From: an uncultured Gammaproteobacteria bacterium
GTDB taxonomy: Bacteria; Pseudomonadota; Gammaproteobacteria; Arenicellales; JAANXG01
Length of the DNA stretch: 64,000 nt
Assembly (NCBI GenBank): GCA_947258495.1
Contig: CAMYIN010000097.1
Coordinates: forward strand, 1-64,000
Reading direction: 5' to 3'
Positions within the stretch are counted from its first letter, which is position 1, and every line of letters starts with the position of its first letter. Positions 1 to 64,000 of the stretch are shown piece after piece. The notes under the pieces were generated by a model. That model searched no databases. It was given only the letters and a program-made list of their open reading frames with translations, and had not been told where the DNA came from. The translations under genes and the position numbers were made by a program.

Positions 1-179
1 TTCCGCGCTTGGATCCGCGCGTGAGCATTTAACTTTAGCGAACCGCCGTGGTACGGACCCGTATGCCCGGTGGTGTCGGAGGGGCGGCGTCGCGAGGCGT
101 CCCCCTATCCGGATTCAATTCGAAGGACGAGCGCGCACGCACGCTGCCCGAGCCCGCGTGTTGGCGGTAACATTGCCGC

Positions 180-1085
180 ATGCAAGACCAGCAAAAAGCG
201 TATCTTTATGCCTTCGCAACGGTGTTCTTCTGGTCAACGGTGGCCTCCGCGTTCAAGCTCTCGTTGCGATTCCTGGATCCGGTGCAGTTGTTGTTTGTTG
301 CAAATCTGGTCTCGGTAACGGTGTTGTTGCTCGTCCTTATCGTCCAGAACAAAACCTACCTGCTGCTGGCCGTGTCCAGGCGCGAGCTGGCGCGTTCCGC
401 GGTTCTGGGAATTTTGAATCCTTTTTTGTACTACCTGGTGTTGTTCAAGGCCTACGACTTGCTGCCGGCCCAAGAGGCGCAGCCGCTCAATTACACCTGG
501 GCAATAGCGCTTACGCTTCTGTCGGTACCGTTACTGAAACAACGTGTTACCAGGCAGGAACTGCTCGCCATATGCATAAGCTACTTCGGGGTATTGATCA
601 TCGCCACGCGCGGCGATCCGTTGGCGCTCCGTTTCGACAGCGCACTCGGTGTGACACTCGCACTGAGCAGCACCGTGATCTGGGCGGTCTACTGGATTTA
701 CAATACCAAGGACCGAAGGGACCCGGTGGTAAGCCTTTTCTTGAATTTTCTGCTCGGGTTGCCTTTCGTCACTGTTGCAGTGTTCGCGTTGTCCGATTTC
801 GCGGTTGGCGGCGTCGCCGGTTTGCTTGGTGCCGCGTATGTGGGAATATTCGAGATGGGATTGGCGTTCGTGTTTTGGCTCAACGCCTTACGCTTGACGA
901 AATCGACGGCGCAGATTGCAAACCTGATTTTTTTCTCGCCGTTCCTGTCCCTGATCTTCATCCATTTTCTGGTAGGTGAAGAAATACGTGTGTCGACGAT
1001 TTTGGGCCTGATATTTATAGTTGCGGGGAACGTGTTGCAGCGTCTGGGAAAGAACACCGCGCCCCCGCAGGCGGTCGCCGACTGA
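180..1085 (+). CDS. EamA/DMT-superfamily transporter
   Basis: 301 aa ORF with about ten hydrophobic segments and DMT-type architecture. Confidence 0.85.
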   Translation: MQDQQKAYLYAFATVFFWSTVASAFKLSLRFLDPVQLLFVANLVSVTVLLLVLIVQNKTYLLLAVSRRELARSAVLGILNPFLYYLVLFKAYDLLPAQEAQPLNYTWAIALTLLSVPLLKQRVTRQELLAICISYFGVLIIATRGDPLALRFDSALGVTLALSSTVIWAVYWIYNTKDRRDPVVSLFLNFLLGLPFVTVAVFALSDFAVGGVAGLLGAAYVGIFEMGLAFVFWLNALRLTKSTAQIANLIFFSPFLSLIFIHFLVGEEIRVSTILGLIFIVAGNVLQRLGKNTAPPQAVAD

Positions 1086-1119
1086 GTAACAGAACGATGT
1101 TTGCATTGGGCGACGACTG

Positions 1120-1977
1120 GTGAAATTCACACTAGACGAATTCAGGCGTTGGGAGAACAAGCGCATCACGCTGCTGGGAATGTCCGGGGTCGGCAAAACG
1201 CACCTTTCCAATATTCTGCGTCGGCACGACTGGTTTCATTACTCGGGCGACTACCGTATCGGCACCCGGTATCTCGATGAGCCGATCCTGGACAACATCA
1301 AGCAACACGCTATGCAGATACCCTTCCTGCGTAACCTGTTGAGGTCTGATTCAATCTATATCTGCCACAATATCTCCGTCGACAACCTGGATGCGGTGTT
1401 GAGTTTCATCGGTAAGCCGGGGAATCCGCACGAAGGCGGATTGCCGATCGCTGAGTTCTCGCGGCGGCAGGAACTTTATCGTCGCGGGGAGATTGCGGCG
1501 ATGCAGGACGTTCCCGACTTCGTTCGTAAGGCGCGCGATATCTACGGATATCAGCACTTTGTCAACGACGTAGGCGGCAGTCTGTGTGAATTGGAGGCGC
1601 CCGAAGTGATCGACGTGCTGGTCGCGCACACCGTGGTTCTGTACATACAGGTATCGGAAGCGGACGCGCCCAAGTTGATAAAACGCGCCGAGGAGGACCC
1701 CAAGCCGTTGTACTACCGGCCGTCGTTCCTGGAAGGCGAGCTTACGTCCTACCTGCGGGAACGCGGGTTGACGGAAATTGCGGAGATCGATCCCGACGAT
1801 TTTACGCGCTGGGTATTTCCGCGCCTATTCAGAGCCAGAGTCCCTCGCTATGAGGCCATAGCGGTACCGCATGGGTATACTGTGACCTCCTCGGAGATCT
1901 CGGAGGTACGCGATGACGACGACTTGGTGTCGCTTCTAGAACTGGCAATCACCCGTGGCGGGCAACCGTCTGCATAG
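1120..1977 (+). CDS. P-loop ATPase/kinase-like protein of unknown function
   Basis: 285 aa ORF, GTG start, Walker A GMSGVGKT near N-terminus. Confidence 0.75.
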   Translation: MKFTLDEFRRWENKRITLLGMSGVGKTHLSNILRRHDWFHYSGDYRIGTRYLDEPILDNIKQHAMQIPFLRNLLRSDSIYICHNISVDNLDAVLSFIGKPGNPHEGGLPIAEFSRRQELYRRGEIAAMQDVPDFVRKARDIYGYQHFVNDVGGSLCELEAPEVIDVLVAHTVVLYIQVSEADAPKLIKRAEEDPKPLYYRPSFLEGELTSYLRERGLTEIAEIDPDDFTRWVFPRLFRARVPRYEAIAVPHGYTVTSSEISEVRDDDDLVSLLELAITRGGQPSA

Positions 1978-2013
1978 CGGCTTCATTACATCCATTTCGC
2001 GGGGTAGGCGGTC

Positions 2014-2523
2014 ATGAAAATTAAACAAGGCTGGCGCGGTCGATATTTCGAGGACTTCGAGGTCGGCGATGTTTATCAGCACCCACTCGGCAGAACCGTG
2101 ACCACCACCGATAACATCTGGTTCACCCTGTTGACGCAGAATACGGCGCCCATTCATTTCGATCACCACTATTCGAAACAAACCGAATTCGGACAACCGC
2201 TGGTGGATTCGACCTTCACCCTGGCCCTGGTCACCGGACAAAGCGTCACCGACGTCTCGCAGAACGTGTTCGCCAACCTGGGCTGGGACGAGGTCAAGCT
2301 GCCGAATCCGGTATTCGAGGGCGACACCGTCTATTCGCAGTCGGAGGTGCTGAGCCTGCGCGAGTCGAAGTCGCGGCCCAACGTAGGCATCGTCGTGGTC
2401 AAGACCACCGGTTTCAACCAGGACGGCACAGAGGTGATTAGCTTCAAACGCACGCTGATGGTGTACAAACGGGATTTTGCACCCAGTTTTCCGCGCAGGC
2501 GGCCGGAATTGACTACTCCATGA
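2014..2523 (+). CDS. MaoC family dehydratase
   Basis: 169 aa hot-dog-fold MaoC-like sequence (GRYFEDFEVGDVYQHPLGRTVT...); stop overlaps next start (ATGA). Confidence 0.88.
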   Translation: MKIKQGWRGRYFEDFEVGDVYQHPLGRTVTTTDNIWFTLLTQNTAPIHFDHHYSKQTEFGQPLVDSTFTLALVTGQSVTDVSQNVFANLGWDEVKLPNPVFEGDTVYSQSEVLSLRESKSRPNVGIVVVKTTGFNQDGTEVISFKRTLMVYKRDFAPSFPRRRPELTTP

Positions 2524-3932
2524 CGGGAACGCCGCCCGAGTGCCTGCGCGAGCTCGCGGAATTCCTTGCGGGGCTGTCGTACCGGAATCTGCCCAAGGCA
2601 ACCGTGGACCGTACGGAAGAACTGTTTCTCGACTGGAGCGCTTCCGCGTTGGCGGGGAGAGGCGCGAAACCGGTGCGCGCGCTGGAGCGGTTCGCGCAGG
2701 CTATGGGTCCGTCACAGGGACCCTGCGAGATCCTGGTCTCCCGGCAGCGCACCTCGCCGGTGTTTGCGGCGCTGGTGAACGCCGCGAGCTCCCACGTGGT
2801 GGAGCAGGACGACGTCCACAACGGTTCGGTGCTGCACCCGGGCACCGTGGTGTTTCCGGCGGTGGTCGCGGTGGCGCAATCCATAGGCGCGTCGGGCTCG
2901 GGACTGATCACCGCCGCGACCGCCGGCTACGAGGCCGGAATTCGTATCGGCGAGTTTCTCGGGCGCAGCCATTACCGCGTGTTTCACACCACCGGCACCG
3001 CCGGCACGCTGGCCGCCGCCGCCGGCGTCGGCCGCCTGTTGGGGCTCGACGCGGTGACGCTGCTGCACGCGCTGGGCAACGCCGGGACCCAGGCCGCCGG
3101 GCTGTGGGAGTTCCTGCGCGAAGGCGCGGATTCCAAGCAGCTCCACACGGCCAAGGCGGCGGCGGACGGCCTGCTGTCGGCGTATCTCGCAGGGGAGGGG
3201 TTCACCGGCGCCCACGGCGTCCTCACCGGCGACCGGGGCATGGCCGCCGGGATGTCTACGGACGCGGACCCCGCGAAATTGAACGACCGGCTGGGGCGGC
3301 GCTGGGCCTTGACCGAGACCTCCTTCAAGTATCACGCCTCCTGTCGGCATACGCATCCGTGCGCGGACGCACTGTTGACAGTAATGCAGACGCACCGCTT
3401 GCGACACGGCGACGTGGCCCGGGTGCGGGCCTGCGTGCATCAGGCCGCGATCGACGTTCTGGGTCCGGTGAACGATCCGCAGACCCTGCATCAAGCCAAG
3501 TTCTGCATGGGTTTCGTGCTCGCACTCATTGCGATACGCGGCCACGCCGACGTCGACGACTTTGAGGAGAAGACGCTGCGCGATCCCGTTATTCGCGAGT
3601 GGCTGGGCCGCGTGACGATGGTGCATGACGAAGAAGTGGAAACGGCGTACCCGCAGCGCTGGCTGGGCAAGGTGCAGGTCGAGACGATGCAGGGCGTCGT
3701 CCACGAGGCGCTCGTAACTGCGCCCAAGGGCGATCCGGGGAATCCGCTGTCCCGCGACGAGCTGGAGTCCAAAGCCATGCGCCTGGCCGCATTCGGCGGC
3801 GCCGCCACCGAGGACGAAATGCGGGGCGTCATCACGCTCGCCTGGAACCTGCGTCACGCGCCGGAGGTGCGCGGGATCCTTCCCGGGCGGTCCGAGTCCG
3901 GAGTCAATGTCGCCGCCGGGGCCGCGCCGTGA
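2520..3932 (+). CDS. MmgE/PrpD family protein
   Basis: 470 aa, PrpD-like motifs (HVVEQDDVHNGSVLHPGTVVFPA, FKYHASCRHTHP). Confidence 0.9.
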   Translation: MTGTPPECLRELAEFLAGLSYRNLPKATVDRTEELFLDWSASALAGRGAKPVRALERFAQAMGPSQGPCEILVSRQRTSPVFAALVNAASSHVVEQDDVHNGSVLHPGTVVFPAVVAVAQSIGASGSGLITAATAGYEAGIRIGEFLGRSHYRVFHTTGTAGTLAAAAGVGRLLGLDAVTLLHALGNAGTQAAGLWEFLREGADSKQLHTAKAAADGLLSAYLAGEGFTGAHGVLTGDRGMAAGMSTDADPAKLNDRLGRRWALTETSFKYHASCRHTHPCADALLTVMQTHRLRHGDVARVRACVHQAAIDVLGPVNDPQTLHQAKFCMGFVLALIAIRGHADVDDFEEKTLRDPVIREWLGRVTMVHDEEVETAYPQRWLGKVQVETMQGVVHEALVTAPKGDPGNPLSRDELESKAMRLAAFGGAATEDEMRGVITLAWNLRHAPEVRGILPGRSESGVNVAAGAAP

Positions 3933-5086
3933 CGGCGCCAAGCAACTACCACGAGCTGCGCGATCCGGTGCGCGATTTGTGCCGCCGCTATCCGGACGCC
4001 TACTGGCGGCGCATAGACCGAAATCGAGAGTACCCGGAGGAGTTCGTGCAAGCGCTCACGGAGGCCGGTTGGCTGGCGGCGCTCATACCCGAAGAGTACG
4101 GCGGCTCGGGGCTCGGCATCGCCGAGGCCTCGGTGATACTCGAGGAGATCAACCGCTGCGGCGGCAACGCGGCGGCCTGCCACGCTCAGATGTACACCAT
4201 GGGCACCATCCTGCGGCACGGATCGTCGCAACAGAAGCAGCAGTATCTGCCGCGGATCGCCGGCGGTGCGCTGCGCCTGCAGGCGTTCGGCGTCACCGAG
4301 CCCGGCGCGGGCACCGACACCACGCGCATCCGCACCACCGCCGTACGCCACGGCGATCGCTACCGCATCAACGGCCAGAAGGTGTGGACGTCGCGGGTGC
4401 AGCATTCGGACATGATGCTGCTGCTGGCGCGCACCACGCCCCGGGAGCGGGTGGCGAAGAAGACCGAGGGTCTGTCCATGTTTCTGCTGGACCTCAGGGA
4501 GTCCTCGGGCGGCGCGCTCACGGTCACGCCTATCGACACCATGATCAATCACGAGACCAACGAGCTGTTTTTCGACGACTACGCGGTGCCCGCGGAGAAC
4601 CTCATCGGCGAGGAAGGCCGGGGTTTTCGTTATCTGCTCGACGGGCTAAACGCGGAACGCATCCTCATTGCCGCGGAATGCGTCGGCGACGCCGACTGGT
4701 TCATCGAACGCGCCACCGCCTACGCACGGGAGCGCCGGGTGTTCGACCGGCCCATAGGGCAGAACCAGGGCATCCAGTTCCCGTTGGCGCGGGCCTACGC
4801 CAATGCGCGCGCCGCGGACCTGATGCGCTACCGCGCCGCGGAACTGTTCGACCGCGGGGAACCCTGCGGGGCCGAGGCCAACATGGCGAAATTGTTGGCC
4901 GCGGACGCCTCCTGGGAGGCGGCCAACGCGGCGCTGCAGACCCACGGCGGTTACGGCTTCGCCAGCGAATACGACGTCGAACGCAAATTCCGGGAAACGC
5001 GGCTGTTCCAGGTGGCGCCGATCTCCACCAATCTCATCCTTTCCTACCTCGCGGAGCACGTGCTCGGTCTCCCGCGATCGTTTTGA
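3929..5086 (+). CDS. acyl-CoA dehydrogenase family protein
   Basis: 385 aa ACAD fold (EEYGGSGLG, GVTEPGAGTDTT, INGQKVWTS, THGGYGFASEYDVERKFRETRLFQ); GTG start overlaps upstream TGA. Confidence 0.9.
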   Translation: MTAPSNYHELRDPVRDLCRRYPDAYWRRIDRNREYPEEFVQALTEAGWLAALIPEEYGGSGLGIAEASVILEEINRCGGNAAACHAQMYTMGTILRHGSSQQKQQYLPRIAGGALRLQAFGVTEPGAGTDTTRIRTTAVRHGDRYRINGQKVWTSRVQHSDMMLLLARTTPRERVAKKTEGLSMFLLDLRESSGGALTVTPIDTMINHETNELFFDDYAVPAENLIGEEGRGFRYLLDGLNAERILIAAECVGDADWFIERATAYARERRVFDRPIGQNQGIQFPLARAYANARAADLMRYRAAELFDRGEPCGAEANMAKLLAADASWEAANAALQTHGGYGFASEYDVERKFRETRLFQVAPISTNLILSYLAEHVLGLPRSF

Positions 5087-5088
5087 GT

Positions 5089-6267
5089 GTGCTGCCCCTT
5101 GACGGTATTCGAGTCGTGTCCGTGGAACAGGCGGTGGCGGCGCCGTTCGCCACCCGCCAGCTGGCCGATCTCGGCGCCACCGTGGTGAAGATCGAGCGCC
5201 CCGGGGACGGCGACTTCGCGCGCCATTACGATCGAACGGTCAAGGGCATGTCGAGCCATTTCGTGTGGCTGAACCGTTCCAAGAAGAGTCTCACCCTGGA
5301 CATCAAGCACCACGCCGCCGCCGCGGTGCTCGAGCGCCTGCTGGCGCAGGCGGACGTACTGGTAGAGAACCTTGCGCCCGGTGCCGCGGATCGGGCCGGC
5401 CTCGCGACCGACGTGCTTCTGCGGCGCTTCCCACGACTCATACAGTGCCGCATCTCCGGTTACGGTGCGGGTGGGCCTCTCGCCGGCAAGAAGGCCTACG
5501 ACCTGTTGGTGCAATGCGAGAGCGGTCTGGTGTCGACCACGGGCACGGAAGAGTCGATGGCGAAGGTGGGCGTATCCATCGCCGATATCGCCGCCGGTAT
5601 GTACGCCTACAGCGGCATACTGACGGCGCTGTATGAGCGAGAGAGAACGGGACGCGGAACGGTGCTGGAGGTGTCGATGTTCGATTGCCTGGGCGAGTGG
5701 ATGGGGTATCCGGCCTACTATACCGCCTACGGCGGCGTCGCCCCGGCGCGCACCGGCTTGCGCCACGCCACCATCGCCCCGTACGGTCCCTACCGCACCC
5801 GAGACGACCGCCTCGTCATGCTGGGGATACAAAACGAGCGCGAGTGGGCCGCGTTCTGCAGCGACGTCCTGGAGCGGCCGGAGCTCGCCGGCGACGAACG
5901 CTTCGCGAGCAACGCACAGCGCGTCGCCCACCGCGGCGATTTGGAGGCATCTATCGACCGCGTGTTCGGCGCGCTCTCCAGCGAGGAGGTGCTGCGCCGA
6001 CTCGACGCCGCAAACATAGCCAATTCCCGCATCAACTCCGTGCAGGAGTTCTGGGACCACGCGCAACTGCAGGGCCGCGATCGCTGGCGCACCATCGGGT
6101 CCCCCGCGGGCCCGCTGCGGGCGCTGCTGCCGCCGGTGCTGATGCGGGGCTGCGACGTCCACATGGGGCCGGTTCCGGCGCTGGGGGAGCACAACCGCGA
6201 GGTGCTGCTCGCGATCGGCTACAGCGAGGCGGAAATCCGCGACCTGGAGGCGGAAGGGGCGCTTTGA
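5089..6267 (+). CDS. CaiB/BaiF CoA-transferase family protein
   Basis: C-terminal part of the supplied 3907..6267 ORF: PLDGIRVVSVEQAVAAPFATRQLADLGATVVKIERP...; GTG start just after the acyl-CoA dehydrogenase stop. Confidence 0.88.
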   Translation: MLPLDGIRVVSVEQAVAAPFATRQLADLGATVVKIERPGDGDFARHYDRTVKGMSSHFVWLNRSKKSLTLDIKHHAAAAVLERLLAQADVLVENLAPGAADRAGLATDVLLRRFPRLIQCRISGYGAGGPLAGKKAYDLLVQCESGLVSTTGTEESMAKVGVSIADIAAGMYAYSGILTALYERERTGRGTVLEVSMFDCLGEWMGYPAYYTAYGGVAPARTGLRHATIAPYGPYRTRDDRLVMLGIQNEREWAAFCSDVLERPELAGDERFASNAQRVAHRGDLEASIDRVFGALSSEEVLRRLDAANIANSRINSVQEFWDHAQLQGRDRWRTIGSPAGPLRALLPPVLMRGCDVHMGPVPALGEHNREVLLAIGYSEAEIRDLEAEGAL

Positions 6268-6312
6268 AAAAGGCGTGGACCTGCGTCGCGCGACGGCCCC
6301 TGTTGCTGGGCG

Positions 6313-7260
6313 CTATTTCGGCGTCGGCCGCTTTCTCTTGAACACCGCCACCGCGCGTCGGTTGCGCTGCATGCCTTCCTCGGTCTGGTTGGTGGCGATG
6401 GGGCGCAGTTCCCCGTAGCCGATGGTCGTTATACGGGCTGCGTCGATGCCGTAATCGCGCACCAGCTTGTGTTTCACCGCCTCGGCCCGGCGCTCGGACA
6501 GGGCCTGGTTGTATTCCTCCGTGTGGCGCCAGTCGGCGTGGCCCTCGATGGTGAACGTGATCTGCGGATTCTGCCGCAGTATGCGGCCGATGCGATCGAA
6601 CTGCGGCTGGTAGACGGATCGTACGAAGTGCTTGTCGGTGTCGAATTCCACCAACAGCTCCACTGTCTCCAGTACTTCCTCGTCCGCTCGCACCGATTCG
6701 GGTTGCGGTTGCGGGGCCGGCTCGGCGGGCGCCGCGGTTTTCCGCAGTTCGCCGAAGTGGTAGTTCAAGCCGAAGCTCACCATGACGTCGTGGTGGGAGA
6801 AATAGCCGACGTCGTACATGTACTGCGCCCACAGGCGGGCCTCCAGTCTGTCGGAGACAAAGCGGGAGAGGCCTGCCCCGATCTGCACCTGGTCGGTGTC
6901 CTCATCCTTGACATCGTCTATTTGGAAGTGGCTGACGCCCGCGCTCAGGAACGGCCGCCAGCCGTCACCGAAAAAGCGAAAACCGTTGAGGCTGTAGGCC
7001 TTGGCAGACATGTCCGATTTTAGATCGGTCACCGCGCTGAACTCGAGCGCCCAGTCTGGATTGAACTGGTAGCCGGCGCCGAGTCCGAAATAATAGGTGT
7101 CGTGCAGCTTTTGTTGTGGTGTGAAATCGTCGCGGTTGTGATCGAGATCGATGTACGACAGCTGGGGACCGAGATACCAGTGACCCGGTCCCGCCGCGGA
7201 TGCGGAGACAGGGAAGGCGATGCAAGCGCAAAGCAGTAGCAAGACTAGGCGGTGGTTCAC
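6313..7260 (-). CDS. OmpA family outer membrane protein
   Basis: 315 aa, signal peptide, beta-barrel N-terminus, C-terminal OmpA domain (FTIEGHADWRHTEEYNQALSERRAEAVKHKLV). Confidence 0.88.
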   Translation of the reverse strand: MNHRLVLLLLCACIAFPVSASAAGPGHWYLGPQLSYIDLDHNRDDFTPQQKLHDTYYFGLGAGYQFNPDWALEFSAVTDLKSDMSAKAYSLNGFRFFGDGWRPFLSAGVSHFQIDDVKDEDTDQVQIGAGLSRFVSDRLEARLWAQYMYDVGYFSHHDVMVSFGLNYHFGELRKTAAPAEPAPQPQPESVRADEEVLETVELLVEFDTDKHFVRSVYQPQFDRIGRILRQNPQITFTIEGHADWRHTEEYNQALSERRAEAVKHKLVRDYGIDAARITTIGYGELRPIATNQTEEGMQRNRRAVAVFKRKRPTPK

Positions 7261-7452
7261 GGGTCACTCCCTATTGTCGTATGCGTTCGGCAGGACAGTA
7301 GTCTGGTATCGCCCGCGGGAGCCGCGTCCTTGGACGGGGCTCGTGGCGGCGAGGCGGGGAGATTGTGCACGGCGCCGGGGCCGCTGTCCAGAACGTGCCG
7401 CGTCCGCTGGAACCCCGCCGTGTTGGTATCTGCCGATAGCCCGCGTCCCGCT

Positions 7453-8973
7453 CTAGTGTTCGCCCCCCGCCTTGAAGTGAAACACCGCCCCGTCCTTGAT
7501 GCCGGACGGCCAGCGCGCCGTCACGGTCTTCAGGCGGGTATAAAAACGCACTCCCTCGGGCCCATGCATATATTGATCGCCGAACAGGGAACGCTTCCAG
7601 CCGCCGAAGCTGTGATACGCCACCGGCACGGGTATCGGCACGTTGACGCCGATCATGCCGATCTTTGCCGAGGTGGTGAAATCACGCGCGCAGTCGCCGT
7701 CCCGGGTGAAGATGGCGGCACCGTTGCCGTATTCGTGCTCGTTCACCAGACGCAGCGCCTGTTCATAGTTGTCGGCGCGCACGATGCCAAGCACCGGCCC
7801 GAATATTTCCTCCTGGTAGATGCGCATCGCCGGTTTCACGTGATCGAACAGGCATCCCCCCAGAAAGGCGCCGCTCTCGTGACCCGCCACCACGGTATCC
7901 CTGCCGTCGACGACCGGGACCGCGCCTTCTTCCACTCCCAGGTCGATGTAGGCGCGGACCTTGTCCAGGTGTTGCGGCGTTACCAGCGGGCCCATCTCCG
8001 CCGAGGTGTCGGTGTAAGGGCCGATTTTCAGCTGCTTCACCCGCGGCGCCAGACGCTCGATGAGTTGGTCGGCGGTGTCGTCACCCACGGCGACCAGCAC
8101 CGAGATCGCCATGCACCGTTCTCCCGCGGAGCCGTAGGCGGAACCCATGGCCGCGTCGACCGCCTGGTCCAGGTCCGCGTCGGGCATGACCACCATGTGG
8201 TTCTTCGCGCCGCACAACGCCTGCACGCGTTTGCCGTGGGCGCACCCGGTGGCGTAGATGTATTCCCCGACCGCGGTGGAGCCGACGAAACTGACCGCGG
8301 CGACGCGCGGATCCGTAAGCAGCGTATCGACCGCCTCCTTGTCTCCGATGACGACATTGAGCACGCCGTCCGGCAGCCCCGCCTGCTGCATCAGTTCCGC
8401 CAGGCGCAGCGAGCAGGACGGTACCTTCTCCGAGGGTTTCAGCACGAAGGTGTTTCCGCACGCGATCGCCACCGGGAACATCCACATCGGCACCATGGCG
8501 GGAAAATTGAAGGGCGTGATGCCGGCGCACACGCCCACCGGCTGGCGCACGGAGTAAGTGTCCACGCCGTTGGCGACCGCCGCGCTGTATTCGCCCTTGA
8601 GCAACTGCGGTATGCCGCATGCGAATTCCACGACCTCGAGACCGCGGGTCACCGAGCCTTTGGCGTCGACCAGGGTCTTGCCGTGTTCGCTGGATACGAT
8701 TTCCGCCAGTTCCTCGACGTGTCGCCGGATCAGGTCGCGGTACGCGAACAGGACCTGCGCCCGTTGCGCGGGTGGCGTACGGGACCAATCGGAAAGCGCG
8801 GCGTCGGCCGCGGTGATGGCCTTCCTGACCTCGTCGGCGCTGGCCAAGGGCGCCCGCTTGCTAACCCCTCCCGTGGCCGGATCGAAGATATCGCCAAACC
8901 GGCCGCTCTCCGAAGCGACCTTGTTACCGTCGATAAAATGGTGGAGCGCAAAGGGGTGGAGCTTGGATGTCAT
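7453..8973 (-). CDS. mmsA: CoA-acylating methylmalonate-semialdehyde dehydrogenase
   Basis: Aldehyde dehydrogenase with MmsA-like features (FVGSTAVGEYIYATGCAHGKRVQALCGAKNH, GERCMAISV); start trimmed to MTSKLHPFALHHFIDG. Confidence 0.88.
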   Translation of the reverse strand: MTSKLHPFALHHFIDGNKVASESGRFGDIFDPATGGVSKRAPLASADEVRKAITAADAALSDWSRTPPAQRAQVLFAYRDLIRRHVEELAEIVSSEHGKTLVDAKGSVTRGLEVVEFACGIPQLLKGEYSAAVANGVDTYSVRQPVGVCAGITPFNFPAMVPMWMFPVAIACGNTFVLKPSEKVPSCSLRLAELMQQAGLPDGVLNVVIGDKEAVDTLLTDPRVAAVSFVGSTAVGEYIYATGCAHGKRVQALCGAKNHMVVMPDADLDQAVDAAMGSAYGSAGERCMAISVLVAVGDDTADQLIERLAPRVKQLKIGPYTDTSAEMGPLVTPQHLDKVRAYIDLGVEEGAVPVVDGRDTVVAGHESGAFLGGCLFDHVKPAMRIYQEEIFGPVLGIVRADNYEQALRLVNEHEYGNGAAIFTRDGDCARDFTTSAKIGMIGVNVPIPVPVAYHSFGGWKRSLFGDQYMHGPEGVRFYTRLKTVTARWPSGIKDGAVFHFKAGGEH

Positions 8974-9073
8974 GAACGCCTCCGGGGCTTGCCGCCGTTG
9001 CTCGGCCCGACCATTGTAGACGAGATCAACGGCGTCGTCGCCGTATCTCGACAACCCGCCTGCGCAGCCCGTC

Positions 9074-10195
9074 TCAGGTCCGCCGCAGTATCTCCAGCGG
9101 ATCCCGGAACTCGTGACCGTGCGCCTCGGCAACCTCTTCGCAGGTCACCTTTCCGTGGATCACGTTCAAGCCGTCGCGCAGGTGCGGATCCTCGGTCAGG
9201 GCCTTCCTGTATCCCTTGTCGGCGAGGGTGATGACGTGCGGTAGCGTGACGTTGTTGAGTGCGAAAGTGGATGTCCTGGGCACGCCCCCCGGCATGTTGG
9301 ATACGCAGTAATGGACCACGCCGTCGACCACGTAGGTGGGATCGGCGTGGGTGGTGGGGCGGGAGGTCTCGAAACAGCCGCCCTGATCGATAGACACATC
9401 CACCACTACCGCGCCGGGTTTCATCTGCCTCACGGTCTCTGCGCTGACCAGCTTCGGCGTGGTCGCGCCGGGAACCAGGACCCCACCGATGACCAGCTCC
9501 GCCATGAGCACGTGTCGCTCCACGGAGTCGCGCGTCGCGAACACGGTGTTGGTCGAACGGCCGAATTGCCGCCAGTGCGCCTTCAGCACGTCGGGATTGC
9601 GGTCCAGAACCCAAACGTCCGCGCCCATGCCCACGGCGATATGCGCCGCGTGCGTCCCCACCACTCCGCCGCCGAGGACGACGACCTTGGCGGGATCGAC
9701 GCCGGGAACCCCGCCCAGCAACATGCCCAGCCCGCCGTGCGGATGCTCGAGGCAGTACGCCCCCGCCTGTATCGCCATGCGTCCCGCGACCTCCGACATG
9801 GGCGCCAGTAACGGCAGCCCCCCGCGGGGGTCGGTGACGGTCTCGTAGGCGATGCAGACCGCGCCGCTGTTCAACAGGTCTCGCGTCTGGTCCGGGTCCG
9901 GCGCGAGGTGCAGGTAGGTAAAAAGTACCTGATCCTGCCGCAGCATCCCCCGTTCCCGCGCCTGGGGCTCCTTGACCTTTACGATCAATTCGGCCTGGGC
10001 GTAGATCTCGTCGGGCGAGCGGGAAACGCGGGCGCCGACGGCCTCGTACTCGGCGTCGGTCACGCCGATGCCTTCACCGGCGTCGTGCTCAACGAGGACT
10101 TGATGGCCGTGATGCACCGCCTCGCGCACGCCGGCGGGGGCGAGTCCGACCCGATACTCGTGGTCTTTTATTTCCTTGGGAACGCCGATTAACAC
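9074..10195 (-). CDS. ald: alanine dehydrogenase
   Basis: 373 aa, MLIGVPKEIKDHEYRVGLAPAGVREAV, central Rossmann VVVLGGGVVGTHAA. Confidence 0.92.
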   Translation of the reverse strand: MLIGVPKEIKDHEYRVGLAPAGVREAVHHGHQVLVEHDAGEGIGVTDAEYEAVGARVSRSPDEIYAQAELIVKVKEPQARERGMLRQDQVLFTYLHLAPDPDQTRDLLNSGAVCIAYETVTDPRGGLPLLAPMSEVAGRMAIQAGAYCLEHPHGGLGMLLGGVPGVDPAKVVVLGGGVVGTHAAHIAVGMGADVWVLDRNPDVLKAHWRQFGRSTNTVFATRDSVERHVLMAELVIGGVLVPGATTPKLVSAETVRQMKPGAVVVDVSIDQGGCFETSRPTTHADPTYVVDGVVHYCVSNMPGGVPRTSTFALNNVTLPHVITLADKGYRKALTEDPHLRDGLNVIHGKVTCEEVAEAHGHEFRDPLEILRRT

Positions 10196-10320
10196 AGTCT
10201 ACCTCCGGGATCTCCGCTTTGGGGTTGATACGTTGCCGACGCCGGCCGGGTTTTTCCGCCGCGACCGAGCATTTCTCCAATCGGACATAGGCTTCGCGGC
10301 GGTAAGCACCGGGTCGGCGC

Positions 10321-11193
10321 TTAACGGCCGGCCTGGGCGAACGTGTCGCAGGCCTCTAGCTTTCCGCTGGTCAGGCCGGTGCGAAACCAATGCATGCGCT
10401 GTTGCGACGAGCCGTGGGTGAACGACTCCGGTTGCACGCTTCGCCCGGCCATCTGTTGCATGCGGTCATCGCCCACCGCCGCCGCCGCGCGCAGTCCTTC
10501 TTCCGCATCGCCGGGCTCGAGGATGTTTCGATGCTTGTGCGCGTGGTGCGCCCACACGCCGGCGAAACAATCGGCCTGTAATTCCGTGAGCACGGACAAG
10601 GCGTTGGCGTCGGCGCTCGACGCCCGCGCCTGCATTCGCCGGACCTGATCCGAGGTGCCGAACAGATTTTGCACGTGATGCGCGATCTCGTGACCAATGA
10701 CGTAGGCCTGGGCGAAATCGCCGGAGGCGCCGAACTGACGCAGTTGTCGAAAAAACCCCAAGTCGATGTAGACCTTCTGGTCGGGCGGGCAATAGAAGGG
10801 GCCGGTCGCGGCGGAGCTCAACCCGCACGCGGATTGCACGTAATCCATGTACAGCACCAGGTTGGCGGGCCGGTAGCGCTGTCCGTAGGACCGGAATAAC
10901 GCGCTCCAGGTGTCTTCGGTATCGGCCAACACCACGGATACGAACTGCGCGCCTTCGTCGGTGGGCGATCCCGCGCGCGGCGCCGGGCGGGTTTGCGTTC
11001 GCGAAGACACGGAAGCGTCCCCGGAGAGCAGGCGCAATATCTGCGACGGGTCTCCCCCCATGATCAGAATAGCCACCACCGCCAGCAGGCCGAAGCCACC
11101 GCCGAATTTCACGCCACGCGGCATGCTGCGCGGACGTCCGGAACCGCGGCGGTCCTCGATGTTGGTGCTTCGCCGGCCGCTCCGCCATCTCAT
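10321..11193 (-). CDS. neutral zinc metallopeptidase (YpfJ-like)
   Basis: HEIAHHVQN zinc-binding motif and ELQADCFAGVWAHHA; start trimmed to MRWRSGRRS. Confidence 0.88.
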   Translation of the reverse strand: MRWRSGRRSTNIEDRRGSGRPRSMPRGVKFGGGFGLLAVVAILIMGGDPSQILRLLSGDASVSSRTQTRPAPRAGSPTDEGAQFVSVVLADTEDTWSALFRSYGQRYRPANLVLYMDYVQSACGLSSAATGPFYCPPDQKVYIDLGFFRQLRQFGASGDFAQAYVIGHEIAHHVQNLFGTSDQVRRMQARASSADANALSVLTELQADCFAGVWAHHAHKHRNILEPGDAEEGLRAAAAVGDDRMQQMAGRSVQPESFTHGSSQQRMHWFRTGLTSGKLEACDTFAQAGR

Positions 11194-11629
11194 GTCGTGT
11201 ACACCATGGTGAAAGCCGATCTCCTGTCCTGAGTACGGAATCGGAATCGTTAAGATAAATAAACGGCGCAGACTTGTCGACATGCGGGCGGTGCGTGACG
11301 ATCTTCGGCGGCGCACACCACGCCGGGGCGGAAGCTACCGCGGAGTTCGGTTTATCGACCCGGACTTCGTTCACTGCGCTTGACTGTATCCGCACCCGTG
11401 GCGATGATCAGGGAATAGCCCCGGACTCACCGCCCGAACGCTGCTAACGACCCGGCGCGCACGCGTGCAACAACCAGTCTGCAATGAGAACTAACACGGC
11501 TGCGCGATGCGGCGCTTCGGCTCTCAGAGACCCGCCTACCCGCGCCGTCCTGCGAGCTCATCGATGCGATAGGCGGCGCGGGTTGCGACCGGAGCGCATA
11601 CCGGGAGTTGTTGTCCGATTGGACCGTCG

Positions 11630-12535
11630 ATGAAATCCCTACCGCCGCACGTCTGGCTGACCTTGTGCGTGTTCTTCTGGTCCGGCAATGCCGTGGTCGG
11701 CAAGGCGGCCACCGATCACATGCCCGCCTTCAGCCTCTCGTTCTGGCGCTGGGTGGTGGCGCTCGTCATCATCATCCCCTTCGGTTATCCGCAAGTAGTC
11801 CGTCAGTGGGAGTTCTACCGCGGGAACTGGCGATTCTTATTCGTCATCGCCTTTCTCAGCGTAGCCCTTTACAACACTTTCCAGTATTGGGCGCTCAACT
11901 GGACCTCTGCGATCAACGTCGGCGTCATCAGCGCGAGCCTGCCGATCATGATCTTGTTGATGACGACCGTAATCGGTGCGGAGAAACCCAACCGGTTTCA
12001 GTACGTCGGGGCGGTCATCGCCACAGCCGGCGTGCTCTACGTGATCAGTCGGTCCGATTTGCGGGTGCTGGCGAATCTCAGTGTCAACTTCGGCGACGGT
12101 CTGATTCTTCTGGCGGTGATCGGCTGGGCGATATACTCGGTGCTGCTCAAACGCGTGCCCCCGCACATTGAGCACGTCGGACTGTTAACGGTCCTGATCG
12201 TCTTCGGTCTGATAGGCATAGTTCCGTTTTACCTGTGGGATCTCCTCCAGGGCCACGTATTTGCGCTGAACGTTACGACGGCCTCCGTGATCCTCTACGT
12301 CGGCCTGTTTCCCTCGGTACTAGCTTACGTATTCTGGAACCACGCGGTGAGCGTGGGCGGAGCGAACCTTGCGGGTATATTCGTGAACCTGATCCCGGTG
12401 TTCGTTACCCTGCTGGCCATCGTCTTCCTGGGCGAACGCCTCGCGGGTTTTCATATCCTGGGCATAGCCCTGATATTCCTCGGGATCTATATTGCCACTC
12501 GGCTGGCCGATCGTCGTCGCTGCGCGCGGCGATAA
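11630..12535 (+). CDS. EamA/DMT-superfamily transporter
   Basis: 301 aa, multi-TM, WSGNAVVGKAATDHMPAFSLSFWRW. Confidence 0.87.
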   Translation: MKSLPPHVWLTLCVFFWSGNAVVGKAATDHMPAFSLSFWRWVVALVIIIPFGYPQVVRQWEFYRGNWRFLFVIAFLSVALYNTFQYWALNWTSAINVGVISASLPIMILLMTTVIGAEKPNRFQYVGAVIATAGVLYVISRSDLRVLANLSVNFGDGLILLAVIGWAIYSVLLKRVPPHIEHVGLLTVLIVFGLIGIVPFYLWDLLQGHVFALNVTTASVILYVGLFPSVLAYVFWNHAVSVGGANLAGIFVNLIPVFVTLLAIVFLGERLAGFHILGIALIFLGIYIATRLADRRRCARR

Positions 12536-12541
12536 CGCCCG

Positions 12542-12895
12542 TCAGCTCATGTAGGTCTTCGCTTCTTCGCCGGGGTTGGGGAGACCGGCGATGCACCATG
12601 CGGCGATGCAGCCGCCGAACAGGTTTTTTACCGCATCGCGCGTCATGTTCTGAGAGCGACACACGCGGCGCATCAATGGTACCGCGCCGAACGTCTGGTA
12701 GTAGTCGCGAATAAAGTGGATGACCGACCAGTGTGCCGGTTCCAATGCGAAAATGCCGTAGCTGGATGCAATGGCGCGCGCGGTGTCTTCGGTCCAGCTC
12801 CGGGGGTCGACCAGGAAACCGTCTTCATCGAGCAACGGCGGTATTTCGCTGGTGCGCGCCTGCGGTCGGGCGAGCGCGTTGGTGGTATCGATCAC
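12542..12895 (-). CDS. TusE/DsrC/DsvC family sulfur-relay-like protein
   Basis: 117 aa with DsrC/TusE features (DEDGFLVDPRSWTEDTA, HWSVIHFIRDYYQTFG, LMRRVC, CIAGLPNP); GTG start. Confidence 0.82.
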   Translation of the reverse strand: MIDTTNALARPQARTSEIPPLLDEDGFLVDPRSWTEDTARAIASSYGIFALEPAHWSVIHFIRDYYQTFGAVPLMRRVCRSQNMTRDAVKNLFGGCIAAWCIAGLPNPGEEAKTYMS

Positions 12896-13172
12896 GGCGT
12901 ATCCTCTTTCAAGATATTTCGTTCTGTAAGCAAGACGATACGCCGATTCATTTAGAAACGAAAAGAATATTTATTAATATTGATAGTTCTTTTGGTTATA
13001 AGAAAACCCGCCGCGCTTGACGCCGGCGCGGGCCGCGACGGCCTCCGGCGCCACCCGCTCCGCGCCCGCGGGATGGACGATTTCAATGGGCTCGGCGACT
13101 GTGATACCGCCGCCCGCCGGTCTCGACACCAGGAAGGGCGGCCGCCGGCCGGCGGCGCCCCGGCACGCCGAT

Positions 13173-13340
13173 TTATTTTTGCGCCAGGTCCTTCAGATGC
13201 AAACCGAATTTTTCGCCTTTTCTGCGCCCCTTGCCGGATCGGCGCGGGACCTTGCCGTCCGCCCGGTGTACGTCGCGGCGATCGGACGCGTCCCGGCGTT
13301 GGCGTTTGCGGCGGTTCGGGCCGGAATGGGTAGACGCCAT
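13173..13340 (-). CDS. small very basic hypothetical protein (55 aa)
   Basis: Start MASTHSGPNRRKRQRRDASDRRD preceded by GGAGGG about 9 nt upstream on the minus strand; Lys/Arg-rich. Upstream in-frame starts also exist (13388, 13403). Confidence 0.45.
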   Translation of the reverse strand: MASTHSGPNRRKRQRRDASDRRDVHRADGKVPRRSGKGRRKGEKFGLHLKDLAQK

Positions 13341-13523
13341 GGATACAGGCCCTCCAGCGTGCCCAACTGCTCGAAAAGTCGTTGACATAATATTCACCCC
13401 CACAGTGATTCTTTAAAAAATAACCAAGATCCGGGTCGATTGCAACGCCTTTCGGGCCTAACGCCGCCGGTTTCTCCCTCTTTATCTTGACCAGACCGCG
13501 CTCGGCTGCCGAGCGCGCCGGAT

Positions 13524-14078
13524 TCAACTACTCTTCGGCGTCTCCGCCTCCTCGCAGCCGCCCTCGCTATTGATCTCTACCCGCGGGCGATCCCAGATTC
13601 CGCGGCGCCGCAGCTCCACCAGTGACGACTCCACGAACGCCTCCAGCGAGCTGATGTCGCCGGATTTCTCCGTCACCAGCTTGCCGTCCACGAACAATTC
13701 GGCGCGCACCAGCTGGTCGCCGCAATAGTTCCCGGTGACCTGGACGAAGCGGCCGCTGGCACGATCGCCGCAACCCTCGAATCCCTGCCTGTCGACCTTG
13801 ATGTAGGCGATGCCGTAGCGGCGCAGCATACGGTTCACATGAGGCAGGGCCCCCTCGAAACCGTAGCGAACGATTGCGGACTCCACCGCCGCCGCGGCGG
13901 CGGATCTGTCCTCCGGCGGAAGATCGGGACTCTCCAGGAACACGCTTCCGGTCATGTACTGGCAGTTCTGGTAGACGGCCACCAGGGTCGCGCTGGACGC
14001 TTGGGCGGCGGAGCCCGACCAGCCAGCGACTACCCACAGCGCCAGGGTTATCCGAAGCAAGCATTGATGTGTGCGCAT
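13524..14078 (-). CDS. secreted hypothetical protein
   Basis: Signal peptide (MRTHQCLLRITLALWVVAGWSGSAAQA) and several cysteines; no family recognised. Confidence 0.65.
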   Translation of the reverse strand: MRTHQCLLRITLALWVVAGWSGSAAQASSATLVAVYQNCQYMTGSVFLESPDLPPEDRSAAAAAVESAIVRYGFEGALPHVNRMLRRYGIAYIKVDRQGFEGCGDRASGRFVQVTGNYCGDQLVRAELFVDGKLVTEKSGDISSLEAFVESSLVELRRRGIWDRPRVEINSEGGCEEAETPKSS

Positions 14079-14431
14079 ATGCCCTCCCCTATCGTCGAGT
14101 TGCCTGGCGATCACAGCCCTACGGGGTACGGCTCCGGCGCTGCTCGCAGCGTGTTTCGCGCCCGAAATCGGCACTACGGGCGGCGGCCCGGCAAAGCCCG
14201 CCCCGGTTTTGGATTATCGGATCGTCAGTGTGCAGTAATAGGGTTATGGTACCCGGCTTTACTTCCTTGAAGCCAGGATAAAAGGCCCATTTACAACCAT
14301 GGTTCTAGAGAAATGACCGCATGTCGGCGCGCCGTAGCGTTCCCCACCGTTGGGATTCGCGGGCGGGTGCCGCGATCGCGCCGGCCGGTCCCGGCGCCGC
14401 CGCGGGGTGGGGACCTTTGGGGCCGTGATCC

Positions 14432-15148
14432 GTGACCGCGGCAGGGCGGCGTCGCAACCGCCTACTGTCGTGGTTGGCGAAACTCGGCTGGGGCGTGGTG
14501 CTGGTGTCCGTGTCCGCGGTGCTGGTGCTTCGGTGGTACCCCCCGCCGACATCGGCCTTCATGCTCCGCGCGCAGTGGTCTTCGGCCGATGAATCGCCGC
14601 ACGATCGATATCGCTGGACCGATTGGGAGCACATATCGCCCCACGTCATGCTCGCGGTTATCGCTGCCGAGGATCAGAAATTCCTGAAACATTGGGGCAT
14701 CGACTTTGAGCAGATGAGGATCGCGTTGCAGGAAAACCGGCGCCGGCGGCTACCGCGCGGGGCGAGCACGATCACACAGCAGGTGGCGAAGAACCTGTTT
14801 CTCTGGCCCGGCCGCAGCTATCTGCGCAAGGGGATGGAGGCCTATTTCGCCCTGCTCATCGAGCTGCTGTGGTCGAAACGGCGCATTCTCGAGGTCTACG
14901 TCAATATTGCCGAGTTCGCGCCGGGGACCTTCGGCGCGGCGGCGGCGAGCAGAACGTTTTTCGCCAAGCCGCCGGGGCAGATCCACGCCGACGAAGCCGC
15001 GTTGCTGGCGGCGGTCCTGCCCAACCCACGCAGGCTGGAGCTCGGGCGCCCCTCCGCCTACGTGCGGCAGCGGGCAGGTTGGATACGCGGGCAAATGGAA
15101 CGCCTCGGCGGGGTTGGGCTGCTGGACGACCCCCGATTTGGCGCTTGA
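14432..15148 (+). CDS. mtgA: monofunctional biosynthetic peptidoglycan transglycosylase
   Basis: GT51 motifs: AAEDQKFLKHWGIDFEQM, RGASTITQQVAKNLFLWPGRSYLRKGMEAYFALLIELLWSKRRILEVYVNIAEF. Confidence 0.94.
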   Translation: MTAAGRRRNRLLSWLAKLGWGVVLVSVSAVLVLRWYPPPTSAFMLRAQWSSADESPHDRYRWTDWEHISPHVMLAVIAAEDQKFLKHWGIDFEQMRIALQENRRRRLPRGASTITQQVAKNLFLWPGRSYLRKGMEAYFALLIELLWSKRRILEVYVNIAEFAPGTFGAAAASRTFFAKPPGQIHADEAALLAAVLPNPRRLELGRPSAYVRQRAGWIRGQMERLGGVGLLDDPRFGA

Positions 15149-15150
15149 AT

Positions 15151-15178
15151 CGCGGCGGCCGCGTTGCCGGCCGCCGCG
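15151..15178. terminator. possible bidirectional terminator hairpin between convergent mtgA and msrB
   Basis: Perfect 10-bp stem CGCGGCGGCC / GGCCGCCGCG with 8-nt loop; no clear T-tract. Confidence 0.45.
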
Positions 15179-15186
15179 ACCGGGCG

Positions 15187-15693
15187 TCAGGCCGCTTCGT
15201 CGGGGATGAATCGCAGCGCGACGCCGTTGTTGCACCAGCGCTTTCCGGTCGGCGGTGGCCCGTCGTTGAACACGTGTCCCTGATGGCCGCCGCAACGCGT
15301 GCAGTGATATTCCGTCCGCGGATAGATGAGCTTGAAGTCGGTCTCGGTCTCCAGCTTGCCCGCAATCGGCGCGTAAAAACTGGGCCAGCCGGTTCCGCTG
15401 TCGTATTTGGTTTCGGAACGGAACAATTCGAGGTCGCAGCCGGCACAGACGTACACCCCTTTGCGGTATTCCTTGTTCAGAGGGCTGCTAAAGGGTCGTT
15501 CCGTACCTTCCCGGCGCAGCACGTCGTACGCGCTCGGCGACAGGATTTTCCGCCACTCGGCGTCGGATCGGGAGATCTTCTCGATCCCCGGGGTCTGTGA
15601 GGATTCGGCGCCGGCGCGGAGGAGGCGCGGCAGGAGCACCGCCGTTCCCAGACCCATTGCGCCGAGCACAAATGCGCGTCTTTTCATTTCCAC
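15187..15693 (-). CDS. msrB: peptide-methionine (R)-S-oxide reductase with Tat-like signal
   Basis: SelR/MsrB motifs (SGTGWPSFYAPI, CTRCGGHQGHVFNDGPPPTGKRWCNNGVALRF); N-terminal KRRAFVLG. Confidence 0.92.
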   Translation of the reverse strand: MEMKRRAFVLGAMGLGTAVLLPRLLRAGAESSQTPGIEKISRSDAEWRKILSPSAYDVLRREGTERPFSSPLNKEYRKGVYVCAGCDLELFRSETKYDSGTGWPSFYAPIAGKLETETDFKLIYPRTEYHCTRCGGHQGHVFNDGPPPTGKRWCNNGVALRFIPDEAA

Positions 15694-15739
15694 TCTCCTG
15701 AATCGATTGACCCGTTAGACGTGAGTACGGCGCCGCGGT

Positions 15740-16720
15740 TCAATCTGTGACATTCCCGTAATGCAGCGCGCCAATCAGGCCGGGGTCCCTTTCGGTTATG
15801 GCGTCGCGGATGGCGGCGAGCGGCGCGCCGTCGTCGAAGCGAACAGCGTCCCGGGTCACCACCACCCCGAGTTGATTCCAGAGGCGGGCGAGATCCACCG
15901 ATTCGGCGGCGGCGCCCATGCGTTCGTAGAGGCGCGTCAGCGACGACGTCCCGGTTGCCTCATCCGCCATCGCAAGCAAAGGCGACAGCGAGTCCAATCG
16001 GTCGGTCATGTCCAGGCCCGCGGCAACGATTCCGCGCAGGGCGTGGCGCAGCGTCTTTCTGTTGGCGGTGGTCTTGCGCGTATCGATATCGGCGAGCAGG
16101 CAGAACAAGGCGCCGCCCCAATAGGTGCGGCCCCAGGTGGGTGTGAAATCCAGACCGCGGTCGCCGTCCTCAGGCAGGCCGTGGGGCATGCCCTGCACGA
16201 ATCCGCGCCACACCTGCTCGGGTGACAGGTCGCCCGCGTTGGCGCGGGCGACGGACTCGACGTATACAGCCAATCCCTCCTCCAGCCAGTGATGTCTGCG
16301 CGGCAGCGAGGGCAGGGCCAGGTGGATCATTTCGTGGACCAGCACCCAGTCCCGCTCCAGGTCGGCCGCTCCGGTCTCAGTCCCCAGAGTGATGTTGATC
16401 GTGGGTCCGTAGACCAAGGCTCCGCCGTGCTTCACCCCTCTCCCGGAAGCGGCGCGCATGGCGATATACGCTTGCTCGGTGGGGAAGCGGCCGTAATAAC
16501 CGCCCACCACTTCGGCGGAACGCCGTACCCAATCGAGGAGCGTGTCTTCGGACAGGCGGAAACCGGCATCGTCGACGACCACGTGCAGTCGGCTTTGTGC
16601 CACCTCGATGGTGACGGCCTGGCGGGCGTTCGCCGCGTGGGACGACGCGGCCGGGACCCAAACGAGGGCGATAAGGAACAGACGAATAGCGTCGCCGGGG
16701 CTGTTTCTGCAGTGCGTCAC
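15740..16720 (-). CDS. exported peptidase-MA-like zinc metallopeptidase
   Basis: HEMIH motif followed by WLEEGLAVYVES; likely GTG start inside the longer supplied ORF. Confidence 0.7.
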   Translation of the reverse strand: MTHCRNSPGDAIRLFLIALVWVPAASSHAANARQAVTIEVAQSRLHVVVDDAGFRLSEDTLLDWVRRSAEVVGGYYGRFPTEQAYIAMRAASGRGVKHGGALVYGPTINITLGTETGAADLERDWVLVHEMIHLALPSLPRRHHWLEEGLAVYVESVARANAGDLSPEQVWRGFVQGMPHGLPEDGDRGLDFTPTWGRTYWGGALFCLLADIDTRKTTANRKTLRHALRGIVAAGLDMTDRLDSLSPLLAMADEATGTSSLTRLYERMGAAAESVDLARLWNQLGVVVTRDAVRFDDGAPLAAIRDAITERDPGLIGALHYGNVTD

Positions 16721-16751
16721 TGTTGTTGCGACAAAGGATTGACGCCCGAGT

Positions 16752-18380
16752 TCAAATGCCCGCCGCGGAGCGGGATGCCGCGTCGCCCCTCGCCGCCAGT
16801 CTCTCGACCAGCTGCAGAAACTCCTGGAAATCGTCGACCACGATGTCGGACCTGTGCGGGTAGCGCACCGTGCCGGGAAAGATCTTGGCCAGCCACGCTT
16901 TGTCCCATTTGGCGCCGTTGTAAAACACGCTGGTGATTCCCGCGTTCTTCGCCGCCACGGTGTCGGTCGTGCTGTCCCCCACATACCAGCACGCGGCCCC
17001 TGCTTCGACTCCGAGGTTGTTGAGCGCCCTGAAGATGGGGTCGGGTTCCGGCTTTCTCCGCTCGGTATCGTCCCCCGCGACGATGGTGTCAAAAAGGTCG
17101 ACCCAGGTTCCGTGTTCCACTACCCGCAGTTCGCTCTCCAGAAACTCTCGATCCCGGTTGCTGAGGACGCCCGTCCTGATTCCGAGTTCCCTGAAGCGAC
17201 GAAGCATGGCGGGAATGCCGCGCTCAAGCGGTTCCACCGCGCCGAAATAACGGCGATAGCACCGGTTGAAGGCTTCGTGGGCGATCTGTTTCGCCTCGAG
17301 GTCGTCGCCGAACAGGATCTCGAATATGTCGGTTCGGGAGATCTTTCGTGCGGCTTTGATCTTCGGGTGCAGTTTGTAGTTGTCGCGGACGTATTCGACC
17401 AGTTTTCGGTCGTCCTCGTTTTTGCTTTGCTCGGGATCAATAAGGCGTTCAACGAGACCGAGCGATTCGAGTCCCACCAACATGTCGTCAACGGCGTGGT
17501 ACATGGCGTCGAGGGTGTCGACAAGGGTGGCGTGCCAATCGAACAGCACCACCGACGGTGCGACCAATTTGGCAATTTCGCGCTCTCTCTGCTTGTTCCA
17601 GCACTGCTGCACCAGGGTCAGGAGCTGCTGGAAGTCGTCCACCACGTAGTCTGGAAAATGTGGATGGTGCAGCGTATCGGGAAATATTCTGGCGATCCAA
17701 TCCAGCTCCCATTTCGCCCCGTTGTAAAAAATACTCGTGATTCCGGCGGACTTTGCCGACACGGTGTCCGTGGTGCTGTCGCCGACATACCAGATCTCCG
17801 CATGAGGGCGCAGGTCGGCGAGCTCCAGCGCTTTGTACACCGGTTCCGGCGACGGTTTCAGCTGCGCGGTATCGTCCCCGGCGACGATAACGTCGAACAG
17901 GTCCTTCCACCCACCCGGCTCGATTTCTTCCAGCTCCTGGAGCAGAAACTCGCGCGCTCGATTGGTCAGAACGCCGACTTTGATTCCCAACGCCTTCATT
18001 TGCTCGATAATCCGGCGGATTCCGGACTCAAAGGGCGTCACGTCGCTGTAGTGATTCCGGTAATGACGATTGAAGGCTTCGTGGGCGATCCGTTTGGCCT
18101 CTTCGTCTCGACCGAACAACACCTCGAGAAGGTCCGTGCGCGAAACCTTCTTTTCCGCCTTGAGCTTCGGGTGTAGCGCACGATGCTCACGGATGTAGGC
18201 GACCAGTCGGCGATCGTCCTCCGTTCTGCTTTGGTCCGGGGGAGTAAGCCGGTCGGTGAGGTCGAGGCGGTCGAGTTGTCGCAGCGTGTCTTCCATGGCG
18301 GCGTACATGGCCTCCATGGTGTCCGCGAGCGTGGCGTGCCAGTCGAACAGGACCAGAACCGGACGTGTTAAGCCGTACAT
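16752..18380 (-). CDS. tandemly duplicated HAD-superfamily hydrolase (two fused HAD units)
   Basis: Two homologous halves, each with LFDWHATL, (T/S)NR, conserved Lys and WYVGDSTTDTV; repeat unit 268 aa. Confidence 0.88.
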   Translation of the reverse strand: MYGLTRPVLVLFDWHATLADTMEAMYAAMEDTLRQLDRLDLTDRLTPPDQSRTEDDRRLVAYIREHRALHPKLKAEKKVSRTDLLEVLFGRDEEAKRIAHEAFNRHYRNHYSDVTPFESGIRRIIEQMKALGIKVGVLTNRAREFLLQELEEIEPGGWKDLFDVIVAGDDTAQLKPSPEPVYKALELADLRPHAEIWYVGDSTTDTVSAKSAGITSIFYNGAKWELDWIARIFPDTLHHPHFPDYVVDDFQQLLTLVQQCWNKQREREIAKLVAPSVVLFDWHATLVDTLDAMYHAVDDMLVGLESLGLVERLIDPEQSKNEDDRKLVEYVRDNYKLHPKIKAARKISRTDIFEILFGDDLEAKQIAHEAFNRCYRRYFGAVEPLERGIPAMLRRFRELGIRTGVLSNRDREFLESELRVVEHGTWVDLFDTIVAGDDTERRKPEPDPIFRALNNLGVEAGAACWYVGDSTTDTVAAKNAGITSVFYNGAKWDKAWLAKIFPGTVRYPHRSDIVVDDFQEFLQLVERLAARGDAASRSAAGI

Positions 18381-18774
18381 GACCTCGGCACCAGGTCGAT
18401 GGCACGATGCGAAACGTGGGTCCTCGCGCACACCGTGCGGTTGCCTGCCGTACGCAGAGTCTCAATACCCATGGATCTACCTCGGTAGCGGTTGACGGCG
18501 ACGGCCGGGCACGCGGTGCCGGCCTCGACCGGCCCGATGCGGTAGTCGGAGTGGTCGTCGGAATTTTCGCAAGAAGATACACAAAATCGGTGATGGTGAA
18601 CAATCCGTGTTCCGCAGCGCGAAATCGCTTGCGTAGGCGCACTGTCTGGCCGACAATTTCAGGAGTCGGAATGTGCAGCCGACGCAGGCAGTGGTCATGA
18701 GAGAGCACGAGCAGTCCGCATCGGCCTCGACCACAGGAACGTTCCAGGGTCCTCCTTGCACCGAGGGTCGCGTT

Positions 18775-19257
18775 ATGAGAACGAAGATCGCGCAGTGGGC
18801 ACGGCGCCTGAGTCAGGATCGCCGCCAGTATTTCGACGAAGACATCGATCCCGAGCTGTGGGACCTGCTGCAATCTTCGTCGCTGCTCGAAGTCAAGGAA
18901 TTCGATATCTTCGAGCTCGCCTACAAGGACTGGTTCGGGCACGCGCCCAAGCCGCACGTGAGCGAGGCCCATTTTTCCCGTTATATGTTCAACAAGAAGA
19001 TCCCGGTCTGGGTGCGCCGCTATTCGCGTAAGGTCGTGGAGTTGCATGAGCGGGGAGAGCTGAATCCCAGACAGCTCGGAGTCTACACTCGCCTGCCGAG
19101 CAAACGGTTGAAGCGCCTGGGCACGGTCTACACCATAGTATTGCTGGCCACCATGCTGTACCTGACCGTTGTCGCCTATCGGGATTACGATTACGTGCAA
19201 ACGGAGGTGCCGGTACAGAAGGCGCACGCGGGCCGGCAGAACATGACGACGCCTTAA
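18775..19257 (+). CDS. hypothetical protein with C-terminal transmembrane segment
   Basis: 160 aa from MRTKIAQWARRLS; hydrophobic segment TVYTIVLLATMLYLTVVAY. Confidence 0.65.
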   Translation: MRTKIAQWARRLSQDRRQYFDEDIDPELWDLLQSSSLLEVKEFDIFELAYKDWFGHAPKPHVSEAHFSRYMFNKKIPVWVRRYSRKVVELHERGELNPRQLGVYTRLPSKRLKRLGTVYTIVLLATMLYLTVVAYRDYDYVQTEVPVQKAHAGRQNMTTP

Positions 19258-20669
19258 TCGCGCATCAGCTCCGGGCCCCCTTCGTTCTTGCCCGTCGCCA
19301 GCCGTTTTTTCACATCGCGCAAGGCCGCCTGCAGCCCCTCTTCGATCGATGGGTGATAGAAGGGCATCTGCAGCAGGTTCGCTACTGTCTGTCGTTGTTG
19401 AATCGCCCACGCCAACAGATGGGCGAGATGTTCACCGCCGGGCGCTATCATGCAGGCGCCCCGTAACCGCCCGTCCTGGCGGTCCGCGTAGAGGCGCAGT
19501 ATTCCCTGGTTCCTGCCCATGATCAGCGCCCGCCCCAGGGCGTTGAAGCGGAATTCACCGACCGCCGTGGATTCCTCGTTCAGATCGCGGAACGACACGC
19601 CGGTGCTGGCGATGTTTGGATCCGTAAAAGTGATGGTCAACGGCGTGCGGCGTCGATAACGGACGATCGGGTCCGCCATCGCGTTGCCGCCCGCGGCGCG
19701 CCCTTCGTCGGAGGCTTCGTGCAGAATTTGACGATCGGCGTCGGCGTCTCCGGCAATAAAGATGGGGAATCCGTCGATCTGCATGGTCGCGGGATCGTAA
19801 ACGGGCGTGCCCCGTGTATCGAGGGTCACACCGATGCGTTCCAGTCCCAGGCCCTGCAGGTTCGGACGTCTCCCCATACAGGCCAGGACCTTGTCGACGT
19901 GCACACGGCGGTCTCCGCTGGCAACCCGCAGACGGTCGCCGTCCTCCCGCACCTCGGCCGCCTCGCCGAGCCACAGGCGGAACTCCTTCTGCAACAGCGT
20001 CACCGCGAGCTGGTTGACTACGGGGTCGTGGATGGCGCCAACGTACTGCAACGCGTCGAGCCCCGTCACCGCGACCCCCATGCGGCTCAACGCCTGGCCC
20101 AATTCGAGCCCGATCACGCCGAGCCCCACCACGGCGACGGAAGCGGGCAGGGTCTCCTGCTCGAAGAAGTTATCGCTGGTCAGGACCCGGTGCCGGAAGG
20201 GCCGCCAGTCTTCCGGCACCACGGGGCTCGAGCCCGTGGCGATGACGACCTTGTCCGCACGGATGCGCTGCCCTGCCGCTTCGAGCACGTTCGGCTCGAC
20301 GAAACGCGCATGGGCGCCGATGAATTCGTCGCCCAGGTTGTCGGTAGTGCCGGCGAGTACGCGGTCCACGAAGATATCGCGCAGGTCGCGAACGTGCTCC
20401 ATGGCCGCCGCGTGGTCCAGACGCAGCGCGTCGGCGCCCTCTATGCCGAGCCGTCGAAAAATACGTCGACGCTGGAAATCGCCGGCCGCCTGGATGAACG
20501 CCTTGGAAGGCATGCAGCCGACCCGAGCACAGGTCGTCCCCAGCTCGCCGCCGTCTAGCAACACGAAGTCGGCGGTAACACGTCGAACCTGCGACAGCGC
20601 CGCCAGACCCGCGGTGCCGGCGCCGATGATGGCCACCTCGACGTGGCGGCTGACGCGGCCGTTGCTCAA
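19254..20669 (-). CDS. dihydrolipoyl dehydrogenase-like FAD/NAD(P) disulfide oxidoreductase
   Basis: GAGTAGLAAL FAD motif, redox-active TTCARVGCMPSKA, C-terminal YHPSIEEGLQ. Confidence 0.88.
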   Translation of the reverse strand: MSNGRVSRHVEVAIIGAGTAGLAALSQVRRVTADFVLLDGGELGTTCARVGCMPSKAFIQAAGDFQRRRIFRRLGIEGADALRLDHAAAMEHVRDLRDIFVDRVLAGTTDNLGDEFIGAHARFVEPNVLEAAGQRIRADKVVIATGSSPVVPEDWRPFRHRVLTSDNFFEQETLPASVAVVGLGVIGLELGQALSRMGVAVTGLDALQYVGAIHDPVVNQLAVTLLQKEFRLWLGEAAEVREDGDRLRVASGDRRVHVDKVLACMGRRPNLQGLGLERIGVTLDTRGTPVYDPATMQIDGFPIFIAGDADADRQILHEASDEGRAAGGNAMADPIVRYRRRTPLTITFTDPNIASTGVSFRDLNEESTAVGEFRFNALGRALIMGRNQGILRLYADRQDGRLRGACMIAPGGEHLAHLLAWAIQQRQTVANLLQMPFYHPSIEEGLQAALRDVKKRLATGKNEGGPELMRD

Positions 20670-20705
20670 GGTGCCGAAATCTCCGATGCAAACACCACTG
20701 TCTCG

Positions 20706-21794
20706 CTAAGCGACGTGTTTTTTTGCCAGGTAGTCGTGGGACTGCATCTCCACGAGCCGGCTGGCGGTGCGGGCGAACTCGTGCTGCATCCTCGCACCGT
20801 GATAGAGGTCGTCCGGCTCCGCCTCAGCCGACGCAATGAATTTGACATTGTGGTCGTACATGATGTCGATCAGGTTCACCAGACGGCGCGCCTTGTCTTC
20901 CGAATCCGCATCCAATCGCGGGATGTTGGACACGAGTACCGTGTGAAAACACCGAGCGATTTCCAGGTAGTCGTTCTGTGACCGCGGGCCGCCGCACAAT
21001 TCCATGAAATCGAACCATACCACGCCGGTGGCATGACGCACGGTCCTGATGTTTCGTCCTTCAATCTCCAGCGTTATCCCGGCACGGCCGGGCTCCGACG
21101 CCAGATGTGTGAAGTTGTGGCGGAGTCCGTCCTCCGAGGTACGGTCGATTGGACAGAAGTAGGTGTTCGCACGGTCCAGAAACTGCAAGCGGTAATCGGC
21201 ACCGCCGTCCAACTCGATTACCATCGTGTGCGCTTTGATTAGGTCGATGGCGGGCTGGAAACGGTCCCTCTGCAGACCGTTTTTATACAGCTCGTCTGGA
21301 TGAATGTTCGAAGTAGCCACCAGCACGACGCGCCGCGCCAGGAGGTGCTTGAGTAAGCCCCCAAGAATCATGGCGTCACCGATATCGTTGACGATGAATT
21401 CGTCGAAACACAGCACTCTGCTCGACTCGGCGAAGTTTTCACCGATTATCGAGAGCGGGTCGGGTCGATCGCGAAGCGATTTCAACTGTTCATGGGACTT
21501 TTTCATGAAACGGTGAAAATGCGTCCGCTTCTTTTCTTTGAACGGTAGACAATCGAAAAACAAATCCATGAGATAGGTCTTCCCGCGGCCTACGCCTCCC
21601 CACAAGTACGCACCTCGAGTTGGTTCCGAGGGCGATTTGCGATTGAACCAGGAAAGCAGGCCTGTGGATTCCGAGCGGCTCGCGATCAGGTCGTCGTACA
21701 ATCGCTGCAGCTGGGCGATCGTCTTTTCCTGCGACGCGTCGCGTTTGAAATGGTTCTTTACCAGGTCGGCGTAATATCGATCAAGCAGGTTCAC
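20706..21794 (-). CDS. zapE: AFG1-like ATPase / cell division protein ZapE
   Basis: GAYLWGGVGRGKTYLMDLFFDCLP, LCFDEFIVNDIGDAMILG; GTG start VNLLDRYY. Confidence 0.9.
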   Translation of the reverse strand: MNLLDRYYADLVKNHFKRDASQEKTIAQLQRLYDDLIASRSESTGLLSWFNRKSPSEPTRGAYLWGGVGRGKTYLMDLFFDCLPFKEKKRTHFHRFMKKSHEQLKSLRDRPDPLSIIGENFAESSRVLCFDEFIVNDIGDAMILGGLLKHLLARRVVLVATSNIHPDELYKNGLQRDRFQPAIDLIKAHTMVIELDGGADYRLQFLDRANTYFCPIDRTSEDGLRHNFTHLASEPGRAGITLEIEGRNIRTVRHATGVVWFDFMELCGGPRSQNDYLEIARCFHTVLVSNIPRLDADSEDKARRLVNLIDIMYDHNVKFIASAEAEPDDLYHGARMQHEFARTASRLVEMQSHDYLAKKHVA

Positions 21795-21962
21795 GCTGAG
21801 TGTATACCGATCGTGGAACGCGGGACGCCGTTGACCGCCCGCTGCGGGACGCGCAGTGGCCCCAATCGTCGGGCGCCTCAACCGGGCTCGCGTACAAAAC
21901 GGCGCTCGGGGCCAGCGCTGTTGCCGTGCCTGGGCGGGGTTCGCATAGCCGCTGTCCGCAGC

Positions 21963-22307
21963 TTAGGTTTCCAGCCAGGCGCTGGCGCTTTCCATGTCTT
22001 CGAACTGCCGTACATCGGCGGCAACGAATGCCCCTGCGAGCCAACCGACCCAGGCGTGCCATCCGTTGCTGGTTACCACGGCGATGCGCTCGTAATCGCG
22101 GGCGTGCTGTTTGTTGAATTTCAACTCCTCCAACGCCATGTCCATGCTGAAGCGCTCCATGTTGGTGAGATCAAACAATACGTTTACGTGATCGTATTCC
22201 CGCAATTCGCTGGTCACGGCGTCTTCGAACTCCTGGAAATCGTTGAGCGTAAACTCAGCGTATACGTGAACCTTGAGAATATTGCCGTGTTCCTCGATCA
22301 CAATCAT
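21963..22307 (-). CDS. STAS/SpoIIAA-like protein
   Basis: 114 aa, SpoIIAA-like MIVIEEHGNILKVHVYAEFTLNDFQEFEDAV; start overlaps upstream rraA stop. Confidence 0.78.
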   Translation of the reverse strand: MIVIEEHGNILKVHVYAEFTLNDFQEFEDAVTSELREYDHVNVLFDLTNMERFSMDMALEELKFNKQHARDYERIAVVTSNGWHAWVGWLAGAFVAADVRQFEDMESASAWLET

Positions 22308-22795
22308 GCTGCAGGCTCCGTGATGTTCAGCTTTGTCTCGGATAGTACAATACCGTCCGTATCCGCGTACGCATATTCCCCAGGTGTAAATCGCACCCCG
22401 GCAAAACGGACGCTGATGTCTTTTTGTCCTTCTCCACGCTTGACGCTCTTGGTCGGGTTGGTATTGAGCGCCTTGACGCCAAAATCCATTGCCGCGATCT
22501 CCTCCGCATCCCGTATGCAGCCATAAATGATGATCCCCGACCAGCCGCTATCCATGCCCAGTCGCGCCAGCTGATCACCGAGGAGGGCACAACGAAGGGA
22601 GCCTCCGCCGTCAACAACCAGCACTCTCGCGTCGCCCCGCTGGCCGAGGGTTTCCCGCATGAGAGAATTGTCTTCAAACAGCTTCAAGGTCGTAATTTCG
22701 CCGTGAAATCCTCGCCGTCCGCCGTAGTCTTTGAACTCCGGTGCGGCGACCTGAAGCTGCTCTCCGTACTGATCGTAGAGATCCGCCGTTTTCAT
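22304..22795 (-). CDS. rraA: ribonuclease E activity regulator RraA family
   Basis: 163 aa, VLVVDGGGSLRCALLGDQLARLG, GWSGIIIYGCIRDAEEIAAMDFGVKAL. Confidence 0.93.
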   Translation of the reverse strand: MKTADLYDQYGEQLQVAAPEFKDYGGRRGFHGEITTLKLFEDNSLMRETLGQRGDARVLVVDGGGSLRCALLGDQLARLGMDSGWSGIIIYGCIRDAEEIAAMDFGVKALNTNPTKSVKRGEGQKDISVRFAGVRFTPGEYAYADTDGIVLSETKLNITEPAA

Positions 22796-22894
22796 GATTG
22801 TTGTACTCCAGCTATGGATTCGACATTGTCGCTGTTATGGTCGATTGTGGGGGCGAAACAATAGACGGATGTTACGTCGCCCACGTGTTCCGGG

Positions 22895-23551
22895 CTACGG
22901 GCCGGGCATGATTTCCGCGAACGACCGGATCGCCCTGAATGCTGTGATCTCACGTTCCGGTTGTTGCGAATCCGGTTGAAACACGGCGAGCACATGGCGT
23001 ACGCCGTATGCCTGGGCCGCCCGCAACACCTCGAGATTGTCATCGATAAGCATACTGCGGCGGGGATCGAACGGATTTCTCCGGTTCAGCAATCGCCAAA
23101 ACCCCACCTCCTCCTTGGGCACGCCAAGCTCGTGGGAACAGATGATGGCATCGAAATGCGGACTCAGCCCGGTGTACTGCATCTTCACGCCAAGCGCTTT
23201 CTTGTGGGCATTGGTGACCAGCCTGATGTCGACGCCTCGCGTGCGCAGGGCCTGGAGAAACCGCACCACCGTGGGTTTGATCGAAATCTTGTGGGACAAA
23301 TCGTGCTTGAGCTGCACGATATCCAATCCAAGTTTTTCCGACCAGTAATCCACGCAATACCAATCGAGCGAACCCTCGACTTCACGATATTTCGAGCGCA
23401 GTTCCCGCAGCGCAAGCTCGAATTCGATTCCGTGTTTTTGCGCGAATTGCGCCGGTACGTGACTCAGCCAGAAATGATTATCGAAATGTAGATCCAGGAG
23501 CGTGCCGTCCATATCCAGCAAGACGGTATCGATGCCATCCCAATCAAGCAT
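22895..23551 (-). CDS. yrfG: HAD-family GMP/IMP nucleotidase (YrfG-like)
   Basis: LLDMDGTLLDLHFDNHFW motif I; start at MLDWDGIDTV. Confidence 0.87.
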   Translation of the reverse strand: MLDWDGIDTVLLDMDGTLLDLHFDNHFWLSHVPAQFAQKHGIEFELALRELRSKYREVEGSLDWYCVDYWSEKLGLDIVQLKHDLSHKISIKPTVVRFLQALRTRGVDIRLVTNAHKKALGVKMQYTGLSPHFDAIICSHELGVPKEEVGFWRLLNRRNPFDPRRSMLIDDNLEVLRAAQAYGVRHVLAVFQPDSQQPEREITAFRAIRSFAEIMPGP

Positions 23552-23645
23552 TGTGTCTCCGAGCCAAGTTCTCAGTACCAACGGAATGTCCGTGTCGTGC
23601 CTCTGCGGTCGGACGTCTTCGCTATAATGTTCGAAACGAGCAGCT

Positions 23646-24209
23646 ATGCAGACACAAACGCCCATGAAACCCGAGATCACCAGCCGCCAAATCATCGCCC
23701 GAACCAGGAAGTTCTTGATCGAGCGCGTGGGGCTGCGGTTCGACAACGGGGCCGAGGTAGAATACGAACGCCTGCGCAGCCGCGGCGTCGGCGCGGTCAT
23801 GATTATACCCTTATTGCAGGGCGACACTTTGCTGTTGGTGCGCGAGTACGCGGCCGGACTCGACCGTTATGAGCTGGCTTTCCCGAAAGGACTCATAGAC
23901 GCGGAAGAATCGATCGAGGCCGCGGCGGACAGAGAGCTGAAAGAGGAGGTCGGATTCGGTTCTCGCCGCCTGACGACGCTACGAACCGTATCCGTCGCCC
24001 CGGGTTACGCCAACTTTGAAACCCACATTGTGCTCGCGGAGGATCTCTACCCCCAACGCCTGGTTGGGGATGAGCCGGAACCGATCGAGGTCGTGCCGTG
24101 GAAACTCGCCGATATCGCCTCGCTCCTGAGGCAGGAGGATTTCGTTGAGGCGCGGAGTATAGCGGCGGTGTACCTCCTGAACAGGCATCTCGAGGCGAAC
24201 CGTGATTAA
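23646..24209 (+). CDS. nudE: ADP compounds hydrolase NudE (NUDIX)
   Basis: NUDIX box GLIDAEESIEAAADRELKEEVGF; NudE-like N-terminus. Confidence 0.9.
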   Translation: MQTQTPMKPEITSRQIIARTRKFLIERVGLRFDNGAEVEYERLRSRGVGAVMIIPLLQGDTLLLVREYAAGLDRYELAFPKGLIDAEESIEAAADRELKEEVGFGSRRLTTLRTVSVAPGYANFETHIVLAEDLYPQRLVGDEPEPIEVVPWKLADIASLLRQEDFVEARSIAAVYLLNRHLEANRD

Positions 24210-25041
24210 TCCGCGTGATTTCCCGGTAGTGGCCTCCGAGGTCAGCCGCATCGCCCACGCGGCGGGCGCGCGGATACTGGACATCTACGAGCGCGGATTC
24301 GAGGTCTATACCAAGAGCGACGGATCGCCATTGACCACCGCCGATCGCGCGTCTCACGAGTACATCGTCGAGCAGTTGAGCGTCATCGACAGCGAGGTGC
24401 CGGTGTTGTCCGAGGAATCCGCGGAGGACTCGTACAGCGGCCGGCGCAACTGGAAGCAGTTCTGGTTGGTCGATCCCATAGACGGAACCCGCGAGTTCGT
24501 AAAGCGCAACGGTGAATTTACCGTCAATATCGCGCTTATCGATGAGCGTCGTCCGGTGCTGGGTGTGGTGCACACGCCGGTGAAGGGGCTGACGCATTGG
24601 GCGCATGACGGTGGGCCGGCACGCCGCGGCAACGGGCGCGCGCAGACCAGGATCATACGTGCGAGAGAGTATCACGGCGGTCCGGCAAAGGTGGTTGCCA
24701 GCCGCTCCCACGCGCGTGACTCGCTGATCCGTTTCTTGCACAGGCTGAAACAGCGAGAAGGCGGCTACGACGTCACCAATATGGGCAGCGCGTTGAAGAT
24801 CTGTCTCATTGCGGAGGGCCGGGGGGATGTCTATCCGAGGCTCGGCCCGACCTACGAGTGGGACACGGCGGCGGCGCAGTGCGTTCTCGAAGCGGCGGGT
24901 GGCAAGCTCACCGACTGCAGCGGCGCTTCGCTTCGCTACAACAAGAAGTCCCTGCTCAACCCGTGGTTCGTCGCCACCGGCGCGGGCGATTACGATTGGT
25001 ACGGTCTTTTCGAGGGAATAACAGGGGCGTCGGCCGAGTAG
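24202..25041 (+). CDS. cysQ: 3'(2'),5'-bisphosphate nucleotidase
   Basis: Inositol monophosphatase-like: LSEES, WLVDPIDGTREFVKRNGEFTVNIALI. Confidence 0.92.
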   Translation: MINPRDFPVVASEVSRIAHAAGARILDIYERGFEVYTKSDGSPLTTADRASHEYIVEQLSVIDSEVPVLSEESAEDSYSGRRNWKQFWLVDPIDGTREFVKRNGEFTVNIALIDERRPVLGVVHTPVKGLTHWAHDGGPARRGNGRAQTRIIRAREYHGGPAKVVASRSHARDSLIRFLHRLKQREGGYDVTNMGSALKICLIAEGRGDVYPRLGPTYEWDTAAAQCVLEAAGGKLTDCSGASLRYNKKSLLNPWFVATGAGDYDWYGLFEGITGASAE

Positions 25042-25394
25042 CGAGACCAGTCGCCGTGCTCTACGATGGGTTCCTTGCCCGTCGCACGCCGATAAAGGTA
25101 TATCCAGGCGAGGCCTGCGCGGGTGACGATGCGTTCCCGCCCGTACTCCAGCGGGCAGTCCTCGATCGCGTCCAATTGCGCGAGGCTGGCGCCGGAAACG
25201 CGGTATATTTCACCGACAATGGCGTGATGCCCGCAGGCTATAACGCCGGGATAGGCGCCGACGACGAGCATGGTGTACGCGGGCTCGGTCCTGTGCAGGC
25301 CGAGAAAGGGCGAGGCGTACAGCAGATGGTGATTTCGCTGACCGCGTCGCAGACTGCCGTAGACGAAAATCAGGTCTCGCTGTAAGGTTTGCAT
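24990..25394 (-). CDS. gamma-glutamylcyclotransferase family protein
   Basis: IFVYGSLRRGQRNHHLL signature; start trimmed to MQTLQRDL. Confidence 0.82.
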   Translation of the reverse strand: MQTLQRDLIFVYGSLRRGQRNHHLLYASPFLGLHRTEPAYTMLVVGAYPGVIACGHHAIVGEIYRVSGASLAQLDAIEDCPLEYGRERIVTRAGLAWIYLYRRATGKEPIVEHGDWSRYSADAPVIPSKRPYQS

Positions 25395-25472
25395 CTCAGA
25401 TCTACAGTACAGGAACGGCGAAAAGAGCGTCGACGATTCCAGGACGATTTTCCTCCTCGCCGGAAATGCAGC

Positions 25473-26150
25473 ATGAAGCGTATCCCGGAAGCGGAAATGA
25501 TGAACGACGCGGCGCAGGCCGCTGCTTACGCCGGCGCCGACTTCGTACAGCCGAACACCCTGTTCGTCGACACCTTCGCACGCTGTTTCCCGGATTTCAA
25601 CGGCTGTTGGATGATAGATCTCGGCTGCGGACCCGCCGACATTCCGATTCGCTTTGCGCGCGCCTACCCGGGTCTGCAACTGGTGGCGGTCGATGGCGCC
25701 GATGCCATGATCGCGCTGGCCTCCGAAGCGGTGCAGCACGCCGGGATGACGGCGCGCGTGCAGCCTGTCCGCTGGCGTCTGGGACGAGAGCCCGCGCCCG
25801 AAGTCGCGCAACGATCGTTCGACGCCGCAATCAGTAACAGCCTGCTGCATCACATGGCGGATCCTCGCGTTCTTTGGAGCACGATCCTACAATGCGTCGA
25901 ACCCGCCGCGCCGGTGTTGGTGATGGATCTCGAGCGTCCACGGGATGAGGCCCGTGCCCGCGACATGGTCGAAGAGCACTCCGGTGATGAACCCGCGATA
26001 TTGAAACACGATTTCTTCCACTCTCTGCTCGCCTCCTACCGCGTGGAGGAAGTGCGCACACAACTCGATACCGCCGGATTGCCGCATTTCAAGGTCGAAC
26101 GGCTCGGCGATCGGCATCTGGTAGCCTACGGCCGGACCGGATGCGCTTGA
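25473..26150 (+). CDS. class I SAM-dependent methyltransferase
   Basis: Motif I MIDLGCGPADIPIRFARAYP; start MKRIPEAEMMND. Confidence 0.87.
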   Translation: MKRIPEAEMMNDAAQAAAYAGADFVQPNTLFVDTFARCFPDFNGCWMIDLGCGPADIPIRFARAYPGLQLVAVDGADAMIALASEAVQHAGMTARVQPVRWRLGREPAPEVAQRSFDAAISNSLLHHMADPRVLWSTILQCVEPAAPVLVMDLERPRDEARARDMVEEHSGDEPAILKHDFFHSLLASYRVEEVRTQLDTAGLPHFKVERLGDRHLVAYGRTGCA

Positions 26151-26264
26151 GCGGAGGAAAACGGCTTCGGGTTCGGAGGCGGACGCCGTGCTTTCGCTGC
26201 GGGCGGGGGGTGCAGTCCGTCGATCGCCGCACCGGCGTCCGGGGTCGATGGTGTGTGTTAGCGG

Positions 26265-26537
26265 TTACTCTTGTTGCGACGACCCGGAACCGGCGGAGTC
26301 GCTGCCCGGCGTGGTTTTCAGCCGATTCCACCAACGACGGATTCTGGCGTTGGATCTTTTCACCCAGGGGAAATCCACCGATAGCAACACGGCTCCCAGC
26401 GGCAACATCCAGAAGCCGAAGACAGGCAGGGCTCCAAAGATGCCGCCAATTACCAGTAAAATGCCGGCGGAGACGCGCACGCTTTTTCTGGGATGCGTCT
26501 TCAGGTCGTGGAATTTTCCGGTGACGTAGGATTTCAT
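26265..26537 (-). CDS. small membrane protein (PGPGW-like)
   Basis: 90 aa, two hydrophobic segments and flanking basic residues. Confidence 0.6.
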   Translation of the reverse strand: MKSYVTGKFHDLKTHPRKSVRVSAGILLVIGGIFGALPVFGFWMLPLGAVLLSVDFPWVKRSNARIRRWWNRLKTTPGSDSAGSGSSQQE

Positions 26538-26592
26538 GCCGTTACCGGCCCCCGGGTTTGGCGGTGGCAATATAGCTCAGCACGTACTATCG

Positions 26593-27423
26593 ATGCGCAT
26601 GAATTTCACAAAAATGCAGGCCCTCGGCAACGATTTTGTTGTTATTGATGCCATATCGCAAGCGGTTTCGATGGATCGCGAACGAGCGAAAAAGATCGCG
26701 GACCGGCGCCTGGGAGTGGGCTGCGATCAGATCTTGATGGTCGAGCGGGCCTCGCGCGACGACGTGGATTTTCGTTTTCGCGTCATCAATGCCGACGGTG
26801 GTGAAGTCGCGCAATGCGGTAACGGCGCGCGTTGTTTCGCGCTGTTCGTGCGCCAACACGGTTTGACGCAGAAGAACGAGATGAGACTGGAGACCGCGGC
26901 GGACATCCTGGTGGTGACGTTGTCGCCAAACGGAGAAGTGTGCGTCAATATGGGTGTTCCCCGGTTCGCGCCGGAGGACATTCCCTTAATCGCCGAGCGA
27001 CGCCGGGAAGTGTACGATCTCGAGTTGGAACGGCAGACGGTCGAAATATCGGCGCTTTCCCTGGGCAATCCCCACGCGGTGCAAATCGTCGAAGACGTGG
27101 ACCGCGCCCCGGTGTCTCAGCAGGGCCCTCTGATCGAGGGCCATGCGCGATTTCCGCAGCGCGCCAACGCGGGGTTCATGCAGATCTGTTCTCGCGACCG
27201 CATCCGTCTGCGCGTGTTCGAGCGCGGCGCGGGGGAGACCATGGCTTGCGGCAGCGGCGCCTGCGCAGCGGTGGTCGCCGGCCACCAGCGTGGTCTGCTG
27301 GACGATAGCGTCAGCGTGGATCTGCCTGGAGGTTCGCTGCGCGTTCGATGGTCCGGAAACGCAAAGCCGGTATACCTGACGGGGCCGGCGCAATCGGTGT
27401 TTGATGGAGAAATAGAACTGTAA
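26593..27423 (+). CDS. dapF: diaminopimelate epimerase
   Basis: MNFTKMQALGNDFVVIDA; QCGNGARCFA; ERGAGETMACGSGACAAVVAG. Confidence 0.96.
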   Translation: MRMNFTKMQALGNDFVVIDAISQAVSMDRERAKKIADRRLGVGCDQILMVERASRDDVDFRFRVINADGGEVAQCGNGARCFALFVRQHGLTQKNEMRLETAADILVVTLSPNGEVCVNMGVPRFAPEDIPLIAERRREVYDLELERQTVEISALSLGNPHAVQIVEDVDRAPVSQQGPLIEGHARFPQRANAGFMQICSRDRIRLRVFERGAGETMACGSGACAAVVAGHQRGLLDDSVSVDLPGGSLRVRWSGNAKPVYLTGPAQSVFDGEIEL

Positions 27424-27448
27424 CAACATCCAAGCAATTGGAGGACAA

Positions 27449-28156
27449 ATGACGCCAAAGCCCAGTGTAGAGCAGGTGGATGCCGCAGACGACGAACACA
27501 AAATCGTCAATTACTTGCGAATTCATGGAGATTTTTTCGTACGCCACCCCGATTTGCTTCTGGAGATGACGCTGCCGCACGATGCCGGCAGCGGCGTCTC
27601 GCTGATCGAGCGCCAGGTACTCGAATTACGCGCTCAGAACGACACCCTCAAAAAGAAGTTGAGCGCATTGGTGGCGAACGCGCGGCACAACGAGCGGCTG
27701 CATCAGCAGATGCACGAGGTTCTGCTTGCGGTGGTGCGCCAACCCGATATCCGCAGTGTGCTGGAGAGTCTTGCGGGGACGATCAAGCAGCAATTCGCGC
27801 TCTCGCTCGCAGTGCCGCGCATCGCGAACGTAGATTGGCAGTCGCACGAATGTGAGTATATGGTCGATGCCGATGATGCGAACTACCGCAAGCTGCGCGC
27901 TCGCATCGCCCACGGCAGAAGCGTCTGCGACGACCGTTTGCCGAGCGAAATACTCACCTGGCTGTTCGGCGACGAGGCGGCAACCGTGGGCTCCTGCGTC
28001 TTGGTCCCACTGGGAGGAAGTGAGCCGGTTGGCTTTCTCGCCCTGGCGGCGCACGACGAAAGCCGTTTTCGCTCGGACCTGGATACGATGTTCCTGGATC
28101 GATTGGGCGCCGTCGTCGGCGCGTTGATGCAACGCCTGTTGATCGACAATCCGTGA
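27449..28156 (+). CDS. DUF484 family protein
   Basis: Standard position between dapF and xerC; DFFVRHPDLLLEMTLPH. Confidence 0.9.
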   Translation: MTPKPSVEQVDAADDEHKIVNYLRIHGDFFVRHPDLLLEMTLPHDAGSGVSLIERQVLELRAQNDTLKKKLSALVANARHNERLHQQMHEVLLAVVRQPDIRSVLESLAGTIKQQFALSLAVPRIANVDWQSHECEYMVDADDANYRKLRARIAHGRSVCDDRLPSEILTWLFGDEAATVGSCVLVPLGGSEPVGFLALAAHDESRFRSDLDTMFLDRLGAVVGALMQRLLIDNP

Positions 28157-29055
28157 ATCCGAGTTCCAAGCAGCAGCTCGCGGGATTCAGGGAGCATCTC
28201 TGCACCGAACGGCGCATGTCGCCCCATACGCAGGTGGGCTATCGTCGGGACCTGGAATCCCTGGTGAGATACTGCGCAGTTGCGGGCGTAGCGCGGTGGC
28301 GAGATCTGGACGTGCACCGCGCGCGCAACTTCATCGCTTATCTGCACAAGGCCGGTCTCTCGGGAAGAAGTATCCAGCGCGCGCTTTCGGCGGCGCGGAC
28401 TTTCTACGCCTATCTGGCGCGCGAGCGGGCGGTGAGCAAGAATCCCTTTCTCGGGCTGCGGGCGCCGAGGCAGGAGAAAAGGCTCCCAGCGGCCCTGACC
28501 ACAGACCAGGTGGCGTTGCTGGTGTCGGTGAAGGCGAAAGAACCCTTGGCGCTGCGGGATCGGGCGATCATGGAGTTGTTGTATTCGTCCGGTCTGCGTT
28601 TGTCGGAGCTCGTAGACCTGGATCTGGACCATCTGGATGTTCCGCAGTCGCTGGTGCGTGTTCGCGGCAAGGGAGGAAAATCGCGGGAGGTGCCCGTCGG
28701 CCGATGGGCGCTGCTGGCGATAGAGGAATGGAGGGGACCGCGCGCCGCGATCGCCGCTGCGCAGGAGCAGGCGTTGTTTGTTACAAGACGAGGCGGGCGT
28801 ATGTCGGCGCGAGCAGTGCAACATCGAATACGATACTGGGGACAGAGACAGGGTCTCGGCGTGTCCGTGCACCCCCACATGTTGCGGCACAGCTTTGCAA
28901 GTCATCTGCTGGAATCCAGCGGCGAACTGCGGGCGGTCCAGGAGCTCCTGGGTCACGCCAATATCAGTACCACGCAGGTCTATACCCACCTCGACTTTCA
29001 GCACCTCAGCAAGGTCTACGACCGCGCGCACCCCCGGGCCAAGAAGAAATCGTAG
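28153..29055 (+). CDS. xerC: tyrosine recombinase XerC
   Basis: Catalytic RHRRY-type motifs: YSSGLRLSELVDL, HMLRHSFASHLLES, LGHANISTTQVYTH. Confidence 0.95.
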   Translation: MNPSSKQQLAGFREHLCTERRMSPHTQVGYRRDLESLVRYCAVAGVARWRDLDVHRARNFIAYLHKAGLSGRSIQRALSAARTFYAYLARERAVSKNPFLGLRAPRQEKRLPAALTTDQVALLVSVKAKEPLALRDRAIMELLYSSGLRLSELVDLDLDHLDVPQSLVRVRGKGGKSREVPVGRWALLAIEEWRGPRAAIAAAQEQALFVTRRGGRMSARAVQHRIRYWGQRQGLGVSVHPHMLRHSFASHLLESSGELRAVQELLGHANISTTQVYTHLDFQHLSKVYDRAHPRAKKKS

Positions 29056-29292
29056 CGCATTCGCGGTGCGGCACGGCGGCATGAACTCGCGGTCTCCGCG
29101 GCCTGATCGCAGGTGATAAAAGTTGTCCAAGTGCGCTATCATACGCCGCTCGCAGCCACGCCTTCCGCGTGTCCCGGGGCCATCGCGAGGCGGCGAAGCC
29201 TATTCGAAACGAACCGGTAATCCGAGCGAAAACGCTCATTCGCTGAGCGGAAACGCGCTACAAACACAACAAGACATCGTGAAGGGGAGATT

Positions 29293-31302
<2,010 letters not shown>

Positions 31303-31340
31303 CACCGCGGTTTTCTCCGGTCGCGGCGATTCAGAATAAG

Positions 31341-31364
31341 GGGCCCCGCGTCACGGGGCTTCTT
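31341..31364 (+). terminator. Rho-independent terminator downstream of hppA
   Basis: GCCCCG-CGTCA-CGGGGC stem followed by TTCTT. Confidence 0.6.
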
Positions 31365-31420
31365 ACGCTACGGGCACGCGCCGGTGTCCGCTGTGCGGCC
31401 AGCCTCGGCAGCGGCTCGGG

Positions 31421-31621
31421 TCAGACGAGGCCTTCGAATCTTGTCCCCGACTCGAATCCGAACACGGACCCGAGGTCGAGATCCCGGATCAGCCTGTCCA
31501 CCGCCTCCTGGCCGTGTTCCCGCTGCACCTCCGCGAGAATGAGGCGCGCGGAATTGCGATTGTAAAAACCCCCGAAATCGGCCTGCACCTTCAGCAGTTC
31601 GTAGGCCTTTTCCAGCGTCAT
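31421..31621 (-). CDS. small conserved-looking hypothetical protein (66 aa)
   Basis: MTLEKAYELLKVQADFGGFYNRNSARLILAEVQREHGQEAVDRLIRDLDL; sits directly downstream of pfp on the same strand. Confidence 0.65.
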   Translation of the reverse strand: MTLEKAYELLKVQADFGGFYNRNSARLILAEVQREHGQEAVDRLIRDLDLGSVFGFESGTRFEGLV

Positions 31622-31650
31622 GGGTGTCGCCTCCCCAATGCGGGGCAGCC

Positions 31651-32922
31651 TCAGACCTCGAATTTGTGCGGCAGCTTTTTCTTCACCGGCAGGTTCTTCA
31701 GCCGCACGTAGCGCGGCATGCCGTTCGCATAGGGCGGATAGTCTTCGCCGCGAATGAGCGGCGCCAGGTAGTCGCGACAGCGTCGGGTAATGCCGAAGCC
31801 GTCGCGCGAAATGAAGTTCTTCGGCATCATTTTTTCCACGTTGGCGACCTTGTCCAGCGGCGCCAGTTCGATTTTCCAGCGGTAGGGCTTGTTTGACACG
31901 CGTTTGATGGCCGGCATCACCGCGTTGTGGCCCTTGAGTGCCAGGCGAACGGCTTCCCGGCCCACCGCGTAGGCCTGCTCCACATCGGTCTTGGAAGCTA
32001 TATGGCGTGCTGCGCGCTGCAGGTAATCCGCCACCGCCCAGTGGTACTTGAGGTCGAGATCCTGTTTCACCATGTTGGCCACCACCGGCGCCACGCCTCC
32101 CAGTTGCGCGTGGCCGAAGGCGTCCGTCAGGCCCTGGTCGGAGAGAAACCGGCCTTCGGGCCCTTTCACGCCCTCGGATACCACGACCGAGACGTAGCCG
32201 TGCTGTTTCACCAGCTGGTCGACCCTGTCTATGAATTTCTGCCGATCGAATCGCACCTCGGGAAACAGGATGAGGACCGGAATCGGGGTGTCTTCGCTCG
32301 ACGCCAGGCCGCCGGCGGCGGCGATCCAGCCCGCATGCCGACCCATGACCTCGATGATGAACACCTTGGTCGAGGTCTTGGCCATGCTCGCCACATCGAA
32401 ACTCGCTTCCCGGGTCGAGACCGCGATGTATTTCGCTACCGAGCCGAAGCCCGGGCAGTTGTCCGTGATAGGCAGGTCGTTATCCACGGTCTTGGGGACG
32501 TGGATGGCCTGTATCGGATAACCCATGGTCTCCGAGAGTTGCGACACCTTCAGGCACGTATCCGCCGAATCTCCACCACCGTTGTAAAAGAAATATCCGA
32601 TATTGTGCGCCTCGAACACTTCTATCAGCCGCTGGTACTCGCGCCTGTTTTCCTCCAGGCTCTTGAGTTTGTATCGGCACGAGCCGAAAGCGCCGGAGGG
32701 CGTGTGGCGGAGTGCGGCTATTGATCTTGCGTTTTCCCGATTGGTATCTATGAGGTCTTCGGTCAGGGCCCCGATGATGCCGTTGCGCCCGGCGTAGACC
32801 CGTCCGATCTTGTTCTTGTGCTTTCTTGCGGTTTCGATGACGCCACAGGCGCTGGCGTTGATCACCGCGGTGACGCCGCCGGATTGGGCATAGAAGGCAT
32901 TCTTCGGTTTGATTTTAGGCAT
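31651..32922 (-). CDS. pfp: pyrophosphate-dependent 6-phosphofructokinase
   Basis: NGGGDSADT and VPKTVDNDLP (Lys typical of PPi-type PFK), MGRHAGWIA. Confidence 0.92.
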   Translation of the reverse strand: MPKIKPKNAFYAQSGGVTAVINASACGVIETARKHKNKIGRVYAGRNGIIGALTEDLIDTNRENARSIAALRHTPSGAFGSCRYKLKSLEENRREYQRLIEVFEAHNIGYFFYNGGGDSADTCLKVSQLSETMGYPIQAIHVPKTVDNDLPITDNCPGFGSVAKYIAVSTREASFDVASMAKTSTKVFIIEVMGRHAGWIAAAGGLASSEDTPIPVLILFPEVRFDRQKFIDRVDQLVKQHGYVSVVVSEGVKGPEGRFLSDQGLTDAFGHAQLGGVAPVVANMVKQDLDLKYHWAVADYLQRAARHIASKTDVEQAYAVGREAVRLALKGHNAVMPAIKRVSNKPYRWKIELAPLDKVANVEKMMPKNFISRDGFGITRRCRDYLAPLIRGEDYPPYANGMPRYVRLKNLPVKKKLPHKFEV

Positions 32923-32967
32923 GTTCCCCTCTGATGGTTGCTGAAATGGTTGTCCCGTCCAATCGTG

Positions 32968-33336
32968 TCAGAGATCTTTTCCGGTGACGCCCGAGGTCAC
33001 GCCTTCCCGATCCCTTTCGCTGTCCGACTGTACCTGCAGTAATGCCGACACGCATTCCTGGATGTCGTCGTACTTGTCGAGGCCGGTGCCGAACTGATCC
33101 GAGGGCTCGTAAAAAAATTGACAGCGGTACTCGCGCACTCCGGTCTTGAATATCACAAAGCTGCAGTCACGCTCCTTCCAGAATACGGTAGGGCATTCGC
33201 GCAGATCGTTAGAGGACGGGTCCAGCCGCAACTCGGCGTCCGCGAGGTGAAGCTCCACGGATTTCTTGTAACGCAGCTGCAAAAGATCCCGTATTATGTC
33301 CAGCTCCGACTCACTGAAATCAGGAATAACAGGCAT
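32968..33336 (-). CDS. hypothetical protein
   Basis: 122 aa from MPVIPDFSESELDIIRDLL; coding-like composition. Confidence 0.65.
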   Translation of the reverse strand: MPVIPDFSESELDIIRDLLQLRYKKSVELHLADAELRLDPSSNDLRECPTVFWKERDCSFVIFKTGVREYRCQFFYEPSDQFGTGLDKYDDIQECVSALLQVQSDSERDREGVTSGVTGKDL

Positions 33337-33440
33337 GATTCGACTCCCGGAGACGCGGATTTTCCCATAATGCCGTGATTCTGCAAGCGCGGGCGGAGGC
33401 GATGCGGTTGGTGCCCGGCGCGAGGGCATTTATAGTATAA

Positions 33441-34532
<1,092 letters not shown>

Positions 34533-34580
34533 CATCGACCTTACCGCGATACGCGGTGGTCACCGACGGTATGCCAGGCG

Positions 34581-34976
34581 ATGGCTGAAAGCAGGCCGAA
34601 ACCTACCGACATCAGGCTGCATCAGCAGTCCCGCGTGCTGGAAACGGCGTTCGACGACGGCGCCCGGTTCAAGCTGCCGTGCGAATATCTGCGCGTATAC
34701 TCCCCATCCGCGGAGGTGCGGGGCCACGGGCCCGGTCAGGAGGTGCTGCAGATGGGGAAGGAGAAGGTAAACATCGTCGCCATCGAGCCGGTGGGAAGCT
34801 ATGCCGTGATGCTGCGGTTCGATGACGGCCACGATACAGGTATCTATTCCTGGGAAACGCTTTATGAACTCGGCGCCAAACGCAAGGAGTACTGGGAGGC
34901 CTACCTCAGGCGTTTGAAAGACGCCGGTCATGAAAGGAACCCACAACCCTACGACGATCTGATGCGCGGTGACTGA
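34581..34976 (+). CDS. DUF971 family protein
   Basis: [57 protein letters not shown]. Confidence 0.9.
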
Positions 34977-35727
34977 CACGAATCGCGACAAGTATACACA
35001 CTTCGGATTCCGTGACGTCCGCGAGAAAGAAAAATCGCGACTGGTGGGCGAGGTTTTTCATTCGGTTGCGGACAGATACGATCTCATGAACGACCTCATG
35101 TCGTTCGGCGTTCACCGGATGTGGAAGCAGTTTGCCGCGGCCCTGAGCAACGTCAGGAGTGGCGATGCAGTGTTGGACATTGCCGCGGGAAGCGGGGATC
35201 TGACGAAAAAGTTCGCGCACCGGGTCGGAGAGTCCGGACTGGTGGTCTCGACCGACATCAACGCGGCGATGTTGCGACGCGGACGAGACCGATTGGCGGA
35301 TGCCGGTATCGTCGGCAATGTATTCTACGTTCAGGCGGACGCGGAGAAACTGCCGTTTGCGGAGAATTCCTTTCACTGCATCAGTATCGGTTTCGGCTTG
35401 CGCAATGTGACGCGCCAGGAGCAGGCGCTGCAATCCATGTACCGGTGCCTGATACCGGGCGGGCGGGTCGTGATCCTGGAGTTTTCGCGTCCAACCTCGA
35501 AGCTGCTTCGCAGGCTTTACGACGGTTATTCGTTCGGTGTGTTGCCGCAACTCGGACGATGGGTCGCGGGGGACAGGGGCAGTTACCGATACCTCGTCGA
35601 ATCGATTCGAAAGCAACCCACCCAGGAGGAGTTGCGGGCGATGATGGAAGCGGCCGATTTCGAACGTGTCGCCTACCATAATCTCAGCGGGGGCATCGTC
35701 GCAGTGCACAGCGGCTACAAGCTTTGA
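34969..35727 (+). CDS. ubiE: demethylmenaquinone/ubiquinone methyltransferase
   Basis: [48 protein letters not shown]. Confidence 0.96.
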
Positions 35728-35776
35728 GCGGTCGCCGACGAACATTGAGAATTCAGTCCGGGGTGACGAAAGCGGC

Positions 35777-36373
35777 ATGTTGTTTGACCTGATCGAATCC
35801 GGTGGAAATTGGTTGCTTCGTTTGGACCCCGAATCCGTCCGCCGAATGCGTGAGCTCCAGGGCGTGGTCGTATGTCTGGAGATAGAGGGTCTGCACCAGC
35901 GGTTGTATCTCATGCCGAAGGAAGACGGCATCGCGATCCGCCGCGGCCATGAGGGTCCCGCCGACGTGACCTTGTCGGGATCCCCCGTCACGATTGCACA
36001 ACTGGGTCTTCGCGGGATTCAGGGCAAGATTTTCCAGGACGGCAAGTTGACGATCGAGGGCGACGTCGAACTGGGTCAGCGCTTTCAGAATGTGTTGTCG
36101 CAGATCGACTTGGACTGGGAGGAATTCGTGGCACGCATATTGGGCGACGTACCGGCCCGTCAGCTCGGTAATCTGTTGCGCGGCTTCGGCGACTGGCAGC
36201 GGAGCGCCCGAACCACGGCGCTTCAGAATGCGTCAGAGTACCTGCAGGAAGAAGCCCGACTGCTGGCGCCCGCCTCGCTGGTGTCGCAATTCACCGCCGC
36301 GGTTGACGAACTGCGTTCCGCTGTGGACCGGCTCGAGCAGCGCGTACAGAGACTGCGATCTCTTAAGCCATGA
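35777..36373 (+). CDS. ubiJ: ubiquinone biosynthesis accessory factor UbiJ (SCP2 domain)
   Basis: Position between ubiE and ubiB; SCP2-like GPADVTLSGSPVTIAQL, C-terminal coiled coil. Confidence 0.85.
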   Translation: MLFDLIESGGNWLLRLDPESVRRMRELQGVVVCLEIEGLHQRLYLMPKEDGIAIRRGHEGPADVTLSGSPVTIAQLGLRGIQGKIFQDGKLTIEGDVELGQRFQNVLSQIDLDWEEFVARILGDVPARQLGNLLRGFGDWQRSARTTALQNASEYLQEEARLLAPASLVSQFTAAVDELRSAVDRLEQRVQRLRSLKP

Positions 36374-38025
36374 TGCGTCCGTCGCAGTTCTTCCGGCTCC
36401 TGCGCATTTCGCAGGTGTTCGCAAAACACGGGCTGGACGACTTCGTTACCGCGATTCACCTGTTTCGCCCTTACCGCTACGTCTCCTACCTCATGCCGTG
36501 GCGCTGGCGGCGTTCGATGCGAAAACCGCGCGGCAAACGCCTGCGGGAAGCGTTGGAGGAACTGGGCCCGGTGTTTGTCAAATTCGGGCAGATGCTGTCG
36601 ACCCGGCCGGACTTGATCTCGGAGGACCTGGCGAACGAGTTGAGCAAGCTGCAGGACCAGGTCCCGCCCTTCTCCAGCGCGAGCGCCAAGTCCGTGATTG
36701 AACACGCGTACGAAGCACCGTTGGACAGGTTCTTCTCTTCCTTCGAATCCACACCCATGGCGTCCGCCTCCGTGGCCCAGGTGCATCCGGCGACGCTGTT
36801 GAACGGAACCGACGTAGTGGTGAAGGTCCTGCGGCCTAACATTCAAAACGTAATCGATCGCGATATCGAGTTGCTCTACACGGTCGCGCGCCTGGCGGAG
36901 AAATACTGGGAAGAAGGTCCACGTTTACGTCCCGTGGACATCGTCGATGAATACAACAAGACCATCCACAACGAATTGGACCTGAGAATGGAGGCAGCCA
37001 ACGCCAGTCAATTGCGCTCCAACTTCGAGGGTTCGGATATCATCTACGTGCCGGAGGTGTACTGGGATGTGACGCGCAAAGATGTGATGGTGATGGAGCG
37101 TATCCACGGCATCCCTATCCGCGACATCGAGGCCTTACGGGCCGCCGGCATCGATATGCGCACGCTCGCGCACAACGGCGTAGAAATCTTTTTCACCCAG
37201 GCTTTCCGAGACGGCTTTTTCCACGCCGACATGCACCCGGGCAACATATTCGTCTCCGACAGTGGGCAGTACAGAGCAGTTGATTTCGGCATCATGGGCA
37301 CCCTCAGCGACGACGACAAGCGTTATCTGGCGGAGAATTTTCTCGGCTTTTTCAATCGAGACTATCGCGCCGTCGCCGAGGCGCATCTGACCGCAGGCTG
37401 GGTGCCGGCGCACACCAAGGTGGACGAGTTCGAGGCCGCCATCCGGACCGTGTGTGAGCCTATATTCGCCAAACCGATCAGCGAAATCTCGTTCGGGAAA
37501 CTGGTGGTGCAGCTGTTTCAGACGGCGCGGCGATTCGAAATGCCGATCCAGCCGCAACTGGTATTGCTGCAGAAGACGCTGCTGAATATAGAGGGCCTGG
37601 GGCGACAGCTGTATCCCCAGTTGGATCTCTGGGAGACGGCGAAACCGTTCCTGGAGAAGTGGATGCGTAGACAGGTCGGCCCCGCGGCATTTCGTGACGG
37701 CCTCAAGCGCGAGCTCCCCAAGTGGGGCCGGGTGCTGCCGGAAATTCCCACACTGGCGCACGGACTGCTGCGCAAGTTGCACGACGACGAGACCGCGAGC
37801 CGGCGCCAGACCGACGAACTGGCGCGGTTACGCAAGACGCTGCTCGCCAACCATCGTCGCCAGTTCGTCGGCACGGTCGGCGCGGTGCTGCTGCTCGCGG
37901 CGGCCATTCTCGCGGCCCTGGACGGTTATGCGCCGCTCATGGTCCACGACATGCCGCTGTCGACCTGGGTGCTCGGTGGGTTGGGCGTGGGGTTTCTGTT
38001 GCTGAGCTGGCCCAACGGGAAATAA
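36370..38025 (+). CDS. ubiB: ubiquinone biosynthesis kinase-like protein UbiB
   Basis: LEELGPVFVKFGQMLSTRPDL, ASASVAQVHPA, HADMHPGNIFV, C-terminal TM segments. Confidence 0.95.
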   Translation: MMRPSQFFRLLRISQVFAKHGLDDFVTAIHLFRPYRYVSYLMPWRWRRSMRKPRGKRLREALEELGPVFVKFGQMLSTRPDLISEDLANELSKLQDQVPPFSSASAKSVIEHAYEAPLDRFFSSFESTPMASASVAQVHPATLLNGTDVVVKVLRPNIQNVIDRDIELLYTVARLAEKYWEEGPRLRPVDIVDEYNKTIHNELDLRMEAANASQLRSNFEGSDIIYVPEVYWDVTRKDVMVMERIHGIPIRDIEALRAAGIDMRTLAHNGVEIFFTQAFRDGFFHADMHPGNIFVSDSGQYRAVDFGIMGTLSDDDKRYLAENFLGFFNRDYRAVAEAHLTAGWVPAHTKVDEFEAAIRTVCEPIFAKPISEISFGKLVVQLFQTARRFEMPIQPQLVLLQKTLLNIEGLGRQLYPQLDLWETAKPFLEKWMRRQVGPAAFRDGLKRELPKWGRVLPEIPTLAHGLLRKLHDDETASRRQTDELARLRKTLLANHRRQFVGTVGAVLLLAAAILAALDGYAPLMVHDMPLSTWVLGGLGVGFLLLSWPNGK

Positions 38026-38116
38026 TCGGCGTTGCCTCTGGCGCCCCTCTCGATAGAGGTATATATTCCCACCAGCATATTGGGGGATTATGGTTCAAAT
38101 AGGACTAAGCCATGGT

Positions 38117-38141
38117 TTACTTGACCATATTAGTCGGGTAT
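38117..38141 (+). promoter_or_regulatory. IscR type 1 binding site overlapping the -35 of iscR-suf promoter
   Basis: TTACTTGACCATATTAGTCGGGTAT matches ATASYYGACTRWWWYAGTCRRSTAT at 23/25 positions; TTGACC -35 inside it and TACATT -10 with 17-bp spacing. Confidence 0.82.
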
Positions 38142-38223
38142 TTTACATTTCAATAAATCTGCCCCGTCATCCAATCGTTCTACGCGCCCGATGGTTTGGG
38201 CAGAGCAAGCAGGAGTCGCGACT

Positions 38224-38700
38224 ATGAGACTGACTACGAAAGGCCGTTACGCTGTCACCGCAATGATGGATCTGGCAATACACGAGGTCTCCGGGCCGGT
38301 GACCTTGAGCGACATTGCCACGAGCCAAAATATTTCCCTGTCCTATCTGGAGCAGCTGTTCGCGGCGTTGCGTAAAGCCGGGCTGGTGAAGGGTCTGCGG
38401 GGGCCTGGAGGCGGTTATCGCTTGGCCATACCGGCGAGCGACATATCCGTTGCCGACATCATTACCGCGGTTGACGAAAAAGTCGACGTCACGCGCTGTG
38501 GGGGTCGCGGGGACTGTCAAGACGGGCAGCCGTGTCTGACCCACGAGCTTTGGAAGGATCTGAGCCGCCAGCTGTATGAATTTCTCGACAAGATCAAGCT
38601 GGGTGAACTGACTCAGTGGCCCTGCGTGCAGGAGAGGTCACAGCAGCAGGACGTGCGCCTGGGCCGCGTCGGTACCGCGTCTTCCAACGCTTCCGTCTGA
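38224..38700 (+). CDS. iscR: Fe-S cluster regulator IscR (Rrf2 family)
   Basis: [18 protein letters not shown]; cluster ligands [16 protein letters not shown] (C-x5-C-x5-C-x2-H). Confidence 0.95.
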
Positions 38701-38715
38701 GGTCACCGAGCGATC

Positions 38716-40179
38716 GTGACGGAGCGTGCACCGGTGACGAGTCCTGCGAACGACCTCGACCGGCTGGTCGGTCGGGAGTACAAGGAGGGTTTCGTCACAG
38801 AAATCGATGCCGAGACTTTGCCCCCGGGCCTCAACGAGGACGTGGTGCGCGCGATTTCGGAAAAAAAGCGGGAGCCGGCGTTCATGCTGGAGTGGAGGTT
38901 GCAGGCGTACCGCCACTGGCTGACGATGCGCGAGCCCCGGTGGGCCCAGGTGCAGTATTCGCCGATCGATTATCAGGCCATCAGCTACTATTCCGCTCCC
39001 AAGCAGACGCCCGGTCCCAAGAGCCTGGAGGAGGTGGACCCCAAGCTGCTCGAGACCTATGAAAAACTGGGTATCCCCCTCGAAGAACAAAAGGCGCTTG
39101 CGGGCGTGGCTGTGGACGCCGTTTTCGACAGCGTGTCGGTGAAAACCACGTTTCGCAACACGCTCGCGGAGGCGGGAGTCATCTTTTGCTCCATCTCCGA
39201 GGCGTTGCAGGAGCATCCCGAGTTGGTGCGGCGATACCTGGGTTCGGTCGTGCCGCAGGGTGACAATTTTTACGCCGCACTAAATTCCGCGGTATTCAGC
39301 GACGGTTCTTTTGTTTACATTCCCAAGGGTGTTCGCTGCCCCATGGAGTTGTCGACGTATTTTCGCATCAACGCCATGAACACCGGCCAGTTTGAACGCA
39401 CGCTGATCATCGCCGACGAGGGCAGCTACGTCAGTTATCTCGAGGGTTGCACGGCGCCCATGCGCGACGAGAACCAGCTGCACGCGGCCGTAGTGGAGTT
39501 GATCGCCCTGGAAAACGCGCAGATAAAATATTCCACCGTGCAGAACTGGTATCCCGGTGACGAGCTCGGGCGGGGAGGAATCTACAACTTCGTCACCAAG
39601 CGCGGCGCGTGCCGGGGCCACCGTTCGAAGATTTCCTGGACCCAGGTGGAGACGGGTTCCGCCATCACCTGGAAGTATCCGAGTGTGCTCCTCGAGGGCG
39701 ACGGCTCCGTGGGTGAGTTTTATTCCGTGGCCCTGACGAACAATCGGCAGCAGGCCGACACCGGCACCAAGATGATACACATCGGAAAGAACACCGCGAG
39801 CACGATCATTTCCAAAGGCATCTCCGCCGGACACGGTCAGAACACCTACCGTGGATTGGTGAAAGTGCTGAGCGGATCGGATAACGCGCGCAATTACTCA
39901 CAATGCGATTCGCTGTTGCTGGGCGATCGCTGCGGCGCACACACCTTCCCCTACGTCGAGGTGAAAAACCCTACAGCCCGGGTGGAACACGAGGCTACGA
40001 CGTCCAAGATCAGCGACGATCAACTGTTCTATTGTCGACAGCGGGGGTTGTCCGAGGAGGATGCGGTGTCCATGATCGTAAACGGATTCTGTAAAGAAGT
40101 ATTCAGGGAACTGCCCATGGAGTTCGCCGTGGAGGCGCAGAAGCTTCTGGATGTGAGCCTGGAAGGGGCGGTCGGCTAG
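38716..40179 (+). CDS. sufB: Fe-S cluster assembly scaffold SufB
   Basis: [58 protein letters not shown]. Confidence 0.96.
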
Positions 40180-40273
40180 TCGCCTATTCGTTTGTTACGC
40201 AGAGCACGGCGCGTGCACCCGGGACCAACGCCGCCTGCGCGTTCCACTATTGACCGGAAGTTGACTCATCGAA

Positions 40274-41050
40274 ATGTTGAAGATCGAGAACTTGCACGTT
40301 GATGTTGACGGTACGCCGATACTGAAGGGCATCGATTTAGAGGTTCGTGCCGGGGAGGTTCATGCGATCATGGGCCCCAATGGTTCGGGCAAGAGCACCT
40401 TGGCGAACGTACTTACGGGTCGCGACGGATACGAAGTCACTCAGGGCAAGATCAGCTATCGGGACCGGGACCTGTTCGCGCTGTCGACGGAGGAGCGAGC
40501 CCGGGAGGGGATTTTTCTCGCGTTTCAGTATCCGGTGGAGATCCCGGGCGTGAGCAATTTGTATCTGCTCAAAGCGGCCCTCAACTCCAAGCGCAAGCAC
40601 CTGGGACTCGGCGAGTTGTCGGCGGTGGAGTTCTTGAAGCTGATCAAGGAAAAAGTCAAATTGGTGCAGATGAAGGAAGAATTCCTGCACCGGTCGGTAA
40701 ACCAAGGATTCTCCGGTGGTGAGAAGAAGCGCAACGAGATACTGCAACTGGCGGTGTTGGAGCCGCTGCTAGCGATACTGGACGAGACCGATTCCGGACT
40801 CGACATAGACGCTCTGAAGATCGTCGCCCACGGCGTCAACTCGCTGCGCGATGCGGAGCGCGCCATTATCGTCGTCACGCACTACCAGCGGTTGCTCGAC
40901 TATATTGTGCCGGACTACGTTCATGTATTGGCCAATGGACGGGTCGTAAAGTCCGGGGACAAGGAATTGGCGCTCGAGTTGGAGAAACACGGCTATACGC
41001 AGCTTGTGCAATCGTCCGGTGAAGGTGCGGCGCGTTCCGCGGGAGCTTGA
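40274..41050 (+). CDS. sufC: Fe-S cluster assembly ATPase SufC
   Basis: ABC Walker A GPNGSGKS, GFSGGEKKRNEILQ, LDETDSGLD. Confidence 0.97.
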   Translation: MLKIENLHVDVDGTPILKGIDLEVRAGEVHAIMGPNGSGKSTLANVLTGRDGYEVTQGKISYRDRDLFALSTEERAREGIFLAFQYPVEIPGVSNLYLLKAALNSKRKHLGLGELSAVEFLKLIKEKVKLVQMKEEFLHRSVNQGFSGGEKKRNEILQLAVLEPLLAILDETDSGLDIDALKIVAHGVNSLRDAERAIIVVTHYQRLLDYIVPDYVHVLANGRVVKSGDKELALELEKHGYTQLVQSSGEGAARSAGA

Positions 41051-42396
41051 ATACCGTGACCGATCCCGTACGTCAATCGTACGTCGACTCCCACCGTAGT
41101 GTTGCGCAACGACTTCCGGGAAGCGCGCAGCCGTGGCTGCGGCGGGTACGCGAAGCCGGTCTTTCACGCTTCAATAACGTCGGATTTCCCACCCTGCGAG
41201 ACGAAGACTGGAAATACACCGACGTTCGGGTCATCGCCAAGCAACCGTTCTTGCCCGTACTCGACCCCGGCGACGGTGTCGACGGTGAACGTTTGCGGCC
41301 GCTCTCGTTTGCGGGTTTGGAGAGCCATCGTTGTGTCTTCGTCAACGGTCACTATGCGCCGCACCTCTCCGCACTCGGCACACTAGCGGATGGAATCGTG
41401 GTGGACAACCTGGCAACGGTCCTGAATCAGCAGCCCCGGGAGCTGGAGGGAGAACTGGGCCGCAGCGCGCCCGGAGAGCTCCACGGGTTCGCCGCACTGA
41501 ATACGGCCTATCTCATGGATGGCGCCTATGTCCGCCTGGGCCGCAACTGCGAGTTGGAGCTCCCCATTGAGTTGATCTACGTATCGACGGGTACTGACGA
41601 CAACCGGCGGGTTACCTATCCGCGGAACCTAATAATCGCGGAAAGCGGCAGCCGTGCCGTGATCGTGGAACGCTTCGTCGGTCTGGGACAGAACCGATAC
41701 CTGACCAGCGCGATAACCGAAGTCATCGCCGGGCCTTCGGCGCACATCGACTACTACAAGCTGCAGGAGGAGAGCCAGCGCGCGTATCACGTGCACGGCT
41801 TGTATCTCGAGCAGGCGCGGGACAGTGCGGTCACGACGAACAATATCGCCTTGGGCGCCGCCATCGCCCGCACCGACATCCAGGTCTCCCTCGCCGCTCC
41901 GGGGACATGCAGCAAACTCAACGGGCTTTACATCGGTACCGGCAAGCAGCATATCGACAACCACACCCAGGTCGACCATCGGTCGCCGCACTGTATCAGC
42001 GATGAGTTCTACAAGGGCGTCCTGGATGGCCGCGCCCGCGCGGTCTTTCACGGGCGTGTCGTCGTGCACCAGGATGCGCAGCACACCGACGCCCAGCAGC
42101 AGAACAAGAATCTGTTGTTGTCTCCGAACGCCGAAGTCGATACCAAACCCCAGCTCGAAATCTATGCCGACGATGTCAAGTGTTCCCACGGCGCAACCGT
42201 CGGCCAGCTCGATCCCGATGCGATTTTCTATCTCCGGTCACGGGCACTTGACGAATCGACTGCGCGTAACCTACTGACCTACGCGTTCGCCAACGATGTC
42301 ATCAACCGATTTGCGCTGGATCCGATTCGACGGGCGATGGAGGGTCGTCTGGTGTCGAAATTACTGCACGGCCAGCAGTTAGAGGATTTGGCGTGA
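41047..42396 (+). CDS. sufD: Fe-S cluster assembly protein SufD
   Basis: SufBD fold: DDVKCSHGATVGQLDPDAIFYLRSRALDE. Confidence 0.94.
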   Translation: MNTVTDPVRQSYVDSHRSVAQRLPGSAQPWLRRVREAGLSRFNNVGFPTLRDEDWKYTDVRVIAKQPFLPVLDPGDGVDGERLRPLSFAGLESHRCVFVNGHYAPHLSALGTLADGIVVDNLATVLNQQPRELEGELGRSAPGELHGFAALNTAYLMDGAYVRLGRNCELELPIELIYVSTGTDDNRRVTYPRNLIIAESGSRAVIVERFVGLGQNRYLTSAITEVIAGPSAHIDYYKLQEESQRAYHVHGLYLEQARDSAVTTNNIALGAAIARTDIQVSLAAPGTCSKLNGLYIGTGKQHIDNHTQVDHRSPHCISDEFYKGVLDGRARAVFHGRVVVHQDAQHTDAQQQNKNLLLSPNAEVDTKPQLEIYADDVKCSHGATVGQLDPDAIFYLRSRALDESTARNLLTYAFANDVINRFALDPIRRAMEGRLVSKLLHGQQLEDLA

Positions 42397-43661
42397 CCCA
42401 CGCGGAAGCATCTTTGCATCGCGCGCCTGATGCACAGAGTTTCGATATCGATCGAGTTCGCGCCGACTTCCCCATACTGCATCAAGAAGTGCACGGGCGA
42501 CTGTTGGTGTATCTCGACAATGGCGCCACCACACAGAAACCCGTGTCGGTGATAGAAACCCTTGAGCGGTATTACTATCTCGACAACGCAAACGTGCACC
42601 GGGGCCTGCACGAATTGAGCGAACGCGCCACGCGTGCCTTCGAGGCGGCGCGGGAGAAGGTGCGAAACTTCATACACGCCTCCGAAGTGCAGGAAATCGT
42701 GTTCGTTCGTGGGACCACGGAAGCGATTAATCTGGTGGCGCAAAGCTATGGCCGCCGGAATATCCGCGAGGGCGACGAGATTTTGATCACGCAGATGGAG
42801 CACCATTCCAACATCGTACCCTGGCAGCTGCTTTGCGAGCAGACCGGCGCCGTGCTGCGGATCGTGCCGATGTCCGAGCGTGGCGAACTCGTCCTCGAGG
42901 AGTTCGACCGCCTGCTCAACGAACGCACCAAAATGGTTGCGGTAACCCACGTTTCCAACGCCCTCGGCAGCATCAATCCGATCAAGACGCTGATCCGCAG
43001 GGCCCACGACGCCGGCGCGGTGGTGCTCGTCGACGGGGCGCAGGCCGTAGCGCATATACAGGTGGACGTGCGAGATCTGGATTGCGATTTCTATGCATTT
43101 TCCGGTCACAAACTGTACGCCCCCACCGGAATCGGCGTGCTTTACGGCAAACAAGCACTGTTGGAGGCGATGCCGCCCTATCAGGGCGGCGGCGAAATGA
43201 TCGAACGCGTCACCTTCGAGAAGACCACGTACAACGCGCTGCCGTACAAGTTTGAAGCCGGAACGCCGAACATTTCCGGGGCGATCGGTCTGGGATCCGC
43301 CATAGATTACGTCAAGGCCATGGGTCTGGGGGCTATATCCGCCCACGAAAGAAGCATATTGCAGTACGCGACACAAAGGGCGCTGGAGGTGCCGGGGCTG
43401 CGAATCATCGGTACCGCGTCGCTGAAGTGCAGTATTCTCTCGTTCGTCATCGACGACGTCCATCCTTCGGATGTGGGCACGATATTGGATCAGTTGGGTG
43501 TCGCCGTTCGCGCCGGTCACCATTGCGCGATGCCGGTGATGCAGTATTTCAACCTTCCCGGTACCGCACGGGCGTCCATTGGAATGTACAATACCCGCGA
43601 TGACGTGGACAGATTTATCGACGCAGTGGTGCGGGCCAAGCACATGTTGAGCAAGCAATGA
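42393..43661 (+). CDS. sufS: cysteine desulfurase SufS
   Basis: YLDNGATTQKP, FSGHKLYAPTGIGVLYGK (PLP Lys), RAGHHCAMP (active Cys). Confidence 0.96.
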   Translation: MTHAEASLHRAPDAQSFDIDRVRADFPILHQEVHGRLLVYLDNGATTQKPVSVIETLERYYYLDNANVHRGLHELSERATRAFEAAREKVRNFIHASEVQEIVFVRGTTEAINLVAQSYGRRNIREGDEILITQMEHHSNIVPWQLLCEQTGAVLRIVPMSERGELVLEEFDRLLNERTKMVAVTHVSNALGSINPIKTLIRRAHDAGAVVLVDGAQAVAHIQVDVRDLDCDFYAFSGHKLYAPTGIGVLYGKQALLEAMPPYQGGGEMIERVTFEKTTYNALPYKFEAGTPNISGAIGLGSAIDYVKAMGLGAISAHERSILQYATQRALEVPGLRIIGTASLKCSILSFVIDDVHPSDVGTILDQLGVAVRAGHHCAMPVMQYFNLPGTARASIGMYNTRDDVDRFIDAVVRAKHMLSKQ

Positions 43662-44014
43662 GCACGATCCAAGAGCAATCGAAATCGGCACAGCTAACGG
43701 ACGCGGTCCGGGGCTCCCTGGAGGAGCGCGTGATCGCCGCGCTCAGGACGATTTACGATCCGGAAATTCCGGTGAACATCTACGACCTGGGTCTGATCTA
43801 CGAGATCAACATCGACGCCGAAGCGGTGGTCAGCGTCAACATGACCCTGACCGCCCCGGGGTGCCCCGTGGCGCAGACCTTTCCCGGAGTCGTGGAGGAG
43901 AAGATAAGGTCTGTGGAAGGTGTCAAGGACGCGGTCGTCGAACTGGTGTGGGACCCCCCCTGGGACCAGGATCTGATGAGCGAGGAGGCCAAGCTCGAAC
44001 TCGGCCTGCTTTAG
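43658..44014 (+). CDS. sufT: SufT / DUF59 (MIP18-like) Fe-S assembly protein
   Basis: IYDPEIPVNIYDLGLIYEINI, TAPGCPVAQTFPG. Confidence 0.92.
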   Translation: MSTIQEQSKSAQLTDAVRGSLEERVIAALRTIYDPEIPVNIYDLGLIYEINIDAEAVVSVNMTLTAPGCPVAQTFPGVVEEKIRSVEGVKDAVVELVWDPPWDQDLMSEEAKLELGLL

Positions 44015-44207
44015 GGGCCGGGTGCCCAGGGCCGCAAAATCGGCCACGCTCCGCTGTAGCCTAGACGAGAAAGTGTAATCGCCGCAGTACGACGATTCGG
44101 CGCTCGCGTTTCCTGCGCGCACGCCCTCTCTTGTATCGGGTGCTGAATATTGTGGGCCACGCGCGGCTCGGCCACAGCGCGATCATCAAGCTTTTGTTTC
44201 GTCACTT

Positions 44208-44531
44208 ATGTCCGATTGGGTTGATGTAGCGAAAAAAGACGAACTCCCGCCCGGTGAGCGAGTCATCGTAGATGTCGATGACGTAGCCGTAGCGGTGTTC
44301 AATATCGATGGCGAATTTCTCGCAATCGAAGACGTGTGCTCCCACGACGGTGCGGAGCTGGCCAGTGGTGAGCTGGAGGGAGACGTCATCGTCTGCCCTC
44401 GGCACGGCGCCAAATTCTGCCTCAGGACCGGCGACGTGCTGGCGCCCCCCGCGTACGAACCCATTTCGGTTTTCCCCGTTCGCATCGTCGGTGACACCGT
44501 GCAGGTGCGTGACGACCGGTGGGATTCGTGA
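44208..44531 (+). CDS. Rieske-type [2Fe-2S] ferredoxin
   Basis: CSHDG ... CPRHGAKF ligand motifs. Confidence 0.92.
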   Translation: MSDWVDVAKKDELPPGERVIVDVDDVAVAVFNIDGEFLAIEDVCSHDGAELASGELEGDVIVCPRHGAKFCLRTGDVLAPPAYEPISVFPVRIVGDTVQVRDDRWDS

Positions 44532-44704
44532 TGCCGACCGTCCGTCACCTGTCGCCGATCGGTGTCGAGGACACGGGCGAAGGAGTTCGCATCGAGGGTT
44601 GTCCGGAGACGCGGGAACGCACACGTGCTCGTTGCGGTGTCGCTCACGCGAGTGCACGCCGGTCCAGCACGGGGACCCAATTTCGCAGATCGGGCTGAAC
44701 GAAC

Positions 44705-45757
44705 ATGCCGATTTCGGGCACGGTAACCGTCTCCCTAGCTATCGTTGCCACGGTGGTGGGATTCTATGTTCTCGCCGTGGGCAAAGCGCTGCTGGTGCCG
44801 TTCGCGGTGGCCGTCATGATCTGGTACGTCATTAACGCCTTGAGCCGCGCCTACGGACATTGGTTGCTGCGGGGGCAGAAAGCTACCAATTGGGTGACGT
44901 TGTGCCTGGCGTTGGTGACGATATTCGTCGTCGCCGGTATTTTGGTCAACATGATCCAGTCGAACATCGCCCAGGTCTCGGCGGCGGTGCCCGCTTACAG
45001 GGAAAACCTGGAGCGGATCTTCCATCAATTTACGGTCTGGACCGGCCTGGAACAATTACCGCATATCGGGCAGCTCACGGAGACGATAAAGCTCGGACCG
45101 GCAGTCTCGCAGCTGGTGTCGGCGCTCACCGGTTTTCTGGGCAATACCGGATTGATTCTCATATACGTGATTTTTCTGTTGGTTGAGCAAAAGACGTTTT
45201 CACGCAAACTGGATTTTCTTTTCGCCGATCCGCAGCACCGCGTTGCTACAGAGCGGCTGTTGTCGCACATGCAATCCGACATCCAGACGTACATCTCCAT
45301 CAAGACGCTGATGAGTCTGGTCACCGGTTTCTTGAGTTATGGGATCTTGCTGGCTGTCGGAGTCGATTTTGCCGAGTTCTGGGCGTTTACCATTTTCCTC
45401 CTCAACTACATTCCCACCATCGGGTCGATTATCGCCACGGTCTTTCCCGCGCTTCTGGCGCTGGTGCAGTTCGACAATGCGACGCCGTTTCTGGTCGTAG
45501 CCGTAGGTCTGACGGCGGTGCAATTCCTCGTAGGCAACGTCGTCGAACCGAAGCTCATGGGAAGTTCGCTGAACCTGAGCCCTTTGGTGGTGCTGTTGTC
45601 ATTGGTTTTGTGGGGAAGCGTATGGGGCATCGCGGGAATGTTTCTGAGTGTGCCGATTACGGTGATCGCCATGATAGTGCTGGCGCAATTCGACGGTACC
45701 CGGCCCATCGCCGTGCTCCTTTCCAAGGACGGCAAGCTCAAATACGCTTCGCCGTGA
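44705..45757 (+). CDS. AI-2E family transporter
   Basis: 350 aa polytopic protein with PF01594-like features (LNYIPTIGSIIATVFPALLAL, VGNVVEPKLMGSSLNLSPLVVLLSL). Confidence 0.9.
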   Translation: MPISGTVTVSLAIVATVVGFYVLAVGKALLVPFAVAVMIWYVINALSRAYGHWLLRGQKATNWVTLCLALVTIFVVAGILVNMIQSNIAQVSAAVPAYRENLERIFHQFTVWTGLEQLPHIGQLTETIKLGPAVSQLVSALTGFLGNTGLILIYVIFLLVEQKTFSRKLDFLFADPQHRVATERLLSHMQSDIQTYISIKTLMSLVTGFLSYGILLAVGVDFAEFWAFTIFLLNYIPTIGSIIATVFPALLALVQFDNATPFLVVAVGLTAVQFLVGNVVEPKLMGSSLNLSPLVVLLSLVLWGSVWGIAGMFLSVPITVIAMIVLAQFDGTRPIAVLLSKDGKLKYASP

Positions 45758-45827
45758 CGCCGCCGGGGAAAGTCGTCGGGGGCGTCCTCCGGGTCCCGGG
45801 TAATGGCGCGGGGATCGGGTCAAGACC

Positions 45828-45854
45828 TCGGGCCTGAGTTCGATTCAGGCCCGA
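45828..45854. terminator. bidirectional terminator-like hairpin between convergent genes
   Basis: Perfect 10-bp stem TCGGGCCTGA / TCAGGCCCGA, 7-nt loop; no clear T-tract. Confidence 0.5.
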
Positions 45855-45902
45855 TCGGCATTCGCGTCAAGCCGCGCGCAGGCGTTGCACAGCGGCCCGG
45901 AC

Positions 45903-47219
45903 TCAGCCTTCCTTTCTGCCGCCGACGACGTTGACGCCTTTCAGCAGGTTCAGCGCTTCGCGCAGCTGGAAATCGTCATCGATGGACGGACCTCTGTCGG
46001 GCGCGTCCTGCGCCTCTTCGTCGTTGTCTTTTCCGTTCTCGTTTCGCAGATGACCGAGCAGGTCCTGTTCACGGATGCGCCGCGAGGCGTCGCTGTCCTT
46101 CTTTGCGAGCTTCAGATCTTCGACGACCACATCGGGGACAATGCCGGCGGCCTGGATGGAGCGGTCCTGTGGCGTGTAGTAACGGGCGGTGGTGATTTTC
46201 AGCGCCGCGCCGTTTTTCATCGGTAGTATGGTCTGCACCGATCCCTTGCCGAAGGTCTTGGTGCCCATGATGATCGCGCGTTTATGGTCCTGCAGGGCAC
46301 CGGCGACGATTTCGGACGCAGACGCCGATCCGCCGTTGACCAGGACGACGATCGGTGCGTCGTCGCTGTAGTCATTGGGGGTGGCGGTGAATTTGAGTTG
46401 CGAGTCCTCGATTCGGCCCTTGGTGGAGACAATCACCCCCTTTCGCAGGAAGGTGTCGGTGACCGCAACTGCGCCGTTCAGTACTCCCCCCGGGTTGTTC
46501 CGCAGGTCGAGCACGATGCCCTTCAAGGCTCCGCCGGATTGTTTCTTCATTTTGCCCAGTTGGCGTCGCACGGCGTCTGCGGTGGACGATTGAAACTGAG
46601 TCACGCGCAGATAGCCGTAGCCGTCCTCGAGGATTTTACCGCGCACACTGGTGATCTTGATGATAGCCCGCGTGAGCACGAACTCCAGCGGCTGAGGTTC
46701 GTCTTCTCGAATTACCGTCAGTTTTATTTTCGTGTTCGGCTTGCCGCGCATGCGCCGCACCGCATCGCTCAAGGTCATTCCCTTCACCGGGGAATCATCC
46801 AGGCGGGTGATCAGATCTCCGGCCTTGATTCCCGCTCGATGAGCCGGGGTGTCGTCGATGGGGGCCACCACCTTGACGAAGCCGTTTTCCATGGTGACTT
46901 CGATTCCAAGGCCCCCGAATTTGCCTTCGGTACCGATGCGTACTTCCTTGAAGGACTCCGGGTCCAGATAGGTCGAATGCGGGTCCAGGCCGGAGAGCAT
47001 GCCTTGAATCGCGTCGATAAGGAGTTTCTTGTCATCCACGTCTTCGACGTAGTCGCTCTTTACCTTGCCAAAGACCTCCGTCAAGACCCTCAACTCGTCC
47101 AGAGGCAGCGGCTGCAATGAATCCTGACGTTCAGCCTGAACGTCCCGGTAAAACGTGGTACTGACGCCGAGCAACGCGCCTAGGGCCAACACTAATAAAT
47201 TTCGAGTTACTCTACCCAT
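45903..47219 (-). CDS. S41 family carboxyl-terminal processing peptidase
   Basis: PDZ plus S41: LDLRNNPGGVLNGAVAV, VLVNGGSASASEIVAGALQDHKRA, TFGKGSVQTI. Confidence 0.94.
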   Translation of the reverse strand: MGRVTRNLLVLALGALLGVSTTFYRDVQAERQDSLQPLPLDELRVLTEVFGKVKSDYVEDVDDKKLLIDAIQGMLSGLDPHSTYLDPESFKEVRIGTEGKFGGLGIEVTMENGFVKVVAPIDDTPAHRAGIKAGDLITRLDDSPVKGMTLSDAVRRMRGKPNTKIKLTVIREDEPQPLEFVLTRAIIKITSVRGKILEDGYGYLRVTQFQSSTADAVRRQLGKMKKQSGGALKGIVLDLRNNPGGVLNGAVAVTDTFLRKGVIVSTKGRIEDSQLKFTATPNDYSDDAPIVVLVNGGSASASEIVAGALQDHKRAIIMGTKTFGKGSVQTILPMKNGAALKITTARYYTPQDRSIQAAGIVPDVVVEDLKLAKKDSDASRRIREQDLLGHLRNENGKDNDEEAQDAPDRGPSIDDDFQLREALNLLKGVNVVGGRKEG

Positions 47220-47274
47220 ACTGCTGTTCTCCCGCCGCTACGATACCTGCGTGCGACTCGCCTGATGACTGCAT

Positions 47275-48414
47275 TTACCCGGCCTTGCACCACAAGAGCG
47301 GATTGCGTGGTTTCCCGTTATGCCTGATTTCAAAATATAATCCGGTCTGGCTCAAACCGCCACTGTTCCCCACCACCGCGATGGGATTGCCGGTATCTAC
47401 CCAGTCCCCCACTTCCTTGTACAGCAGCTTGTTGTGGCTGTACAAGCTCATATAGCCGTCGCCGTGATCGATAATCAATAATAACCCAAACCCCCGCAGC
47501 CAATCCGCGAACGCCACTCGTCCGTGAAATACGGCGCGCACGACGCGGTCTTCGGGAGCCTTCAGGAACAGGCCCTGCCAGCGCAGGTTGCCTTTCTTCT
47601 GCTGATTGAAACGCGCCCCGATGGTCCCTTTTACCGGCAGCGCCAAGCGACCTTTCATGTCGCCGAATCTGATCTCGGCCTTCAAGGTCGCCGGCAGCTC
47701 TCGCATCATTTCCGCGAGCTCGGCAAGCAGCGTTTCGAGTCGGCGCTCGTGCTCGTGAAGCGATGCCAGTTCCTCGTTTTGGCTCAGAATGCGTGCCTCC
47801 AGTTTGGCAAGCAGCGCAGCGCGCTCCTTGCGCTTCTGTCGCAACGCCCGGCGGCTTTCCAGCTGCGTCTGCTGCAGCGCAACCAGTTCCCGCTGCTCCT
47901 TATCCAATCGTTCCTGCGACTGCTGCAAAGCCGCCAGGGACTGACGCACGGCTTCGATCTGTTGACTGCGCGCACGCGCGAGATAGCGGTAGTAGGTGAT
48001 CGCCCGGCCCAGCTTGGCCGGGTCCTCCTGATTGAGCAGCATCTTGACATACCCCTGCCGTCCCATGACATAGGTTGCGTATATCGTGCGACTGAAGACG
48101 TCGGTGTGCGTCTGCAGACGTTGCTGCTGACGCTCGCGATCCGCATTGAGCTCTTTGATGCGCGTGTTTTTCTGTTCGATCGCCGTGCGCAGCGCGCGCA
48201 GCTTGGCGTTGATGGCCCCGATTTCCCGCTCGCTGCGATGCAGCGCTTCGCGGGTCTCATCCCGCTTTGACCTGTCGCGATTTATTTCAGCCTGCAGCGC
48301 CTGCATTTTTACCCGCAGTCGCTGCAGCTGTTTTTCGTACGGTCCTTCGGGCGGCGCGGCCGCGGTCGTCGCGGCCGCGAGCATGGTAGCGAAAACGAGG
48401 AATCTGGGAGCCAC
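47275..48414 (-). CDS. murein hydrolase activator EnvC family
   Basis: Signal peptide, long coiled coil, C-terminal degenerate LytM domain. Confidence 0.92.
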   Translation of the reverse strand: MAPRFLVFATMLAAATTAAAPPEGPYEKQLQRLRVKMQALQAEINRDRSKRDETREALHRSEREIGAINAKLRALRTAIEQKNTRIKELNADRERQQQRLQTHTDVFSRTIYATYVMGRQGYVKMLLNQEDPAKLGRAITYYRYLARARSQQIEAVRQSLAALQQSQERLDKEQRELVALQQTQLESRRALRQKRKERAALLAKLEARILSQNEELASLHEHERRLETLLAELAEMMRELPATLKAEIRFGDMKGRLALPVKGTIGARFNQQKKGNLRWQGLFLKAPEDRVVRAVFHGRVAFADWLRGFGLLLIIDHGDGYMSLYSHNKLLYKEVGDWVDTGNPIAVVGNSGGLSQTGLYFEIRHNGKPRNPLLWCKAG

Positions 48415-48498
48415 AAACGGCGATTATAGGGGCTTTTATCGGCGTAATATTAGTGTATAATCGACTACTAATAGAGTTACGACTGGAAAGGGTGGCCC

Positions 48499-48855
48499 AT
48501 GAGCAGTTCGAAATCCGGCGCCGGCAATTCCGCAGCCACTGCGGCCGAGATGCTGCTGGCGAGCGAGGCGGACATTCATCATGCCTCGCGATCGCTGAAA
48601 GCGATGGCCCATCCGCTGCGACTCAAGATCTTGTGTATCCTGGGAGGAGCGCCGGAGACCAGCGTCCAGGACCTCGTTGATATGGTCGGTACTTCGCAAA
48701 GCAACATTTCCCAACACCTCTCCATTTTACGGGATAAAGGCATCCTGGACTCGCGCAAGGACGCCAACAAGGTCTACTACAGCATCGGCGACGAACGCAT
48801 TCTTCGGCTCATGGAGTCGATGCGGCTCGCGTTCTGCACCACACAGGATCACTGA
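48499..48855 (+). CDS. ArsR/SmtB family transcriptional regulator
   Basis: wHTH: AMAHPLRLKILCILGG..., TSQSNISQHLSILRDKGILDSRKDANKVYYSI. Confidence 0.93.
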   Translation: MSSSKSGAGNSAATAAEMLLASEADIHHASRSLKAMAHPLRLKILCILGGAPETSVQDLVDMVGTSQSNISQHLSILRDKGILDSRKDANKVYYSIGDERILRLMESMRLAFCTTQDH

Positions 48856-48985
48856 CCACCACGTCCTGCGCCGTACGGACGGCGCTACCGCACCGTCGGC
48901 GCCGATCTATTGCTGATGGCGACCATAACCGGTAATCTCGCGCACTTCCAGGATTTATCGATACCGGTCTCAACGGCCTCCTCAG

Positions 48986-49402
48986 ATGACGACAAAATTC
49001 ATCATCGACAACTGGTATTTATTCGCGATGGCGGCCGCGATCGTCGTCATGCTACTGCTGGAGCCTCTACGGACACGCCGTTCCGGAATCAAGTCGGTAT
49101 CGGCATTGGAGCTCCCCCGTTTGCTCCGGGATGACGCCCTCATCGTCGATGTCAGTGAGCCCCATGAATTCAAGAAGGGTCATATAGCCCGTTCCTTGAA
49201 CGTGCCGCTAAAGAAACTATCCTCAGATAACGTCGCCCTGAAGAAGAACAAAGATAAGACGATAATCATCACTTGCAGAACCGGGAATCGCTCGTCGACC
49301 GCCGCCCGTGCACTCAGCAAACAAGGGTTCGAGCGCGTGTATACGTTGGCGGGAGGAGTGCTTTCCTGGGAAAAGGAAAAGCTGCCCATAGAAAAAGGTT
49401 AA
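48986..49402 (+). CDS. membrane-anchored rhodanese-like protein
   Basis: N-terminal TM segment, rhodanese active-site loop CRTGNRS. Confidence 0.92.
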   Translation: MTTKFIIDNWYLFAMAAAIVVMLLLEPLRTRRSGIKSVSALELPRLLRDDALIVDVSEPHEFKKGHIARSLNVPLKKLSSDNVALKKNKDKTIIITCRTGNRSSTAARALSKQGFERVYTLAGGVLSWEKEKLPIEKG

Positions 49403-49456
49403 CAGGTCTCTGATCAATTCAGAGCCGTCGCGAAATTCTAAAATAAGGTGCGCGAA

Positions 49457-49993
49457 ATGGCAGAACAGCCGCAAAGTCAAGCAAAATTCGGTATACGAAA
49501 GATCTACCTCAAGGACGTTTCCTTCGAGTCGCCGCAGGCGCCGCAAATCTTCGTTAAGGCCGACATCACGCCGACCATCGATGTGCAGATTCGCCTTGCC
49601 CACTCGGTATTGAGCAAGGAAACGGGTTTCTACGAGGTGGTATTGACGATGACGGTGACCGCGAAGTCGGGCGACCAGACCACGTTTCTCATCGAGGCGC
49701 AACAAGCGGGTGTGTTCGAGATAATGGGGGTCAGCGACGACGAATTGCCCCTGGCCCTCGAAGTGGCCTGCCCCAACGTATTGCTGCCGTTTGCCCGCGA
49801 AGCGGTGGCGGATTTCGTGGCCAAAGGTGGTTTTCCTCAGCTTTTGGTCAACCCCGTGAATTTCGAGGCGCTCTACCTGCAGAAAAAGTCGCAGCAGCAG
49901 GCGACGTCCCCGGCGGGCGGAAACGGCGAGGCCGATGCCAAAACGGCCACCGCGCCGGAAAAGTCCCCGCCCGAGGAACCGAAGGCCAACTGA
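49457..49993 (+). CDS. secB: protein-export chaperone SecB
   Basis: FGIRKIYLKDVSFESPQAPQIF; CPNVLLPFAREAVADFVAKGGFPQLLVNPVNFEALY. Confidence 0.96.
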   Translation: MAEQPQSQAKFGIRKIYLKDVSFESPQAPQIFVKADITPTIDVQIRLAHSVLSKETGFYEVVLTMTVTAKSGDQTTFLIEAQQAGVFEIMGVSDDELPLALEVACPNVLLPFAREAVADFVAKGGFPQLLVNPVNFEALYLQKKSQQQATSPAGGNGEADAKTATAPEKSPPEEPKAN

Positions 49994-50053
49994 AGTCCGC
50001 GCAACGGACTGACGTACGTCCCCCGGGTCATGCCGAGTCTGGATCCCGGTAAC

Positions 50054-51055
50054 ATGAGCGCCTCCGTGGCGGTGCTCGGCGCGGGTTCCTGGGGTACCGC
50101 CCTGGCCGTACTGCTCGCCCGCAACGGCCATCGCGTGCGCCTGTGGGGCCACGATGCGGAGCACATGGCGAGGCTCTCAAGGCATCGCGAAAACAAGGAC
50201 TACCTTCCCGGCATTGCACTTCCCGACGCCGTAGATGTATGCCTCGAATTGGCGGCCGTGGTGCGCGGCAACGACCAGATCCTTATCGTGGTTCCGAGCC
50301 ACGCGTTTCGGCATACGGTGGCGCAGATCGCCGAGACGCGTCCCGACCGCAGCGGAATGATCGTCGCCTGGGGCACTAAGGGATTCGATCCCGATCGCGA
50401 GTTGCTGCTGAGCGACGTCGTCGTCGAGTTACTGGGCACGTCGGTGTCGCGCGCCGTAGTGTCTGGACCCAGTTTCGCGAGCGAAGTCGCCAGGGCGTTG
50501 CCGACGGCTCTGACGGTGGCCTCGGACGACGAGGAGATCGCGGCGCGCGTGGCCGCTTGGTTGCGCAACGAACGCGTACGTGTGTACACCAACCCGGACA
50601 TGGCGGGGGTTCAGCTCGGAGGCGCCATCAAGAACGTCATGGCGTTGGCGGCGGGGATCAGCGATGGGCTGGGATTCGGCGCCAATGCCCGCGCCGCCCT
50701 CATAACCCGGGGTTTGGCGGAGATGCATCGATTGGGGGTGGCGCTCGGGGGGCGCGCTTCCACCTTCATGGGATTGACCGGCGTTGGGGATCTGGTACTG
50801 ACTTGTACCGATGACCAGTCTCGTAACCGGCGCGTTGGCATCGCACTCGGAAAAGGCCGAAGCCTGCAGCAGGCGCTGGCGGATGTCGGTCAGGAAGCGG
50901 AAGGCGTGAAGACCGTGCGCGAGTTGTACAATATGGCGACACGCGCACGCATAGACATGCCGATCACGGAAAAAGTCTACCGGGTGATCTACGAGGGACA
51001 TTCGCCGCAGATGGCGGTGGAAGAGCTCATCCGGCGCGAGCCCAAATCGGAGTAG
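50054..51055 (+). CDS. gpsA: NAD(P)H-dependent glycerol-3-phosphate dehydrogenase
   Basis: SVAVLGAGSWGTALAVLLARNGH; GAIKNVMALAAGISDGLGFGANARAALITRG. Confidence 0.96.
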   Translation: MSASVAVLGAGSWGTALAVLLARNGHRVRLWGHDAEHMARLSRHRENKDYLPGIALPDAVDVCLELAAVVRGNDQILIVVPSHAFRHTVAQIAETRPDRSGMIVAWGTKGFDPDRELLLSDVVVELLGTSVSRAVVSGPSFASEVARALPTALTVASDDEEIAARVAAWLRNERVRVYTNPDMAGVQLGGAIKNVMALAAGISDGLGFGANARAALITRGLAEMHRLGVALGGRASTFMGLTGVGDLVLTCTDDQSRNRRVGIALGKGRSLQQALADVGQEAEGVKTVRELYNMATRARIDMPITEKVYRVIYEGHSPQMAVEELIRREPKSE

Positions 51056-51072
51056 TCACGGACAGCGGCGTT

Positions 51073-51540
51073 TCACGTCTTTCTCTCCGCAAAGCCGAGT
51101 TGTCGCCACGCCTCGAACACCACCACGCTGACTGCGTTGGAGAGATTGAGGGAGCGGTTGTTGGGGATCATCGGCAGCGTGATACGCTGCCCCTCGGGCA
51201 CCGAGTCTCGAAGATCGGGGGGCAGTCCTCGGGTCTCCGGACCGAACAGAAACACGTCCTGCTGCCGATACCGGGGCGCGGTGTAGACGGTGCGGTTGTG
51301 CGTCGACACCGTGAACAGACGTCCGCTCGTGATCGACGCCAGGAACGCCGCTACCGAGGGGTGCCTCGCCACGCTCGCCCAGTCGCTGTAATCGAGTCCG
51401 GCGCGGCGGAGTTTCGCGTCGTCCGGACTGAAACCGAGCGGTTCGATCAAATGCAGACGACAACCGGTATTGGCGCACAATCGCATGACGTTGCCGGTGT
51501 TGGGCGGTATCTCGGGTTGATAGAGAACCACGTGAAACAC
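51073..51540 (-). CDS. trmL: tRNA (cytidine(34)-2'-O)-methyltransferase
   Basis: SPOUT: MFHVVLYQPEIPPNTGNVMRLCANTGCRLHLIEPLGF; FGPETRGLP. Confidence 0.94.
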   Translation of the reverse strand: MFHVVLYQPEIPPNTGNVMRLCANTGCRLHLIEPLGFSPDDAKLRRAGLDYSDWASVARHPSVAAFLASITSGRLFTVSTHNRTVYTAPRYRQQDVFLFGPETRGLPPDLRDSVPEGQRITLPMIPNNRSLNLSNAVSVVVFEAWRQLGFAERKT

Positions 51541-51552
51541 GGCGGCCTCCTC

Positions 51553-52749
51553 CTATTCGAGGTTCGTTCGCCGCTTGCGGCGATGTCCGGGCGCCGGTTC
51601 CGGCAGCATCCGCAACAGCAGCCCATCGAGATGGCGATAGCCGCGCGCGGTCGCGCGCACGCGCGTGCCGTCGATCGACATCAGGCCCATACGTGTCAGC
51701 GTTTCGCATTGCTGCAGGAGACGATGCGGGCACAAACCCGTGCGGCGCTCGAACAGCGTGGTCGAGAATCCGTGTCTCAGCCTCAGGGCGTTCATGAGGA
51801 ATTCGAAAGCGCGATCCTCGGCGGTCAACTCCCTCACGCCGGCGACACGGGCGTCGCTGGACGCGTTACGCATGTATTCCTTCGGATGTCGGGTTTTCCA
51901 ACTGCGCACGACGCGATGCGGGTGCGTGATCTTGGAGTGCGCCCCGGCGCCGATGCCGAGATAGTCGCCGAAACGCCAATAGTTGAGATTGTGCCGGCAC
52001 CGGCGCGCGGCCCGGGCGTACGCGGAAACCTCGTATCGGGCATACCCCGCGGAGCGCAGTACCGCCTGGATCAGCCGTTGCATGCGGCACAGTTCGTCTT
52101 CGTCGGGCAGCGGTGGCGGGTTGCGGTGAAACGGTGTGTTGGCCTCCAGGGTCAGTTGATAGTAGGACAAGTGAGGCGGCCGCGCCGCGATGGCGGCCTC
52201 CACGTCCCTGCCCGCGTCGTCGAGCGTCTGTGCCGGCAGACCGAACATCATATCGACGTTGACGCTGTCGAACCCGGTGGCGTTGGCGGCGGCAACCGCC
52301 GCCAACGCCTGCTCGTCATCGTGGGCCCGACCCAGGCGCCGGAGAAATGCGGTTTGAAAGCTTTGCACCCCGAGCGACAATCGGTTGACGCCGGCTCGTC
52401 GATAACCGAGAAACGCATCCGCCTCGGCGCTCTCCGGATTTGCCTCCAGGGTGATCTCTGCGTCGGGCTCCAAGGGAAGCCTTGCGGATATGCCTGCGAT
52501 CAGCGAGGCGATGCCTGCAACACTGAATAGGCTGGGGGTACCGCCGCCGAGGAAGATCGAGCACAGCGTTCGGCCTTCTATTTCGTGGAGGTGCTGCTCA
52601 AGATCGATGAGCAATGCGGCGATGTAGTCGCGCTCCGGCAATCGCGCTCGAAGCGGGTGCGAATTGAAATCGCAATAGGGGCACTTCGAGGTGCACCAGG
52701 GCAGGTGCACATACAGGGACAGCGGCGGCAATTCAGAAAAAAGCGCCAC
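51553..52749 (-). CDS. hemW: radical SAM family heme chaperone HemW
   Basis: LSLYVHLPWCTSKCPYCDFNSH (CxxxCxxC), IFLGGGTPSLF; start uncertain (GTG at 52749 or start at 52818). Confidence 0.92.
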   Translation of the reverse strand: MALFSELPPLSLYVHLPWCTSKCPYCDFNSHPLRARLPERDYIAALLIDLEQHLHEIEGRTLCSIFLGGGTPSLFSVAGIASLIAGISARLPLEPDAEITLEANPESAEADAFLGYRRAGVNRLSLGVQSFQTAFLRRLGRAHDDEQALAAVAAANATGFDSVNVDMMFGLPAQTLDDAGRDVEAAIAARPPHLSYYQLTLEANTPFHRNPPPLPDEDELCRMQRLIQAVLRSAGYARYEVSAYARAARRCRHNLNYWRFGDYLGIGAGAHSKITHPHRVVRSWKTRHPKEYMRNASSDARVAGVRELTAEDRAFEFLMNALRLRHGFSTTLFERRTGLCPHRLLQQCETLTRMGLMSIDGTRVRATARGYRHLDGLLLRMLPEPAPGHRRKRRTNLE

Positions 52750-52789
52750 GCCGGGCCGGCCGTCGGCGAATCCGATTGCACGGCCGTGG

Positions 52790-53749
52790 CTACACCACGA
52801 CGTTCTGCGGTTTGCCATGCAGGTACGCGCGGATGTTTGCGACCACTATGTCTACGACCCGCTGTCGCGACGCACGCGCCGCCCAGGCGATGTGCGGGGT
52901 GACGATCAGATTCGGTATATCCGGATCCAGCAGCGGATTGCCGTCGACCGGCGGTTCCTGCGACAGCACATCCACGCCGGCGCCCGCTATGGTTCCATTG
53001 CGCAGTGCCTGCGCCAGCGCGCTTTCGTTGACGATCCCGCCGCGTGCAGTGTTGATCAGGATAGCGTCGTCCTTCATGAGCTGCAATTCCCGCTCCCCGA
53101 TCAGGTCCCTGGTCTCATCGGTGAGCGGACAATGTAGACTCACTATGTCCGCTTCCCGCAGTAATTGCTCGATGGGCACACGGCCAGGCTGCGGCGCGCC
53201 GCCCGGCCTCTGTCCGATCTTGACCGTGAGGCCGAAAGCGGGTGCGGCTTCGGCGACGCCCCGCCCGAGCGCGCCGTATCCTACGATGCCCAGGGTGAGG
53301 CCGGCGAGCTCGCGTATGGGAAAATCCAGCAGGCAGAAATGCGGGTGCCGCTGCCAGCGACCGTCGGCGACCGCGCGTTGGTACTGGGGCAGCCGCGTGG
53401 TGAGCGCCAGGATCAATGCGTACACGTGCTGCACGACGGAGGGGGTGCCGTAGTCGCGGACGTTGCACACCGTGATTCCGAGCCCTGTAGCCGCCTCCAG
53501 GTCGATGTTGTTGGTGCCGGTGGCGGCGATGACCACCAACTTAAGGTTTTTCGCCTGTGTCAGCGTACCGCGAGCCAGCGGAACCTTGTTGGAAATGACG
53601 ACGGTCGCGTCCCGCACCCGCGCCTGGATCTGGTCCCCGGCGGTGGTACCGAACGTGTTCCAGGAGATGGGAAATTCCTGCAGTGCGCTCAGGTCCAAGT
53701 CGCCGGGGTCGACCGTGTCGGTGTCGAGGAATACGCCGGCGAGGGTCAT
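52790..53749 (-). CDS. D-2-hydroxyacid dehydrogenase
   Basis: LGIVGYGALGRGVAEAAPAFGL Rossmann motif; VSLHCPLTDETRDLIG; INTARGGIVNE. Confidence 0.92.
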   Translation of the reverse strand: MTLAGVFLDTDTVDPGDLDLSALQEFPISWNTFGTTAGDQIQARVRDATVVISNKVPLARGTLTQAKNLKLVVIAATGTNNIDLEAATGLGITVCNVRDYGTPSVVQHVYALILALTTRLPQYQRAVADGRWQRHPHFCLLDFPIRELAGLTLGIVGYGALGRGVAEAAPAFGLTVKIGQRPGGAPQPGRVPIEQLLREADIVSLHCPLTDETRDLIGERELQLMKDDAILINTARGGIVNESALAQALRNGTIAGAGVDVLSQEPPVDGNPLLDPDIPNLIVTPHIAWAARASRQRVVDIVVANIRAYLHGKPQNVVV

Positions 53750-54237
53750 CGCAGATTATCGCAGTGAATCTGCTTCCACTTCGTCGCCCAGCGCTTTCCC
53801 CGCGTCACGGCTTCGGCCGACATCCTCCCTGCGAGTTGCTCGCGAACGTCGAGGGCCTGTCGGTGCCCGTTGATGGAAGCGACCGTGTACCACATGTAGG
53901 CACTGGCGTAGTCGGGTGCCGAGAACGCGGTGCTCCGGGCGTCGTCGTTGAAGAATCCCGAGAGCACGTTGCCCATTTCGTATTGCGCCGTGACGTCGCC
54001 CTGAATCGCTGCACGACAATACCAGTACAGGGCCTTAACGGTGCTGCGGCGCGGTCCCAGTCCGCAGCAGTAGGACTTTGCCAGCTGATACTGGGCCTGT
54101 GCGTCACCCTGCTCCGCCGCTGCGCGCCACTGCTCGCGGTTGTCGGGGGCGCGCTGCAACCCCCCGGCGCAACCCACCGAGGTCAACCCGAGGACGACGC
54201 AAACGATCAGCGGCAGGCATGCGGGCTTGGTGGTCAT
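53746..54237 (-). CDS. Sel1-repeat lipoprotein-like protein
   Basis: Lipobox-like VLGLTSVGC, Sel1-like AAEQGDAQAQYQLAKSY and AAIQGDVTAQYEMGNVL. Confidence 0.78.
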   Translation of the reverse strand: MTTKPACLPLIVCVVLGLTSVGCAGGLQRAPDNREQWRAAAEQGDAQAQYQLAKSYCCGLGPRRSTVKALYWYCRAAIQGDVTAQYEMGNVLSGFFNDDARSTAFSAPDYASAYMWYTVASINGHRQALDVREQLAGRMSAEAVTRGKRWATKWKQIHCDNLR

Positions 54238-54517
54238 CGGCACTCCCTTTATCATTATCGGCATCGCGACCATTGTGCCACGGCATTTGCGACGTCCTCA
54301 ACCGGATCGCAGAGGAACCTGGCGCATTGTGGCGCGCACCGGAATTCGATGATCCTGAAACAAAAACGCTGGCTTCGCACCGCTTGACACACCGACGGCA
54401 TAGAGATGTCCGTTGCGTTCTTGCGTCGCGATCTTGGAACGCCGCATCAACGCAACGCCGAGGACCGCCGAGCTCCGCGACGGGCGCGGACCGCGCGACG
54501 GCCGGGATGAGCAGGTG

Positions 54518-55135
54518 ATGTACGTGTCGTGTCTGGATCTGGAGGGTGTGCTGGTGCCTGAAATCTGGTTGAACGTCGCAGAGCATACGGGACTGGATGC
54601 TCTCGCGTTGACGACGCGCGATATGTCGGATTACGACCAGCTGATGCGCCACCGCCTAGGTGTAATCCAGAAAAACGGCCTGCGCTACAGCGACATTCAG
54701 CGTGTCATTGCGGGGATGGCTCCCCTGGACGGCGCCCTGGAGTTCCTGGATTGGCTGCGCGAGCGCAGTCAAGTGATAATCCTTTCGGACACGTTCTACC
54801 AGTTTGCCGGGCCGCTCATGCGCCAGTTACGCTGGCCGACCCTGTTTTGTAACGAACTTCTGCTCCATGACGACGGACGTATCGGCGGCTATCGATTGCG
54901 CCAGGCGGACCAGAAACGTCGTGCGATCGAGGCGCTGCATCGATTGAACTTCGTGGTCGTCGCCGCCGGTGATTCCTACAACGATACCACCATGCTGGCG
55001 GAGGCGGACCGCGGCATCCTGTTTCGTCCGCCGGCGCAGATGGCGACGGAATTTCCCCAATACCCGGTTACCGTCGACTACGACGAGTTGCGCCGGGCGT
55101 TCGAGCACGCGGCGTCGGAGCTCAACGTTCGTTAG
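54518..55135 (+). CDS. thrH: bifunctional phosphoserine phosphatase/homoserine phosphotransferase ThrH
   Basis: MYVSCLDLEGVLVPEIWLNVAEHTGLDAL; AGDSYNDTTMLAEAD. Confidence 0.93.
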   Translation: MYVSCLDLEGVLVPEIWLNVAEHTGLDALALTTRDMSDYDQLMRHRLGVIQKNGLRYSDIQRVIAGMAPLDGALEFLDWLRERSQVIILSDTFYQFAGPLMRQLRWPTLFCNELLLHDDGRIGGYRLRQADQKRRAIEALHRLNFVVVAAGDSYNDTTMLAEADRGILFRPPAQMATEFPQYPVTVDYDELRRAFEHAASELNVR

Positions 55136-56510
55136 TCGAGCAGAGACCGGTGGAAACCGCTTCACCAGTCGGTTCGGATTCCTTGTTTTCGAGCGGGATC
55201 TGCGCCGACACCGTCGTCCCTTGCCGCGGCCGGCTTTCCACGATCAAGCGGCCGCCGTGCGCCTCGACGATCAGGCGACACAAATACAGTCCCAATCCGT
55301 AGCCGCCCGTCCGCCGCTGGCGCGAGCGGTCGGCGCGGAAAAACGGTTCCGTCACGTGGCCCAGGTCCTGGGGCGGGATCCCCTCACCGTGATCGCGCAC
55401 CCGTATGCAAACGCTCCGTTGGCCGGTTTTGACCGACAACTCCGGGCCGCGTTGGGCGCCCCTGCTGTGTCGCACCGCATTCGACAGCAGGTTTACGATC
55501 AACAGCTTGATGCGCGACGCGTCCAGCATGACGTAGTCGTCGCCTTCGGGTAGCCGCGTGCGGATGCCGGCGCCGGGAAAGTGCATCTCGAGGACCTCGT
55601 CGACCAACTGGCGCAGGGATACAGGTGTGCGATTCAATATCGCGTGGCCGCTGTTCAGCCGTTCGGTCTCGAGTATCTCCGATATCAGCGCCTCCATCTC
55701 TCCCAGATCGTTGATCAAGTTCTGTTTCAATGCGGAGTTTTCCAGTAATTCGGTGGAAACACGCGCCCGCGTAATCGGCGTGCGGAGTTCGTGGCTGACA
55801 GAAAGAAGAAGTTGTCGTTTGGCTTCCAGCATGCGTTGGATTTCGTCGGCCATGGCATTGATGCTGCGGCCGAGGTCTCCCAGCTCGTCTTTGCGGTCGA
55901 TCGGGATGCGCTGTTGCAAATCACCCGCGCCGAAACGCCGTACCGCATCATTGATCACGTGTACCGGTCGAAAAAGGCGCCGGATCAATCGGTACATGGT
56001 ATACAGCGCCGCCAACACACCGGCCATGGCCGCAAGAACCACCCATAGCGCATGCCTCGGTCCGGATTGCTTGGGAATGGACAGAAACGCAACGTGTCGA
56101 CCCAGTCGCGTTCGCAACACCAGGCGGTCGCGGTAATCGCCTATAGCAAACGCACGCATTGGCGTGTTTACGGTGGGTCCGTGGCGGGGGCGACGGAAGC
56201 GGATCTCGGCGAGATCCAGGTCTCCGTTTCCGGAGGACCAGTTCATCTCCGGACCGCGGATGTAGATTTCGATACCGGCGCGCTCCGCCAGGCGCCGGGC
56301 GCGCTCGCGGTCCGGCGGGTCACCCAGCTCCCTTTGCACGTAGTGAAGGTACTGGGTCAGATGGGGTCGCAGGTTACGGTCGAATTGATGCTTGAGGGCG
56401 AAGCCTATGGTGATATTGAGGACGAAAAGTATGAAAATGCCTGCCGCCAGAAACAACAACATGAGGCGCGCGGCAAGGCTGTAACGCAGCTTGGAGAGCC
56501 AGTCTTTCAA
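55122..56510 (-). CDS. two-component sensor histidine kinase
   Basis: Two TMs, HAMP, H-box LSVSHELRTPITRARV, HATPase G-boxes; overlaps response regulator stop (ATGA). Confidence 0.93.
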   Translation of the reverse strand: MKDWLSKLRYSLAARLMLLFLAAGIFILFVLNITIGFALKHQFDRNLRPHLTQYLHYVQRELGDPPDRERARRLAERAGIEIYIRGPEMNWSSGNGDLDLAEIRFRRPRHGPTVNTPMRAFAIGDYRDRLVLRTRLGRHVAFLSIPKQSGPRHALWVVLAAMAGVLAALYTMYRLIRRLFRPVHVINDAVRRFGAGDLQQRIPIDRKDELGDLGRSINAMADEIQRMLEAKRQLLLSVSHELRTPITRARVSTELLENSALKQNLINDLGEMEALISEILETERLNSGHAILNRTPVSLRQLVDEVLEMHFPGAGIRTRLPEGDDYVMLDASRIKLLIVNLLSNAVRHSRGAQRGPELSVKTGQRSVCIRVRDHGEGIPPQDLGHVTEPFFRADRSRQRRTGGYGLGLYLCRLIVEAHGGRLIVESRPRQGTTVSAQIPLENKESEPTGEAVSTGLCSTNER

Positions 56511-57181
56511 TTACCTGGACCGATGAACGCGTAGCCGGAACCCCAGACGGTCTTGATGTATTCCGTGGGCCTCAACTTCTGGCGCAGTCGACTCACCAGA
56601 ATGTCCACCGATCGGGAATAGATGTCGGCATCGACCCCTTTCAGTGCGGAGAGGATGTCGTCGCGCGTAAAATTTTTTCCCGGAGACCGGACGAGCAACG
56701 CAAGCAGCTGATATTCCATTGTTGTCAGACGCAGCGGACGGTCCGCCAAAGACACCTGCTGTTTTCCCAGGTCGACTTCCAGTGCTCCAAAACGCAACAC
56801 CGTCTTTTGCCGATACGGGCGGGTGACGCGTTTGAGCACGTTCTGCACGCGCGCGACCAACTCTCTGGGTTCGAACGGTTTCGGCAGATAATCGTCGGCG
56901 CCGATTTCGAGACCGACCACGCGATCCATGACGTCCCCGCGTGCGGTGAGCATGACGATGGGAATATCGCTGTTTCTGCGAATGCGTCTGCACAACGCGA
57001 ATCCGTCTTGTTGCGGAAGCATGACGTCCAGAATGAGCAGATCAAAATCCTCGTCTCGCAGCCGTTTCAGCCCGTCGGCCGGATGCAGCGCGTTATCGAG
57101 CGTCATGTCGAACCTGGAGAAATACTGCCGCAGCGGCTCAGCCAGTTTTTCGTCGTCGTCGATGAGCAGTATCTTGGTCAT
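56507..57181 (-). CDS. OmpR-family response regulator
   Basis: Receiver LIDDDEKLAEPL, LLILDVMLPQQDG, winged-helix C-terminus GSGYAFIGP. Confidence 0.94.
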   Translation of the reverse strand: MTKILLIDDDEKLAEPLRQYFSRFDMTLDNALHPADGLKRLRDEDFDLLILDVMLPQQDGFALCRRIRRNSDIPIVMLTARGDVMDRVVGLEIGADDYLPKPFEPRELVARVQNVLKRVTRPYRQKTVLRFGALEVDLGKQQVSLADRPLRLTTMEYQLLALLVRSPGKNFTRDDILSALKGVDADIYSRSVDILVSRLRQKLRPTEYIKTVWGSGYAFIGPGN

Positions 57182-57261
57182 ACCGAGAAACGGACGGTGT
57201 TTGCTGTCGTGCGGCAGCACAGCTTGGGGTAACGCAAGGCGCGCAGTGTAGCAGATGCGAC

Positions 57262-57379
57262 CCTAGGAGCCTGTCCGCGTATTCTGCCCGTAGCGAGAAT
57301 GTGGGAGGGTGAGACCAGTTGGTCGAAGATTCGAGGAGAATAGCCAGCTATCTGACAAGAAGCTTCGGCAAAGTGGGCC
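57262..57379. repeat. hairpin-rich dispersed-repeat or IS-end-like sequence
   Basis: Short IR ATTCT..AGAAT (57281-57300), long imperfect stem GACCAGTTGGTCGAAGATTCG / AGAAGCTTCGGCAAAGTGGGCC (57313-57379) with inner ATAG-CCAG-CTAT. Confidence 0.4.
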
Positions 57380-57402
57380 GCTGACGCCGGTCGACGCTGA
57401 GG

Positions 57403-57876
57403 CTAGCGCTGCCAGCGGCCTGCTTTGCCCCGCATCCGATGCGCAAGCCAGTCTCGTATCTGTTGTTTCTGGTCCGCCCGCAGAGTGTCCGTAAACGACG
57501 CGATCGCGGCGATCACTTCCGGGGCGCGCCGCTCGAGAATTCCGACGTTCTGCCGTACCACTTCCAGGGCCGAGTTCTGATCCAAAGTGGGAGACCCGAG
57601 CAATCCCAGTAACTGTTCTCTGCCGTCGCGCCGCTGCCTGCGCACGTCCCTGCGGAATCGATGCAGTTGTTCCATGGCCCCGTCAAGTTTGGCTTCCTGT
57701 GCATCGGTGAGATCTAATTCTTCCTGCAGCCGATCCAGTAAGTGAGCGCCATGGTGGCCGCCAAAATAGCCCGGTCCTGCGGTTGGGCCGCCACGCCAGT
57801 TATGGGCGAACGCCACGCCGCCCAGGATCGTCGCGCCCAGTACTCCTGCAATGGCAAGCTTGCTCGCGATGTTCAT
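57403..57876 (-). CDS. Spy/CpxP-like periplasmic protein
   Basis: Signal peptide, helical LDLTDAQEAKLDGAMEQLHRFRRDVRRQRRDGREQLL; upstream of the response regulator on the same strand. Confidence 0.75.
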   Translation of the reverse strand: MNIASKLAIAGVLGATILGGVAFAHNWRGGPTAGPGYFGGHHGAHLLDRLQEELDLTDAQEAKLDGAMEQLHRFRRDVRRQRRDGREQLLGLLGSPTLDQNSALEVVRQNVGILERRAPEVIAAIASFTDTLRADQKQQIRDWLAHRMRGKAGRWQR

Positions 57877-58019
57877 GCGTCGGTCTCCTGTAGTGAATTG
57901 AATTGTGCGTTCATGCTAACCACTCGCCGGCGGGCGTTCTTTTCCGAACGGTAACGATGTGTATCAATTTGTAACAGGAAACGGGATGGCGTGCGGCCGT
58001 TTCGAGGGGCGAAACCGAA

Positions 58020-58421
58020 TTACTGCGTTCGTTTTCTTTTGCGCATCGCTCTCCGCTCGCGCGACGACGGTGCTTGACGGTCGTAGACAATTTGTGCCGC
58101 GAGCGTGCGGCGCTCGCCGGCAAGGCGGGCACGCTCGGAGATGCTGTGGTCGGATTCGGTGTAGAGCGCCGACGCGTCGTCTGCGGAACCCCGTTTCGCG
58201 GACAAGGCGTCCACCCTAACTACCCAGGTGTAGTGCCCGCGACGGATCTCGAGCGCGTCGCCGACCGCGACAGTCTTCGCCGGTTTGGCGCGACCCCCGT
58301 TGACGTGCACCTTTCCGCCCTTCACCGCGGCCGCGGCGAGCTGGCGGGTCTTGAAGAACCTGGCGGCCCACAGCCACTTATCCAGGCGCGTGTGGGAAAC
58401 CTTGCGATTATCATCGGCCAT
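58020..58421 (-). CDS. hslR: S4-domain RNA-binding heat shock protein (Hsp15/HslR)
   Basis: TRLDKWLWAARFFKTRQLAAAAVKGGKVHVNGGRAKPAKTVAVGDALEI. Confidence 0.92.
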   Translation of the reverse strand: MADDNRKVSHTRLDKWLWAARFFKTRQLAAAAVKGGKVHVNGGRAKPAKTVAVGDALEIRRGHYTWVVRVDALSAKRGSADDASALYTESDHSISERARLAGERRTLAAQIVYDRQAPSSRERRAMRKRKRTQ

Positions 58422-58720
58422 GGTCGTCGTCGGAGGGCCGTCAGTCGTCGGCGGTGGAAACCGCGGAGCAGTGGCCGCGTTTGTCTGCGGAATGCGCTTG
58501 TGGTGGTGTCACGTTGTCGAATTGTAGGCAAACTGCCCCGGTGCGGTAAGTCCAACGCGACAGGTGCTTCGGAGAGGCGTTGGTCGAATCCACGAAGCCC
58601 GGCGTTGCCGGTACGAATTGCCCCTATCGGCACGAGCTCAAGGCGTAATGTTGAATTGCGCCGCGCGGGCGGATAAGTGCTATCATCTCCAGGTTAACGT
58701 AAACCTCCTTTTCCTCTCGC

Positions 58721-59833
58721 ATGTTTTCCAGGCTCCCAGTTCGTGGCGCGCGCATCGTCCTTCGCCGCCTTTGTGCCGCTTTCGCCGTGTTTGCGTTTGC
58801 CGCCGTGTCGCAATCGGCCCATACCCAGGACAAGACACCGACCGCACCGCCGCCCGCGCTGGTGCAGGTCGCGGAAGCGCAACAAATACACATGGCGCCT
58901 ACCGTGTGGATGCCGGGGGCGATCGTCAGCCGCGACGACGCGCGCGTCGCCGCGGAGGTCGAAGGCCGGCTGGTTGAGGTCGCCGACGTCGGCGAACGCG
59001 TTGCCGGCAATGATCCCATCGCCCGCATTGACGATACCGATCTCAAGATCGAGTTCGCCGAGGCGCGCGCGGTGCTTTTACGCGAGCGGGCAAAGTTGCA
59101 GTTCGCCGAGCAGGAACGCTCGCGCCTGCAGGGTCTTGCCGGCAAGGGCCTCGTGACCAAGAGCCGTTTGGATCAGGCACGGGCGGAGCGGGATGCGGCG
59201 CAGGGTGAATGGCAGGTGGCGCGAGCGCGGCTCGACGCGGCGGAGGATCGGCTGGCCGACACCGTCCTGCGCGCGCCGTTCGCGGGCGTTGTCGCGGAAC
59301 GTTATCGCCGCTCCGGAGAAAGAGTGGACGTGGGCACCGAAGTTCTGCGTTTGGTGAGTCCGGAATCGCTCGAAGCGCAGACGCGCGTACCGCCATCGAG
59401 CCTGCCACACGTTACCATCGGGTCGGCGATGCGGGTGCGCGCCAACCCTTCCGAGACCGACGCGCGCGTACGCGCCGTGGTGCCGGTCGGCGACGACCGG
59501 TCGAGGTTGTACGAGGTGCGACTCACACTCGACAACGTCCACTGGCCGGCGGGCACCGTGGTGCGGGTGTCGGTGCCGACGGCGAAGCCGAGAAGCGTGG
59601 TTGCGGTTCCCCGTGATGCACTGGTTTTACGGCAGGACGGCGTCTCCGTGTTTCGAGTCGGCGACGACCACACCGCGCAACTGATCCCGGTCACCACCGG
59701 TCTGGCCGATGAGAGCATGATCGAGGTTCACGGCGACATCGCACCCGGCGATCGCGTCATTACCCGCGGCGGGGAACGGTTGCGCCCGGGCCAGCCATTG
59801 AAGCTCATGCCGCCGGTGAAGCCGAAGCCATGA
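58721..59833 (+). CDS. RND efflux periplasmic adaptor (MFP)
   Basis: Signal peptide, lipoyl/hairpin region, VAAEVEGRLVEVADVGERV...DTVLRAPFAGVVAERY. Confidence 0.93.
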   Translation: MFSRLPVRGARIVLRRLCAAFAVFAFAAVSQSAHTQDKTPTAPPPALVQVAEAQQIHMAPTVWMPGAIVSRDDARVAAEVEGRLVEVADVGERVAGNDPIARIDDTDLKIEFAEARAVLLRERAKLQFAEQERSRLQGLAGKGLVTKSRLDQARAERDAAQGEWQVARARLDAAEDRLADTVLRAPFAGVVAERYRRSGERVDVGTEVLRLVSPESLEAQTRVPPSSLPHVTIGSAMRVRANPSETDARVRAVVPVGDDRSRLYEVRLTLDNVHWPAGTVVRVSVPTAKPRSVVAVPRDALVLRQDGVSVFRVGDDHTAQLIPVTTGLADESMIEVHGDIAPGDRVITRGGERLRPGQPLKLMPPVKPKP

Positions 59834-62800
59834 ACCCGACGCGGCTGGCTCTCTCCAACCCGGTGGCGGTCATCGTCGCGCTCCTGCTGGTGCTGCTGTT
59901 CGGCGGCATCAGTCTGTCGCGGCTACCGGTGCAGTTGACCCCCGATATTGAGAAACCCGAGATCACCGTGCGTCAGTCTTGGCGCGCGGCGGCGCCGGAG
60001 GAAGTGGAGGCGGAACTCGTCGAAGCGCAGGAAGAAGTGTTCCGGGGCCTGCCGGGAGTGACCAAGATCGTCTCCAAGGCCAGCCGTGGCCAGTCGGAAA
60101 TCACTTTGACCTTCGACGTCGATACCAGCCTGGAACGAAACCTGCTCGAGGTCTTGAATCGCCTCAATCGCGTAGCGAGCTACCCCGAAGACGCGGACGA
60201 GCCCGTCATCAGCGCCGTCGGCGGCGACAGCCGCGCCATCGCCTGGTTCATCGTGAAAACCGCCGCGAACAACCCCCGACCCATCGACAGCTACCAGGAT
60301 TTCATGGAAGAGGTGGTGCAAGCGCGATTCGAACGTGTCCCGGGGGTGGCGTTGTCCGAGGTCTACGGTGGTCGGGAGACGGAAATCCGCGTGACTTTCG
60401 ATCCCTATGTGGCTGCGAGCCTGGGGGTGGAGCTGCCGCGGGCGGCGCAGCTCGCAGGCAGCGGTAAAGACGCCTCGGGGGGGTTTACCGACATCGGCAA
60501 GCGTCGCTACACGGTGCGCTTCGCCGGGACCTATCCCGTGGAAGAGCTGCAGGAGATGGTGATTGAGTGGCGCGACGGTCGACCCATCCAGCTCCGGGAC
60601 GTGGCCGAGGTGGAAACGCGCCTGGTCGACCGCGACAGCTTCGTTACCACCAACGGTACGGCATCGATTGCGGTGAACGCCCACCGGGAGCAGGGCGTCA
60701 ACGTGCTCGCAGTCATGGCGGGGTTGCGGGACGCGGTCGCGGAGCTACAGCAGGGGCCCTTGCAGCGCGCCGGCCTGACGATCGAACAGGTCTACGACGA
60801 GACCACGTATATCGACAAATCCATAGAAATGCTGCGTAATAATCTGATTGTCGGCATGCTGCTGGCGATCGGCGTTTTATGGTGGTTCTTGCGTAAGTTT
60901 CGCGCCACCTTGATGGTGGCGGTGGCGATACCTCTGTCTTTGTTCGTGGCGTTCATGTTCATGGACGCCCTGGGGCGAACCCTCAACGTTATTTCTCTGG
61001 CTGGGCTGGCGTTCGCCGTGGGCATGGTATTGGACGCCAGCATCGTGGTGTTGGAGAACATCATGCGCCTGCGGGAATCGGGCGAAGCTCCGGCTCGGGC
61101 GGCGGAACGCGGCGCGCTTCAGGTATGGGGCGCACTGCTGGCGTCGACCGCAACCACCGTAGCCATCTTTCTCCCCGTGGTGTTTCTGGAAAACGAGATC
61201 GGGCAGCTATTCGGCGACCTGGCGCTGACCATCGCCGCGGCCATCATTGCGTCTCTGGTCATCGCGCTGACGATCATACCGACGGCGGCGAGCCAACTGA
61301 TACGCAGCAAATCGATCCGGGACCCTCACCATCACTGGTGGGAGGCGGGTTGCCGCCTGGTCATGCAGCTCACCGCCACGCCGGCGAGGAGGTGGTCCTG
61401 GATAGCGGTGCTGCTCACGGTTCCCATAGTGATCGTTTATCTGCTTTTTCCCAAAGCCGACTATCTGCCCGAGGGCAACCGCAATCTGGTCTTCGCCTTC
61501 ATCGTTCCGCCCCCCGGCTCGAGCGTCGACTACATCGACAAGGAAATGGGCCAGATCCTGGCGGATCGGCTGGCCCCCTTCATGACCGGCGAGCGCGAGC
61601 CCAGGGTCCGCTACTACTTTTTCGTGACCTTCTCCCGCGGCACCTTCATAGGGGCGCGGACCCGGGATCCGGCGCGCACCGCTGAGCTGGTCGCGGTGGT
61701 GAACGAAGTCGTCCAGGGTTTCCCGGACACCATCGCGTTTGCCAGGCGCGCGTCGTTGTTCGGGGGGCTGTCGGGGGGCAACACCGTCGAGGTCGACATT
61801 CAATCGAACGACGTACCGGCGCTGCTGGAAGCGGCGCGCACGGGCCTCGGGGTCATTGCCGGCGTGCTGCCCGGCGCCAGGGTCCGGCCGTTGCCCGGGG
61901 TGGTGCTTGCCGAGCCCGAGTTGCGCTTGATCCCGGATGAGCAACGCATCGCCGAGGCGGGGTGGGACCGGGGCATCATGACGGCGGTGATCCGCGCCCT
62001 CGGGGACGGACTGTTCGTGGGCGACTACTTCGACGGCGATAAGCGCCGCGACATCATACTGCGCGCCCAGCCCTGGAAGACCCCGGAGGAACTGGCGGCG
62101 ATTCCGCTGGCAACGCCCGACAGTGGCGTGGTGCCGGTCGGGGAGCTGGTGCGCATTGCGCGCACCGCGGGACCCAACGAGATCCGCCGGGTGAATCGCC
62201 GGCGCACCATCACTTTGCAGGTCACGCCGCCGGAAGGCATGGCGCTGGAGACGGTGATCCGCACGCTGCAGAAGCAGGCGGAACCCGCGATCAAGAATGC
62301 GTTGCCGGAGGACGGCGCCATCAGTTACTCGGGATCGGCGGATAAACTCGACGTCGCCGTGCAGACCATGGGCGGCACCTTCCTTCTCGCCATCGTCATA
62401 CTTTATCTTCTCATCAGCGCCTTGTTCCGTTCATTCATCGACAGTTTGCTCGTGATCCTGGTCATACCTCTGGCCACCGTGGGGGGTGTGGTGGCCGTCG
62501 ATTTGGTGAACCGCGTCGTTCCCCAGCCCATGGACCTGTTGACCATGATCGGATTCATCATTCTGCTGGGACTGGTGGTGAACAACGCCATTCTCCTGGT
62601 GCATCAGACGCGGGCGGCGGAACGGGAAGGCACGGCCAGGCGTGACGCCGTCGAGCAGGCCGTGCACCTGCGGTTGCGGCCGATACTCATGAGCACCTTG
62701 ACCAGCCTGTTCGGCATGTTGCCGCTGCTGTTGAATCCCGGAGCGGGCAGCGAGCTGTACCGTGGCCTGGCGGCGGTGATCGTCGGCGGCTTGAGCGTGA

Positions 62801-62898
62801 GTACCGTCTTTACCCTGATCCTGCTTCCCAGTCTGCTGCGCTTGGGTGAATCGAGGAAAGAAGCGCAAAGTGCGTCGCCCGCGCCGGCCGTCTCCTGA
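59830..62898 (+). CDS. RND efflux permease
   Basis: 1022 aa, two RND repeats, coupled ATGA overlap with adaptor, FAVGMVLDASIVVLENI. Confidence 0.95.
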   Translation: MNPTRLALSNPVAVIVALLLVLLFGGISLSRLPVQLTPDIEKPEITVRQSWRAAAPEEVEAELVEAQEEVFRGLPGVTKIVSKASRGQSEITLTFDVDTSLERNLLEVLNRLNRVASYPEDADEPVISAVGGDSRAIAWFIVKTAANNPRPIDSYQDFMEEVVQARFERVPGVALSEVYGGRETEIRVTFDPYVAASLGVELPRAAQLAGSGKDASGGFTDIGKRRYTVRFAGTYPVEELQEMVIEWRDGRPIQLRDVAEVETRLVDRDSFVTTNGTASIAVNAHREQGVNVLAVMAGLRDAVAELQQGPLQRAGLTIEQVYDETTYIDKSIEMLRNNLIVGMLLAIGVLWWFLRKFRATLMVAVAIPLSLFVAFMFMDALGRTLNVISLAGLAFAVGMVLDASIVVLENIMRLRESGEAPARAAERGALQVWGALLASTATTVAIFLPVVFLENEIGQLFGDLALTIAAAIIASLVIALTIIPTAASQLIRSKSIRDPHHHWWEAGCRLVMQLTATPARRWSWIAVLLTVPIVIVYLLFPKADYLPEGNRNLVFAFIVPPPGSSVDYIDKEMGQILADRLAPFMTGEREPRVRYYFFVTFSRGTFIGARTRDPARTAELVAVVNEVVQGFPDTIAFARRASLFGGLSGGNTVEVDIQSNDVPALLEAARTGLGVIAGVLPGARVRPLPGVVLAEPELRLIPDEQRIAEAGWDRGIMTAVIRALGDGLFVGDYFDGDKRRDIILRAQPWKTPEELAAIPLATPDSGVVPVGELVRIARTAGPNEIRRVNRRRTITLQVTPPEGMALETVIRTLQKQAEPAIKNALPEDGAISYSGSADKLDVAVQTMGGTFLLAIVILYLLISALFRSFIDSLLVILVIPLATVGGVVAVDLVNRVVPQPMDLLTMIGFIILLGLVVNNAILLVHQTRAAEREGTARRDAVEQAVHLRLRPILMSTLTSLFGMLPLLLNPGAGSELYRGLAAVIVGGLSVSTVFTLILLPSLLRLGESRKEAQSASPAPAVS

Positions 62899-63046
62899 TT
62901 GCGACGTCGCATATCTGTGCGATCGCCGCAAGGTCAATTCCGGTCTGCACGCTACGGTTGTCCAAGGCGTGGACGCCGGCAGCAATCTACGGTTGCGTGC
63001 GTACATCTTTGCACCGCTCCCACGGACGTGCCTTAGGTGTTAGGCC

Positions 63047-63793
63047 ATGGAGCTACCGCCGAGCGGGCAATCCATTTGGTTTCTGATACTCATCGGTCTG
63101 GCCGCCGCCCTCTATTCCTCGGTCGGCCAGGGGGGCGGTTCCGGTTACCTCGCCGTCATGGCCCTGTACGGCATGAGTCCCGCTCATATGAAGCCGGCGG
63201 CGCTCATCATGAATATCTTCGTCACGTCGCTGGTCTGGTATCGCCATTATCGCGCGGGCGAATTCAAGTGGGTGTTGTTCTGGCCCTTCATTGTCACTTC
63301 GATCCCGGCCGCGTTTGTCGGCGGTGCGTTGACCCTCGGCCCTTCCTTGTACCGTGCGCTCGTTGCCGTGGCGCTGCTGGTGGCGGCGTTGCGTACCCTG
63401 TGGCGCTCGCAGGTCGACGACACCGTGGTTCGACCCACGGCGACGGCGATGCTCATCACCGGCGCGGTGCTGGGCCTGGTCAGTGGCGCAACCGGCGTGG
63501 GCGGGGGTATCTTTTTGGCGCCGTTGCTGCTGTATTTTCGATGGTGCGACCTGCGGGAAACGTTCGCCCTCTCCGCGGCGTTTATCTGGGTCAACTCCGT
63601 CGCCGCGGTTTTCGGCTATGGGTTCGCCGGACACGCCTTTCCATTGAATGTGGCGTGGCTGGTCGTCGCCGCTTTGGCGGGGACCTTCGTGGGTGTAAAA
63701 ATCGTCGCTTTCTATGGAACGCCGCACAGGCTCCAGCGCCTGCTGGGGATCGTGTTGGCGGTCGCCGCCGTAAGAATGCTGACCGACCTATGA
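63047..63793 (+). CDS. TauE/SafE family sulfite exporter-like permease
   Basis: Polytopic; SVGQGGGSGYLAVMAL..., LVSGATGVGGGIFLAPLLLYF. Confidence 0.92.
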   Translation: MELPPSGQSIWFLILIGLAAALYSSVGQGGGSGYLAVMALYGMSPAHMKPAALIMNIFVTSLVWYRHYRAGEFKWVLFWPFIVTSIPAAFVGGALTLGPSLYRALVAVALLVAALRTLWRSQVDDTVVRPTATAMLITGAVLGLVSGATGVGGGIFLAPLLLYFRWCDLRETFALSAAFIWVNSVAAVFGYGFAGHAFPLNVAWLVVAALAGTFVGVKIVAFYGTPHRLQRLLGIVLAVAAVRMLTDL

Positions 63794-64000
63794 GTGACGC
63801 AAGCAAACTGACTATGGATGCGATCAGGGCGCGGCTGCAGCGATACTCGCCCCAGAGACTCGACATAGGCGAGCATCGGCATGCCTCGGTGGCGATGGTG
63901 CTCAGGCCGGCAGGCGCGCACGCCGAGGTGTTGTTGATCCAACGCGCCCACTGCGAAGGAGATCCCTGGTCGGGACAGATGGCGTTCCCCGGGGGTATCG
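63790..64000 (+). CDS. CoA pyrophosphatase-like NUDIX hydrolase (truncated by window end)
   Basis: MSDASKLTMDAIRARLQRYSPQ...VLLIQRAHCEGDPWSGQMAFPGGI; ATG overlaps tauE-like stop. Confidence 0.82.
   Translation, partial: MSDASKLTMDAIRARLQRYSPQRLDIGEHRHASVAMVLRPAGAHAEVLLIQRAHCEGDPWSGQMAFPGGI

Follow-up and report, generated by a model that had tools for sequence, protein, structure and literature searches.

A conserved tandem HAD-IA protein of Gammaproteobacteria with histidine in place of the second motif I aspartate in both units

The analyzed window, a 64,000-nt stretch of DNA from an uncultured gammaproteobacterium (assembly GCA_947258495.1, contig CAMYIN010000097.1), encodes a protein of two fused HAD-IA units, both of which carry His at the position of the second motif I Asp (Asp+2). 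This protein represents a subfamily that is real, conserved across numerous gammaproteobacteria of marine type, and undescribed in the sources available, as no description of the DWHAT motif or of tandem HAD domains was found in the open-access literature. The reading that we favor, with a probability of roughly 0.6, is that of an uncharacterized orthologous HAD-IA (C1-cap) subfamily, whose members would act as Mg2+-dependent small-molecule phosphohydrolases via an aspartyl-phosphate, with His as the acid/base and with the two units forming a covalent pseudo-dimer. The identity of Asp+2 usually separates HAD phosphatases from dehalogenases, phosphonatases and ATPases, and a widespread fixed His at this position provides a natural test of the acid/base groups possible in the HAD fold. 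Likewise, an ancient in-frame duplication that preserves both sites raises the question of whether HAD-IA dimers profit from covalent coupling. The presence of the gene in culturable species (Marinobacter, Hahella, Sedimenticola) permits direct knock-outs and assays.

The gene is located on the minus strand, in an ORF that spans positions 16752-18431 (559 aa with a GTG start at 18431); an ATG at 18380 gives a product of 542 aa (CDS 16752..18380, with full-length relatives in 79 of 80 loci) and is the likely start. The initial annotation had this ORF and its end coordinate right, leaving the strand unstated. Its description of one frame with two homologous HAD units also holds: the nucleophile Asp residues are residues 30 and 298 of the 559-aa ORF (a period of 268), and the two halves share 55.6% identity across 266 aligned residues, far above chance. 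The N-terminal unit occupies 17577..18380 and the C-terminal unit 16752..17576, both on the minus strand.

A profile search with each half alone, as proposed in the initial annotation, yielded a separate match to Pfam HAD_2 for each (E = 1.3e-27 for the N-half and 5.1e-24 for the C-half). For each of the 48 units scanned, the best curated models were phosphatase models, with PGP_bact foremost, and all scored below cut-off. Thus, PGP_bact (TIGR01449) gave 158.8 bits for both units together and 81.7 bits for one unit against a cut-off of 180, and the phosphonoacetaldehyde hydrolase model TIGR01422 gave 36–40 bits per unit against a cut-off of 220. No dedicated Pfam or NCBIfam model was found for the tandem protein, and no curated family cut-off was reached; automatic annotation may label the gene "phosphoglycolate phosphatase" or "HAD hydrolase", masking the difference. 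AlphaFold2 modeling with 34 homologues (mean pLDDT 92.1 and pTM 0.79 for the tandem protein; pLDDT 92.1 and pTM 0.86 for the C-half) confidently predicts two well-folded domains, both combining a Rossmannoid core with a helical C1 cap, while the mutual arrangement of the two units, taken from a single model with pTM 0.79, should be regarded as tentative. Foldseek comparison returned ordinary HAD-IA structures (2hsz, 3d6j, 3kzx, 2nyv, AlnB and NANP, with TM values of ~0.6–0.77 by target), the nearest folds being PGP-like and other HAD-IA phosphatases (2hsz, 3d6j, 2nyv), and no tandem HAD was recognizable among the matches listed.

Conservation of the catalytic residues was assessed in relatives obtained by scanning GTDB genome contigs with peptides that excluded motif I (153 relatives in all, 80 loci kept); the ORF filter required WH, MY and SRTD anywhere in the protein and was passed by all 80 loci, so that nothing was excluded by it. 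Motif I reads LFDWHATLADT in the N-unit (DWHAT at 18330..18344, minus strand, with Asp at 18342-18344 and His at 18336-18338) and LFDWHATLVDT in the C-unit (17526..17540, minus strand, Asp at 17538-17540 and His at 17532-17534). The D, W, H and T residues are invariant in 80/80 N-halves and D, W, H, A and T in 81/81 C-halves; in the whole-protein alignment, which includes the window protein, C-halves always have A as the fourth residue, whereas N-halves have either A or G. The second Asp of the DxDxT/V phosphatase motif is accordingly replaced by His in all 161 halves, and His occupies the same position in the single-unit relatives. Indeed, in a profile alignment to solved HADs this residue falls on the second Asp of phosphoglycolate phosphatase (FDLDGTLID) and on the Tyr of 3kzx (FDWYNTLIDT), which confirms the substitution reported in the initial annotation for both halves.

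The remaining motifs, all on the minus strand, are equally well preserved. Motif II is TNR in the N-unit (17958..17966, invariant in alignment A1) and SNR in the C-unit (17154..17162, NR invariant in the same alignment); the motif III Lys, in a KP pair, lies at 17856..17858 (K175 and P176 invariant) and 17052..17054 (K443 and P444 invariant); and motif IV, GDSTTD, contributes the predicted Mg2+-site acids at 17766..17783 in the N-unit (G200, D201 and D205 invariant) and lies at 16962..16979 in the C-unit (G468 and S470-D473 invariant, D469 at least 90%). The C1-type caps, with approximate limits of 18033..18323 (N-unit, an all-helical insert following motif I in the AlphaFold2 model) and 17229..17519 (C-unit, also from the model), share the signature LHPKxKxxxKxSRTD; S-R-T, H and Y are invariant. 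Across alignment A1, conservation of the catalytic positions is complete or at least 90% in both halves, and this covers the nucleophile, His, Thr of motif I, Asn-Arg of motif II, Lys and the acids of motif IV. Both halves therefore display the HAD-IA features, namely an Asp nucleophile with Thr, a motif II S/T, a motif III Lys and an acidic motif IV, together with a helical cap between motifs I and II on a Rossmannoid core (AlphaFold2, Foldseek), and the claim that each half keeps the nucleophile, (T/S)NR, Lys and GDSTTD is upheld by the sequence and the alignment alike.

Replacement of Asp+2 as such is already known in HADs, where this position is Ala in phosphonatase, Tyr in dehalogenases and Thr in P-type ATPases. 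Of the two possibilities raised in the initial annotation, a new subfamily is supported by a His that is invariant in tandem and single-unit proteins, whereas an unusual chemistry does not follow from the substitution, given these replacements in other HADs. Phosphatases of the HAD type use the first Asp of motif I as the nucleophile toward the phosphoryl group and the second as a general acid-base (PMC8069645). The tandem family keeps a predicted Mg2+-phosphoryl site, since the nucleophile, Thr, motif II and Lys vary little or not at all in either half, and the same holds for the two motif IV acids. Because everything else for Mg2+-assisted phosphoryl transfer is in place, a phosphohydrolase with His as its acid/base would be the likeliest activity. 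Under this mechanism, an aspartyl-phosphate would arise from attack of the motif I Asp on the phosphoryl group, and His would assume the general acid/base role of the second Asp; we infer this role, as a characterized precedent for His at Asp+2 was not found.

Among the closest known systems are the bacterial phosphoglycolate phosphatases (Gph/PGP; TIGR01449; 2nyv, 2hsz), which have the HAD-IA core, the order of motifs I–IV and the C1 helical cap in common with the window protein, provide the best curated-model match of the units and stand near the top of the fold matches; the window protein differs from them by His at Asp+2, a larger cap with the SRTD signature, two fused units and a score below the cut-off. 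A canonical FDLDGTL PGP-like gene is separately present in the same genome, and the tandem HAD is therefore not its only Gph-type enzyme. The best sequence match among solved structures, 3kzx of Ehrlichia chaffeensis (a structural-genomics entry with no function given), shares Trp at +1 and a non-acid at +2 (FDWYNTLIDT), but has Tyr rather than His, a single unit and a cap that is unalignable by sequence. L-2-haloacid dehalogenases, whose site is metal-independent, without the GDxxxD acids, and whose motif I is of the Tyr type, were considered and rejected: the GDSTTD acids are kept in the tandem family and the +2 residue is His, not Tyr. Retention of the metal-site acids makes dehalogenase chemistry unlikely.

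The single-unit homologs sought following the initial annotation do exist, with one DWH[AG]T unit each. Within the class, such proteins are 265–300 aa long (up to 344 aa with upstream starts) and 43–65% identical to the halves of the window protein by pattern and protein searches; single-unit DWHAT orthologues occur in families other than that of the window. Class and phylum pattern scans were the source of single-unit relatives; one hit (L099) was an unrelated protein and another (L116) had no motif-bearing ORF. A tree of 122 units separates the 54 N-halves from all other units by a single branch (support 94/87, recovered in 96% of bootstrap trees), and the single units group with the C-halves. 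As the N-halves constitute one clan, duplication and fusion look ancient and single, and the simplest reading of these sequences is one duplication and fusion in which the C-unit would be nearest the single-unit form; some lineages may have lost the N-unit. A single-unit DWHAT enzyme may thus have been duplicated and fused once, early, to give a covalently linked pseudo-dimer in which both active sites persist. Purifying selection maintains both halves, as judged by dN/dS values of ~0.01–0.15 in each for close pairs (some pairs being saturated at synonymous sites). Together with the invariant catalytic residues, from the nucleophile and Thr through motif II and Lys to the two motif IV acids, this sustains the earlier argument that the N-half is not a dead copy.

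Identity comparison and the tree agree that the N-unit diverges faster than the C-unit, and after the fusion it may have acquired a different or regulatory role. More tentatively than the phosphohydrolase reading itself, we consider a His-for-Asp HAD subfamily with two fused sites coupled allosterically or functionally, in which the C-unit would be the conserved hydrolase and the N-unit its diverged partner, acting on a substrate outside the range of known HADs. The faster divergence of the N-unit could also fit an altered or slow HAD, in which, with the acid/base gone, the aspartyl-phosphate would be trapped or turned over slowly, making the protein a phosphotransferase, a mutase or a phospho-sensor instead of a hydrolase, a situation comparable to that of P-type ATPases with their Thr at this position; Asp+2 is indeed missing from every member and a fused pair of sites could communicate, but His is itself capable of an acid/base role, and we regard this explanation as rather unlikely.

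A phosphonatase-like activity, i.e., cleavage of a P-C bond with Asp+2 dispensable and a Schiff base formed by a cap Lys, is suggested by Trp at +1 and a non-acid at +2, which resemble the DWAGT motif I of Bacillus cereus PhnX, and by sub-threshold matches to PhnX-like and phosphonatase models; PhnX is likewise a C1 HAD, with 1swv and 1rql among the fold matches. In addition, phnW and the tandem gene lie 3.4 kb apart in one genome of the same family (L142), separated by genes for an EamA-type permease and an aldehyde dehydrogenase. The TIGR01422 cut-off is nevertheless missed, and no cap Lys is invariant over all units: the best candidates, K67 and K91 (unit numbering), are nearly invariant only in C-halves and single units and are Lys in only part of the N-halves, where K67 is mostly Arg. 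Moreover, phnW over cut-off is absent from 6/6 genomes of the window's genus (the window's own being 74% complete), all of which have the HAD gene, and a relative (L164) retains phnW and the aldehyde dehydrogenase gene at the same locus with no HAD gene there. We therefore consider this activity improbable, and a link to the phosphonate pathway was rejected, since phnW is near the gene in one genome and yet does not co-occur with it.

Still less probable is a pseudo-enzyme working via protein binding. Such a loss of catalysis has a precedent in the gammaproteobacterial PA2803/PcrP subfamily (PSPTO_2114, 2ODA), which likewise deviates from the phosphatase motif and in which catalytic residues are lost and the cap is truncated (PMC12632274). 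Unlike PA2803, both halves of the tandem HAD keep all HAD catalytic residues other than Asp+2 and a large cap, which places the protein outside that subfamily; 2ODA is absent from the PDB matches listed.

An artefact of misassembly, frameshift or recent tandem duplication in one MAG has a negligible chance, for although the window comes from a fragmented assembly that is 74% complete, the halves are only 55.6% identical and the fusion recurs across genera, including complete genomes and isolates. Conservation of the fusion, which the initial annotation had left to be checked, is thereby established: 79 of the 80 fetched gammaproteobacterial loci have both units in one ORF with DWH[AG]T in each half, among them loci of Marinobacter, Sedimenticola, Hahella, Neptuniibacter, Pontibacterium, Amphritea, Oleiphilus, Bermanella, Exilibacterium, Motiliproteus and others, the exception (L031) having a broken frame. 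Frame breaks split the tandem gene in this MAG locus and in L094/L097 (G004), probably through sequencing or assembly error. In Marinobacter/Sedimenticola-type proteins (e.g., L010 and L056), the units are joined by a proline-rich linker containing a conserved IEPDWHPAV stretch; proteins of the window's family lack this linker.

The DWHAT family is discrete, patchy and confined to the class in the samples searched. The gene is found in 11 of 13 genomes of the window's family and is rare elsewhere in the order; in the class sample, 9/184 genomes match, and its discreteness follows from all of these matches lying at 3.4e-94 or better despite a limit of 1e-25. Among the 398 genomes of the phylum sample, matches were confined to members of the window's class. 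A search for viral copies found none, and the plasmid collection contained only generic Gph-like HADs of <60% identity.

Gene neighborhood was considered as a guide to the substrate and abandoned, the contexts being genus-specific: gene order is not kept outside the window's family, and lineages have no neighbor in common. Recurrent neighbors that do not hold across lineages include a photolyase/cryptochrome-like gene in Marinobacter, dusA-tal in Neptuniibacter, folA (see below) and glnK-amtB near two single-unit genes. In the window's family, the tandem gene is flanked by a divergent small uncharacterized gene (18673-19257, plus strand; no Pfam hit, homologues in L005-L009 and L142), whose placement is kept throughout the family and not outside it. 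On the other flank are a putative peptidase-like gene and then msrB, while the side opposite these two carries zapE (AFG1 ATPase), an RraA-like gene and a dihydrolipoamide-dehydrogenase-like gene. The gene downstream of the HAD gene (15740-16720, minus strand; position kept in the genus) encodes a putative metallopeptidase-like protein (HEMIHLALP ... HHWLEEGLAVYVE) with no Pfam match. In one genus, phnW and an aldehyde dehydrogenase gene adjoin the HAD locus (L142 7674-13419; L164 3939-11662), accompanied by an EamA permease gene in the former and by a PiT-type transporter gene in the latter, where the HAD gene is missing. Two genomes of one family (L126 6478-7781; L127 3472-4775) show a 4-nt overlap between folA and a single-unit DWHAT gene, and folA lies 1.6 kb from such a gene in another family (L128 6517-9674), a proximity that offers a weak lead toward pteridine or folate phosphates.
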